Source: Ruminiclostridium sp. (lineage in GTDB: Bacteria; Bacillota; Clostridia; Oscillospirales; Ruminococcaceae). Taken from it: 44,411 bases of DNA. The notes under the pieces were generated by a model. It saw nothing but the letters and a program-made list of their open reading frames with translations, had not been told where the DNA came from and did no database searches. Positions 1 through 44,411 of the stretch are shown one piece after another; position 1 is the first letter of the stretch, and every line of letters begins with the position of its first letter. The DNA lies in NCBI GenBank assembly GCA_017635095.1, contig JAGBMA010000089.1, positions 1 through 44,411 on the forward strand. The letters are read 5' to 3'. The position numbers and the translations under genes are program-made.

Positions 1-48
1 AGTAGCTGCCGCGCTGAGTGAGACAGTAATCTGCGCATAACGTAAAAA

Positions 49-79
49 ACAGCAGACCCGTAACAATTGAGTCTGCTGT
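49..79. terminator. Hairpin at the window edge, possible bidirectional terminator
   Basis: Nine-base arms (49-57 and 71-79) pair perfectly around a 13-base loop. The left flank is A-rich and the right flank T-rich, so it could end transcripts from either side. The adjoining left gene lies outside the window. Confidence 0.5.
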
Positions 80-187
80 ATCGTTTTGTTGTGTATAAAC
101 TATCGGGTAAATCGCGACAGCTTCGGGTGCAGGGCTTGCCCTGCCGCGGGGCTCGGGGCGGCGTAAGCCCCGAAACCGTCTGTTAAG

Positions 188-290
188 ACGCGCGGGAGCG
201 CCGGACACGGGGCGTGGGGCAGAGCCCCACACGCGCGGGAGCGCCGGACACGGGGTGTGGGGCAGAGCCCTACAAGCGCGTGAGTGCCGG
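188..290. repeat. 43-bp GC-rich tandem repeat, about 2.4 copies
   Basis: Copies begin at 188 and 231, with a degenerate partial copy from 274 to 290. The unit contains the palindromic core GGGGCAGAGCCCC, and the block is far more GC-rich than its surroundings. It lies just downstream of the 761-residue surface protein gene. The stretch 110-187 holds related palindromic GC-rich sequence. No gene is visible in 1-292. Confidence 0.7.
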
Positions 291-292
291 AA

Positions 293-2578
293 TTATCTTC
301 TGCCTCTCTTGCGCTTAGCGCCCTTTCCGAGGAAGAGGAGGGCGGCAGCACCGGCGGGAATGAGGATACCCATAGCTGCGCCGGTAGAGGGGTTTTTAGC
401 CCGTGTATCGCTTACTGCGGCTACATTGTAGGAAACTGTCTCGTTGTCGCTTATGGTGATCTCTTCTTCCTGTTCGGAAGCTTCGGTCTCCGAGTAAGCG
501 GGAGCAGCACTGTTGAACTTTGATCCGTAAACATAAACATATCTGTCTTCTGCACTCGCGTCACCGCTTTTAAGCGATTCGAGCCATGCCTGTTCGGTTC
601 CCTTGAAGCCGTTCGCGACTGCGATCTCGTAAGCGGATTCGCCGGTGAGTGAGTTGAGCCATGCCTTCTCAGTCCCCTTGTAGCCGTTATCGACTGCGAT
701 CTCGTAAGCGGACTCGCCCACGAGTGAGTTGAGCCATGCCTGCTCCGAGCCCTTGAAGCCGTTTCTTACTGCAATATCATACGCGGATTCGCCGCTTCCT
801 ATCTTCTTTGCAACAAGATCTGCGACCGCGGAAACGAAAGAGTCGATATTGCCATAGGAAGTTGTGCTTATCCATTCATTGAAGTTGTAGGCAGATGTTC
901 CCGTTCCCGTGCTTTTCAGTACGTTTATCTGATTCTGAAGATCGTTGAGCGTCGAACGGAGCACAGCGATCTCTTCCTGAAGTTCGCTCTTTGTTGCGTA
1001 ACCCTGTCCGCTGACATATGTCTCGGTGTATCTCTGGGCGCTGTTGTCGCCGACAGTCGTCTGGTTCGCAGTTATAGATGCTGTACCGCCGGTGGTCGTT
1101 GAGCCGGAAGCGATCCTGCCTGTTGTAAGGAGGGTGGGATCATTCTTTACCAGGTTCGCGGTCTGGGAAAGAGTGTATGCTCTGCCGTACTGGTCAGTGC
1201 CGAGAGCATAGCTGAGTTTGCTGAGTGCTGCAATGAGATCCGCGGTGCTGGAATAATTCATTCCTCTGCTTTCAAGCACGGACTTTGTGCTTTCGAGATC
1301 GGATTTGAGCTGCTGATATGTGCTTGTTGCCCATTCGTTCAGGAAGTACTGGATATACGTTCTGTAATCCGAAACGGAAACGTTTTTGTCAGCGAGATTT
1401 GTGCATACGACATCATTGATCTCTTTCCTGAGAACGTCTGTAACAGCATTGTTGGTGTCCCAGCCGAATACGCCGTAAAGTGCATTGTCAACGACTTTCT
1501 GCGTATCGCCGTAGTTCATCATGAACGAAACGAGATCGGAGAGATGACCGGAAGCCGTGGTCGTGAGTGCTCCGCTCGCTCCCTTTTCGCCGTAGTACTT
1601 TTCGATAAGCGGGTCTATGTCCGATGCAGTCAGATAGATGCGGTCGTCGCTCTTGTATGCGCCGGTGGTGGGATCCTTCGTGAAGTATCTGCCGGTGATC
1701 TCGTCTGCAACGGAAGCAGCGTAGTTCGCGAGCGTCACATTCGTGTCAGCTTCGGACTGTGCGGCACCGATGAGTGAGAGCACTTTGCCGTAAACGTAGG
1801 GGTATGTATTCGTCTCATTGTAGAGCTGGAGAACGGTCTTGTCATACTTTGAGTAGTAGTAGGTGTTGATGCCGTTCCCGAACTCAAGGTTGAGGTCATT
1901 GCGCGCGTCGCTCGCGTAGATCACTTTTATGGTCTTTCCGAACTTGTCGCCGGAGAAGTTGTCGTAGGTATAGACTCTGAGTCTGTCGGAGGTATCGACT
2001 CCCGCGGCTCTGAGAAGCTGCTGGAACTGACCGTTTCCGCTGAGATCACCGTTTATTCTGATGAAGAACGTGCTGCTGTAAGGATTATTCACGGAGAAAC
2101 AGAGCTCACCGTACTTGCTCGTATCATGGCTCAGGAGAGGATTGAGAGCGTAGCTGTAGGAGCTGTTGGTAAAGAAGTTGATGTTCTTGGATCTGTCTTT
2201 GAGAACGACGGTATATTGGTAAGATTCGGAATCCTTGACGCTTATCTCAACGCGCTGAAGCGAAGTTCTTGCAGCAAGAGCGGAGAGTTCCTCCGCCGAG
2301 AGCTGAGGATTGCCGTCGCTTGCGTCGAGAATGATCGTTTCGCTTACGGGACCATACTGAATACCCTCCGCGTCATAGAGCGAACCGTAGTTTTTCAGGT
2401 ACTGGTACAGATTTTCCACCGGCCTGAGAACGCCGCTCGATTCATAGTAGTAAAAGCAGTCGCCGTCCGAGGGTGTGGGGAGCTTTATCGCTCCTGCATC
2501 CACAGCGAGCAGTGCAGCCCCGCAGACCGCTGCTGCCGCAGTCGTGACCAGTAGTGATACGATCTTTTTAAGCTTCAT
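293..2578 (-). CDS. Secreted surface protein with 25-residue repeats and NPSTG sorting signal
   Basis: The predicted protein has 761 residues if it starts at the ATG at 2578. An in-frame ATG at 2599 adds seven residues and cannot be excluded, because its upstream AAAGG is close while the AAAGGA for the 2578 start is 12 bases away. An N-terminal signal peptide is clear (KLKK, then an Ala/Leu-rich core, then DAGA). Most of the protein is polar and unassigned, with a short coiled-coil-like stretch (LQEEIAVLRSTLNDLQNQI). Three tandem 25-residue repeats of the type GESAYEIAVxNGFKGTExAWL precede the C-terminus. The protein ends with NPSTG, a hydrophobic segment and a KRKRGRR tail, a typical sortase substrate. 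It is the last gene of the operon begun by the CpsD-like kinase. The repeat type also occurs in phage and surface proteins of Gram-positive bacteria, but nothing else here looks phage-derived. The function is unknown; the surface location is inferred from the signals. Confidence 0.85.
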   Translation of the reverse strand: MKLKKIVSLLVTTAAAAVCGAALLAVDAGAIKLPTPSDGDCFYYYESSGVLRPVENLYQYLKNYGSLYDAEGIQYGPVSETIILDASDGNPQLSAEELSALAARTSLQRVEISVKDSESYQYTVVLKDRSKNINFFTNSSYSYALNPLLSHDTSKYGELCFSVNNPYSSTFFIRINGDLSGNGQFQQLLRAAGVDTSDRLRVYTYDNFSGDKFGKTIKVIYASDARNDLNLEFGNGINTYYYSKYDKTVLQLYNETNTYPYVYGKVLSLIGAAQSEADTNVTLANYAASVADEITGRYFTKDPTTGAYKSDDRIYLTASDIDPLIEKYYGEKGASGALTTTASGHLSDLVSFMMNYGDTQKVVDNALYGVFGWDTNNAVTDVLRKEINDVVCTNLADKNVSVSDYRTYIQYFLNEWATSTYQQLKSDLESTKSVLESRGMNYSSTADLIAALSKLSYALGTDQYGRAYTLSQTANLVKNDPTLLTTGRIASGSTTTGGTASITANQTTVGDNSAQRYTETYVSGQGYATKSELQEEIAVLRSTLNDLQNQINVLKSTGTGTSAYNFNEWISTTSYGNIDSFVSAVADLVAKKIGSGESAYDIAVRNGFKGSEQAWLNSLVGESAYEIAVDNGYKGTEKAWLNSLTGESAYEIAVANGFKGTEQAWLESLKSGDASAEDRYVYVYGSKFNSAAPAYSETEASEQEEEITISDNETVSYNVAAVSDTRAKNPSTGAAMGILIPAGAAALLFLGKGAKRKRGRR
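572..796 (-). repeat. Three 75-bp in-gene repeats (25-residue GESAYEIAV units)
   Basis: The translated units are nearly identical, with a conserved GESAYxIAVxNGxKGxExAWLxSL pattern. They lie just before the sorting signal of the surface protein, so copy number could vary between strains and change how far the protein projects. Confidence 0.8.
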
Positions 2579-2605
2579 TTTTGAATGCCGTCCTTTCATA
2601 GACCT

Positions 2606-3142
2606 TTATTTGATCTGTTCAAGCCTTGTCCTGCAATAGAAATCCGAGCGCTTTGCACGCGAACGGATACGGGTACCTATAAAAAACAGTACCATACATA
2701 TTAGAAGTATTATTATCGAAACGAGCTGTGCATCACCGTCACCTGCGATCCGACGCATGGGCATCAGCACAACGGACTGCATCAGATCCGAGAGAAGATA
2801 CTGCAGCCCGCTTGCCTGAGCGGCCTCGGCAGTGTCCGGAGTGATGATGAACACATATGGGATCATAAGATACAGCGAAGCGAAGAAAACGAAGAGCCAC
2901 TGGCGGAGAAATCCCGCGAGTACGGCTGCCTGTGCGCAGACTATCGCCGCAATTCCGAGCGCCGTGTATCTCAGGATCTCGTTCGGGAGTCCCGCGAATA
3001 TCCCCGCGGTAATGCCAGCGATCATAAATACGGCAATATTCCTGCCGTCTGATGTATCAAAGAATATCTCTATCCGGCTGCGGCAGTATTTTGCAGCCCA
3101 CGGGTGAGCGGAAGTCACACTGTCAACTGTTCTGCAGATCAT
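2606..3142 (-). CDS. Small membrane protein of unknown function
   Basis: This 178-residue protein has about four to five hydrophobic segments, starting near residue 35, and ends with a basic tail (RIRSRAKR). It overlaps the preceding gene by ATGA and sits seven bases from the 2599 ATG of the next one, so the three genes are translationally linked. I recognise no family. Its place between an EpsG-like membrane protein and a sorted surface protein suggests a role in making or exporting surface material, which is inference only. Confidence 0.7.
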   Translation of the reverse strand: MICRTVDSVTSAHPWAAKYCRSRIEIFFDTSDGRNIAVFMIAGITAGIFAGLPNEILRYTALGIAAIVCAQAAVLAGFLRQWLFVFFASLYLMIPYVFIITPDTAEAAQASGLQYLLSDLMQSVVLMPMRRIAGDGDAQLVSIIILLICMVLFFIGTRIRSRAKRSDFYCRTRLEQIK

Positions 3143-4218
3143 AGCTGTACCCCCGCAAGAAATGAAGTTTCAAACACATCGGAACCAAATACGTTCCCGA
3201 GTACGAGATAAGCGCAGATCGCTGTCTCCGCGGCCGCGCACACTATAAGGAATACAGTCTGTGAGGTCTCGCGCTTCTCCGGGAAAACTATCCCGACGAA
3301 CTTCTCGCCCGTGTCGAAGGCTTCCGGTGCAAGCACCACCGCCGACATCATAAGAAGCATCTGCGTAAAGGCGAACAGTTCGGGCTCCGAGACCGTGACC
3401 ACCGAAAATGCCGCACCGCATACGATTGCGGGCACGAGTCTTTCGTGATCTCCGCTTCGGTTGGCGAGCATTTTGTATATCAGAAGAGCTGACGCTGCAG
3501 CCGCACAGGCAATCACAGCGCAGGCGACCGGCATATCCGCCGTGGTGCATCTGTCTGCGCCGAGAAAACCGAACACAGCCGTGACTGCTTCGGGAAAGAG
3601 AGCCGCAAGAACGGCGAGGATCACCGGAACAGCCGTAGCGATGACGATATTCCCGAAGAACATCACCGCGCACACCGGTATGAGAAGCAGCGCCGACATA
3701 TCAAAGCAGGCCGCTGCGAACATAAGCGCCGCGAACCGGAAAAAGCGCTGTTCTTCAATATATCCCGACGCTATGACAGCTATGAGGGCTGCAGTAAAAG
3801 CGGCAGAACCGGCAAAATAAGCCGGGATAAAGCAGAAAGTCAGGACTGCGGCTCCGGAGTACGGGGAGCTGCAGCGATTGAAGACCGCATAAACCGCAAG
3901 CGCGGTCTGGATGCAGGCTATGACCAGCGGAAAAACGAAAGACTCTGTGCTGAACGCCGAGCATATCTTCATTATGAGCAGATATGCGGGCGAAGCGCCT
4001 ATATTGCCGAGCGCGTCAAAGCCGATACCGCCGATCGCGGGGACGAGGAGCGAATATTTCTCCGCGTCAGCCCCGATAAGCCCGTCCAGCGTCCCGAGGC
4101 CGGTGACACAGAACAACGCAGCGGCGAAAGCTGCACAGAAAAGACCTTTTCTGTCGGTTTTCGAGCAGACCGCTCCGATCACGCGCAGCATGACCGGAAC
4201 AACTATAAGAATAATCAT
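3139..4218 (-). CDS. EpsG-like polytopic membrane protein (candidate polysaccharide polymerase)
   Basis: The 359-residue protein is hydrophobic over its whole length, with about ten to eleven predicted membrane segments. Features like EpsG/Wzy-type polymerases are an early GADAEKYSLL segment, a later SPAYLLIMKICSAF segment and an RFFRFAALMFAAACFDMSALLLIP-type segment, which resembles the family's 'A..F..sA...iP' pattern. It follows the CpsD-type kinase by three bases and overlaps the next gene by ATGA. The context (kinase plus polymerase-like protein) supports a polysaccharide role, but no glycosyltransferases lie beside it. The family assignment is tentative. Confidence 0.5.
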   Translation of the reverse strand: MIILIVVPVMLRVIGAVCSKTDRKGLFCAAFAAALFCVTGLGTLDGLIGADAEKYSLLVPAIGGIGFDALGNIGASPAYLLIMKICSAFSTESFVFPLVIACIQTALAVYAVFNRCSSPYSGAAVLTFCFIPAYFAGSAAFTAALIAVIASGYIEEQRFFRFAALMFAAACFDMSALLLIPVCAVMFFGNIVIATAVPVILAVLAALFPEAVTAVFGFLGADRCTTADMPVACAVIACAAAASALLIYKMLANRSGDHERLVPAIVCGAAFSVVTVSEPELFAFTQMLLMMSAVVLAPEAFDTGEKFVGIVFPEKRETSQTVFLIVCAAAETAICAYLVLGNVFGSDVFETSFLAGVQL

Positions 4219-4221
4219 TAT

Positions 4222-4962
4222 TTACATATCATCGTAAGCGCGTTCGCCTTCACGGTCACCCGGAAGATCCGCGTTTTCTTCGATCGAGCTTTTGTAATCG
4301 CTCTGTTTATCGTATTTTACGGCGCAATATGTCTTGATGACGCCGAAGAACTTTGCTTTTGAAAGCGAGATAGTAGAGAGTGCCGCCTGGAGCTCCGCGT
4401 GGGTGGTCTTGTTTTCCCTGAGCACGAGCGCGGTGCCTCCGGTATATCCGCCGAAAAGCAGAGAATCGTTCGCAATGCACAGCGGCGGCGTATCTATGAT
4501 GATGTAGTCGTAGTAGTCGTAGAGGAGTCTCACAAGGCGCTCTGTCTCAGCGCTTCCGAGAAGGTCGGAGGGATTTGATGTTCCGGGACCTGCGGGCATG
4601 ACGTGGAAGTTTTTGCGTACATCAACGCTTATACCGCTGTAAACATCGGTCTCGCCGGTGAGCACGGTGCTAAGTCCGAACCGGTTCTTGAGCCTGAGCA
4701 TATCATGCACGCCGGAGCGTCTCAGGTCGGCGTCTATGAGAAGCACACGTTTATCGAGCCTGCTGAACGTAAGGGCGATATTGATAGCGGTGGTGGTTTT
4801 TCCCTCATCGCGGTTCTGGCTCGTTATGACAATGGATTTATATGTGCAGTTATCGAGTGCGGCGGACAGATTGGTGCGTATTTTTGCATACGACTCGGTA
4901 ATAATAAACGGTGTATTCTCATTGAGGATAAACTGTCTTGTTATGGGATCAAAGCCTTGCAA
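4222..4962 (-). CDS. CpsD/CapB-family bacterial tyrosine kinase (cytoplasmic P-loop subunit)
   Basis: This 246-residue P-loop ATPase has a Walker A variant (SQNRDEGKTTT, residues 48-58), Walker A' (LLIDADLRR, about 74-82) and Walker B (YIIIDTPPL). These are the hallmarks of BY-kinases that control capsule and exopolysaccharide assembly. The usual Pro-Gly before Glu-Gly-Lys is replaced by Arg-Asp. The tail carries several spaced tyrosines (YDKQSDYK, AYDDM) rather than a dense cluster. The start appears to be TTG at 4962, preceded by GAAAGGGG nine bases upstream. The usual membrane activator (CpsC/Wzz type) is not in this operon. A consensus promoter lies at 5016-5044. Confidence 0.85.
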   Translation of the reverse strand: MQGFDPITRQFILNENTPFIITESYAKIRTNLSAALDNCTYKSIVITSQNRDEGKTTTAINIALTFSRLDKRVLLIDADLRRSGVHDMLRLKNRFGLSTVLTGETDVYSGISVDVRKNFHVMPAGPGTSNPSDLLGSAETERLVRLLYDYYDYIIIDTPPLCIANDSLLFGGYTGGTALVLRENKTTHAELQAALSTISLSKAKFFGVIKTYCAVKYDKQSDYKSSIEENADLPGDREGERAYDDM

Positions 4963-5015
4963 GTGAACTTTCCCCTTTCGGACAGAATACGGCGTAACCC
5001 ACTATTACACAGTAT

Positions 5016-5044
5016 ATTATAAAGCATTTTTCATATTTTGTCAA
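5016..5044 (-). promoter_or_regulatory. Consensus sigma-A promoter for the kinase/surface-protein operon
   Basis: Read on the minus strand it is TTGACA, 17 bases, TATAAT. Both hexamers match the consensus perfectly. It lies about 55 bases upstream of the TTG start at 4962. Confidence 0.85.
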
Positions 5045-5187
5045 TAGTATGAACAGATTTTTCTCGCCAATTTTACAATATTTATTATAATATTACTCAA
5101 AACACCAATATATTGTGTCAAAAAACGCCGAAAATATACGATGTGTAATTGTTTAAGTAAAAAATCAGTTATTAAGGGGCGATATGT

Positions 5188-5547
5188 ATGAACGGGATCA
5201 CGAAGTCAAGAGCGGCTGCAGCGGGATTCGCGGGCGGGATACTCAACGGGCTGTTCGGTTCGGGGGGCGGAGCTGTCGCAGTTCCGGTGCTTGAATGGGG
5301 AAACGGCGATCCTAAGCGCTGTCACGCGCTTTCTGTGGCGATAATGTTTTTTCTGAGCATAGTATCAACAGTCGGTAATATCTTTCTCGGATATTTCCCG
5401 CTGGATACAGTGAAATCGCTTCTTCCGGCGGGTATTCTCGGCGCATCGGTGGGAGCTCTGGCGCTCCGGAGAATAAACAATGACGTGCTGCGGCGCATAT
5501 TCGGCGCATTTCTCATATATTCGGGAGGGAGGATGCTTCTTCAATGA
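5188..5547 (+). CDS. Half-length TauE/SafE (TSUP) membrane protein, first half
   Basis: At 119 residues this is half the usual length of about 250 for the sulfite-exporter TauE/SafE family. It shows the family's glycine-rich first helix (AGGILNGLFGSGGGAVAVP) followed by three more hydrophobic segments. AAGGGG sits upstream of the ATG. The stop overlaps the start of the next gene (ATGA), which encodes a second half-length member. The two products probably pair to make one transporter. The substrate, a sulfur-containing or organic anion in known members, cannot be read from sequence. Confidence 0.8.
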   Translation: MNGITKSRAAAAGFAGGILNGLFGSGGGAVAVPVLEWGNGDPKRCHALSVAIMFFLSIVSTVGNIFLGYFPLDTVKSLLPAGILGASVGALALRRINNDVLRRIFGAFLIYSGGRMLLQ

Positions 5548-5948
5548 ACGGTCTGATACCTGCCGCGGCGGGTTTTCTTGCGGGTGCTGCGGGCTCAATG
5601 GGGCTCGGCGGCGGGTTTGTACTGATATTGTACCTGTCATGGGCGGGGCTGTCACCGGAAGATGCCAGAGCGGCAAATCTGTTGTTCTTTATACCCACTG
5701 CAATAGTGTCTGTGCTGATAAACAAGCGGGGAGGGCTCATTGATACCCGGCTGATACCCTACGCGGCAGCGGCGGGTTCTATCGGTGCGGTTATCGGGCT
5801 TATGATCTCCGGGGCTGTCGATCCGTCGCTGCTCAGGGTCGTGTTCGCGGTGATGATAATTGCTGTGGGTGCGCGGGAACTTTTTCACCGAAGCGAAAAA
5901 AAGAGCTCCGCGCAGGTCGGGAAGCCGGCGGCGCAGAACGGCGGGTAA
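5544..5948 (+). CDS. Half-length TauE/SafE (TSUP) membrane protein, second half
   Basis: This 134-residue protein repeats the TSUP half-unit pattern, with a first helix GFLAGAAGSMGLGGGFVL and three further hydrophobic segments, and ends in a short polar tail. It is coupled to the preceding half gene by an ATGA overlap. Full-length TSUP proteins consist of two such inverted halves, so the pair looks like a split version of the family and not a broken gene: each half has its own start, and both frames are clean. Confidence 0.8.
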   Translation: MNGLIPAAAGFLAGAAGSMGLGGGFVLILYLSWAGLSPEDARAANLLFFIPTAIVSVLINKRGGLIDTRLIPYAAAAGSIGAVIGLMISGAVDPSLLRVVFAVMIIAVGARELFHRSEKKSSAQVGKPAAQNGG

Positions 5949-5955
5949 AACAAAA

Positions 5956-5978
5956 GCGCGTATGCGATGCATACGCGC
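5956..5978 (-). terminator. Terminator of the SCP-2 protein gene
   Basis: Ten-base perfect arms (5956-5965 and 5969-5978) enclose a three-base loop. On the minus strand it is followed by TTTTGTTTTA. It lies between convergent genes and may also stop the TSUP transcript. Confidence 0.8.
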
Positions 5979-5994
5979 CGAGCTGATCTGTGAC

Positions 5995-6525
5995 TTACTT
6001 TTTCTTTGCGGCAGTCTTCTTTGCAGCGGGCTTAGCTTCTGCTTTGGGAGCAGCGGGCTTTACTTCTGCCTTTGCCTCTGCCTTAGGAGCTTCGGTCTTA
6101 ACTTCTGCCTTTGCAGCGGGCTTCTTAGCTGCTGCAGCCTTCTTTGCGGGAGCCTTGGCATCTGTCTTCTTCTCAGCGGCAGCCTTCTTCGGTGCGATAG
6201 CATTGAAGATATCCGCACAGCCGGGTTCGTTGTCCTCAACGATGAGCTTGCCGGACTTTATAGCCTTGGCGGGAGCGAGTTTTCCTTCTACGAGAGCGGT
6301 AAAAGTATCTGCGTCTGCCTTGAACACAGCGGTATGATCGTCATAGCTGAAATTCTCGACTACGAACTTGTTATAACCTTCCTTGAACTCGATGTAGAAT
6401 GTTCCTGCGGCTTCGCCTGTAACTGTGAACTGGAATGCGAAACAACCTTTAAAGTCCGAAACATCGGTCTTCTGGATAGACTTCTTTAAGCTCTCATAAA
6501 CTTTTTCGTAAGCTGATTTAGCCAT
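5995..6525 (-). CDS. SCP-2-like sterol/lipid-binding domain protein with Lys/Ala-rich tail
   Basis: The protein has 176 residues when started at MAKSAYEKVYE, where AAGGAAGG precedes the ATG. Residues 1-105 resemble an SCP-2 sterol-transfer domain, a small alpha/beta lipid-binding fold (segments such as FKGCFAFQFTVTGEAAGTFY, VVEN and LIVEDNEPGCADIFNAI). Residues 106-176 are almost only Lys, Ala, Pro and Glu, with repeated PAAKK, AEAKAEVKP and PKAEAKP, like a histone-H1 or HU-type basic tail. The ligand is unknown. The tail could bind nucleic acid, membrane phosphate or cell-wall polymer. The gene is monocistronic, with its own promoter and terminator. Confidence 0.75.
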   Translation of the reverse strand: MAKSAYEKVYESLKKSIQKTDVSDFKGCFAFQFTVTGEAAGTFYIEFKEGYNKFVVENFSYDDHTAVFKADADTFTALVEGKLAPAKAIKSGKLIVEDNEPGCADIFNAIAPKKAAAEKKTDAKAPAKKAAAAKKPAAKAEVKTEAPKAEAKAEVKPAAPKAEAKPAAKKTAAKKK

Positions 6526-6586
6526 CTTGATTTCCTTCCTTTGGTTGAGTTGAAACGGGCATACGCACCGCTTATTTTTCTTTGAT

Positions 6587-6615
6587 ATTATATCACAAAA
6601 AAATGTTAAATTCAA
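6587..6615 (-). promoter_or_regulatory. Sigma-A promoter of the SCP-2 protein gene
   Basis: On the minus strand it reads TTGAAT, 17 bases, TATAAT, about 60 bases upstream of the chosen start at 6525. It supports that internal start over the longer reading frame, whose start codon would overlap the -35 box. Confidence 0.75.
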
Positions 6616-6890
6616 GCAAAATTACACTTTTTTTTGCAAGTTAGTGCAATATGATAAAAACAAAAACAGCTTACAGAACCTGTTTAGGTACATATTTACT
6701 ATAATTTGAACCTCGTTTGCCAAAAATTTAACATTTTTCTCTGCGCACGTTAAGATAATATGCAAAAATACAGCATATTATTCCCTCGGAGACCAAAAAG
6801 ACCGTGCTGACAATAAAATCCGTCAGGAAAAGAATTAATGCGGCATTCCCGAATATATTTAAACAGAATGTGTATTTCCGGAGGCGCGTT

Positions 6891-7178
6891 ATGTTATGTA
6901 CGTTTGATGATATCAGGAACAAGGAGATCATAAACATAAAAAGCGGGGTAAAAATGGGTTACGCCGATGATGTTGAGTTCGATACCTGCACCGCGAAGAT
7001 CTGCAGGCTCGTCATATTCGGCAGGGCGAAGCTTTTCGGGCTTCTCGGGAGGGAGGACGATTTCACCGTCTGCTGGAGCGATATCGAGATAATCGGAGAG
7101 GACGCGATACTTGTGAGCTGCGATATGCCTGTGCGCACAAAAAAGAGCGGCGGAGGACTGAAAAATTTGTTCAAATAG
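6891..7178 (+). CDS. YlmC/YmxH-family PRC-barrel protein
   Basis: This 95-residue protein starts at an ATG preceded by GGAGG seven bases upstream. The reading frame extends further upstream but lacks a good ribosome binding site there. The pattern (TFDDIRNKEIINIKSG, GYADDVEFD, LVIFGRAKLFGLLGREDDF, WSDIEIIGEDAILV) is that of the YlmC/YmxH family of small PRC-barrel proteins, common in spore-forming and related Firmicutes and sometimes linked to sporulation. The C-terminus is basic (RTKKSGGGLKNLFK). The molecular function is not established. Confidence 0.8.
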   Translation: MLCTFDDIRNKEIINIKSGVKMGYADDVEFDTCTAKICRLVIFGRAKLFGLLGREDDFTVCWSDIEIIGEDAILVSCDMPVRTKKSGGGLKNLFK

Positions 7179-7193
7179 CCGAAAAGAAAATTG

Positions 7194-7222
7194 TTGTAAA
7201 TACAGGTAATTTGTGTTATAAT
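7194..7222 (+). promoter_or_regulatory. Promoter of rpsB-tsf
   Basis: TTGTAA, 17 bases, TATAAT. The start site would fall near 7229, giving a leader of about 120 bases before rpsB. Confidence 0.7.
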
Positions 7223-7228
7223 ATATAG

Positions 7229-7330
7229 GCTATCCCGCAGACGGGATAAATCCGCATGTCCGCTATAAGCGCCGGAGGTGCCGCGTGTGCGGTCCGGCAG
7301 GTTCAGCGGCCAGAGGAAAACAACAAATTT
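7229..7330 (+). promoter_or_regulatory. rpsB leader: Structured rpsB leader
   Basis: The untranslated leader begins with a perfect seven-base stem (TATCCCG / CGGGATA, loop CAGA) and continues with GC-rich pairing segments around 7262-7312. S2 is often autoregulated through its mRNA leader, so this is a candidate binding site. I could not match it to a specific known leader family. Confidence 0.4.
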
Positions 7331-7347
7331 TAAGGAGGATACACAAA

Positions 7348-8091
7348 ATGGCAGTTGTATCAATGAAACAGCTTCTTGAAGCCGGTGTTCATTTCGGACA
7401 TCAGACAAGACGCTGGAACCCGAAAATGGCTCCGTACATTTTCACAGAAAGAAACGGTATCTACATCATCGACCTTCAGAAGACGGTCAAGAAGCTCGAC
7501 GAAGCTTATAACTTCGTTTTCGAGACTGCTTCCAACGGCGGCGAGATCCTTTTCGTCGGCACAAAGAAGCAGGCTGCCGATTCCATCAAGGAAGAGGCTG
7601 AAAGAGCGGGCGCTCACTATGTGAACGCAAGATGGCTCGGCGGTATGATGACAAACTTCAAGACCATCCAGAACCGTATCAAGAGACTCGAACAGCTCCA
7701 CGCTATGGAAACAGACGGCACTTTCGATCTTCTCCCCAAGAAGGAAGTAAGCAAGCTCTCCCTTGAGATCGAAAAGCTCGAAAAGTTCCTCGGCGGTATC
7801 AAGAACATGAAGAAGCTCCCCGGCGCTCTCTTCGTAGTTGACCCCCGCAAGGAGAAGATCGCTGTTGCGGAAGCAAGAAAGCTCGGTATCCCGGTAGTTG
7901 CTATCGTAGATACGAACTGCGACCCCGATGAGATCGACTATGTTATCCCCGGAAATGACGACGCTATCCGTGCAGTAAAGCTTATCGCAGGCGCTATGGC
8001 TGACGCTGTTCTTGCAGCTAAGCAGGGTGCCGAAGGCGCAGAGACCGAGGATAAGGACGCTGCCGAAGAAGCTGCAGCAGACGCAGAATAA
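7348..8091 (+). CDS. rpsB: 30S ribosomal protein S2
   Basis: The 247-residue protein carries the S2 signatures [29 protein letters not shown]-like [28 protein letters not shown] and [28 protein letters not shown] precedes the ATG. The C-terminus is an acidic Ala/Glu-rich extension, common in Clostridia. It is followed by an intergenic hairpin and then tsf, the usual order. The codon use is that of a highly expressed gene. Confidence 0.98.
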
Positions 8092-8106
8092 ACAGAACAC
8101 ACTTCA

Positions 8107-8130
8107 CATTCCCCGTAAACACGGGGAATG
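8107..8130 (+). terminator. rpsB-tsf intergenic hairpin
   Basis: Ten-base perfect arms (CATTCCCCGT / ACGGGGAATG) with loop AAAC, followed only by TATTAT. The lack of a full T-tract suggests a partial terminator or mRNA-stabilising stem that lets part of the transcription through to tsf. Confidence 0.6.
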
Positions 8131-8171
8131 TATTATCAAAGTACAGATCAATCAAAAAAGGAGAAATCAAA

Positions 8172-9092
8172 ATGGCTATTTCAGCACAGGACGTAAAGCA
8201 GCTCAAGGAACTCACAAACTGCGGTATGATGGACTGCAAGCGCGCTCTTGAAGCAACAAACGGCAATGTTGACGAGGCTATCAAGTACCTTCGTGAGCAG
8301 GGTCTTGCAAAGCAGGCCAAGAAGTCCGGCAGGATCGCGGCAGAGGGTCTTGTTGTTTCCAAGATAGATGAAGCAAAGAAGATAGGCGTTGTTGTTGAGA
8401 TCAACTCCGAGACAGACTTCGCTGCAAACTCCGATAAATTCAGAGCTTTCTGCGATACGGTCGCTCAGACGATCATCGACAACGATGTTGCTGATGTTGA
8501 CGCACTCAAGGAAGTTACCGCAAGCGGTACAAGCGAGAAGGTGGCTGATGTCCTCACAGACGCAGTTGCTACAATAAGCGAGAATATCCAGATCAGACGC
8601 TTCGTAAGAATGACAGGCGATGTTTACAGCTACGTTCACAACGGCGGCGGCTCGATCATCGGTTCGATCATCAAGCTCGAATCCGATAACGGCGCTGATG
8701 ACGCAGTAAAGGCTGTTGCAAAGGATCTGCTTCTCCAGATCACCGCAAGCGCTCCGCAGTACGTTGCACAGAGCGATGTTCCGGCTTCCGTTATAGACGC
8801 GGAGAAGGAAGTTCAGCTCGAACTCGTAAAGAAGGAGAATGCCGAGTCCAAGAAGCCGAAGCCCGAGAACGTTCTTGAGAAGATCGTTGAGGGCAGAATG
8901 AGAAAGTTCGCAGAGGAGATCTGCCTGCTTGACCAGCCCTTCGTTAAGGATCCTAACATCACAGTTGCAAAGTATATCGCAAATGCAGGCAAGAACATCA
9001 AGGTCGTTGAGTTCGCACGCCTTGAAAAGGGTGAAGGAATCCAGAAGAAGGAAGACGACTTCGCAGCAGAAGTTGCTTCTATGGTTAAGTAA
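8172..9092 (+). CDS. tsf: Translation elongation factor Ts
   Basis: The 306-residue protein has the EF-Ts N-terminal UBA-like domain (VKQLKELTNCGMMDCKRAL, GNVDEAIKYLREQGL) and the nucleotide-exchange core (INSETDFAA, YVHNGGGSIIGSIIKLE). It recycles EF-Tu by releasing GDP. An AAAGGAGAAATC ribosome binding site precedes the ATG. It is the second gene of the rpsB operon, with a terminator directly after it. Confidence 0.98.
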   Translation: MAISAQDVKQLKELTNCGMMDCKRALEATNGNVDEAIKYLREQGLAKQAKKSGRIAAEGLVVSKIDEAKKIGVVVEINSETDFAANSDKFRAFCDTVAQTIIDNDVADVDALKEVTASGTSEKVADVLTDAVATISENIQIRRFVRMTGDVYSYVHNGGGSIIGSIIKLESDNGADDAVKAVAKDLLLQITASAPQYVAQSDVPASVIDAEKEVQLELVKKENAESKKPKPENVLEKIVEGRMRKFAEEICLLDQPFVKDPNITVAKYIANAGKNIKVVEFARLEKGEGIQKKEDDFAAEVASMVK

Positions 9093-9113
9093 ACCCCTAC
9101 AATAATAAAAATG

Positions 9114-9141
9114 CAGCGTTCCGATCGGGGCGCTGTTTTTT
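9114..9141 (+). terminator. Terminator after tsf
   Basis: CAGCG / CGCTG arms with an inner CCGATCGG palindrome, followed by six T residues. Confidence 0.75.
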
Positions 9142-9293
9142 ATGTGATGCATACAGGCTCTCTTTGGTATCGACAACTCGCCCGGAACGCGGCACGATGC
9201 CGCAAGATAAAGGCGGGAAAGGATAGGAGCAATGCCCGGTCTGAGTCAGCGAAGGGCGGACGGGTTTGCAGGAAAAGGGTCCTTTGAAAGAAT
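9142..9293. other. GC-rich gene-free stretch between convergent units
   Basis: No coding region is supported here. It contains a perfect GCGGCA-CGA-TGCCGC hairpin (9189-9203) and several further GC-rich complementary segments. It could encode a small structured RNA, but I recognise none. Confidence 0.3.
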
Positions 9294-9323
9294 GACCCGC
9301 TCAGCATTTGTACCGAGCGGGTT
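9294..9323 (-). terminator. Terminator of the single-cohesin NPHTG gene
   Basis: Arms GACCCGCTC and GAGCGGGTT flank a 12-base loop a few bases beyond the stop codon. The hairpin closely resembles the one at 17391-17424 downstream of another cohesin gene, including the loop (AGCATT.GT.CC type). Confidence 0.6.
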
Positions 9324-9326
9324 TCA

Positions 9327-10778
9327 TCATGATTCGATATATTTTTTGGTGCGTTTTCTTCTCCGGGCGATCTTTCTTGAAAGCACCACACAGCCTACAA
9401 GTACCGCCGGCAGTGTTATTGCTGCAGTTACTCCGGTGTGGGGATTTCGGGGAGTCCCTGTTGAGGGAGCGGTGCCGGAGCCCTTATTATCGGAAGTGTT
9501 TCCGGTCTTTACGGTATAATTGGAGGCGGAAGTCGGAGTCGGTTCGTCCGCATTCTCGTTTATTATGACCTCGTCGTCGTTGTCTCCCTCTCCGGCATTG
9601 ACATCGCCGGTGTAGGGAACGAACTGGGTGTCTTCATCCGGGTCATCGTCGTTCGCTATTGACTCTTCGCGTTCCGGCTGAGGCTCCTGATCGCTGTCGG
9701 GGACTGTCTGAACTTCATCTTCATCTTCGCCGTCATCGTTTGCCGCTACAGAAGTATTGTTCACGGGTTCCGGCCGCTCCTCCGCGGTCATATCGACGAT
9801 CATGTAAGGTGAGAATGATGACGCTCTGAATCTTACCGAGCGGGTGCCGTTCACTGTTCCGACGGAACTTGCGATAAGCTCCGGATTGCCGCCGTTTATG
9901 TGATATACCGCCGCTTCCTTGCAGGAATCCGAGAAGCTGTCGGGTATCGGTATGGCAAGATCAACGTAGCCGTTCTGCAGTGTATGTACCGCATTTCCGG
10001 TGGTGCGGTCGGTTATGCTTATATCGAAAGAGTAGCATCTCCGGCGGGTGAACCCGAGACGCGTGAGGGCACGGGAAGCGTATTCCGCAGCCTCGCCCGT
10101 GTTTGAGAGCATAATATCCATATTTGCCATTGCGGCCGCGTTTGAAACAGAGATGCTTATGTTCCGGTTGGCAACTCCTGACAGTGAGGATCTCACGCTT
10201 ACGCCTGCTCCGGAGTTATTATTGCTTGAGTCAGAGGAATTCTGCGTTCCGGTCTGGGTACTTGTCTGTGAGCCTGAGGAATCCGTGGCTGTGCTGATGC
10301 GGACATTTGCGGTCGTTACCGAAGGCGTCCAAAGCTCGGTATAGTCATAGCCGTTGTCGTTCACATATGAGAGACTGTGCTGTTTGAGTATGAAAGCGTA
10401 GTTCCCGTCGGGAGCAGTGCTTTTGACCGAGACAACCGCGCTTAGCTCAACCCCACGGCTGAGGTCGATGTTCCTGTCGGCGTTGGCGGAGGTGACTATG
10501 AAGAAGTTACTGCCGTAATTGGAGACGCTGTTTGCAAGGGTAGGCGACCAGGAAAGCACCTCGAACGCGTTTGCGTCGAACTCCGCTTTTATTGAAGCGG
10601 TATCGGCGTTCGCCATAGGCGGTATGTTTATGGTGACGGTAAAGCGTTCGCCGCGGGCGAGCACGGACTTTGAAGCGTAGATACCGTTTGAGCCTGCGGC
10701 ACAGGCGCAGACAGACATGGTTAGCGCGGCTGCAAAGGACACAAGCAGGCTTAAAGCCCGGACAAATATTTTTTTCAT
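9327..10778 (-). CDS. Cell-wall-anchored single-cohesin protein with NPHTG sorting signal
   Basis: The 483-residue protein has a signal peptide (MKKIFVRALSLLVSFAAA to CACAAG) and a cohesin-like module at about 30-168 with paralogue hallmarks (FDANAFEVLSWSP, DLSRGVELSA, LWTPSV-like ELWTPSV). A Ser/Thr/Asn linker follows, then a second module at about 200-342 ending in SSFSPYMIVD, which is also found in the large scaffoldin. A long acidic linker and NPHTG (from residue 445) lead into a hydrophobic helix and RRRKRTKK tail. The layout (one cohesin, wall anchor) recalls ScaE-type anchors of Ruminococcus flavefaciens, which fix a larger complex to the cell. It is monocistronic, with its own promoter and terminator. 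The partner dockerin is unknown. Confidence 0.8.
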   Translation of the reverse strand: MKKIFVRALSLLVSFAAALTMSVCACAAGSNGIYASKSVLARGERFTVTINIPPMANADTASIKAEFDANAFEVLSWSPTLANSVSNYGSNFFIVTSANADRNIDLSRGVELSAVVSVKSTAPDGNYAFILKQHSLSYVNDNGYDYTELWTPSVTTANVRISTATDSSGSQTSTQTGTQNSSDSSNNNSGAGVSVRSSLSGVANRNISISVSNAAAMANMDIMLSNTGEAAEYASRALTRLGFTRRRCYSFDISITDRTTGNAVHTLQNGYVDLAIPIPDSFSDSCKEAAVYHINGGNPELIASSVGTVNGTRSVRFRASSFSPYMIVDMTAEERPEPVNNTSVAANDDGEDEDEVQTVPDSDQEPQPEREESIANDDDPDEDTQFVPYTGDVNAGEGDNDDEVIINENADEPTPTSASNYTVKTGNTSDNKGSGTAPSTGTPRNPHTGVTAAITLPAVLVGCVVLSRKIARRRKRTKKYIES

Positions 10779-10883
10779 AAAGATACCTCGGAGCCCCTGC
10801 GTTCACAGCACGATATAATGGTGAGCGATCCGGGACTGAAAACACAACATATCAAAGCATTCTGCCCTGATTATACATTATTT

Positions 10884-10912
10884 AGTATAACACTATTCCT
10901 GCCCTTCGTCAA
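10884..10912 (-). promoter_or_regulatory. Promoter of the single-cohesin gene
   Basis: On the minus strand it reads TTGACG, 17 bases, TATACT. It leaves a leader of about 100 bases. The gap 10779-11174 otherwise holds only this leader and the divergent rplU promoter and leader. Confidence 0.8.
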
Positions 10913-11056
10913 CCGACTGCAAACGACTTTGTCACATTTTACAAAAAAATCGCAGTTTTTTGTGAATTATTGTGCGCAAACGCTCATTTTTGTCGTGACC
11001 CTTACGCTCTGCACGTCACCGCAGAATATTCCGCCGCAAAAATGTTGAAAAAACTA

Positions 11057-11085
11057 TTGACAAACAGGGCTCCGTGTGTTAAAAT
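11057..11085 (+). promoter_or_regulatory. Promoter of rplU-prp-rpmA
   Basis: TTGACA, 17 bases, TAAAAT. A strong sigma-A site, as expected for ribosomal protein genes. Confidence 0.85.
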
Positions 11086-11091
11086 AATTAA

Positions 11092-11174
11092 GCCGCTTGC
11101 AGGTGGCTCTTTTTAAGTCTGTCACATAGGGTGACGGCGCCGGCTGCAGCGAGATCGTGAAACGAGGTATTAAA
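11092..11174 (+). promoter_or_regulatory. L21 leader: Candidate L21 leader
   Basis: The roughly 80-base leader between the rplU promoter and start contains several complementary GC-rich segments (GCCGCTTGCAGG..., GGTGACGGCGCCGGC). An L21 leader RNA is known upstream of rplU in Firmicutes. Position and size fit, but I could not check the consensus structure. Confidence 0.45.
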
Positions 11175-11483
11175 ATGTACGCAATTATTGAAACAGGCGG
11201 AAAGCAGTATCAGGTCAAGGAAGGCGACGAGATCTTCGTAGAAAAGCTCGGCGTTGAAGAAGGTGACGTGACTTTCGATAAGGTCCTCCTTATCGGTAAT
11301 GACAGCGGCGTTACAGCAGGCGCTCCTTATGTATCCGGCGCTTCCGTAAAGGCTACCCTCATCAAAAACGGCAAGGGTAAGAAGATCAGAGTGTTCACCT
11401 ACAAACCCAAGAAGGGCGAAAAGGTAGCAAAGGGTCACAGACAGCCGTACAGCAAGGTAAAGATCGAAGCTATCAACGCATAA
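11175..11483 (+). CDS. rplU: 50S ribosomal protein L21
   Basis: The 102-residue protein begins [18 protein letters not shown] and contains the L21 C-terminal signature [12 protein letters not shown]. The start at 11175 is preferred over an in-frame ATG six codons upstream because GAGG precedes it and L21 begins here in the family. It is first in the conserved rplU-prp-rpmA cluster. Confidence 0.98.
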
Positions 11484-11486
11484 GCC

Positions 11487-11825
11487 ATGGTAGAAGCAGA
11501 GTTTTTAAGCTACGGCGGAAGCCTCGTTGGCTTCTCTGTGTCGGGTCATGCGGGTTCCGGCGCTTTCGGGCGCGATATAGTGTGCGCTGCGGTGTCCTCC
11601 GCGGTCATGCTCACCGCAAACACCATCACGGATTACCTCTTCTGCAAAGCGGATGTTAAAAATCAGGGCAACAAGATAATGCTCGTGCTCAAGGATCCCG
11701 ACTCCGCTATGGCTATCGCGGCGAAACAGGTGATAGCGTCGTTCCATAACCACCTTCACCTGCTCGCTCAGGACAGCAAAGGAAAAATAAATGTAAGCGT
11801 TCGGGAGATGCGCTCCCGGAAGTGA
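11487..11825 (+). CDS. prp: Ribosomal-processing cysteine protease Prp
   Basis: The 112-residue protein lies between rplU and rpmA, the characteristic position. The catalytic pair is visible as His21 (SGHAG) and Cys33 ([10 protein letters not shown]), spaced as in Staphylococcus aureus Prp. Prp removes the N-terminal extension of L27 in Firmicutes, an essential step in ribosome assembly there. The substrate site is present in the next gene (MQYF before AHKKG). The start lies three bases after the rplU stop, so the two are probably translationally coupled. Confidence 0.93.
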
Positions 11826-11841
11826 CGAAAGGAAGATCGAT

Positions 11842-12123
11842 ATGTTAATAATCAGTATGCAGTATTTCGCTCATAAAAAAGGTATGGGCTCAACAAAGAA
11901 CGGAAGAGATTCCAACGCTCAGCGTCTCGGCGCAAAGAGAGCTGACGGTCAGTATGTTCTCGCAGGCAATATCCTGTACAGACAGAGAGGAACTCATATC
12001 CACCCCGGCAAGAACGTCGGCAAGGGTTCCGATGATACATTATTCGCTAAGATCGACGGTCAGGTCAGATATGAGCGCCTCGGCAAGGATCGCAAGCAGG
12101 TAAGTGTTTACCCCGCCGAATAA
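11842..12123 (+). CDS. rpmA: 50S ribosomal protein L27 with Prp-cleavable N-terminus
   Basis: The 93-residue protein has the L27 core ([44 protein letters not shown]). It begins with a nine-residue extension MLIISMQYF directly before AHKKG, the site cut by Prp. The mature N-terminus reaches the peptidyl-transferase centre. The aromatic pair before the cut is Tyr-Phe here, in place of the common Phe-Phe. Confidence 0.98.
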
Positions 12124-12191
12124 GCGTATTGCAATGACAGGACAGGACGGGAGAAATTCCGTCCTTCTTTTGTGTAACGGGAGGTGCGGAT

Positions 12192-12869
12192 ATGTACACT
12201 TCGTTCAGCAAGATCAATGACAGATTCGGGTTCAGCACCGGCGGCACATTCAAGTGCGCCTATAAAAACACAAGACCGCTGATACTTGCCGGGCTTATCG
12301 TCCTTGGGGCTATCGTGGTGCTGACTGTTATAAATGCTGTCTATATCGTAATAACGCTTATGAACGCTTCTGCAGGTTCCGCACAAAGGTTCGGGGAGAT
12401 CATCTCCGGCAATATCAATGAGATCATGCATGGCCTGAATCTGTTTGGCGACATTGCGTCCGTGGGATTCGGGATAATCGGCACTGTTTTCGGTATGTTT
12501 CTTTTTATTCTTGCATTGATCGCATTCATCATAATGTGCGCAATACTTCGTACAGGGCAGAAATATTCATTCGCGGCGGACGAGCACCAGTTCACCGTCA
12601 TCTACCCCGAAAAAATGAACCGGACTTTGATATTCGAGTACGATTACATAATCGGACTTTCTTATGAGGAATGGCGGTTCATGTTCGCTCCGAAATGCCT
12701 TGATGTGACGGTAAAAACGAAAATGGGCGATTTCACGTTCAGAGTCGTGCACACGCCTATGTCGAAGGCAAACGGGATAATGGAGACCCCGTTCAATATC
12801 ATACGCGAGCGCATAGGGCTTGCACAAGAGGACGAGAGCATTCTTATAAACAGGGACGCGGCAAGATAA
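12192..12869 (+). CDS. Membrane protein, possibly YcxB-like
   Basis: The 225-residue protein has two hydrophobic segments (about 33-57 and 88-117) followed by a soluble C-terminal half rich in beta strands (YSFAADEHQFTVIYPEKM, LIFEYDYIIGLSYEEWRFM). This resembles the YcxB-type PH-like domain that follows paired membrane helices in other Firmicutes. GGGAGG precedes the ATG. It sits between rpmA and obg, probably in the same transcript. The function is unknown and the family call tentative. Confidence 0.65.
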   Translation: MYTSFSKINDRFGFSTGGTFKCAYKNTRPLILAGLIVLGAIVVLTVINAVYIVITLMNASAGSAQRFGEIISGNINEIMHGLNLFGDIASVGFGIIGTVFGMFLFILALIAFIIMCAILRTGQKYSFAADEHQFTVIYPEKMNRTLIFEYDYIIGLSYEEWRFMFAPKCLDVTVKTKMGDFTFRVVHTPMSKANGIMETPFNIIRERIGLAQEDESILINRDAAR

Positions 12870-12901
12870 AACAGACCGGACTTTTCGTAAAATGAGGATT
12901 T

Positions 12902-14179
12902 ATGTTCGTAGATATAGTTAAAATTGCAATAAAGGCGGGCGACGGCGGAAACGGCGCTGTCTCGTTCCACCGCGAGAAGTATGTCGCGGCAGGCGGCCCC
13001 GACGGCGGAAACGGCGGCAAGGGCGGAGATATCGTGTTTCAGGCGGACGACAGCCTTTCAACGCTGATAGATTTCAGATACAAGAAAAAATACACGGCAC
13101 AGAACGGCGCTCCCGGCGGAAGCAAGCGAAGCTCCGGCAAGTCCGCTCCGGATACTGTGATAAAGGTGCCGCGCGGAACGGTGGTGAAAGAGACTGCTAC
13201 CGGACGTATCCTCGCGGACATATCCGATGATGAGCCGGTGATAGTCGCCCGCGGCGGCAAAGGCGGAAAGGGCAACATGAACTTCGCTACCCCAACCCGC
13301 CAGATCCCGAGATTCGCAAAACCGGGCTACCCGGGCGAACAGTTCGATGTCACCCTTGAGCTGAAGCTCCTTGCGGACGTGGGACTTGTGGGATTTCCGA
13401 ATGTCGGGAAGTCAAGCCTCATAAGCGTGGTGAGCGCTGCAAAGCCGGAGATCGCCAACTACCATTTCACGACCATTACCCCCGTGCTCGGCGTGGTGAA
13501 GTACGATGAAATAGCATTCGTAATGGCGGATATACCCGGACTTATCGAGGGTGCAAGCGAGGGCGTCGGGCTCGGTCACGCGTTTCTGCGTCATGTCGAG
13601 CGCTGCCGTCTCATAGTGCACGTTGTCGATGTTTCCGGAAGCGAGGGACGCGACCCGAAAGACGACTTTGAGAAGATAAACCGTGAACTTGCAAATTTCT
13701 CTGCCGAGCTTGCGGATCGACCGCAGATAGTGGCTGCAAACAAGTCCGATATAGCAGCACCGGAGCAGATAGAGGATTTCCGGAAATTCATAGAGGAAAA
13801 GGGACTTCCTTTCTTCGTGATCTCCGCAGCCTCCGCCCGGGGAACAAAGGAACTTGTGGCGGCAATAGCGGGTGAGCTCGAAAAGCTCCCGCCCATCGTA
13901 AGATATGAGTCAAAACCCCTTACCTTCGAGGAGCTTGAACAGCAGGCGAAGGAAAAGCACGCCTTTACCGTGAAGAAAGAGGATGCCCACTTCTACTCGG
14001 TAGATGCTCCGTGGCTCGCGCCCATACTCTCCACCGTGAATATGGACGACTACGAGAGCCTGCAGTATTTCCAGCGCGTTCTCCGCTACAGCGGCATCAT
14101 CGACGCTCTGCTCGAAGCAGGGATAGAGGAAGAAGATACAGTATCTATCTTCGACTTTGAGTTCAGTTTTGTGAACTGA
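12902..14179 (+). CDS. obg: GTPase Obg (ribosome assembly)
   Basis: The 425-residue protein has the three Obg domains: the glycine-rich Obg fold (about 1-158, DGGNGGKGGDIVF, GGKGGKGNMNF), the GTPase (about 159-330) with G1 GFPNVGKSS, G2 TTITP, G3 DIPGLIEGASEGVGLGHAFLRH, G4 NKSD and G5 SAA, and the C-terminal OCT domain. Obg binds the 50S subunit and links ribosome maturation to the stringent response. The position after rpmA is conserved in Firmicutes. ATGAGGATTT precedes the ATG. Confidence 0.98.
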   Translation: MFVDIVKIAIKAGDGGNGAVSFHREKYVAAGGPDGGNGGKGGDIVFQADDSLSTLIDFRYKKKYTAQNGAPGGSKRSSGKSAPDTVIKVPRGTVVKETATGRILADISDDEPVIVARGGKGGKGNMNFATPTRQIPRFAKPGYPGEQFDVTLELKLLADVGLVGFPNVGKSSLISVVSAAKPEIANYHFTTITPVLGVVKYDEIAFVMADIPGLIEGASEGVGLGHAFLRHVERCRLIVHVVDVSGSEGRDPKDDFEKINRELANFSAELADRPQIVAANKSDIAAPEQIEDFRKFIEEKGLPFFVISAASARGTKELVAAIAGELEKLPPIVRYESKPLTFEELEQQAKEKHAFTVKKEDAHFYSVDAPWLAPILSTVNMDDYESLQYFQRVLRYSGIIDALLEAGIEEEDTVSIFDFEFSFVN

Positions 14180-14237
14180 TATTTGCGAGATCTGTCACAA
14201 AACTGCAGAAAAATACGTTATATAATTGAAGGATAAA

Positions 14238-14636
14238 ATGAAGAATTTGTCGAAAACAGAAGCAAAGCGCCTGAGCCCGGCGGTCCTCGCTTTCTACGGC
14301 GACAGCGTGTATGAGCTGTACGTCCGCAGGCATATCGCGGAGCTCGGGGATCGTCCTTCCGCGGAGCTTCACAATATGTCGGTGAAAATGGCGAGAGCGT
14401 CGTTTCAGGCGGCTGCATTTGACAGGCTGCAGCCCGTTCTCGACGAAGACGAGGCAGACGTGCTCCGGCGAGGCAGGAATGCCACCGGGCTCAGACAGCC
14501 GAGATCGAGCAGCTCTGCCGAATACCACAAGGCGACCGCAGTGGAAGCGCTTTTCGGGTTCCTGTCGCTTACAGGCTCGGAGGAACGGCTTGAAGAGCTG
14601 TTCGGGATAGTGCTCACCGAAGAAACGAAAGGATAG
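14238..14636 (+). CDS. mrnC: Mini-ribonuclease III (23S rRNA maturation)
   Basis: The 132-residue protein has the short RNase III catalytic fold without a double-stranded-RNA-binding domain: LAFYGDSVYELYVRRHI contains the acidic catalytic box and EYHKATAVEALFGFLSL the second acidic motif. Mini-III trims 23S rRNA ends in Firmicutes. The ATG at 14238 is preferred to an in-frame TTG four codons upstream because GAAGGA sits just before it. Confidence 0.92.
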   Translation: MKNLSKTEAKRLSPAVLAFYGDSVYELYVRRHIAELGDRPSAELHNMSVKMARASFQAAAFDRLQPVLDEDEADVLRRGRNATGLRQPRSSSSAEYHKATAVEALFGFLSLTGSEERLEELFGIVLTEETKG

Positions 14637-14639
14637 AAT

Positions 14640-16556
14640 ATGGCAGTTTTCAGAAAGATCATCTCGGTCATGCTTACCGCAGTTATCGCAGCAGGCGCGA
14701 TCCTCGCGTTCCCTGCGGAAGCGTCGAACGTCACAAACAATATGTACACCGCGAAATACAACCTCATCGTGAAAGCTCTTTACAACGACGAGGAGACCAT
14801 GAAAGCGGTCAAGGATTTCGGGCGCGCTGTCGTGTTCATTTCCGTTTCGGACGGTCACAAAAAGGCAAAGGTCTTTCTTTCCCAGTCCTACGACCTGAGC
14901 AAGGCGCTCTCCGAGGCTTTTGCGAAAGCAAAGAAGTCCGCAATGGTACCGAAATGGTTCAAGCTCGATGTTGTCACATCAGATGAGGAGAAGTCCTATC
15001 TCGACTTCACCGATGAGAATGCCGGCATCAGAAACAGCGGTATGAGAAAGGGCATCGCCTTCACACCGTACTACGGTACCGCTCTCCTTGAAGCACAGAT
15101 CAACAGCAGCGGTATGCTCAACTATGAGACCGGTGAGCTCGACCTGAAAAGAGTGAACGAAGAGCTGGCAGCTATGGGAAAGAAGAGACTCAGCTCTATA
15201 CCCGAAACCCTGCGGCTTTTCACTACACAGGGCTACTTTGCCGAGAACAAGGCTTTCGCTTACAAGCTTGCCGACGGTACATACAACAACGGCCGCCGCA
15301 AGATAACTGCGGACAGAAAGACGGTTGAGAACCTCGCCCAGAAGACTTCCGAGTACTTAAGCTCTATAATCGACAGCAAGGGCAAGTTCATTTACGGCTA
15401 CTACCCTATTGACAACGAGGAACTCGAAGGGTATAATATATTACGTCATGCCGGAACTATCTGGAGCCTTATAATGCAGTATGATATGTGCAGGGACGAG
15501 AGGCTCGTTCCCGTTATCGACTCTGCAATAGGCTACCTCAGAAAGAGCATTATCCAGAAAGACAGCAAGATCGCGTTCGTTGCGGACGGGAGCCGTCTTA
15601 ACGTGGGCGGCAACGGTCTGGCGCTGCTGGCGCTCACGACCTATGAGGAAGTATTCTGCACATCAAAGTACAACTCGCTTATCCGGAAGCTCGCAAACGG
15701 CATCATCTTCATGCAGAAAAAGGACGGGAGCTTCACTCATACCATCCACAAGAACACTTACAAGACTGCGGAAGAATACATAATCGTTTACTACGACGGT
15801 GAAGCCGCATACGGACTGCTAAAAGCTTACGGCGTGGTCGGTGACAAGAAGTTTCTTACGGCTGCAAGCAAGGCGGCGGATTACTTTGTGGACCAGGATT
15901 ATGTATCTCTGCACAGCCATTGGATGTCGTATGTTTTCAACGAGATCACCAAGTATCTGCCTTATGAGCGCTACTTTGAGTTCGGTCTGAAGAACGCCGA
16001 CGCCGACGATTTCAGCGTCAATATGTTCAACTCAAAGGGCAGCTCGAACGTTGCGGCAGAGACCCTGAACGCGTCCCTTGAGCTCTACAGCAGGCTTATA
16101 AACGGCGGCTATGAGTGCGCATACCTCGACACTTTTGATGATGTCCAGCTCGTGAAGGCTTCCATAAGACGTGCCGAGCTCGGTTTCAACTTCTTCATGT
16201 ACCCCGAGTACGCGATGTACTTCAAAGCTCCCGATACCGTTGTAAACAGCATGGCAATACGCGATGACAGTTTCCGCATAAGAATAGACGATATCCAGCA
16301 TTTCCTTGACGGCTATTATCTGTACTGGAAAAACTACGACACGATAATGGAGTATAAGGACAACCCGCCGAGTGCGCGCCCGAAGCCCGAACCCGAGCCC
16401 GCCGACGGAGATGAGAACACCGAAGAGACCGGAGCCGGCGAGGGCGGGGAAGCTGCCGCCGACGGTGAACAGACGGACGCGGAAAACGGTGAACAGCCCG
16501 AAGCCGCTGACGGAGAAAAAACAGATACCGAAACAAAAACAGAAGAGACTGCATAA
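14640..16556 (+). CDS. Secreted protein with predicted alpha/alpha-barrel domain and acidic tail, function unknown
   Basis: The 638-residue protein has a signal peptide (FRKIISVMLTAVIAAGAILA to PAEAS). Residues about 230-560 look like a helical repeat barrel of the kind seen in glycoside hydrolases, polysaccharide lyases and C5-epimerases (GYNILRHAGTIWSLI, GGNGLALLALTTYEE, MQKKDGSFTHTI, YYDGEAAYGLLKAYG, SSNVAAETLNASLELYSRL). The last 60 residues are a Pro/Glu/Asp linker with no anchor. It starts three bases after mrnC, so it lies inside a housekeeping operon. I do not recognise a family. A carbohydrate-active role is inferred only from the barrel-like pattern. Confidence 0.7.
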   Translation: MAVFRKIISVMLTAVIAAGAILAFPAEASNVTNNMYTAKYNLIVKALYNDEETMKAVKDFGRAVVFISVSDGHKKAKVFLSQSYDLSKALSEAFAKAKKSAMVPKWFKLDVVTSDEEKSYLDFTDENAGIRNSGMRKGIAFTPYYGTALLEAQINSSGMLNYETGELDLKRVNEELAAMGKKRLSSIPETLRLFTTQGYFAENKAFAYKLADGTYNNGRRKITADRKTVENLAQKTSEYLSSIIDSKGKFIYGYYPIDNEELEGYNILRHAGTIWSLIMQYDMCRDERLVPVIDSAIGYLRKSIIQKDSKIAFVADGSRLNVGGNGLALLALTTYEEVFCTSKYNSLIRKLANGIIFMQKKDGSFTHTIHKNTYKTAEEYIIVYYDGEAAYGLLKAYGVVGDKKFLTAASKAADYFVDQDYVSLHSHWMSYVFNEITKYLPYERYFEFGLKNADADDFSVNMFNSKGSSNVAAETLNASLELYSRLINGGYECAYLDTFDDVQLVKASIRRAELGFNFFMYPEYAMYFKAPDTVVNSMAIRDDSFRIRIDDIQHFLDGYYLYWKNYDTIMEYKDNPPSARPKPEPEPADGDENTEETGAGEGGEAAADGEQTDAENGEQPEAADGEKTDTETKTEETA

Positions 16557-16574
16557 AAAACGGAGGATAAGATC

Positions 16575-17309
16575 ATGTCAGGACATTCCAAATGGAGCAC
16601 TATCAAGAGAAAAAAGGGTGAGAAGGACGGCGCAAGAGCCAAGGTCTTCACCAAGATAAGCCGTGAGATAATCGTGGCTGTGCGCGAAGGCGGCGGCGAC
16701 CCGAACAGCAACTCGAAGCTTGCACAGCTCGTACAGAAGGCAAAATCCAACAATATCCCCAACGATAACATCGACCGCCTTATCAAGAAAGCAAGCGGTG
16801 ACGGCGAAAAGACCAACTACGAAGAGTGCGTTTACGAGGGCTACGGTCCCAACGGCGTTGCAGTGATCGTAGAGTGTCTCACAGATAACCGCAACCGTAC
16901 TGCCGGCGAAGTACGCCACTATTTCGATAAGTTCGGAGGCAACCTCGGAACTTCCGGCTGCGTTTCGTTCATGTTCACCACAAAGGGTATCGTCGTACTC
17001 GACAACGAAGATGAGGACATCGACGAGGACAAGGCGATGGAGGATATTCTCGAAGCAGGCGGCGACGATTTCACATTCGAGGACGGCTGCGTAGAGATAA
17101 CCACCGATCCCAACACCGTGACCGAAGTAAGCAAGGCTCTCGAAGAAAAGGGCTACAAGGTACTTTCCGCCGAGCCCGCGAAGATACCTTCAACATACAC
17201 CACTCTCACCGACGAGGATCATATCAAGAAGATGGGACTGCTTCTCGACGCTCTCGATGACAACGACGATGTGCAGAACGTATGGCACAACTGGGAGGAC
17301 GCTGAGTAA
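16575..17309 (+). CDS. yebC: YebC/PmpR-family translation/transcription factor
   Basis: The 244-residue protein is a full-length YebC family member (MSGHSKWSTIKRKKGEKDGARAK, NDNIDRLIKKASG, YEGYGPNGVAVIVECLTDNRNRT, GGNLGTSGCVSFMF). Family members have been described as DNA-binding regulators and, more recently, as factors that relieve ribosome stalling at proline-rich stretches. GGAGG precedes the ATG. It ends the forward-strand cluster. Confidence 0.95.
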   Translation: MSGHSKWSTIKRKKGEKDGARAKVFTKISREIIVAVREGGGDPNSNSKLAQLVQKAKSNNIPNDNIDRLIKKASGDGEKTNYEECVYEGYGPNGVAVIVECLTDNRNRTAGEVRHYFDKFGGNLGTSGCVSFMFTTKGIVVLDNEDEDIDEDKAMEDILEAGGDDFTFEDGCVEITTDPNTVTEVSKALEEKGYKVLSAEPAKIPSTYTTLTDEDHIKKMGLLLDALDDNDDVQNVWHNWEDAE

Positions 17310-17390
17310 GCGTTATATCGTTCCCGCAGATTGGGGATAATGTACCGTAACACGGAGCTCAATACACCTGTGTAAAGAATAAATATGAAA

Positions 17391-17424
17391 ACGACCCGTT
17401 CAGCATTGATGCCGAGCGGGTCGT
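17391..17424. terminator. Bidirectional terminator between yebC and the cohesin operon
   Basis: Eleven-base arms (ACGACCCGTTC / GAGCGGGTCGT, one G-U pair) flank a 12-base loop. T-rich sequence follows on both strands. The core is nearly identical to the hairpin at 9294-9323 after the other single-cohesin gene. Confidence 0.8.
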
Positions 17425-17431
17425 TTACGCG

Positions 17432-18163
17432 TTATTTCTTTTTGACGGAGCCGATAAGTTTTATCACCACCAGGACAATTACGATCAGGACAACGGCTAT
17501 GATCGCTATGACGGTGACCATGAAAACGAACTTTCCGTCGCTTTGCGGTTGGGGCCGCACATCTGCGGCGGGCTGTGTGATAGCTGTGCTTGTCTGTGTT
17601 GCTTCCGGTGCAGCTTCCGTGATCGTCTGATCCGTGTTTTCTGCAGCCGCCCCGACGCTTGCTCCGGGAGCCGGGTCACCCACTTTTACGGTCACGCTTG
17701 TGGTCTCAGGGAACCACACTTCCTTAAAAGTCCAGCCGTCCTCCATGACATAGCAGAAGCTGTTTTCCGAGAGTACGAAGTCGTAATACCCGTCCGGTGC
17801 ATCATCTCTGACTTTCATCTTTGCCGTGAGTGTAAGCCCGTCGCCAAGCTTTATGTAGCGGTCCGCGTTTGCAGCCGAAAGAGCTATCAGACCGTCCGTG
17901 AGGTTTGAAAAACCGCCGGAGACCTGGGGATTCCATTCCAGCCCCTCGAATGCAGAGGCATCGAACCTTATCTTGACAGACGCGGTATCTGCGTCTTCCG
18001 TTGGCGGGACAACAAGCGATAATGTGAACTCATCGCCCTGCATAAGAGCGGTCTCTGAGACAACTATACCGTTTGCATCTTCGGCAAATGCGGAAAGCGG
18101 GGTTAAAGAGGAAAGTGCGCAGGCTGCCGTCAGTACGGCGAGTATTCTGAATATACGTTTCAT
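17432..18163 (-). CDS. Membrane-anchored single-cohesin protein
   Basis: The 243-residue protein starts at MKRIFRILAVL (GGAG upstream of the ATG at 18163). It has a signal peptide ending SAFAED, one cohesin-like module at about 25-165 (FDASAFEGLEWNP, LGDGLTLTAKM, EVWFPETT), an Ala/Thr/Pro/Gln linker, and a C-terminal transmembrane helix followed by a lysine tail. There is no sorting motif, so it is held by the helix itself. It is the last gene of the cohesin/dockerin operon, after the hairpin at 18209-18228. The module is closest by eye to that of the NPHTG-anchored protein at 9327-10778. Confidence 0.8.
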   Translation of the reverse strand: MKRIFRILAVLTAACALSSLTPLSAFAEDANGIVVSETALMQGDEFTLSLVVPPTEDADTASVKIRFDASAFEGLEWNPQVSGGFSNLTDGLIALSAANADRYIKLGDGLTLTAKMKVRDDAPDGYYDFVLSENSFCYVMEDGWTFKEVWFPETTSVTVKVGDPAPGASVGAAAENTDQTITEAAPEATQTSTAITQPAADVRPQPQSDGKFVFMVTVIAIIAVVLIVIVLVVIKLIGSVKKK

Positions 18164-18208
18164 AAGATCTCCGGAATATAGTATTTGCCGTCTGCCGGCA
18201 GAATAACA

Positions 18209-18228
18209 GGTCATTCCGAAGAATGACC
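18209..18228 (-). terminator. Hairpin after the scaffoldin gene
   Basis: GGTCATTC / GAATGACC arms with a CGAA tetraloop, followed on the minus strand by TGTTATTCT. It could end or reduce transcription between the scaffoldin and the last cohesin gene. Confidence 0.6.
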
Positions 18229-18243
18229 CGTTAATGGTATTCT

Positions 18244-21200
18244 TTAGCGTCTCTGGCTTCTCTTGCGCTTTTTGCCGCGCTTTGCGAGGAGTACACAGCC
18301 GAGAGTTGCCGCAGGTATAAGTACGAGCGCAACAGCCGAGCCCGTGTTCGGGTTAGCGGGACGCGGGGTATTTCCCGTGTAGCTTGTACCGCCGTTTTCG
18401 TTTCCTCCGTTGCTGCCGCCCTGACCGCCGTTACCGCTGTAGTTGTTGTAATTATTGGTGGGAGCGGTGTAATTGCCGCCGGAAGAGTTGCCGCTGTTAT
18501 TCTTGACGCTTGTGGGATCAACGAACATATACGGTGAGAACTCTGTTGTACGGAACTTGATCTTGTCCATTCCGTTTTCGTTGACTACTGTGCACTTGAT
18601 GTACTCGGGATTACCGTCCTCGGTATGGTACACGACGATGTTGTCGGGCGAGCCGCTCATGGACGTCGGTACAGGTATCGAGATGTCTATGTAGCCGGTG
18701 GGAAGCTTGTGGATATAGGTGCCGGTCGAGTAATCATACACGCTTACGTCGAAGGCGTAGCTCTGGCAGTTTGACATCGCAAGCCTTGTGAGCGCTTCAG
18801 CTGCGCTTGCGTCTGCAATATCGGTATTTCTAATGATGATAGCAGTATCGCCGGAGAAGAAATACTTCTTTGTATTAGCTTTTATTCCGCTGTTTGAGAC
18901 ATTTTTCAGGTCGCCGTTGAGGGAGATCTTGATGTTCTTGTTTGCGCTGTTGGTAACGTCAAGGTCGCCGTTTCCGTCACCGTTGTTTCCGCCGTTATTG
19001 CCGTTGCCGCTGTTGTCGGAATCGGGATAACGGTTGTCATCGTCGTCTTCGGGATCGTAAATGACCTGCTGTCCGCTGTTATTGTCGGAAGGAGAGTCAC
19101 TGCTGTAATATACAACAGGGTACTGGGTGTTCGGTGACCACCGTGTATAGTCCGGATAGTAAGGATAATACGGATAGTTGTTATTATTGTTGTTATTGGG
19201 ATTTGAGCGGCTCACAACAGTAACATAATCCTGTGATGTTGTGGGAGACCAGAGTCCCTTGCTTATGGTATTGCTTGTTATGCTTGATTTTGTCAGAACA
19301 AACCGATACCTGTTTGCTGTAGCATTTGTTTTAGCCCTCATTGTTGCACTCAGCGTAAGTCCGTTTGAAAGATCCAGACCGCCGCTGTTTGCAACGGAAA
19401 GTTTAAGGCTGTTGGCGTCGTAAGTGGGGACACCGCCGGAGATGCGCGGATCCCAGGTAACTACTTCAAATGCATTACCGTCGAAACCGACAGCGATTTC
19501 TGCAAGATTAACGGATGCGTCTATAGGCGGTACCTTGATGTAGAGGGTGAACTGGTCGCCCTGATACACGTTGGAAGTGGAGAAACTGATGCCGCCGTTG
19601 GTTACAGGGTAATCGTCCTCCGGGGAGCGAACGGTTACCTTCGCTGTTGTGTTGTGGGGCTTCCAAAGGTTCTGTGAAAGAGCGTCGTCAGCGATTTTGC
19701 CGGTCAGGTAGTTATCATTGCGGATAGTAAGATCGTAAGTATTTCCTAATACTGCGTTGCTGTTCAGCTTCATATTTGCGGTGATCGTAATACCGCTGGT
19801 AAGTTTTAAATCGTCACCGGTAAGATCTGCCAGGAAAAAACCATAATTGAAGTCTGTAGAGATGTTGTTCGGGCTGCTTGAAGAAACGGAGTTAACGGTG
19901 AAAATGGTCTCGTTAAAATCAACAATTACATGAAATCCGTCCGCTGTAGCATTGAGAGCTGGCACTTTTATTGTTGCAGTGAATGTGCCGTCAGGATTTA
20001 CTTTTGACGGAGATACCGAAATGCCGTCGCTCTCTACGGGGTAGTCGGTGGAATCTTTGGTAATGGTGACGGGGGCTTCCCTAGTGGTGGGAGTCCACAT
20101 GGACACGTCTTTATCGTCCGCGTCCTTATAGGTGATCGGATATTCTTTTGTGAGTGTAAACTTGTACGGACCCTTTGTGGCGGTATATTTCACTTTCATT
20201 TCCGCGGAAACGGTGATGATCTCGTTCTTCAGATCTATACCGGAGCCGGTCGAAGCGATACCGAATGAGTTACCGTTGTCTGTTACAGTGAAACCGTCAA
20301 GGTTGGTCTCTCCGGAGCCTTCCACATACTCGAACATTACAGGGTTGTATGCTGCAGAAAGATCGATCGCGTCTGCGGTACCTTTTATGGCCGGAACAGT
20401 GATAGTGACTTTGAATGTGTCACCGACTCCGACTGACGATTTTGATACGGAGATCCCTTTTCCGGGAACGGGATATGAACCGACTACCGAAACGGTGCCG
20501 TCTTTGTTGAGGGGCAGCCAGATCTTCTGAGCGAAAGTCTCCTCATAACGGGTCTCGGTTTTGGTCAATACCGCATCTTCCAACAGGAAAGAATAGGGGG
20601 TGCTGAGAGCGGCGCTGTCCTTAGGTTCAAGCTGCGCGGTGAATTTAAGTCCGCCTGCGAGGTTCATCTCGCCGTTTCCGGTGAAGGTTATCGTTCCTGC
20701 ATCATTATCGGGGACAAAAGACACAGCGGTCATTGAGGGCGCACTCACGTTTGTGACACGGAACGCGGTCGGATTGAATTTAACAGTAAACTTTCCGGAG
20801 TCTGCGGTATCGTTGATCGGAGGAACAGTCACCGTTACAGTGACCTTTTCGTTCTTGTCGCGGTTGACCGAATTTGTCGAAAGGCTCAGGCCGCCTGCAG
20901 TAACAGGGAGCGCCGTAACATAAACGGTTTTCTCTTTGTTCTCCGGATCCCAGAGGACAGCAGTGCCGTTTTTCTCCTTGAAATCCGTGATGAGGTTGAA
21001 TGTCGCCTCGCCCTTTTCCGCATTATCCTTGACCTTTAATGTCGCAGTATAATGCAGAGCGCTGTCGAGACCCCTGTTGGCATCAATGTCTTTTGCTCCG
21101 AAAGTCCCGGCTGTGGGATCCACGGTGCGTGTGCCTACTGCGGGTTCCCAGGAAACGAGCTCGAACTTGCTTGTGTCGTATTTAACGGTAAATTCCGCAG

Positions 21201-21921
21201 GATCCGTGTCCCACGCGATCTGCGGGACATCAATATTTACTGTTACAGTATCGTCAAGATTTACAATGGAAGGTGTGACGGTAAGACCGTCGGTGGTAAG
21301 GGTGTGATTGGGGGGGAGGTTGGTAAGGGTGACGGTTTTCGGGTAGGTTTCAGTTCCCCCCCACATTTCTTTATAATCATTTGCTCCGGTACCGATGGAG
21401 TACCAGGCTGTATGTTTGGTAAGGGAAACATCAGCAGTTTCTTTTCGTGCGTTCTCCTTTACATGCACGGGGATAGTAAGTATAAACGGATTGTTATGAA
21501 CTACCATACCGCCGTCATCAGAATCACCAATTTTCAGCGTGCCGGAGGCAGCGACAAGGGTAAAATATGTTCCTTCCGAGTCGGTAAATACGTTACGCGT
21601 AAATTTAGAGTACTCGGCATCTCCCGCGACTACTACGTCCCAGTATGCAGACTCGGGATCTATCTCAAAAACTTCCGGATCAAACTTGACACTTATAGAA
21701 ATATTATCAGCGTTTGATTCAAAATTATTGGGCGATAGAACTACAAATTTAATATTATCGCCGCGCTCAATAACCGTTTTTCCCGATTGAGGAATAATAT
21801 TCAAGCCGACTTGCAGATTACTGTAGTCACTGTCCGCACTTGCAGGAATGTAAAGGTATGTGAAAATGAGTATCACCGATACGATTAAAAATATTATTTT
21901 TAATCCTTTCGTCCTTACCAT
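18244..21921 (-). CDS. Cell-wall scaffoldin with six cohesin-like modules and NPNTG sorting signal
   Basis: The 1225-residue protein starts at MVRTKGLKIIF (AAGGAAGGA seven bases upstream of the ATG at 21921). After a signal peptide come six cohesin-like modules at about 36-212, 213-344, 345-489, 490-633, 634-777 and 778-905. They share beginnings such as ISVSxSxV..GD.F..TI.VP and conserved FD..xFE...W.P and DL..GL..xA.M patterns, but differ strongly in sequence. An Asn/Pro/Tyr/Asp-rich linker (906-990) leads to a module of about 150 residues ending EFSPYMFVD, shared with the protein at 9327-10778. A Gly/Asn linker and NPNTG (from residue 1190), hydrophobic helix and KRGKKRKRSQRR tail follow. 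This is the layout of an anchoring scaffoldin: dockerin-bearing proteins would bind the modules. The first module is the longest and most divergent. Confidence 0.85.
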   Translation of the reverse strand: MVRTKGLKIIFLIVSVILIFTYLYIPASADSDYSNLQVGLNIIPQSGKTVIERGDNIKFVVLSPNNFESNADNISISVKFDPEVFEIDPESAYWDVVVAGDAEYSKFTRNVFTDSEGTYFTLVAASGTLKIGDSDDGGMVVHNNPFILTIPVHVKENARKETADVSLTKHTAWYSIGTGANDYKEMWGGTETYPKTVTLTNLPPNHTLTTDGLTVTPSIVNLDDTVTVNIDVPQIAWDTDPAEFTVKYDTSKFELVSWEPAVGTRTVDPTAGTFGAKDIDANRGLDSALHYTATLKVKDNAEKGEATFNLITDFKEKNGTAVLWDPENKEKTVYVTALPVTAGGLSLSTNSVNRDKNEKVTVTVTVPPINDTADSGKFTVKFNPTAFRVTNVSAPSMTAVSFVPDNDAGTITFTGNGEMNLAGGLKFTAQLEPKDSAALSTPYSFLLEDAVLTKTETRYEETFAQKIWLPLNKDGTVSVVGSYPVPGKGISVSKSSVGVGDTFKVTITVPAIKGTADAIDLSAAYNPVMFEYVEGSGETNLDGFTVTDNGNSFGIASTGSGIDLKNEIITVSAEMKVKYTATKGPYKFTLTKEYPITYKDADDKDVSMWTPTTREAPVTITKDSTDYPVESDGISVSPSKVNPDGTFTATIKVPALNATADGFHVIVDFNETIFTVNSVSSSSPNNISTDFNYGFFLADLTGDDLKLTSGITITANMKLNSNAVLGNTYDLTIRNDNYLTGKIADDALSQNLWKPHNTTAKVTVRSPEDDYPVTNGGISFSTSNVYQGDQFTLYIKVPPIDASVNLAEIAVGFDGNAFEVVTWDPRISGGVPTYDANSLKLSVANSGGLDLSNGLTLSATMRAKTNATANRYRFVLTKSSITSNTISKGLWSPTTSQDYVTVVSRSNPNNNNNNNYPYYPYYPDYTRWSPNTQYPVVYYSSDSPSDNNSGQQVIYDPEDDDDNRYPDSDNSGNGNNGGNNGDGNGDLDVTNSANKNIKISLNGDLKNVSNSGIKANTKKYFFSGDTAIIIRNTDIADASAAEALTRLAMSNCQSYAFDVSVYDYSTGTYIHKLPTGYIDISIPVPTSMSGSPDNIVVYHTEDGNPEYIKCTVVNENGMDKIKFRTTEFSPYMFVDPTSVKNNSGNSSGGNYTAPTNNYNNYSGNGGQGGSNGGNENGGTSYTGNTPRPANPNTGSAVALVLIPAATLGCVLLAKRGKKRKRSQRR

Positions 21922-21959
21922 AATTTGATCCTTCCTTATGTGCAATACACCTATCTTTT

Positions 21960-23324
21960 TTAGCTATTTACGTATGGAGACTTCGTCTGAAATACGTTAG
22001 GTAATTCAGCTGCATTTCTGAGTATTTGTGTAGCATCTCTTGCGTTAAGGTCATCGTTGTCGAACACATTTGCAATTGTGTACAGTGTATTTCCTGTGCC
22101 ATTGCTATAAGCGATACTAGATGTTCTTCCTACCAAAAATTTCAGAACAAGGGTAGCGTCATTTGCACCCGGAGCACCGCTATGATCAACGTCACCGAAC
22201 AGCCAGAAATCTATGTCCGGTATTGATTTACCGCTCTCAATGTTTATAATTTTTTCATCTGCCAGCACCGGTGCGGAATCAGTCCCTGTATTGATTTTTC
22301 CCCAGGCTTTGACCGATATTTTGTATTTACCTGGAGTGAGTCCCCTTACTTCAAAGCTTCCGTCCTCTTTAACAGGTATATCTCCTCCTACCGGAATTGT
22401 ATAAGTAGTCAAATCTGTGTCATCATCATCGTAATGAGTCCACGGAGTACTCGTCTGACCTGCCGGTCTTCCGAATAAATTAACATATACAGTTTTATTG
22501 CCATACTGGCTGATGTCAACATTATTAAGTTTTCCGCTAACTGCAAAAGTTACATTTCCGCTTGTTATCAATTTCGATGTAGGATTCCATACCGATACGT
22601 AATCAGAAGAACTCTGTGCCCCATCGGGAGCGTAGTCAATGGACGTATAGCCCTTACCGTCATAACTCCAGTTGTCTCCATATGTATCATTATCAGCGGT
22701 ATAGGCGAGACTATCTTCATCAATTATGAAAAATCTGAACGGCGTAGTTTCGGTAACATTCTTTGTTACTTCTAAAATGGCTTCAAGGTGGACAGCACTG
22801 TCTTTAAACGCGGTTATCTCTCTTATTTCGTTTCCGTTTGAGTCTTTCTCAGGCTCGCCGCCACATGATATTGTGAGAATGCCTACGTTCGGGTTTGTTG
22901 ATGTTTTATAATATACATCACCGTCGGTACCCGCTACTATATTACCGGGGGTAGGCCACTGCTTATCAGTCGAGACTTTATCTATACCATGTTCTGTATC
23001 GTCAGTTTTTGCATACCACTTTGTTACTGTGAATAAGTTAATGTTGTAAAAAACTCTCAGATGAATTGCATTTAAATCAGTATTCAACTGGGGAATATTT
23101 ATGTTAAGCTGAACCTTTTCCCCGTTTTTCAGTGAAGATATATAGGCAGTATCTGTCGCCGAAGTATCTGCCGCGCCGACTTTTGTTAAAGTGATTCCTC
23201 CGCCGGACACTACACTTACCGCACTTGCAACAACATCAAGCCCCTTATCTGCCGGCGGGACTATAATGCACGCAACAGCTATGGCAATTGCAGTAAAAAA
23301 CGATACGATCTTTCTTTTTTTCAT
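21960..23324 (-). CDS. Cohesin-dockerin adaptor with a CnaB-like domain
   Basis: The 454-residue protein starts at MKKRKIVSFF (AAAGGA upstream). It has a signal peptide, a cohesin-like module (about 40-270; VQLNINIPQL, FYNINLFTVTKW, SVWNPTSKL), a beta domain resembling CnaB or carboxypeptidase-regulatory folds (DGSFEVRGLTPGKYKISVKA), and a C-terminal dockerin-like module (FGDVDHSGAPGANDATLVLKFLVG, later DNDDLNARDATQILR). A protein with both cohesin and dockerin links one level of a scaffold to the next, like ScaC-type adaptors. It lies between the other adaptor and the scaffoldin. The second dockerin loop is degenerate. Confidence 0.78.
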   Translation of the reverse strand: MKKRKIVSFFTAIAIAVACIIVPPADKGLDVVASAVSVVSGGGITLTKVGAADTSATDTAYISSLKNGEKVQLNINIPQLNTDLNAIHLRVFYNINLFTVTKWYAKTDDTEHGIDKVSTDKQWPTPGNIVAGTDGDVYYKTSTNPNVGILTISCGGEPEKDSNGNEIREITAFKDSAVHLEAILEVTKNVTETTPFRFFIIDEDSLAYTADNDTYGDNWSYDGKGYTSIDYAPDGAQSSSDYVSVWNPTSKLITSGNVTFAVSGKLNNVDISQYGNKTVYVNLFGRPAGQTSTPWTHYDDDDTDLTTYTIPVGGDIPVKEDGSFEVRGLTPGKYKISVKAWGKINTGTDSAPVLADEKIINIESGKSIPDIDFWLFGDVDHSGAPGANDATLVLKFLVGRTSSIAYSNGTGNTLYTIANVFDNDDLNARDATQILRNAAELPNVFQTKSPYVNS

Positions 23325-23369
23325 GGTTTCAAATCCTTTCATAGTAAATTTTACATTCATCCTTAAATG

Positions 23370-24380
23370 TTATGGGTTGGGGTTGAATACGGACGGATAG
23401 AACGCAAGGTAACGAAGTATCTGTGTAGCGTCTCTTTCGGTGGGCTTCGTACCGCCCTCCACGCAGGCAACAGACCTTGTATAATCGTCGTTGATCGAGC
23501 TCGGGAGACCGACTATGTATTTGAGTATCAGAGTTGCGTCGGCGGCGTTGCGATCACCGTTGCCGTCAACATCTCCCAGAAGGTTCAGCGAAAGATCCGC
23601 GTCGGTATTTCCGTAATCCGTTCCGACTGTTTCGATGCGCGGCTTGCAGCCCGCCACATCTATCTTCATGGTATATGTCACTCCGCCCTCGGTGTTGCTG
23701 AACAGGTATGTACCTTCGAGCTTTCCGGTCGTTCTGTTTCTGTTCAGTGTCACGCTTTGTTCGAACAGGGATCCGTCGCTTCCTGTAAGGCTGATCTGTG
23801 CAGTTTCGGACGCTGATGTCGGCAGGTTGAGCGAGATCTTTCCGGAGACGGGCGCTAAATTGTCAGCGACCTTGATCTGAACATCTCTCGTACTTGGTGT
23901 CCAGCTGAATCCGGTCTCCGTGTTGCTGACGTCTGCGCGTTTGAGACTTATGGCGGAATTTCCGAGTGCAGCCGTAGATTTCGCTCTGAATCCTGCAGTT
24001 ACCGTAAGTCCGTAGCTCAGGTTGACGTTTGCGTTTGCGGCAACGACAATGGCGAAACCTTTCTGTGTGTCACTGTTTTTCATAGACGTACCGGAAGCGA
24101 TCTGTGGCTCCCAGCTTGTCAGTTCAAACACATCGGGATCGAATCCCAATCTGATCTCGACGGTGTCCGCATAAGCGTTCATCTGCGGAACATTCACAAT
24201 GACATCGAACGACTCGCCCTGTCTGACTGTGTTTTTTGTCGCCCCGATACCGTTTATTTCCGTCTCCGCGCCTGCGTCCACTGTCATATCCGGCACAGCA
24301 CCAAGTCCACTCGGCAGCACTGTCATGCACAAGGCGGCGGCGAGGGCTGCGATATGGGGCAAAATCCTTTTTTTCCTCAT
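23370..24380 (-). CDS. Cohesin-dockerin adaptor protein
   Basis: The 336-residue protein is the first gene of the operon. It has a signal peptide (KKRILPHIAALAAALCMTV), a cohesin-like module at about 40-175 (GESFDVIVNVPQM, FDPDVFELTSWEP, LSYGLTVTAGF, WTPSTRDV), a small beta domain (about 180-260) and a dockerin at about 262-332. The first dockerin loop is a good calcium-binding site (DVDGNGDRNAAD followed by ATLILKYIVG). The second is degenerate (EGGTKPTERDATQILRYL). AAAGGA precedes the ATG. It probably plugs into one of the scaffoldin cohesins and presents its own. Confidence 0.82.
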   Translation of the reverse strand: MRKKRILPHIAALAAALCMTVLPSGLGAVPDMTVDAGAETEINGIGATKNTVRQGESFDVIVNVPQMNAYADTVEIRLGFDPDVFELTSWEPQIASGTSMKNSDTQKGFAIVVAANANVNLSYGLTVTAGFRAKSTAALGNSAISLKRADVSNTETGFSWTPSTRDVQIKVADNLAPVSGKISLNLPTSASETAQISLTGSDGSLFEQSVTLNRNRTTGKLEGTYLFSNTEGGVTYTMKIDVAGCKPRIETVGTDYGNTDADLSLNLLGDVDGNGDRNAADATLILKYIVGLPSSINDDYTRSVACVEGGTKPTERDATQILRYLAFYPSVFNPNP

Positions 24381-24406
24381 TCAAAAATCCTTTCCTTTCT
24401 GCTGTG

Positions 24407-24444
24407 ATATAATTGCACCGTTCTTTTAGTTCTATCAATTATAT
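24407..24444 (-). promoter_or_regulatory. Inverted repeat in the cohesin operon leader
   Basis: Nine-base arms ATATAATTG / CAATTATAT with a 20-base spacer lie just upstream of the first gene's ribosome binding site. They could form an mRNA hairpin or be an operator. Confidence 0.35.
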
Positions 24445-24529
24445 GCCGGGGTGACCGGAGTGTATCTGGCTTGTGTCAGATTTACTCATTTCGGAGCAAA
24501 TTTGTACACAAGATGATTATTCATTTTTC

Positions 24530-24558
24530 ATTATATCACCATTTTTTCATCTCGTCAA
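24530..24558 (-). promoter_or_regulatory. Promoter of the cohesin/dockerin operon
   Basis: On the minus strand it reads TTGACG, 17 bases, TATAAT. It leaves a leader of about 145 bases before the first adaptor gene. Confidence 0.85.
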
Positions 24559-24846
24559 CCAAAATTTTACCCATTTGTTTAATTTGTACAACACTTTCTG
24601 ATTTATTTATCAATTACGACAATACTTTGCATACAAAAAAGGCTTCAATAAGGCTTTTGGACGGCATAAAGCTTAAATTGACATACGAATGACAATGTGC
24701 TTTAACGGCGGGAGGATATGATCCGGCTGTATTACGGGAACATTTATGCATATAACGGATCATTGGATACCGTGCAGTAAAAAATTGGCGTATATCTGTC
24801 AAAACAGGAGATATATGTTTACGTTTTCCCTGTCGCATAACATAAT
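24559..24846. other. Gene-free stretch upstream of the cohesin operon promoter
   Basis: AT-rich sequence with no supported gene. The only short frames have poorly spaced ribosome binding sites. It includes a TTGACA at about 24679 on the plus strand, but without a convincing -10 box. Confidence 0.5.
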
Positions 24847-24876
24847 GCCCCGGAGCGGCTTCAACCGCTTCGGGGC
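24847..24876 (-). terminator. Terminator after queT
   Basis: Twelve-base arms (24847-24858 and 24865-24876, one mismatch) form a strong GC-rich hairpin. On the minus strand it is followed by ATTATGTTAT. Confidence 0.65.
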
Positions 24877-24933
24877 AGCACCTGTATGCAGGAACGTTTA
24901 CCCACGTTCCTTATTGTCATCATTACGCTGTTT

Positions 24934-25431
24934 TCAGCTTTCTTTTGCGAAGATGTGCTTTTTCACGGGCTCGACAGCATTCAGGAGCAAAAGACCGAGA
25001 ACTCCGCAGGAGAGAACTTCGCCGGCTCCTACTGTGAGCATCAGGAACGGGATACCGTCCGGAAGTCCGTAAGCGTATGTAAGTACGAAGGGGATTATGA
25101 GCGTATTGGCAAGAATGGGAGGTACTGGCGCGAGCCATTTGCTCACATTTCTGCTGAGGTAGTATGTACCTACCGCGCCTATGAGCGTTGCAAGGCTCCC
25201 GAAAATAACGTCCCATATCGCTGCTCCCGTGATAAGGTTGGAAAGCAGACATCCGATAAAAAGACCCGGTATAGCCGCCGGCGTGAAATACGGGAGGACT
25301 GTGAGAGCCTCCGAGATACGGATCTGTATTGCTCCGCTCGCTAAGTCGAATGCTGCCACAAATACGGTCAGCACGGTGTAGAGTGCGGCTATGACAGCCG
25401 CGTGAGTGATGAAAAATACTTTGTTTTTCAT
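24934..25431 (-). CDS. queT: QueT-family queuosine-precursor transporter (ECF S component)
   Basis: The 165-residue protein has five to six membrane segments and the QueT pattern (AAVIAALYTVLTVFV, IQIRISEALTVLPYFTPAAIPGLFIGCLLSN, GAAIWDVIFGSLATLIGA, PPILANTLIIPFVL). QueT imports preQ1/preQ0-type queuosine precursors together with a shared ECF energy module encoded elsewhere. AGGAAAGG precedes the ATG. The upstream region folds into stacked hairpins, fitting the known preQ1 control of this family. Confidence 0.88.
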   Translation of the reverse strand: MKNKVFFITHAAVIAALYTVLTVFVAAFDLASGAIQIRISEALTVLPYFTPAAIPGLFIGCLLSNLITGAAIWDVIFGSLATLIGAVGTYYLSRNVSKWLAPVPPILANTLIIPFVLTYAYGLPDGIPFLMLTVGAGEVLSCGVLGLLLLNAVEPVKKHIFAKES

Positions 25432-25520
25432 TTTCCTTTCCTGAGGGCATGGCTGCCCTCTTTTCCTTTCGTAGTTTTGATCTGCGGCATCAGCCGCGGC
25501 GAGGATTTTGCGAACTCGCC
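25432..25520 (-). promoter_or_regulatory. Candidate preQ1-type riboswitch upstream of queT
   Basis: On the minus strand three perfect hairpins follow one another: GGCGAG-(11)-CTCGCC (25498-25520), GCGGC-TGAT-GCCGC (25484-25497) and GAGGGC-(6)-GCCCTC (25443-25460). The 11-base loop of the first begins TTCG, which could pair with CGAA (25467-25470), next to an AAAGGA, as a pseudoknot. The general order resembles preQ1 class III riboswitches, found upstream of queT in related bacteria. The consensus match could not be checked. Confidence 0.4.
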
Positions 25521-25526
25521 TTTGTA

Positions 25527-26120
25527 TTATTGAGCCGATCCGTCGTCAAGGTACATGACGCTGTCGGGTTCAACCATTAGTATAAAATCGTATGAATCCT
25601 GCAGTTCCTTTATGAATTCCGCGGTGGCATCGCCGTCAAGCGGCTCGTGGACTGCAAGGGCATACATATTGAAATTCTCGTAATCGTAAACGACTTCGAG
25701 GTCGTATTTGTCCGTTACTTCCCGCATCATCTCATCTGTGGTTTCCGGGTCAACTGATACGAGGAACACCTTATTTCCTGCGGACGCGGTAGTTTCAACC
25801 GTCTGCGCCGGGAGATGTATCTGTGTGATTTCGCCGACATGAGCGGTAATATCCGGTACAGCGGTCCCGGGGATAATGACGGGCACGGTTTCCGCCGGAG
25901 CATCGGCCGGATCTCCGCCGCCCTGCGCGGTACCTTCTGCTGCTTCGGCCGCACCGACGGCACTTTCACTGCCCTCCGCGAATGAAACAGTTACCTGTGT
26001 AGTTACCGAAGCTGCTGCGGTTTCTGCTGGAACTGCCGATTCCGCAGCAGTTCTGTCTTTGCAGCCGGACAAAGTTAATATAGCTGCAAGTGCAGCCGCC
26101 GTTATAACTGATCTTTTCAT
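25527..26120 (-). CDS. Putative lipoprotein
   Basis: The 197-residue protein has a lipoprotein signal (ITAAALAAILTLSGC, lipobox LSGC). A long Ala/Glu/Thr-rich linker follows, then a compact domain at about 112-195 (NKVFLVSVDPETTDEMMREVTDKYDL, VYDYENFNMYALAV). I recognise no family. It follows purD by about 100 bases and precedes the queT leader by a few bases, so it may be the last gene of the purine transcript. GAAGGAAGGAG precedes the ATG. Confidence 0.75.
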   Translation of the reverse strand: MKRSVITAAALAAILTLSGCKDRTAAESAVPAETAAASVTTQVTVSFAEGSESAVGAAEAAEGTAQGGGDPADAPAETVPVIIPGTAVPDITAHVGEITQIHLPAQTVETTASAGNKVFLVSVDPETTDEMMREVTDKYDLEVVYDYENFNMYALAVHEPLDGDATAEFIKELQDSYDFILMVEPDSVMYLDDGSAQ

Positions 26121-26219
26121 TGTTTTTTCTCCTTCCTTCCGGTTTCTGAAAATAACACTCTGCAGGAAGGAAAAAGGTTGCAGAAAATTTATCTGTACAC
26201 CGGATCCGGCGCAAGAAGA

Positions 26220-27500
26220 TCAGCCTTTCAGAGCGCGCTGTCCTATATCTTTGCGGTAATGCGCATTCTCGAAGCTTATCTCCGATACCGCAGAGTATGC
26301 CTTGTCAAGAGCGGAGCCAAGATCATCTGCGGTGGCTGTTACGCCGAGGACTCTGCCGCCGGCGGTAAGGAATGTGCCGTTTTCGAGCTTTGTGCCTGCA
26401 TGGTAAACGTAAGCGGAGCCGTCCGCGAGCTGGCCGTTCTCGTCAAATCCGCTTATCGGCAGACCTGTCGGGTACTTTTCCGGATAGCCGCCGCTTGCCA
26501 TAACGACACAGGCACAGCTGCCATTATACCACTCGATATCGAGCTTGTCAAGCTTTTCTTCGTATATCGCTTCGATTATGTCCGCGAGGTCGGTCTTTAA
26601 AAGCGGCAGCACCACCTGTGCCTCCGGATCGCCGAACCGGCAGTTGTACTCGACTACCTTCGCTCCGTTCGGTGTGAGCATAAGTCCGAAGTATAAGCAG
26701 CCCTTGAAAGGTCTGCCCTCTTTCTGCATGGCCTCGATAGTCGGCTTGAATATCTTCTCCATGCATTCTTCTGCTTTTTCCTTTGTATAGAGCGGATTTG
26801 GCGCTATCGTGCCCATTCCGCCCGTGTTGAGACCCTTGTCTCCGTCGTATGCGCGCTTGTGATCCATTGAAGACACCATAGGTTTGACTGTTTTGCCGTC
26901 GGTGAATGCAAGCACGGTAACTTCGGGGCCGGTCATGAATTCCTCAATGACGATCTCGCTGCCGCTTTTGCCGAACTTTCCACCTATGAGCATGGAGTTC
27001 ACCGCGTCAACGGCTTCCTGCTCGTTCTGTGCTATTATAACGCCCTTGCCGAGTGCAAGACCGTCGCACTTGATGACCGCAGGGTAGCTGTTCTGCTGTT
27101 TTATGTAAGCTATCGCCTTGTCCGCGTCTGTGAATGTCTCGTAGGCTGCGGTCGGGATACCGTACTTCTTCATGAGAGACTTCGAGAAGACTTTGCTGCC
27201 TTCGAGAATGGCGGCATTTGCACGAGGACCGAAAGTTCTGAACCCTTTTTCGTTGAGCCTGTCAACCATCCCCATGACAAGCGGGTCGTCCGGTGTCACG
27301 AAAACATAGTCGGGGTGCAGTTTCTCCGCGAGCGCGACCATACCGTCGATATCCGTCGCCTTTACGGGGTGGCATTCCGCAAGCTTCGAGATGCCGCCGT
27401 TTCCGGGCGCACAGTATATCTTCCCGACTTTCGGGGACTGAGACAGAGCCTTTATTACTGCGTGTTCACGACCGCCGCCGCCTACTACGAGTATATCCAT
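26220..27500 (-). CDS. purD: Phosphoribosylamine-glycine ligase
   Basis: The 426-residue GAR synthetase (start MDILVVGGGGREHA, with AAAGGATAATAAC before the ATG) is a full-length ATP-grasp enzyme with GPRANAAILEGSKVFSK, VIKCDGLALGKGVI, EEFMTGPEVTVLAF, MDHKRAYDGDKGLNTGGMG and EYNCRFGDPEAQV. It catalyses the second step of purine synthesis, joining phosphoribosylamine and glycine. It is separated from the rest of the pur genes by two unknown genes and a strong hairpin. Confidence 0.97.
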   Translation of the reverse strand: MDILVVGGGGREHAVIKALSQSPKVGKIYCAPGNGGISKLAECHPVKATDIDGMVALAEKLHPDYVFVTPDDPLVMGMVDRLNEKGFRTFGPRANAAILEGSKVFSKSLMKKYGIPTAAYETFTDADKAIAYIKQQNSYPAVIKCDGLALGKGVIIAQNEQEAVDAVNSMLIGGKFGKSGSEIVIEEFMTGPEVTVLAFTDGKTVKPMVSSMDHKRAYDGDKGLNTGGMGTIAPNPLYTKEKAEECMEKIFKPTIEAMQKEGRPFKGCLYFGLMLTPNGAKVVEYNCRFGDPEAQVVLPLLKTDLADIIEAIYEEKLDKLDIEWYNGSCACVVMASGGYPEKYPTGLPISGFDENGQLADGSAYVYHAGTKLENGTFLTAGGRVLGVTATADDLGSALDKAYSAVSEISFENAHYRKDIGQRALKG

Positions 27501-27555
27501 GTTATTATCCTTTCTTTTTTGCTTCACCATTTATGTACGGTGAGCTGTATCTGCA

Positions 27556-27587
27556 CCGTCACCCCCGCCCTGCGGCGGGGGTGACGG
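27556..27587. repeat. Perfect 14-bp GC-rich hairpin upstream of purD
   Basis: Arms of 14 bases (27556-27569, 27574-27587) surround a CTGC loop. On neither strand is it followed by a T-tract, so it may be an intergenic repeat element or mRNA stem and not a terminator. Confidence 0.65.
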
Positions 27588-27627
27588 CAAAATATGCTTA
27601 TCGTTCAAGAACCGGCTGATGCCGTGG

Positions 27628-28008
27628 TCACTGCCATATATCTTCGAGGATCTCGTGCTGCACCTTTTTCGGAAAATGCCGCAGTACCGTGTTATACGCA
27701 TGATCGCACAGGTCGCGCACAAGCTCATACGGGACTGTACCTGTGAGCTTCACCCGTACCGTGCATTTCCCGCCGCTCACACGTTCGCTCATGTCTTCGT
27801 GCATCAACAGCGATGTGTCGTTCCTGCCCTGCTCCGAGACTATTATAAGCGCGGCGTCTTCCGTTCCGTCCGCGATAAGCTCGCAGTACGGCTTTCCGTT
27901 CAGCATGAACCGTGTCACGCCCACAGTGTCGTCAAACTCCGTCTCCGTGCCCTTGAGAAGCTCAAGATGTCCGGTAAGTCCGGGGTAGATGTCTTTGCAG
28001 AAGCTCAT
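27628..28008 (-). CDS. Small protein of unknown function in the purine operon
   Basis: The 126-residue soluble protein (LTGHLELLKGTETEFDDTVGV, FMLNGKPYCELIADGTEDAALIIV, LVRDLCDHAYNTVLRHFPKKVQ) overlaps the preceding gene by ATGA. I recognise no family with confidence. The alternating strand/helix pattern suggests a compact alpha/beta fold. It lies between AICAR transformylase and purD, but nothing in the sequence shows a purine role. Confidence 0.6.
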   Translation of the reverse strand: MSFCKDIYPGLTGHLELLKGTETEFDDTVGVTRFMLNGKPYCELIADGTEDAALIIVSEQGRNDTSLLMHEDMSERVSGGKCTVRVKLTGTVPYELVRDLCDHAYNTVLRHFPKKVQHEILEDIWQ

Positions 28009-28637
28009 TGTTCAGCTGTACCTCCCGTTGCTTCTATCTTCGCGAATTTTTTCACGCGTGAAAGATTGCCCAGCCAGAAAAATATATTTATCGTTCCGAA
28101 CGTAGTGCCTATTATGCCCGCTATGCGGCTGTCGCTGTAATCTATCCGTCTGTTTGTTGCTAAGAAGCAGGCGGATTGTGTTGCCACGCGGATAACAAAG
28201 CAGGCGAATACCGCAGTCGTTACAGCGGGAAAGAGGATAGATTCAACAAACAACACAGGAGCCCATACAAACGGGAGCAGAAACATAAACATATACAACG
28301 GTACGAACATTATCATGCTCACGCCGTCGTTCGGCTGCGCAGTAAAAGCTATTACAAACGCCGCCGTGACCGCGCCGGGAATGAACGACGCTATAAGTCC
28401 TCCGCGCATATATACGCGCAGAATGCCGGTCTCGGGTGAGTTTATAAGCTTCGCGTCGGGCAGATCATGCAGCTTTTTGATATAAAGCACTGCCGAAAGT
28501 ATGCCCACAAGAGTCAATAACAGCCCGATATAGCTCGTAATACCGTACCGACCGAGCCGGAGGTAAGTGCCTGTTCCGGTCATAAGCGCCGAAATTGTGG
28601 GCTGAAATAAAGCAAGAAAATGTTCAGACTTTGACAT
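28005..28637 (-). CDS. Membrane protein of unknown function in the purine operon
   Basis: The 210-residue protein starts at MSKSEHFLALF (GAAAGGAAAGCTT upstream of the ATG at 28637). It has about five membrane segments (YIGLLLTLVGILSAVLYI, GLIASFIPGAVTAAFVIAF, MIMFVPLYMFMFLLPF, LFPAVTTAVFACFVI and a C-terminal one). The pattern recalls Yip1-type membrane proteins, but this is not firm. It is translationally coupled to the next gene by ATGA. Confidence 0.65.
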   Translation of the reverse strand: MSKSEHFLALFQPTISALMTGTGTYLRLGRYGITSYIGLLLTLVGILSAVLYIKKLHDLPDAKLINSPETGILRVYMRGGLIASFIPGAVTAAFVIAFTAQPNDGVSMIMFVPLYMFMFLLPFVWAPVLFVESILFPAVTTAVFACFVIRVATQSACFLATNRRIDYSDSRIAGIIGTTFGTINIFFWLGNLSRVKKFAKIEATGGTAEQ

Positions 28638-28672
28638 AAGCTTTCCTTTCACGCCGTCAGGCACTGCGCTTT

Positions 28673-28699
28673 CGCTTCCTTTGGCGTCCAAAGGAAGCG
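28673..28699. repeat. Intergenic 12-bp hairpin
   Basis: Perfect arms CGCTTCCTTTGG / CCAAAGGAAGCG with a three-base loop, next to a second GC-rich palindrome GAGAGcaGGGCagaGCCCtcTCTC (28712-28735). It lies between the AICAR transformylase gene and the membrane protein gene. Confidence 0.7.
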
Positions 28700-28758
28700 G
28701 GTACAGAGTTTGAGAGCAGGGCAGAGCCCTCTCTCATGCGACGCACAGCGGCACCGGC

Positions 28759-29934
28759 TCAGTGATGGAACAGTCTTATGCCCGTAAATGCCATAGCGAT
28801 ACCGTACTTGTTGCAGGTCTCGATAACGTTGTCGTCGCGGATAGAGCCGCCGGGCTGAGCTATGAACTCAACGCCGCTGCGGTGAGCGCGCTCGATGTTG
28901 TCGCCGAAGGGGAAGAACGCGTCGGAGCCTAAGGAAACTCCCTTCATGGTGGAGAGCCACTTCTTCTTTTCTTCGACTGTGAATACGTCGGGCTTTACCT
29001 TGAAGATGTTCTGCCAAGCGCCGTCAGCGAGAACGTCCATGTAGTCTTCACCGATATAGAGGTCGATAGCGTTGTCGCGGTCTGCGCGGCGGATGCTGTC
29101 AACGAACTGGAGCCCGAGCACCTGGGGAGACTGGCGGAGATACCAGTTGTCTGCCTTTGTGCCGGCGAGACGTGTGCAGTGTATGCGGGACTGCTGGCCC
29201 GCGCCGATACCGATAGCCTGACCGCCGCAAGCGTATGCAACGGAGTTGGACTGGGTATATTTGAGGGTTATCATGGCGATAGCGAGGTCGCGTTTTGCAG
29301 ATTCGGGGAGATCCTTGTTCTCGGTGACTACGTTTGCAAACAGTTCGTCATTGATAACGAGCTCATTTCTGCCCTGCTCGAAAGTAATTCCGTACACCTG
29401 CTTGCGCTCAATGGGGTCGGGGGTGTAATCGGGGTCGATCTTTATGATGTTGTATGTGCCCTTGCGCTTGGTCTTGAGGATCTCAAGGGCTTCCTGCTCG
29501 TAGCCGGGAGCGATAACGCCGTCGGAGACTTCACGCTGTATCATCTTAGCTGTGGGAACGTCGCAAACGTCGGAAAGCGAGATAAAATCGCCGTAAGATG
29601 ACATTCTGTCTGCGCCGCGTGCTCTTGCGTATGCACAGGCAAGGGGAGAGAGCTTTCCGAGATCATCTACCCAGTATATCTTCTTGAGGGTGTCGGTAAG
29701 CTCGATGCCTACTGCGGCGCCGGCAGGGGAAACGTGCTTGAATGACGTTGCAGCCGGAAGACCGGTAGCCTTTTTGAGCTCCTTTACGAGCTGCCAGCCG
29801 TTGAACGCGTCCATAAAGTTGATGTAGCCGGGCTTGCCGTTGAGAACTTCTATCGGGAGCTCTCCCTTTTCCATAAATATTCTTGAGGGCTTCTGATTAG
29901 GATTGCAGCCGTATTTTAATTCGAGTTCGTTCAT
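28759..29934 (-). CDS. purH: AICAR transformylase, stand-alone (PurH C-terminal domain only)
   Basis: The 391-residue protein matches the formyltransferase half of PurH, with the catalytic Lys66-His67 pair in SFKHVSPAGAAVG, and LKYTQSNSVAYACGGQAIGIGAGQQSRIHC and SDAFFPFGDNIERA. It uses 10-formyl-THF to make FAICAR. The N-terminal MGS-like IMP cyclohydrolase domain of usual PurH (about 520 residues) is absent from the start; it is not broken off. The cyclohydrolase is supplied by the PurO-like gene just upstream. A tandem GC-rich repeat fills the gap between them. Confidence 0.93.
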   Translation of the reverse strand: MNELELKYGCNPNQKPSRIFMEKGELPIEVLNGKPGYINFMDAFNGWQLVKELKKATGLPAATSFKHVSPAGAAVGIELTDTLKKIYWVDDLGKLSPLACAYARARGADRMSSYGDFISLSDVCDVPTAKMIQREVSDGVIAPGYEQEALEILKTKRKGTYNIIKIDPDYTPDPIERKQVYGITFEQGRNELVINDELFANVVTENKDLPESAKRDLAIAMITLKYTQSNSVAYACGGQAIGIGAGQQSRIHCTRLAGTKADNWYLRQSPQVLGLQFVDSIRRADRDNAIDLYIGEDYMDVLADGAWQNIFKVKPDVFTVEEKKKWLSTMKGVSLGSDAFFPFGDNIERAHRSGVEFIAQPGGSIRDDNVIETCNKYGIAMAFTGIRLFHH

Positions 29935-29950
29935 ATTTATTACCTCCGTT

Positions 29951-30018
29951 TTCAGCGCCTCCGCGCTTGTCTTACGCGGACGGCTTCAGCGCCTCCGCGC
30001 TTGTCCTACGCGGACGGC
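29951..30018. repeat. 34-bp tandem repeat between the two FAICAR/IMP genes
   Basis: Two copies (29951-29984 and 29985-30018) differ at one base. Each contains the hairpin TCCGCG-(9)-CGCGGA. Confidence 0.85.
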
Positions 30019-30041
30019 GGCAGGGCTGCGCGCCCTGCACC

Positions 30042-30064
30042 GCGGCAGCGTGACGCTGCACCCA
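30042..30064. repeat. Dispersed 23-bp GC-rich repeat, copy 1
   Basis: It matches 43025-43047 at 21 of 23 bases. Both copies are preceded by an AGGGCTG..GCCCT palindrome and followed by a T-rich tract. Confidence 0.7.
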
Positions 30065-30071
30065 ATATTTT

Positions 30072-30788
30072 TTATACGTTTTTGTTTACGATCCGGGAAT
30101 CGTATTTGCCAGTCTCGATGTCGATGTAGCGGGTGAAGAGGGAAACCTTGTTGTCCTTGTTGAGGTTGTCCCAGACGAGCTTTGTGAAGTCATCGAGAGA
30201 GAGATCCGGGATAACTACGCGCTTTGGTTCGCCCTCATAGCTCGGAAGCGGATCGCCTGCGCCCTTGTATGTGTGGATAAAGCGTCCCTCGCCGTTCTTG
30301 GGGCAGCTGTACGCGTATGTGTTGCGGATAGTGCATTCCGGGTCGCCGTCGAGGCTCTTGATGATATGCATAGCGTAATTCATGTTGCCGCCGTCCGCGT
30401 GCACGATGCCGGAGATGCGGGGAGTGAAGTTCGGCTTGTCGTCCTCGAACTCGCGGAAGCGCAGGGACTGCTCGAATGTCTGCTGCTTGTCCATCTGCTC
30501 GTAGATCGTGTCGGTCTGGTCGCCGTTGGTCACGATGGTCTTTGTGCCGAGCACCTTTACGGGAGCGTAGATTATAAGGTGGGGATCCACCATTTTCGAC
30601 GGGTCAAACGCCTGGGTACGAATACCCTCGCCCTCTTCAACGAAAACGCGGTTGCGGCTGTTTTCGCTTCTTCCCATGATGAAATACGCGATGACCGCGT
30701 TCTTTCCGTCGGGAGACTTGCCGAGGATAATTCCGCGTCCGTGGTATTCGAGGCTGTTAAGTTCCTTTTCGATAGTGATAAGCTCCAT
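30072..30788 (-). CDS. purO: IMP cyclohydrolase, PurO-like
   Basis: The 238-residue protein (LNSLEYHGRGIILGKSPDGKNAVIAYFIMGRSENSRNRVF, TNGDQTDTIYEQM, EFEDDKPNFTPRISG) belongs to the PurO-type IMP cyclohydrolase family known from archaea and some bacteria. It closes FAICAR to IMP. With the stand-alone AICAR transformylase downstream it replaces bifunctional PurH. AAAGGAG precedes the ATG, and it starts 16 bases after the purN stop. Confidence 0.88.
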   Translation of the reverse strand: MELITIEKELNSLEYHGRGIILGKSPDGKNAVIAYFIMGRSENSRNRVFVEEGEGIRTQAFDPSKMVDPHLIIYAPVKVLGTKTIVTNGDQTDTIYEQMDKQQTFEQSLRFREFEDDKPNFTPRISGIVHADGGNMNYAMHIIKSLDGDPECTIRNTYAYSCPKNGEGRFIHTYKGAGDPLPSYEGEPKRVVIPDLSLDDFTKLVWDNLNKDNKVSLFTRYIDIETGKYDSRIVNKNV

Positions 30789-30803
30789 TTTGAACTCCTT
30801 TCG

Positions 30804-31430
30804 TCATCTTTCGACAACAGCAATGCCGTTTTCGACCTTTATTTTTCCGTCGCAGAAGAGCCTTACCGCCTCCGGAAGTATCTTCCACTCCGCTTCTTCC
30901 ATAACTCTTTTCTGCAGTATCTCCGGCGTATCGCCGTTCTTTACCTCTACCGGCTTCTGCAGTATTATCGGCCCGCCGTCGCATTCCTCGGTGACGAAAT
31001 GCACAGTCGCGCCGGTTATCTTCACGCCTTTTTTCAGCGCTTCCTCGTGGACTTTAAGCCCGTAGTAGCCTTTCCCGCAGAACGACGGGATAAGCGCCGG
31101 GTGAACGTTTATCATCTTATACGGAAACGCCCCGCAGACCTGTTCATCGAGTATTGTCATGAATCCTGCATATACCACCAGGTCGGCTTCCGCTTCTTTA
31201 AGGGTTTCCACCATGGCTTTGCTGTAAGCGGCAATGTCGGGGTAAGCCTTTCGTTCGAGGACTTTCGTCTTTATGAAGTTGTCCTTAGCACGTTTGAGCG
31301 CATAGGCGTCCGGTTTGGACGAAATGACGCAGGTTATGCTGCCGTTTCCGAGCTCGCCGCGCTTCTGAGCGTCTATGAGGGCTTGCAGGTTCGTCCCGCC
31401 GCCCGATACGAGTACCGAGATGTTTGTCAT
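30804..31430 (-). CDS. purN: Phosphoribosylglycinamide formyltransferase
   Basis: The 208-residue GAR transformylase has the N-terminal SGGGTNLQALID phosphate loop, the folate/catalytic NVHPALIPSF motif (Asn and His) and GATVHFVTEECDGGPII with the catalytic Asp. It uses 10-formyl-THF for the third step of purine synthesis. The loop after HPALIPSF reads CGKGYYG, in place of the more common PG..A.. pattern. Confidence 0.95.
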   Translation of the reverse strand: MTNISVLVSGGGTNLQALIDAQKRGELGNGSITCVISSKPDAYALKRAKDNFIKTKVLERKAYPDIAAYSKAMVETLKEAEADLVVYAGFMTILDEQVCGAFPYKMINVHPALIPSFCGKGYYGLKVHEEALKKGVKITGATVHFVTEECDGGPIILQKPVEVKNGDTPEILQKRVMEEAEWKILPEAVRLFCDGKIKVENGIAVVER

Positions 31431-31464
31431 TCTCTGCTCCTTTAAGATACTGTGGGAAATTTAC

Positions 31465-31495
31465 GGGCGCTGCACCTGCTTCGGGCGCAGCGCCC
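31465..31495. repeat. GC-rich hairpin between purM and purN
   Basis: Nine-base arms GGGCGCTGC / GCAGCGCCC with a 13-base loop. It resembles other GC-rich intergenic palindromes in the window. Confidence 0.6.
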
Positions 31496-31501
31496 TTGTT
31501 C

Positions 31502-32539
31502 TTACTTTATTATAATAGCCTTGTCGGACTTGTCTATCGTGCCTATCCTGCACGCCTTGCAGCCGTTCTCTCCGAGAATGCTCACAGCCTTGTCCGCGTC
31601 TTCCGCCGGTACGACTATGGACATACCGATACCCATGTTGAAGGTATTGAACATATCGTGCTCGTCAATGCCGCCGCGCTCCTGAAGAAGCTTGAAGATA
31701 TAAGGCACTTCCCAGCTTCCCTTGTCGATGACCGCGGTGAATCCGTCGGGTATCGAGCGCGGGATATTTTCGTAGAAGCCGCCGCCGGTGATGTGGCTTA
31801 TCGCCTTTACCCGGACCTTGCTTATGAGGTCGAGGACGGGCTTTACATACAGGTTTGTCGGTGTCAGAAGCGTCTCGCCCAGTGTTCTTCCGTCCGGAAG
31901 CTTCTCGTCGAGCACTTCGCGCTTGTCTATGCCGAATACCTTTCGTACAAGGGAGAAGCCGTTGGAATGTACGCCGGAAGAAGCAAGACCGATGATTGCG
32001 TCACCGGACTGCACCTTCGAGCCGTCGATTATTGCTTTCTTGCTTACTATGCCCACGGAGAAGCCGCCTACATCATACTCATCTTCGGGCATAAGACCCG
32101 GGTGCTCCGCAGTCTCACCGCCTATGAGGGCACAGCCGGACTCAACACAGCCGTCGGCGATGCCTTTTACGATGGACGCGATCTTTGCGGGCTCGTTCCT
32201 GCCGCAGGCTATATAATCAAGGAAGAACAGCGGTTTTGCGCCGCAGCAGATTATATCGTTGACGCACATTGCGACTGCGTCAATACCTATCGTGTCGTGC
32301 TTGTCGAGCAGGAACGCGAGCTTTATCTTTGTTCCTACCCCGTCGGTACCGGAGACGAGCACAGGATCATCGTATTCTTTCGGGTCGAGCTCAAAGAGAC
32401 CTCCGAACCCGCCTATGCTGTCGATAGCACCTTTGATGCGGGTGCGCTCAACGTGTTCCTTCATGAGGCGGACTGCCTCATAACCCGCGGTAACGTCAAC
32501 GCCCGCAGCTTTATAGCTTTCGGAATGACTGTCTTTCAT
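31502..32539 (-). CDS. purM: Phosphoribosylformylglycinamidine cyclo-ligase
   Basis: The 345-residue AIR synthetase has the PurM signatures [57 protein letters not shown] and [13 protein letters not shown]. It closes the imidazole ring using ATP. An AAGGGA-type site precedes the ATG. Length and motifs are normal. Confidence 0.97.
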
Positions 32540-32623
32540 AAGATATCCCTTTCTTGCCTGACTTATTTGCGGCCGCGGCAGAGCCGCAGCATATCCGATC
32601 AGTGTCGGTCTGACCCCGGCGGT

Positions 32624-34045
32624 TTATTCTTTCCCGTTCCAACAGTATGTGCAGAGTCTTCCCTCGGGGAGCCCCACCGCTCTTACCGTGCCGGGGAGAG
32701 ACTGGAATTCCAGAGATGTGAGCTTGAGCCTGCGGCAGATCTCGTCCCGCAGTATGCGTCCGCGCTCGGTGGAGGAATCGCTGTATTCGGCGATGTACTT
32801 CACTCCCTCATCGCCCTCTTTTTCCTGAATGATCTGGCGGGCTATGAGGTCGAGCTCGGAGTTGCTCCGCGAGAAGTTGAGGTACTTGCAGCCGAACATT
32901 ATCGGCGGGCAGGCAGATCTCATATGTACTTCCTTGGCGCCGTTCTCGTAGAGAAATTCCACCGTTTCGCGCATCTGAGTGCCGCGCACGATACTGTCGT
33001 CAACGAACAGCAGCTTCTTTCCCTCGATAAGCTCATGCACCGGTATGAGCTTCATTTTTGCGACCCTGTTGCGCATAGCCTGGGTCTGGGGCATGAAGCT
33101 TCTCGGCCATGTGGGGGTGTACTTGATGAAGGGTCTTGCGAAGGGTATGCCGCTCTTGTTGGCATATCCGATAGCGTGGGGAATGCCGGAATCCGGTACG
33201 CCGCAGACGTAATCAACGTCCGGGAGACGACCGTTCTTGATATCCGTCTCCGCCATGATCTCGCCGTTCCTTGCGCGCATGACCTCAACGTTCACGCCCT
33301 CGTAAACTGCATTCGGATAGCCGTAATAAGTCCACAGGAACGTGCATATCCTCATATTGTACGAACCTTCCGAGAGCGTCTCACAGCCGTCTGCGGTGAG
33401 CTTTACGATCTCTCCGGCAGCCAGTTCCTTGCAGGTCGAATAGCCGAGTTTCTGATACGCGAAAGACTCGAAGGAGAGGCAGTACCCGTCGTTTCGCTTG
33501 CCTATGACGATGGGTAGCCTGCCCTGCTTGTCCCGGGCTGCGATTATGCAGTCCTTGGTCATGATTATGAGGGTGAGGGTGCCTTTGATCTTCTGCTGGG
33601 CATACCGGATACCGTCGGTAAAGTTGTCCTTCTGTGCGATAAGAGCGCCGATAAGAGCGCTGGAGTTGATGTTTCCGCTGCTCATTGACTCAAAGTTCGC
33701 GCAGCCGTTCTCAAGCAGCTCATTGTAAAGCTCGGCCGCGTTATTGATGATGCCGACGTTGCAGATAGCGTAAAGTCCGAGCTTTGATGTCACGAGGATA
33801 GGCTGGGGGTCGCTGTCGCTGATGCAGCCTATACAGAGCTTTCCGCGGATACCCGCGGCGTCTGCCTCGAACTTCGTTCTGAACGGCGAGTTCTCAATAC
33901 TGTGAATGCTTCTCTGGAAGCCGATCTCGGGATCGTATGCAGCCATACCGCCGCGTCTTGTTCCGAGGTGAGAGTGATAGTCTGTTCCGAAGAAAACATC
34001 GGAGATGCAGTCGTTATGCGATATTGCACCGAAAAATCCGCCCAT
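32624..34045 (-). CDS. purF: PurF-type amidophosphoribosyltransferase with degenerate glutaminase domain
   Basis: The 473-residue protein has the PurF two-domain layout. The transferase half is intact: the PRPP loop is VDDSIVRGT (348-356), and four cysteines (Cys234, Cys386, Cys465, Cys468) match the Fe-S ligands of Bacillus-type PurF. The N-terminal glutaminase half is degenerate. The protein begins Met-Gly-Gly-Phe-Phe-Gly where the family has Met-Cys-Gly, so the nucleophile is missing, and no propeptide hides another Cys. The Arg-bearing HVRYST segment reads CISDSD (74-79), and the oxyanion HNGN segment reads NVGI (96-99). The only early Cys is Cys13. It sits in the purF position of the operon between purC and purM. 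It may use ammonia or a partner glutaminase, or be a paralogue beside a normal PurF elsewhere. Confidence 0.9.
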   Translation of the reverse strand: MGGFFGAISHNDCISDVFFGTDYHSHLGTRRGGMAAYDPEIGFQRSIHSIENSPFRTKFEADAAGIRGKLCIGCISDSDPQPILVTSKLGLYAICNVGIINNAAELYNELLENGCANFESMSSGNINSSALIGALIAQKDNFTDGIRYAQQKIKGTLTLIIMTKDCIIAARDKQGRLPIVIGKRNDGYCLSFESFAYQKLGYSTCKELAAGEIVKLTADGCETLSEGSYNMRICTFLWTYYGYPNAVYEGVNVEVMRARNGEIMAETDIKNGRLPDVDYVCGVPDSGIPHAIGYANKSGIPFARPFIKYTPTWPRSFMPQTQAMRNRVAKMKLIPVHELIEGKKLLFVDDSIVRGTQMRETVEFLYENGAKEVHMRSACPPIMFGCKYLNFSRSNSELDLIARQIIQEKEGDEGVKYIAEYSDSSTERGRILRDEICRRLKLTSLEFQSLPGTVRAVGLPEGRLCTYCWNGKE

Positions 34046-34108
34046 AAGTTATCCAAACCTTTCCGCTGTATAAATGCGTTTTTATGAATGCGTGAACTAC
34101 CGGGGAGA

Positions 34109-34816
34109 TCATTCGCCGAAGATGCGTCTTCTGATCTCCTTGTAAGCGTCCTCAACGCCGCCCATATCTCTGCGGAAGCGATCCTTGTCGAGCTTCTCGT
34201 GGGTCTTGGAATCCCAGAAACGGCAGGTATCGGGAGAGATCTCGTCTGCGAGGAGTATCTGACCCTTGAAGCGGCCGAATTCGATCTTGAAGTCGATGAG
34301 GTCTATACCGATCTCCTTGAAGTATTTGAGCATGAACTCGTTTACCTTGAAAGCGTACTTTGCAATTGTATCGAGCTCTTCCTTCGTAGCGATGCCGAGG
34401 GCGAGAGCGTAGTAGTCGTTGATGAAGGGATCGCCGAGGTCATCGTTCTTGTAGCTGTATTCGAGGATAGGTGTGAGCAGAGCCTTGCCCTCTTCAACGC
34501 CCATTCTCTTGGAGAAGCTTCCTGCGGCCACGTTTCTGATGATGACTTCGAGCTGAACGATCTCGACTTTCTTTACGAGCGTCTCACGGTCGCTGAGTTC
34601 CTTTACGAGGTGGGTGGGCACGCCTTCCTTTTCAAGCAGACCGAACATATAGTTGGTCATCTTGTTGTTGATGACGCCCTTGCCTTCGATAGTTCCTTTC
34701 TTCAGACCGTTGAATGCTGTGGCATCGTCCTTGTAGGATACGATAACGAGATCGGGGTCATCTGTCGCGAAGACCTTCTTTGCCTTTCCTTCGTAGAGCT
34801 GTTCTTTCTTTTCCAT
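34109..34816 (-). CDS. purC: SAICAR synthetase
   Basis: The 235-residue protein has all PurC motifs: [75 protein letters not shown] and [14 protein letters not shown]. It ligates aspartate to CAIR. AAGGAAGGA precedes the ATG. It lies between purE and purF. Confidence 0.97.
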
Positions 34817-34899
34817 AGTGCTGTCCTTCCTTTTTTGAATTATTCTTTGGCTTTATCGCTTATCCCGTCCGGAGTTTTACGGCTCCATACGGAATTTAT

Positions 34900-35397
34900 T
34901 TATATTTCTTTTGCAGTCTCCTGCATCTTCGCGTCCGCGGCGAGGTTTTTCCTGTGCTGTTCTTCCTTGAAATCCGCGAACTTTCGCGCGAGCTCGTCAT
35001 CGGAAACGGCAAGGATCTGGACTGCGAGATAACCGGCGTTTGCAGCGCAGTCGATACCTACGGTTGCAACGGGAACTCCGGGGGGCATCATAACGGACGA
35101 GAGCAGGGAATCCACGCCTTCAAGCGCCTTTGCCTTGACCGGGAGTGCTATTACCGGCAGGGTGGTGTTTGCTGCAAGCGCGCCGGCGAGGTGAGCCGCC
35201 ATACCTGCGGCGCCGATAAGTACACCGAAACCGTTTTCACGGGCATTTCTTGCGAATTCTCCGGCTTCGGCGGGGGAGCGGTGAGCCGAGAAAACGTGGA
35301 TCTCGAAGGGTACACCGAACTGTTTGAGGACTTCGGCAGCCTTTCTTACTACGGGGAAGTCACTGTCGCTTCCCATTATTACTGCAACTTTTTTCAT
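34900..35397 (-). CDS. purE: N5-CAIR mutase, PurE class I
   Basis: The 165-residue protein starts at MKKVAVIMGSDSDFPVV and contains FSAHRSP, IGAAGMAAHLAGALAANT and PVIALPV, typical of class I PurE. PurK, which makes its substrate, is not in the window. The only good Shine-Dalgarno (AAGGAG) is about 30 bases upstream of the ATG, separated by a CGCAC/GTGCG hairpin that could bring the two closer. It is the first gene of the purine operon. Confidence 0.95.
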   Translation of the reverse strand: MKKVAVIMGSDSDFPVVRKAAEVLKQFGVPFEIHVFSAHRSPAEAGEFARNARENGFGVLIGAAGMAAHLAGALAANTTLPVIALPVKAKALEGVDSLLSSVMMPPGVPVATVGIDCAANAGYLAVQILAVSDDELARKFADFKEEQHRKNLAADAKMQETAKEI

Positions 35398-35446
35398 GAT
35401 TCTGATCCGCACCCGGCGAGTGCGCAGCTCCTTTCGGGGAAAAAAT

Positions 35447-35458
35447 TGGTATATACCA
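35447..35458. promoter_or_regulatory. 12-bp palindrome in the purE leader
   Basis: TGGTATATACCA is a perfect palindrome between the leader hairpin and the purE ribosome binding site. It could be an operator. Confidence 0.3.
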
Positions 35459-35475
35459 TTTAAATATATATTACA

Positions 35476-35521
35476 ATACAACATATTGACGATCTGAGGG
35501 AGATGTCACAAAATGTTGTAT
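35476..35521 (-). promoter_or_regulatory. Long leader hairpin of the purine operon
   Basis: Nine-base outer arms (ATACAACAT / ATGTTGTAT) enclose an internal loop and then an inner stem TGAC-ATCT / AGAT-C-GTCA with a bulged C and a CCCTC loop. It lies in the transcribed leader between the promoter and purE. It matches no purine, ZTP or PRPP riboswitch consensus I can recall. Confidence 0.45.
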
Positions 35522-35548
35522 CACGCCGTTTGAAAAAACTACACCTCT

Positions 35549-35577
35549 ATTTTACAATATTTCACATTTAAATTCAA
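35549..35577 (-). promoter_or_regulatory. Promoter of the purine operon
   Basis: On the minus strand it reads TTGAAT, 17 bases, TAAAAT. It gives a leader of about 145 bases before purE. Confidence 0.6.
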
Positions 35578-36072
35578 GCATTTTCGGAAAATAAATTCAA
35601 CATTTTTTCATTCTGCGCCAATATCAAAACAGTGATATTGCACAAGAGGGGGGTGTTGAAAACTTTGTTGAAAGTTGGTTTAAAGTTAAAATTAGGTAAA
35701 TTTAAGCGCAAAAGACATAAATATTACTTAATATTTAGGATAAAAGCGATTACAAAGTTATTACAATTTAGTGCAGAATTACATCGAAAACGATTACAAA
35801 ATTGATGTTAAATTTTTCGTGCATAATTGCTAAAACAAGCTTGTCGGGTTTGAAATAATAAAGTTATACAAACTAATCAAAGCTAAAACATTTCAAAAAT
35901 CAAAGCCCGGAAAACCTTTATAAATCGGCACATAAATCAAGATGTACTTCACAAATCCGGAAAAATATGCCTGAAAAAAACAGTCTATGTCAAAATGTAC
36001 AAAAATTTACGGTTAATATACAGCCTGTAAACGATTTCCGAATTTTGGCCAGAAAATTTTTGAAAAAAAGAC
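35578..36072. other. AT-rich divergent intergenic region
   Basis: About 500 bases without a supported gene lie between the divergent purine and sugar-importer operons. It is markedly AT-rich. The 10-base CGATTACAAA occurs twice (35747-35756 and 35791-35800), and a CcpA-like site is at 36026-36039. Confidence 0.6.
36026..36039 (+). promoter_or_regulatory. CcpA-type (cre-like) operator
   Basis: TGTAAACGATTTCC matches the cre consensus TGWAAACGWTNNCA at all but the last position. It lies 33 bases upstream of the -35 box of the sugar-importer operon, a plausible place for LacI/CcpA-family control. Confidence 0.4.
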
Positions 36073-36101
36073 TTGCAAAACCGTAAAATTTGTGATATAG
36101 T
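36073..36101 (+). promoter_or_regulatory. Promoter of the ABC importer operon
   Basis: TTGCAA, 17 bases, TATAGT. The leader of about 100 bases contains a hairpin at 36111-36151 (AATTGC / GCAATT with inner GGACG / CGTCC). Confidence 0.75.
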
Positions 36102-36206
36102 TACAAATGAAATTGCGGGACGTGATTTAAGTACCGCGTCCGACGGCAATTTAAAATCATTGAGAGGTCATATTGAATGACCGCGATCTTTTTGGAGGAA
36201 AGAACT

Positions 36207-37640
36207 ATGAAGAAAAGAATTATGTCCGCTCTTCTCGCTTCCGCAGTTATCCTGTCGGTAGCAGGATGCGGCAACAACAGCACTGCTTCCACAACAACAG
36301 CTGCTGCAACCACAACAGCCGCTGCAGCTGGCAATGACACAACAGCAGCAGCAGAAACAACAGCAGCTCCCGCTAACGACGCTGATGAGACAGCTGCTCC
36401 CGCTCCCGCTGCTGATGAGGGAACAACATTCAACATCTACGCTTGGAACGAAGAGTTCAAGGGCTTCTTCGAGAAGTATATGCCCGGCTATGATGCAGAC
36501 GCTAAGACACTTAACGGTGTTAAGGTAGTTTGGACGATCAATCCTTCCGATGACGGTGTTTACCAGGATAAGCTCGACCAGGCTCTCCAGGCTAACGCAA
36601 CAGCTTCCGCTGATGACAAGGTTGATATGTTCCTTGCTGAGGCTGACTACATCCTCAAGTACACAGATTCCGATTACACAATGGATATCTCTCAGATCGG
36701 TCTTTCTCAGGTTGACACAGAGTACCAGTACACAGTATCTGCTGCTTCCGACTCCAACGGCAAGATCAAGGGCGTATCCTTCCAGTGCTGCCCGTCCGCT
36801 CTTATCTACAGAAGATCTATAGCTAAGGACGTTCTCGGTACAGACGATCCCGCTGAAGTTCAGGCTCAGCTCGATTCTTGGGATAAGTTCGACGCAACAG
36901 CTGCTAAGGCTAAGGAACTCGGCTACTACATGACAGCTTCCTTCTGCGAGACATACCGTGTATTCTCCAACAACGCTACATCTCCTTGGGTAACAGGCGG
37001 CCAGCTTGCTATTCCGGACGTTGTTAACCAGTGGATCGACCAGGCTGATACATACCTGAAGAACGGTTATACACTCACAGCAGGCATTTGGGATGACGAA
37101 AAGAACGCTCAGATGTTTGCTGACGGTAAGACAATGTGCTTCTTCGGACCTGCTTGGTACTTCAACTTCTGCATGGGCAATGCAAAGGATCCCGATAAGG
37201 GCTGCTACGGCGACTGGGCTATCACAAAGGGCCCGCAGGCTCACTTCTGGGGCGGTACATGGATCCTCGCAGCTACAGGTACAGACAACGGTTCCCTCGT
37301 TGCTGACGTTATGAGAGCATTCACAGAGAATGAAGAAGTTTGCGAAAACCTCGTCAAGAACGAAGGTCAGTTCACAAACAACAAGACTGTAAACGCTAAG
37401 TTCGCTGAGGATCCCGACTATGGTAACGCATTCCTCGGTGGTCAGAACGATGTTGCAGTATTCAGCAGCATGACAGACGATATCAAGTTCCAGAACAACA
37501 CCATCTACGATCAGCTCCTTAACGAAGGTATCCAGACCTACATCAAGGACTACTTCGTAGGCGCTTGCGATAAGGACACAGCACTTGCTAACTTCTACGG
37601 CTATGTAAACGAGAAGTATCCTGCAGTTCAGACTCCGTGA
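36207..37640 (+). CDS. Extracellular solute-binding lipoprotein of a carbohydrate ABC importer
   Basis: The 477-residue protein starts at MKKRIMSALLAS (GGAGGAAAGAACT before the ATG). It has a lipobox (LSVAGC) and a Thr/Ala-rich linker to about residue 75, then a family 1-type sugar-binding fold (FNIYAWNEEFKGFFEKYMP, VDMFLAEADYILKY, FADGKTMCFFGPAWYF, HFWGGTWILAATGTDN). It should capture a sugar or oligosaccharide outside the cell and pass it to the two permeases that follow. Codon use is strongly biased to gct, aca and aag like the ribosomal protein genes, which suggests very high expression. The substrate cannot be read. Confidence 0.9.
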   Translation: MKKRIMSALLASAVILSVAGCGNNSTASTTTAAATTTAAAAGNDTTAAAETTAAPANDADETAAPAPAADEGTTFNIYAWNEEFKGFFEKYMPGYDADAKTLNGVKVVWTINPSDDGVYQDKLDQALQANATASADDKVDMFLAEADYILKYTDSDYTMDISQIGLSQVDTEYQYTVSAASDSNGKIKGVSFQCCPSALIYRRSIAKDVLGTDDPAEVQAQLDSWDKFDATAAKAKELGYYMTASFCETYRVFSNNATSPWVTGGQLAIPDVVNQWIDQADTYLKNGYTLTAGIWDDEKNAQMFADGKTMCFFGPAWYFNFCMGNAKDPDKGCYGDWAITKGPQAHFWGGTWILAATGTDNGSLVADVMRAFTENEEVCENLVKNEGQFTNNKTVNAKFAEDPDYGNAFLGGQNDVAVFSSMTDDIKFQNNTIYDQLLNEGIQTYIKDYFVGACDKDTALANFYGYVNEKYPAVQTP

Positions 37641-37680
37641 GTGGTCTGAAAGATCATAAAAACGAATAATTGCTGATCAG

Positions 37681-37711
37681 AGAGGCGAGGCAAGCAACTT
37701 GCCCCGCCTCT
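37681..37711 (+). other. Hairpin between binding protein and permease genes
   Basis: Fourteen-base arms with one mismatch and a CAA loop lie between the first and second importer genes. A short A-rich run follows, not T residues. Such stems commonly stabilise the upstream message and keep binding protein levels above permease levels. Confidence 0.65.
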
Positions 37712-37751
37712 TGATTAACAAAAAAATCAGATTATGAGAGGATAACGGCTT

Positions 37752-38708
37752 ATGAGTTCGACAACACAAACTGCACCGGTAAAGCACAAGTCCATAAGCT
37801 ATGCAAAGTGGGGCTATCTTTTCATCGCTCCGTTTTTCATTGTTTATATAACGTGTTCGCTGATACCGCTTCTTTCCACCTTCTACAACAGCTTTTTCGA
37901 GAACTATATGGACGGTCTCAAACAGATAGGACCGAACTTCGTAGGACTCGATAACTATGTAACGCTTTTTACACCCAGAAATGACGGAACTATCGAGATC
38001 ATGAAGTACGCCGGAAACACAATGATAATGTGGATCATGGGCGCTATACCTCAGATCGTTTTCGCCCTCCTTCTTGCGGTTATTTTTACAAGCGAGAGAA
38101 TGAAGATAAAAGGTCAGGGTTTCTTCAAGACCGTTATCTATATGCCTAACCTGATAATGGCATCCGCGTTCTCGATGCTGTTCTTCACACTGTTCTCCAA
38201 CGTAGGACCTATCAACCAGATAATCACTGCAACAGGCGGACAGGTATTCGATTTCTTCAACAACGTATGGTCGGCAAGAACGATCATCGCGTTCATCAAC
38301 TTCCTTATGTGGTTCGGTAACACCACGATCCTCCTCATGGCAGGTATCATGGGTATCGACCAGTCACTCTTTGAAGCAGCCGCTATCGATGGTGCAAAAT
38401 CGTCTCAGGTATTCTTCAAGATCACTATCCCGCTTCTTATGCCTATCATAGTTTATGTCGTTATCACTGCCCTCATAGGCGGTCTCCAGATGTTCGATGT
38501 ACCGCAGATCATTTCTGCAGGACGCGGCGTTCCGAATAACACGACAAAGACTCTGGTAATGCAGCTCAACAGCTATATCGGTACAAGTAAGAACTACGGT
38601 ATGGCGGGTGCAGTGTCCGTAATGCTCTTCATCATTACAGGCATACTCAGCTTCATCGTATTCAGATTCACTGAACCGAAAAAAGAGAAAAAGGGAGGTA
38701 AGAAGTAA
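37752..38708 (+). CDS. ABC sugar permease, MalF/UgpA type
   Basis: The 318-residue inner-membrane protein has six membrane segments and the EAA loop that contacts the ATPase (FEAAAIDGAKSSQVFFKITIPLL). An N-terminal cytoplasmic stretch precedes the first helix (YLFIAPFFIVYITCSLIPLL). It ends with a Lys-rich tail, and its stop overlaps the next start (TAATG). Confidence 0.93.
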   Translation: MSSTTQTAPVKHKSISYAKWGYLFIAPFFIVYITCSLIPLLSTFYNSFFENYMDGLKQIGPNFVGLDNYVTLFTPRNDGTIEIMKYAGNTMIMWIMGAIPQIVFALLLAVIFTSERMKIKGQGFFKTVIYMPNLIMASAFSMLFFTLFSNVGPINQIITATGGQVFDFFNNVWSARTIIAFINFLMWFGNTTILLMAGIMGIDQSLFEAAAIDGAKSSQVFFKITIPLLMPIIVYVVITALIGGLQMFDVPQIISAGRGVPNNTTKTLVMQLNSYIGTSKNYGMAGAVSVMLFIITGILSFIVFRFTEPKKEKKGGKK

Positions 38709-39586
38709 TGCCGAGCAAAATGGAATACATAGATAAAGGCAACAAGACAACGCTCTTTATCTCAAGACTTGTTTCTTATATCTTCCTTGTATTTGTAACT
38801 ATACTCAGCTTGTTCTCTTTCTACCTGCTGATAATCAACGCTACACGAAGCAATGCACAGCTCCAGGCCGGCTTCGAGGTACTTCCGAAAGAGCACTTCT
38901 TCGATAACCTCGTAACTGCTTGGAACGATACGAGTATATTCTTCCTTCCCCAGGGTATGCTCAACAGCTTTATCGTAGCAGCGTTCACCTGTATCCTCAC
39001 CACCTACTTCTCGGCTATGACGGCATACGGCGTTTGCGTATATGATTTCGCGGGCAAGAATGGTATCCATAAGTTCATCATTCTTATCATGATGATCCCG
39101 ACACAGGTTTCCGCACTTGGTTTCGTACAGCTCGTAAATCAGCTCGGACTTACGAACACATACTGGCCGCTCATCATACCGGCTATCGCGGCTCCTGCGA
39201 CCTACTTCTATATGAAGCAGTATATCGACAGTACGCTTCCTCTCGAAATAGTTGAAGCAGCGCGTGTTGACGGCTCCAATGAGTTCAGAACATACAACTT
39301 CATCTGTATGCCTATCCTGAAGCCGGCTATCGCGGTTCAGATGATATTCGCATTCGTGGCATCGTGGAACAACTTCTTCACACCTGCCCTCATCCTCGAC
39401 AAGAAGGAAATGTACACACTTCCTATCATGCTCTCCATCGTTCGTTCTCGTATCAACTCTCAGGCGGGCGATATGGGTGAGGTTTACATGATAATCCTCC
39501 TTGCGATCATTCCTGTCGTTATCGTTTATCTCTTCCTCTCGAAGTTCATCATCGGTGGTGTAACTCTCGGAAGCGTTAAGGGCTAA
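38708..39586 (+). CDS. ABC sugar permease, MalG/UgpE type
   Basis: The 292-residue partner permease has six membrane segments and the EAA motif (VEAARVDGSNEFRTYNFICMPILKPA). It is coupled to the MalF-type gene by a one-base overlap. No ATPase follows; importers of this class in Firmicutes often share one ATPase (MsmK/MsiK type) encoded elsewhere. A terminator follows directly. Confidence 0.93.
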   Translation: MPSKMEYIDKGNKTTLFISRLVSYIFLVFVTILSLFSFYLLIINATRSNAQLQAGFEVLPKEHFFDNLVTAWNDTSIFFLPQGMLNSFIVAAFTCILTTYFSAMTAYGVCVYDFAGKNGIHKFIILIMMIPTQVSALGFVQLVNQLGLTNTYWPLIIPAIAAPATYFYMKQYIDSTLPLEIVEAARVDGSNEFRTYNFICMPILKPAIAVQMIFAFVASWNNFFTPALILDKKEMYTLPIMLSIVRSRINSQAGDMGEVYMIILLAIIPVVIVYLFLSKFIIGGVTLGSVKG

Positions 39587-39602
39587 TAACACAAACAAAG
39601 TG

Positions 39603-39626
39603 TCCCGGCGGAGTTTTCCGTCGGGA
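39603..39626 (+). terminator. Terminator of the ABC importer operon
   Basis: Ten-base arms (TCCCGGCGGA / TCCGTCGGGA, one G-U) with a GTTT loop, followed by a T-rich tract. Confidence 0.85.
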
Positions 39627-39661
39627 TTTTTGTGTTTTGTGGACTTTTTTCATAAAAAGTA

Positions 39662-39690
39662 TTGAAAATGATATGAAAATATGTTAAAAT
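39662..39690 (+). promoter_or_regulatory. Promoter of the deaminase/GGDEF operon
   Basis: TTGAAA, 17 bases, TAAAAT, about 90 bases upstream of the GTG start. Confidence 0.75.
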
Positions 39691-39782
39691 AAAATATATA
39701 TAGTATTTTCAGACTGGAATTATTCGGGCATCGGGCGGTTTTGCAGTCCGAAGCCGGCAATTTCCGAACGGAGGTGCATTCT

Positions 39783-40265
39783 GTGAAACGCGGTGATTAT
39801 ATATCCTGGGACGAGTACTTCATGGGTATCGCCCTGCTCTCGGCTCAGAGAAGCAAGGATAACAACACGCAGGTCGGAGCCTGCATAGTAAATTCAGATA
39901 AAAAGATCGTTTCCGTCGGTTATAACGGAATGCCCACAGGCTGTGCGGATGACGATATGCCCTGGGAACGGAGCGCGGACAGCGTCCTCGGCACAAAGTA
40001 CCCCTTCGTGTGCCACGCCGAGCTCAACGCGATCCTTAACAGCAATATCCCCTCTCTCAGCGGCGCAACGCTCTATGTTACCCTCTTTCCCTGCAACGAA
40101 TGCGCCAAGGCGATTATCCAGTGCGGTATAAAGCGCGTGGTCTATCTCGACAATAAGTACGCCGATTCCGACGAAGTGAGAGCCTCCGCGCTTATGTTCG
40201 GCAAATGCGGGATAACGGCGGAAAAGTATGAAGTCACCGGCAGAAGTCTTACGATAAATTTGTAA
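39783..40265 (+). CDS. Deoxycytidylate deaminase family protein
   Basis: The 160-residue protein has the zinc deaminase motif (CHAE with His78 and Glu80; PCNEC with Cys104 and Cys107) and the ComEB-type N-terminus SWDEYFMGIALLSAQRSKDNNTQVGACIV. It should convert dCMP to dUMP for thymidylate synthesis. GTG at 39783 is chosen because CGGAGG lies eight bases upstream; longer upstream starts have no such site. It is followed after 12 bases by the sensor-GGDEF gene. Confidence 0.88.
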   Translation: MKRGDYISWDEYFMGIALLSAQRSKDNNTQVGACIVNSDKKIVSVGYNGMPTGCADDDMPWERSADSVLGTKYPFVCHAELNAILNSNIPSLSGATLYVTLFPCNECAKAIIQCGIKRVVYLDNKYADSDEVRASALMFGKCGITAEKYEVTGRSLTINL

Positions 40266-40277
40266 AAGAGAGAGAAA

Positions 40278-42179
40278 ATGAAGAATAGAAAAACAATTGC
40301 AGTGATCGTGGGAACGACGGACGGCTTTTTCCACAGCAAGTGTCTTGCCGGCATAATACGTCAGGCAAAGCAGCTTGACTATAATGTTGCGGTCTTTTCC
40401 GTCTTCACTATCAGCGACGACAGAACCAAACACCAGCACGGTGAAGAGAACATATATACTCTGCTGCGTTCCGACTGCATAGCCGGAGCGGTGTTCGTTG
40501 ATTATTCGTTCTGGGCGGATACGGTAAGGCAGAAAGTGCTTGATCTGATATGCTCGATACCGAATTTCAACATGGTATTTTTCGATAACGAGGGTGCCCG
40601 CGGATTTGAAGGCATCTTCACCAATGACCGTGCGGGCTTCGCCCAGGTCGTGGATCATCTCATCGAAAAGCACGGGTATAAGAAAATATACTGTCTTACC
40701 GGCCAGAAAGAGTACCCTATATCGCATATAAGAGCTTCGGGTTATCTCGATTCCATGAAGAGACACGGGCTCGAAGTCAAGGATAACTATGTTATTTACG
40801 GTGACTTCTGGACTATGCGGGCTACTAAGCTTGCACAGGAGATCGCCGACAAAGAGATCGAGTGGCCGGAAGCTGTGGTCTGCGTGAACGACAAATCCGC
40901 GGTCACACTTGTGGACGAGCTTCTTCATCGCGGGATAAGAGTACCGGAGGATATCGCGGTAGCAGGCTATGACCTCGGGCAGGAATCTATCACAAACGAC
41001 CCGTCCGTTACGTCATGCACCAGACCTGATATGTACACCGGGGAGCGGTGTGTTTGTGTCCTGCACAAGAACGCGACCGGCGAGGAGGTATTCCCGGAGG
41101 CTGCGGACGAGGGCATTTTTGTCAGCGGAGAGAGCTGCGGCTGTCACCGCGATGTTGCTTTCGCCCATGATTACAATTATATAAAGCGCCTTGAGCAGGA
41201 TTCCGAGAATGAATTCCGCCTTGTGTATATGCAGGAGTCCCTCATGGCAACGGATACGCTCGATGAATTCACACGCTGGCTCTATTCGCATATTTACCTG
41301 ATAAGAAACGCGTCCTGTGTGGCGCTGTGTCTAAACAAGGACTGGAACCTTTTTGTTGAGGACGACAACGCGTATATCCGCGACGGATACCAGAAAGAAA
41401 TGAGTGAAGTGCTGTTCTGGGAGGACGGCGGCGAGAGCCCGGGAACTTCATTCGACGTTTCCGACCTTTATCCGCCGGGAATGCTTCTTGAGGACAGGCC
41501 TGTGGCGTGCTTTTTCAACGCTGTGCATTTTGAGGACAGATGTCTCGGGTATCAGGTCCTCAGATTCGCAAACGATGAGACTGATTATCCCGAAAGCGGC
41601 TATCATACATGGATCTCAAGTCTCGGCGTTTCGCTCGAATATCTGAGAATGCAGGGCAGAATGCAGCTCATGTACAACCGCGCGTTTGCGAACTCTATAC
41701 GCGACGGCATGACCGGTCTTTACAACAGACAGGGATATGAGATGTACTCGAAGGACGTGTTCCGCGCGGCAAAAGAGCGGGGAACGCGGCTGCTGGTAGT
41801 GGTTGCGGATCTTGATAATCTCAAGTACATCAACGACAGCTTTGGTCACTCCGAGGGCGACAATGCGATCACGGTAGCGGCGCGGGCGCTCCAGACCTGC
41901 TGCGGCAACGGAGAGTACTGTGTGCGCTCCGGCGGCGATGAGTTCATAATCTTCGGAACATACGATTATGACAACGCTATCCCGATCTTCTACCGGAGCC
42001 GTATAGACGGTTATCTTGCAAGATACAATTCTTCTTCGGAAAAGCCGTACAATGTGGGAATGAGCACAGGGTTCTTCATCGACTACGTCGATGATTACGA
42101 GAATATTGACAAGTGCCTGAAAATAGCGGACGAACGTATGTATGCAAACAAACTCGCCCGCAAAAAGGGCAGGATATGA
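40278..42179 (+). CDS. Cytoplasmic LacI-type sensor fused to GGDEF diguanylate cyclase
   Basis: The 633-residue protein begins directly with a LacI/RbsB-type ligand-binding fold (about 1-285; KTIAVIVGTTDGFFHSKCLAGIIRQAKQ, VCVNDKSAVTLVDELLHRGIRVPEDIAVAGYD, TSCTRPDMYTGE) without the usual DNA-binding helix-turn-helix. No signal peptide or membrane helix is present. A middle domain (about 300-460) could be GAF-like. Residues about 465-633 are a GGDEF domain with intact GGDEF (552-556) and substrate-site VADLDNLKYINDSFGHSEGDNAI. The RxxD inhibitory site is not seen. It should make cyclic di-GMP in response to a cytoplasmic sugar-like ligand. The neighbouring sugar importer suggests the source of that ligand. 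Confidence 0.88.
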   Translation: MKNRKTIAVIVGTTDGFFHSKCLAGIIRQAKQLDYNVAVFSVFTISDDRTKHQHGEENIYTLLRSDCIAGAVFVDYSFWADTVRQKVLDLICSIPNFNMVFFDNEGARGFEGIFTNDRAGFAQVVDHLIEKHGYKKIYCLTGQKEYPISHIRASGYLDSMKRHGLEVKDNYVIYGDFWTMRATKLAQEIADKEIEWPEAVVCVNDKSAVTLVDELLHRGIRVPEDIAVAGYDLGQESITNDPSVTSCTRPDMYTGERCVCVLHKNATGEEVFPEAADEGIFVSGESCGCHRDVAFAHDYNYIKRLEQDSENEFRLVYMQESLMATDTLDEFTRWLYSHIYLIRNASCVALCLNKDWNLFVEDDNAYIRDGYQKEMSEVLFWEDGGESPGTSFDVSDLYPPGMLLEDRPVACFFNAVHFEDRCLGYQVLRFANDETDYPESGYHTWISSLGVSLEYLRMQGRMQLMYNRAFANSIRDGMTGLYNRQGYEMYSKDVFRAAKERGTRLLVVVADLDNLKYINDSFGHSEGDNAITVAARALQTCCGNGEYCVRSGGDEFIIFGTYDYDNAIPIFYRSRIDGYLARYNSSSEKPYNVGMSTGFFIDYVDDYENIDKCLKIADERMYANKLARKKGRI

Positions 42180-42189
42180 CAATAACACA

Positions 42190-42213
42190 GGACATCCTGA
42201 CTACAGGATGTCC
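42190..42213 (+). terminator. Terminator after the GGDEF gene
   Basis: Ten-base perfect arms (GGACATCCTG / CAGGATGTCC) with loop ACTA, then CTTTATTTT. Confidence 0.85.
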
Positions 42214-42341
42214 CTTTATTTTAGCAATTATTTCAATTAATAAACAGTCCGTTTCAGCAGAAAATAACAATGTCCGGCGAGCATAATGAATTTGCCGGGC
42301 TGTGGTGAAAGCCACAAGGAGAACCGGAACGGAGGACGTTT

Positions 42342-42890
42342 ATGAAAAGAAAAATGACGGCGCTTTTAGCCGGTGCATATATCGCTTCACAGTTAAGTCT
42401 CGGTGCAGTCGCTGCACCTGCCGGTGACGGTGCGGCGGACGGAGCCGGAGATATCATCGGCAACATCGGAGAAGGCGCGGGAGACGTGCTGGACGGCATC
42501 GGCGACGGCATCTCCGATGCTGCGGACGGGATCGGTGACGCAGCCGGTGAAGTGCTTGACGGAGCGGGTGACGCGGCAGAGGAAATAACCGGGAATGACC
42601 CCGACGACGATGAAGTGATCGTGAACGACGATGAGGACGATGATATCGCCGAAGCTGACGAACCTGACGGTATCGCGGAAGTGACGGACGACGACGATGT
42701 TGACGACGAGCTGACGGAAGACGATGATGACAGGGCGTATGAGATCGAGATGTACTCGAACGATAAGAACAGCAGGAACCCTGCTACCGGCGGGCTCCCG
42801 TTCATGACGGCAGGGCTCGTGGCAGTGACAGCGGCAGGCGTTGCATACCTCACAAAAAAGCGTAATATCGAGAACGGTCAGGATCGGTAA
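42342..42890 (+). CDS. Small acidic surface protein with NPATG sorting signal
   Basis: The 182-residue protein has a signal peptide (KRKMTALLAGAYIASQL). It then has a Gly/Asp/Ala-rich region with repeated DGxGDxxxDAADGIGDAAGEV-like units, and an almost pure Asp/Glu stretch (about 87-130). NPATG (from residue 146), a hydrophobic helix and TKKRNIENGQDR end the protein. GGAGG precedes the ATG. The upstream region (42270-42330) has pairing segments around TGTGGTGAAAGCCACA. It is a likely wall-anchored polyanion, with no known family. Confidence 0.75.
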   Translation: MKRKMTALLAGAYIASQLSLGAVAAPAGDGAADGAGDIIGNIGEGAGDVLDGIGDGISDAADGIGDAAGEVLDGAGDAAEEITGNDPDDDEVIVNDDEDDDIAEADEPDGIAEVTDDDDVDDELTEDDDDRAYEIEMYSNDKNSRNPATGGLPFMTAGLVAVTAAGVAYLTKKRNIENGQDR

Positions 42891-43024
42891 TGAATGCAGG
42901 GAAAAAGCCTTTGCGTGATTTGATGCGCGCGGAGGCTTTTTTCATTTGCGGCTGTCAAGCCAGCTCACCAAAGAGCTTGCGCGCTGTCTTTACAGACGGC
43001 ACAAGGGCTGAGTGCCCTTGACCT

Positions 43025-43047
43025 GCGGCAGCGTGACGATGCGCCCA
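43025..43047. repeat. Dispersed 23-bp GC-rich repeat, copy 2
   Basis: It matches 30042-30064 at 21 of 23 bases and, like it, is preceded by a GC-rich palindrome and followed by T residues. It lies just upstream of the small-protein promoter. Confidence 0.7.
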
Positions 43048-43064
43048 TTTTTTTATTTTACCTG

Positions 43065-43093
43065 TTGACAAAAGTGGAGATATGTGTTATAAT
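43065..43093 (+). promoter_or_regulatory. Perfect consensus promoter of the 37-residue protein
   Basis: TTGACA, 17 bases, TATAAT. Transcription should begin near 43100, directly at a GTTAGC-AGAG-GCTAAC hairpin (43101-43116), which would protect the 5' end. Confidence 0.88.
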
Positions 43094-43137
43094 ATGTTCA
43101 GTTAGCAGAGGCTAACATCTTGCAAGGAGGTCATATT

Positions 43138-43251
43138 ATGACGGAGATCATAACTGCGGCCGCGATAGGCGCGTCATTCGTGTTCGTTTCGGACAGAATA
43201 AAAACCAAGCTCCTTAATGTGGCTGCCGAAAAAAATGCAAAGGCAAAGTGA
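43138..43251 (+). CDS. 37-residue small protein, hydrophobic N-terminus and basic tail
   Basis: The frame MTEIITAAAIGASFVFVSDR followed by IKTKLLNVAAEKNAKAK has an AAGGAGG ribosome binding site at ideal spacing. It has a perfect promoter, a 5' hairpin and a candidate terminator, all within about 270 bases. The first 17 residues can form a short membrane helix, and the rest is basic and amphipathic. I recognise no family. A small membrane regulator or toxin-like peptide is possible but not shown. Confidence 0.7.
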   Translation: MTEIITAAAIGASFVFVSDRIKTKLLNVAAEKNAKAK

Positions 43252-43288
43252 CCTGTTCGCATATAAGCGATAAACAACCATAAGACCG

Positions 43289-43330
43289 ATAAAGCGTCCG
43301 ACTGTGCGTAAGTGCGGCCGGGCTCTTTAT
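43289..43330 (+). terminator. Candidate terminator after the small protein
   Basis: An imperfect ten-pair stem (ATAAAGcgtCCG with CGGgctCTTTAT) is followed by TTTTGCGATTTTT. Confidence 0.5.
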
Positions 43331-43345
43331 TTTTGCGATTTTTGC

Positions 43346-43374
43346 TTGCAATAGCGGCAATAATATGATAGAAT
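43346..43374 (+). promoter_or_regulatory. Promoter of the acetyltransferase-like membrane protein
   Basis: TTGCAA, 17 bases, TAGAAT, 30 bases upstream of the ATG. Confidence 0.65.
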
Positions 43375-43404
43375 AGTCATTGAAAATATTCGGGCGGTGA
43401 GTAT

Positions 43405-44166
43405 ATGGGAAAAAGAGTAGGGATCCTTGATGAAGTCCGCGGTATAGCGTATATCGCAATGATACTGTACCACGCGTATTACGATATCGTGTTCGTGTAC
43501 GGGGTCGATCTTCCGGACGCGGCAGACGCGGTGATGCGTTTTATCCAGCCTTTTATTGCAGGCACGTTCATTTTTGTTGCGGGCGCTTCGTCGGTCTATT
43601 CCGGAAACAATTTCAAGCGCGGAGCAACATACTTCTTTCTTGCAATGGCGCTTACATTCGTGACTGCGGTGGTGATGCCGTCGGAGATCATCATTTTCGG
43701 CGTGCTGCACTTCCTCGGTATCGCGGCTATGATCTACGGATTTATCGGCAGGTACACAGAGAAGATCCCGTGGCTGCCGGGCATGATACTGTTTGCGCTG
43801 CTTTTCGCGGCGGCGTTCAATATCCCACGCGGTTTCATAGGGTTTGAGGGGATACTGTCGGCGGATATGCCCGATATCCTCTACGGTCACTACTGGCTTT
43901 TCCCGCTTGGGTTCGTGTCATCGGGGTTTTACAGCGCGGATTACTTCCCGCTCATACCGTATCTGTTCCTGTTTCTTGCAGGCTCGTCCCTCGGCGTGTA
44001 TTTCAGATCAAACCGTGCACCGAAGGGGTTTTACATGACGCGGTTCTCCGGAATGTCGTTCCTCGGGCGGCACGGGCTCTGGATATATATGCTGCACCAG
44101 CCGGTCCTCATTCTTATCCTTGACCTTTATTTCAAGCTCACCGGCGGGAACACGGTATTCCTCTGA
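43405..44166 (+). CDS. Heparan-alpha-glucosaminide acetyltransferase-like membrane protein (DUF1624 type)
   Basis: The 253-residue protein has about seven to eight membrane segments. It begins RVGILDEVRGIAYIAMILYHAYYD, where the R(G/E)..D..RG and conserved His in the first helix match the HGSNAT/DUF1624 family of membrane acyltransferases. Further family-like segments are FGVLHFLGIAAMIYGF and FLGRHGLWIYMLHQPVLI. It probably acetylates a sugar or a surface glycan using cytoplasmic acetyl-CoA. The substrate is unknown. It is monocistronic. Confidence 0.78.
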   Translation: MGKRVGILDEVRGIAYIAMILYHAYYDIVFVYGVDLPDAADAVMRFIQPFIAGTFIFVAGASSVYSGNNFKRGATYFFLAMALTFVTAVVMPSEIIIFGVLHFLGIAAMIYGFIGRYTEKIPWLPGMILFALLFAAAFNIPRGFIGFEGILSADMPDILYGHYWLFPLGFVSSGFYSADYFPLIPYLFLFLAGSSLGVYFRSNRAPKGFYMTRFSGMSFLGRHGLWIYMLHQPVLILILDLYFKLTGGNTVFL

Positions 44167-44190
44167 GCCGGAAACTTGCGGCGCGTTTCT

Positions 44191-44222
44191 GTTCATTCCA
44201 CTGTCCCGGCGGTGGAATGAAC
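44191..44222 (+). terminator. Terminator after the acetyltransferase-like gene
   Basis: Eleven-base perfect arms (GTTCATTCCAC / GTGGAATGAAC) with a ten-base loop, followed by GTTTTTCTT. Confidence 0.9.
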
Positions 44223-44334
44223 GTTTTTCTTATTCCGGAGCGCCGGATATTATCAATACAGCCCGTATATTTAATGTCTGCTCATCAACCGCGAAAAGTC
44301 TTCATAGCGCAGCTTGAAGGCTTTTCACGGTTGC

Positions 44335-44382
44335 AAAAGTGCAAGGAAAATTTATATATTTTAAGATTTTCCTTGCACTTTT
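44335..44382. repeat. 17-bp perfect inverted repeat at the window end
   Basis: Arms 44335-44351 and 44366-44382 pair perfectly around a 14-base AT loop. Directly before lies an imperfect 16-base inverted repeat (44289-44304 and 44315-44330, two changes), and directly after a TTCGTCC-GAA-GGACGAA hairpin (44384-44400). It could be a bidirectional terminator or part of a structured RNA that runs past the window end. Confidence 0.65.
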
Positions 44383-44411
44383 GTTCGTCCGAAGGACGAA
44401 ATGAGCTTGAC

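Follow-up and report, generated by a model that had tools for sequence, protein, structure and literature searches.

The window analysed here (i.e., the whole stretch of 44,411 nucleotides) carries on its minus strand a cluster of purine biosynthesis genes, in the order purE-purC-PurF*-purM-purN-IMP cyclohydrolase-AICAR formyltransferase-two ORFs-purD. We use the name PurF* for the product of its third gene and for the relatives of this protein, which are PurF homologues without glutaminase residues. The genes are the following:

34900..35484, minus strand, purE (TIGR01162)
34109..34816, minus strand, purC (TIGR00081)
32624..34045, minus strand, PurF* gene, encoding a PurF homologue of 473 aa without glutaminase residues
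31502..32539, minus strand, purM (TIGR00878)
30804..31430, minus strand, purN (TIGR00639)
30072..30788, minus strand, IMP cyclohydrolase-like gene of the archaeal PurO type (PF07826)
28759..29934, minus strand, AICAR formyltransferase gene (NF005492)
26229..27500, minus strand, purD, extent of the match (TIGR00877)

As the first-pass annotation had proposed, the PurF* gene lies in the purF position, i.e., between purC and purM. In this cluster, the AICAR formyltransferase and the PurO-like IMP cyclohydrolase are encoded by separate genes (28759-30788), which replace the bifunctional PurH. The AICAR formyltransferase gene is separated from purD by two ORFs of 126 and 228 aa (27628-28691) to which no function is assigned; the 126-aa one is found again in close relatives. 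No known RNA family was detected at gathering scores in nine sources, nor at E 0.1 in the window at 34800-36300.

PurF* proteins were compared with canonical PurF in two alignments, the main one setting 93 PurF* rows beside 49 canonical ones and Bacillus subtilis PurF, and the second one with 62 diverse PurF* rows and B. subtilis PurF. The sites concerned in the window gene are listed below:

34040..34042, minus strand, codon 2 (Gly), where canonical PurF has its Cys nucleophile (Gly in 58 and Ser in 4 of 62)
33944..33988, minus strand, residues 20-34, GTDYHSHLGTRRGGM, a signature replacing the canonical LQHRGQES segment (alignments)
33818..33823, minus strand, residues 75-76, site of the 8-residue glutamine-loop gap in the 93-row alignment (edges differ in the 62-row alignment)
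33749..33760, minus strand, residues 96-99, NVGI, replacing the oxyanion segment HNGN (93-row alignment)
33662..33664, minus strand, residue 128, Ser, replacing Asp127 in B. subtilis numbering (alignments)
33344..33346, minus strand, Fe-S ligand Cys234 (alignments)
33050..33124, minus strand, residues 308-332, PRTase flexible loop, altered but with the PRPP-contact residues kept (alignments)
32978..33004, minus strand, residues 348-356, VDDSIVRGT, PRPP loop (DDSIVRGT in 93/93)
32888..32890, minus strand, Fe-S ligand Cys386 (alignments)
32642..32653, minus strand, Fe-S ligands Cys465 and Cys468, CTYC (alignments)

The window PurF* starts with MGGFFG, and its Gly2 confirms the Met-Gly-Gly start, devoid of the N-terminal nucleophile, that had been read from the sequence. 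Cys is found at position 2 in none of the 62 diverse members. Moreover, the MGGFFG start is present in 78 of the 80 closest among 100 confirmed relatives, the two exceptions being cut by a contig edge (L049) or having unread letters there (L087). This conservation, together with Gly or Ser in 62/62, means that codon 2 was not misread in sequencing. A start missed further upstream, or a Cys elsewhere at the N-terminus, was also ruled out, as there is no upstream extension: the open frame counts only 474 aa, which leaves no room upstream for a propeptide and a Cys.

The losses extend to the other glutaminase residues. In the canonical rows, the Cys of the ECG motif is found in 54/54, and Arg72, Tyr73, Thr75, Asn102, Gly103 and Asp127 in 49/49. 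In PurF*, on the contrary, the segment between B. subtilis Gly69 and Gln85 is 8 residues shorter, with a gap at 72-79 in 93/93 rows whose edges are uncertain, since the 62-row alignment fills three of these eight columns and thus places the gap differently. The oxyanion Asn102 is replaced by Val or Ile (93/93), and Asp127 is never Asp (among the 93 rows, Ser 70, Ala 9, Pro 4, Ile 4, Thr 3, Asn 3). Hence, aligning the N-terminal part with canonical PurF (93 against 49 rows), as the first-pass annotation had recommended, reveals that the glutaminase residues are absent. This annotation had rightly placed CISDSD at 74-79 and NVGI at 96-99 (VDDSIVRGT being at 348-356), and had described the Arg, oxyanion and Asp-Ser-Glu segments as replaced. 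The losses of the oxyanion Asn102 and of Asp127 stand; the description of the Arg segment has to be refined, as the glutamine loop is for the most part absent.

Because the nucleophile, the glutamine loop and the oxyanion Asn are all gone, the N-terminal domain would be unable to hydrolyse glutamine. This domain has conserved residues of its own, i.e., Asp22, His26, Leu27, Gly28, His48, Phe55 and Arg56 (93/93 and 62/62), His24 and Thr29 (93/93 and 61/62), as well as Arg45 and Pro54 (93/93, but 58/62 and 48/62 in the diverse rows). Such new conserved residues suggest that the N-terminal domain is maintained for some purpose, and hint at a function beyond simple ammonia use.

The PRTase side is, for its part, well preserved. 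The PRPP loop and the four Fe-S cysteines had been described as intact, and the 93 rows bear this out without exception. Among the 62 diverse rows, the loop shows a single change (Ile352 to Val), and the four Cys ligands are kept in 62/62. The equivalents of the PRPP-contact residues Arg321, Lys328, Arg350 and Phe313 of B. subtilis are found in 93/93 rows, with Thr312 changed to Ser in 93/93, and this set also holds in 62/62 diverse rows. In E. coli numbering, which was matched to that of B. subtilis by motif, without superposition, these residues are Arg342, Lys349, Arg371, Phe334 and Thr333 (Ser in PurF*). According to passages of a work on E. coli PurF (PMC7953260), its glutamine loop corresponds to R73-E84, in which Arg73 and Thr76 touch the glutamine analogue; Tyr74, together with Ile335, can line the ammonia channel on one side. 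In the 93 PurF* rows, the equivalent of this Ile335 is Met (88) or Thr (5).

The window PurF* obtains 189.3 bits with TIGR01134, below the cut-off of 350, while the canonical PurF of the same genome reaches 509. Its PRTase domain scores 19.7 with the Pfam Pribosyltran model, under the cut-off of 26.3. An AlphaFold2 prediction based on 25 aligned members gave a mean pLDDT of 79.8 and a pTM of 0.82, with a pLDDT below 50 in the PRTase loops 281-319 and 351-356. The best solved match found by Foldseek was 1ao0_A, i.e., B. subtilis PurF (E 6.6e-30, TM 0.70, rmsd 8.3). This predicted model supports the fold, not the active site.

PurF* proteins form a group of their own. In a maximum-likelihood tree, 62 PurF* and 22 canonical proteins, the latter including sequences from Enterococcus, Paracoccus, Sphingomonas, Georgenia, Saprospira and Serratia, are split by one branch with a support of 100/100; as the root is the midpoint, the tree shows the split and does not indicate the older side. 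Over six PurF* pairs, dN ranges from 0.053 to 0.104 in the N-terminal domain (dS 1.04-1.88) and from 0.031 to 0.062 in the PRTase domain (dS 0.93-1.40), dS values above 1 being near saturation; a seventh pair was left out as its lengths differ. PurF* is under purifying selection in both domains. Thus, the idea that one activity was lost, not that the gene decays at random, is upheld by this selection and by the existence of a conserved clade.

The genome of the window also encodes a canonical PurF, which starts with MIGSIHEECGVFG and is carried by another contig (C114), unlinked to PurF*. We then considered how PurF* and canonical PurF are distributed. In a phylum sample, PurF* was found in 18/299 genomes including that of the window, and the 17 others all have a canonical PurF. 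These other genomes hold 18 PurF* loci, with a pur gene within the 1.5-kb flanks in 4 and none in 14. In a class sample, PurF* was found in 83/293 genomes, including that of the window. Among the 82 others, 4 had a canonical PurF from the phylum search and 78 were searched for it: 54 have one, another (G472) has a copy in two pieces, and 23 are without. In a family sample of 60 genomes including that of the window, 4 have neither protein, 6 have PurF* only, 14 have both (with a broken or shortened PurF* copy in two) and 36 have canonical PurF only. In a genus sample of the same size, also including it, the respective numbers are 7, 8, 26 and 19, these classes being assigned by score and many genomes being incomplete. 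In three of the eight genus-sample genomes with PurF* only (G658, G664, G669), PurF* is in a pur cluster.

We therefore count 29 PurF*-only genomes (6 from the family and 23 from the class sample, the 8 genus cases being excluded). The search for a second purF with an N-terminal Cys, which had been suggested from the start, is thus positive in the window's genome and negative in these 29, some of which are doubtful. Indeed, some may be assembly gaps, since canonical PurF is found in congeners of G502, G466, G544, G583, G572, G501 and G531; the PurF* match of G572 is partial (1-313). The firmer cases are G537, 3/3 in g314, 2/2 in g404 and 5/5 PurF* genomes of families f132 and f133. In G537, which is a single contig, purE, purC, PurF*, purM, purN, IMPCH, AICARFT and purD follow each other in this order, with PurL next. 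Both purD and PurL (over the model cut-off) are present in 28 of the 29, G531 having neither, so that these genomes hold genes for later steps of the pathway with PurF* as their sole detected PurF. In the family sample, purD does not reach the cut-off in any of the four genomes devoid of PurF; three of them are without a PurL match and the fourth has a partial one at a contig edge. Likewise, the PurF* search gave no candidate in two class genomes (G215, G360), and both purD and PurL are absent from them. On the gene tree, the PurF*-only status requires at least 13 changes when 47 rows are labelled, and 11 when three doubtful rows are set aside, leaving 44. Eight pur regions were checked in PurF*-only genomes whose PurF* is elsewhere. 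In seven, purE or purC directly precedes purM, and the stretch holds no PurF of either kind; in the eighth (G502), purD stands alone. With the query used, purC went undetected in five of the seven.

An unverified 'Bacteriophage sp.' record (L210, MT836108.1), which is probably bacterial DNA, encodes a PurF* 80.6% identical to that of the window. On Bradyrhizobium megaplasmids, weak PurF-like 'hypothetical proteins' (H28-H30) show 23-24% identity.

Taken together, these data lead us to propose, with a probability of roughly 0.7, that PurF* is an ammonia-dependent PRPP aminotransferase making 5-phosphoribosylamine (PRA) for purine synthesis. Free NH3 would enter at the former site of the glutamine loop and of the ammonia-channel Tyr, and would then attack PRPP in the intact PRTase site, while the Ntn N-domain, unable to split glutamine, would be retained, along with invariant residues of its own, for a structural or ligand-sensing role. 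The loss of the glutaminase would leave a known activity: according to published work, both ambient NH3 and glutamine serve yeast PPAT for PRA formation (PMC12017579), and E. coli PurF is still able to use ammonia once its Cys is replaced (PMC3261824). The first-pass annotation had left three options, i.e., an ammonia-dependent, a partner-dependent or a regulatory protein, among which comparative genomics favors the first, by the presence of purD and PurL in 28/29 PurF*-only genomes and by the lack, around PurF* genes outside full pur operons, of a recurrent neighbour that could act as a partner.

The gene order bears directly on the second of these options, in which a separate glutaminase, or the canonical PurF in a mixed oligomer, passes ammonia to PurF*. 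In the 80 closest of the 100 confirmed relatives, PurF* is always in a pur cluster, preceded by purC (68) or purE (9), or by a gene that lies beyond the contig edge (3), and followed by purM (61) or, in tandem, by canonical purF (19). The same tandem is present in 13 of the 20 congener loci obtained from the genus-sample search. In G012, which belongs to the window's own genus, canonical purF occupies the PurF* slot and PurF* has no match. The tandem would suit a partnership, as would the proximity of purF and purF' in Crenarchaeota, described in passages of PMC3261824. We nevertheless hold a partnership to be unlikely, as no canonical PurF was found in 29 genomes (some doubtful) and as no gene family recurs in more than 3 of the 24 loci examined outside full pur operons. 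This last comparison covered ORFs of at least 90 aa within 6.5 kb, some of these stretches being cut by contig ends, and an unlinked or small partner would escape it.

The tandem arrangement is also compatible with a regulatory pseudo-enzyme, binding PRPP or nucleotides and controlling canonical PurF or the pur operon, and so are the retained PRPP loop, the new invariant residues of the N-terminal domain and the canonical PurF accompanying PurF* in all 17 other genomes of the phylum sample. However, a purely regulatory role fits badly in PurF*-only genomes, since 28/29 of them have purD and PurL, and the whole PRPP-contact set is kept along with the Fe-S ligands, which makes this explanation improbable.

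Still less probable is that PurF* acts as a PRTase on another amine acceptor, the PRA of PurF*-only cells coming from side reactions (ribose 5-phosphate with ammonia, or TrpD). Passages of PMC3485032 do report PurF-independent PRA formation in Salmonella mutants, but the paper also says that purines must be supplied to PurF-less strains, save under certain conditions. PurF* is found directly before pepT in Peptoclostridium acidaminophilum (L194, 8001-10800) and in Bacteroides finegoldii (L195, 10001-13904, there also with gcvT), which would agree with another acceptor; this link is not repeated among the remaining loci, L116 to L193, many of which have 1.5-kb flanks only, and purM directly follows PurF* in most of the closest relatives. 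The Bacteroides record (NZ_OY725932.1) is a 45-kb sequence labelled as a plasmid; it includes housekeeping genes such as eno, pth and nusB, and may thus be a circularised piece of chromosome. Finally, a relic on its way to loss, as exemplified by one frame-broken PurF* adjoining an intact canonical purF (G019; L017, 2884-4297), is contradicted for the clade as a whole by its conservation and by purifying selection in both domains, and can practically be dismissed.

If PurF* is an ammonia-dependent enzyme, as we propose, the location of the canonical purF in the window's sublineage deserves attention. On C114 (L128, 3287-11638), glutamate-synthase-like ORFs, under the model's cut-off, are divergent from a glutamine synthetase gene, the canonical purF and a gene for an ammonium transporter/P-II fusion. 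The start of purF overlaps the stop of the glutamine synthetase gene by ATGA. This glutamine synthetase matches Pfam Gln-synt_C and Gln-synt_C-ter and stays under the NCBIfam cut-offs; from its length, we take it to be GlnN, of type III. The ammonium transporter is over the TIGR00836 cut-off, the models for its fused P-II domain being under theirs. The assembly has a contamination score of 4.18%, and a contaminant origin of C114 was considered; against it, copies 84-97% identical are found at 11 loci in ten congener genomes, which were picked because their canonical purF is not beside PurF*. At these loci, the same glutamine synthetase gene lies next to canonical purF, on its upstream side, in 10/11, and the Amt/P-II gene lies downstream of it in 9/11. 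Since 13 of 20 congener loci carry the tandem, this order marks one sublineage only.

This location suggests a nitrogen-source switch in the sublineage: PurF* would work with ammonia as long as this is abundant, the canonical, glutamine-using PurF taking over under ammonia scarcity. By analogy with Prevotella ruminicola 23, the glutamine-dependent PurF of the sublineage may serve low ammonia. Indeed, passages of PMC5552732 indicate that ammonium is the preferred nitrogen source of rumen bacteria, and that amtB, glnK, glnN, gltBD and the asparagine synthase gene asnB of this strain are strongly induced by ammonium limitation; the abstract of the same paper, against these passages, gives a similar GS-GOGAT expression at limiting and excess nitrogen (ammonium). 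The joint reading, i.e., that a widespread ammonia-only PRPP aminotransferase has replaced or joined the glutamine enzyme in Clostridia and that, in the window's sublineage, both are split as a nitrogen switch between the pur operon (PurF*) and a glutamine synthetase-ammonium transporter/P-II operon (glutamine PurF), has in our opinion slightly better than an even chance of being right.

Compared with known systems, PurF* shares with canonical PurF of the B. subtilis type (TIGR01134; 1ao0) the overall fold, the PRPP loop, the Fe-S cysteines and the place in the pur operon, whereas it is without Cys1, the oxyanion Asn and most of the glutamine loop, falls at 189 against a cut-off of 350 bits, and is separated by the 100/100 branch. 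The closest precedent is the crenarchaeal PurF', which, in passages of PMC3261824, is a PurF homologue without the N-terminal Cys, encoded near purF and other pur genes, and for which its authors proposed an ammonia-dependent activity as a hypothesis; the likeness concerns these described features. According to the same passages, each genome of the Crenarchaeota studied has both PurF and PurF', whereas PurF* is the sole PurF found in 29 genomes. In searches of the open-licence literature, judged mostly by titles and the first lines of abstracts, we recognised no paper describing a bacterial counterpart of PurF', which is weak evidence of absence.

Elsewhere, one product can be made by two enzymes, one with free ammonia and the other with glutamine, as for AsnA/AsnB and the forms of NadE, which are unlike PurF; to our knowledge, no such split is described for the PurF step. 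Purine synthesis is presented in teaching as requiring glutamine at its first committed step, and PurF* was labelled amidophosphoribosyltransferase in both annotated records examined, so that annotation is affected. The comparisons made here suggest that many gut and rumen bacteria carry PurF* and that some seem to rely on it alone, building their purines directly from ammonia. The PurF* clade makes the old question of a physiological use of ammonia at the PurF step directly testable. If our reading is true, such bacteria would need ambient ammonia, instead of glutamine, for this one step, a point that may be relevant to the nitrogen ecology of the rumen and the gut.
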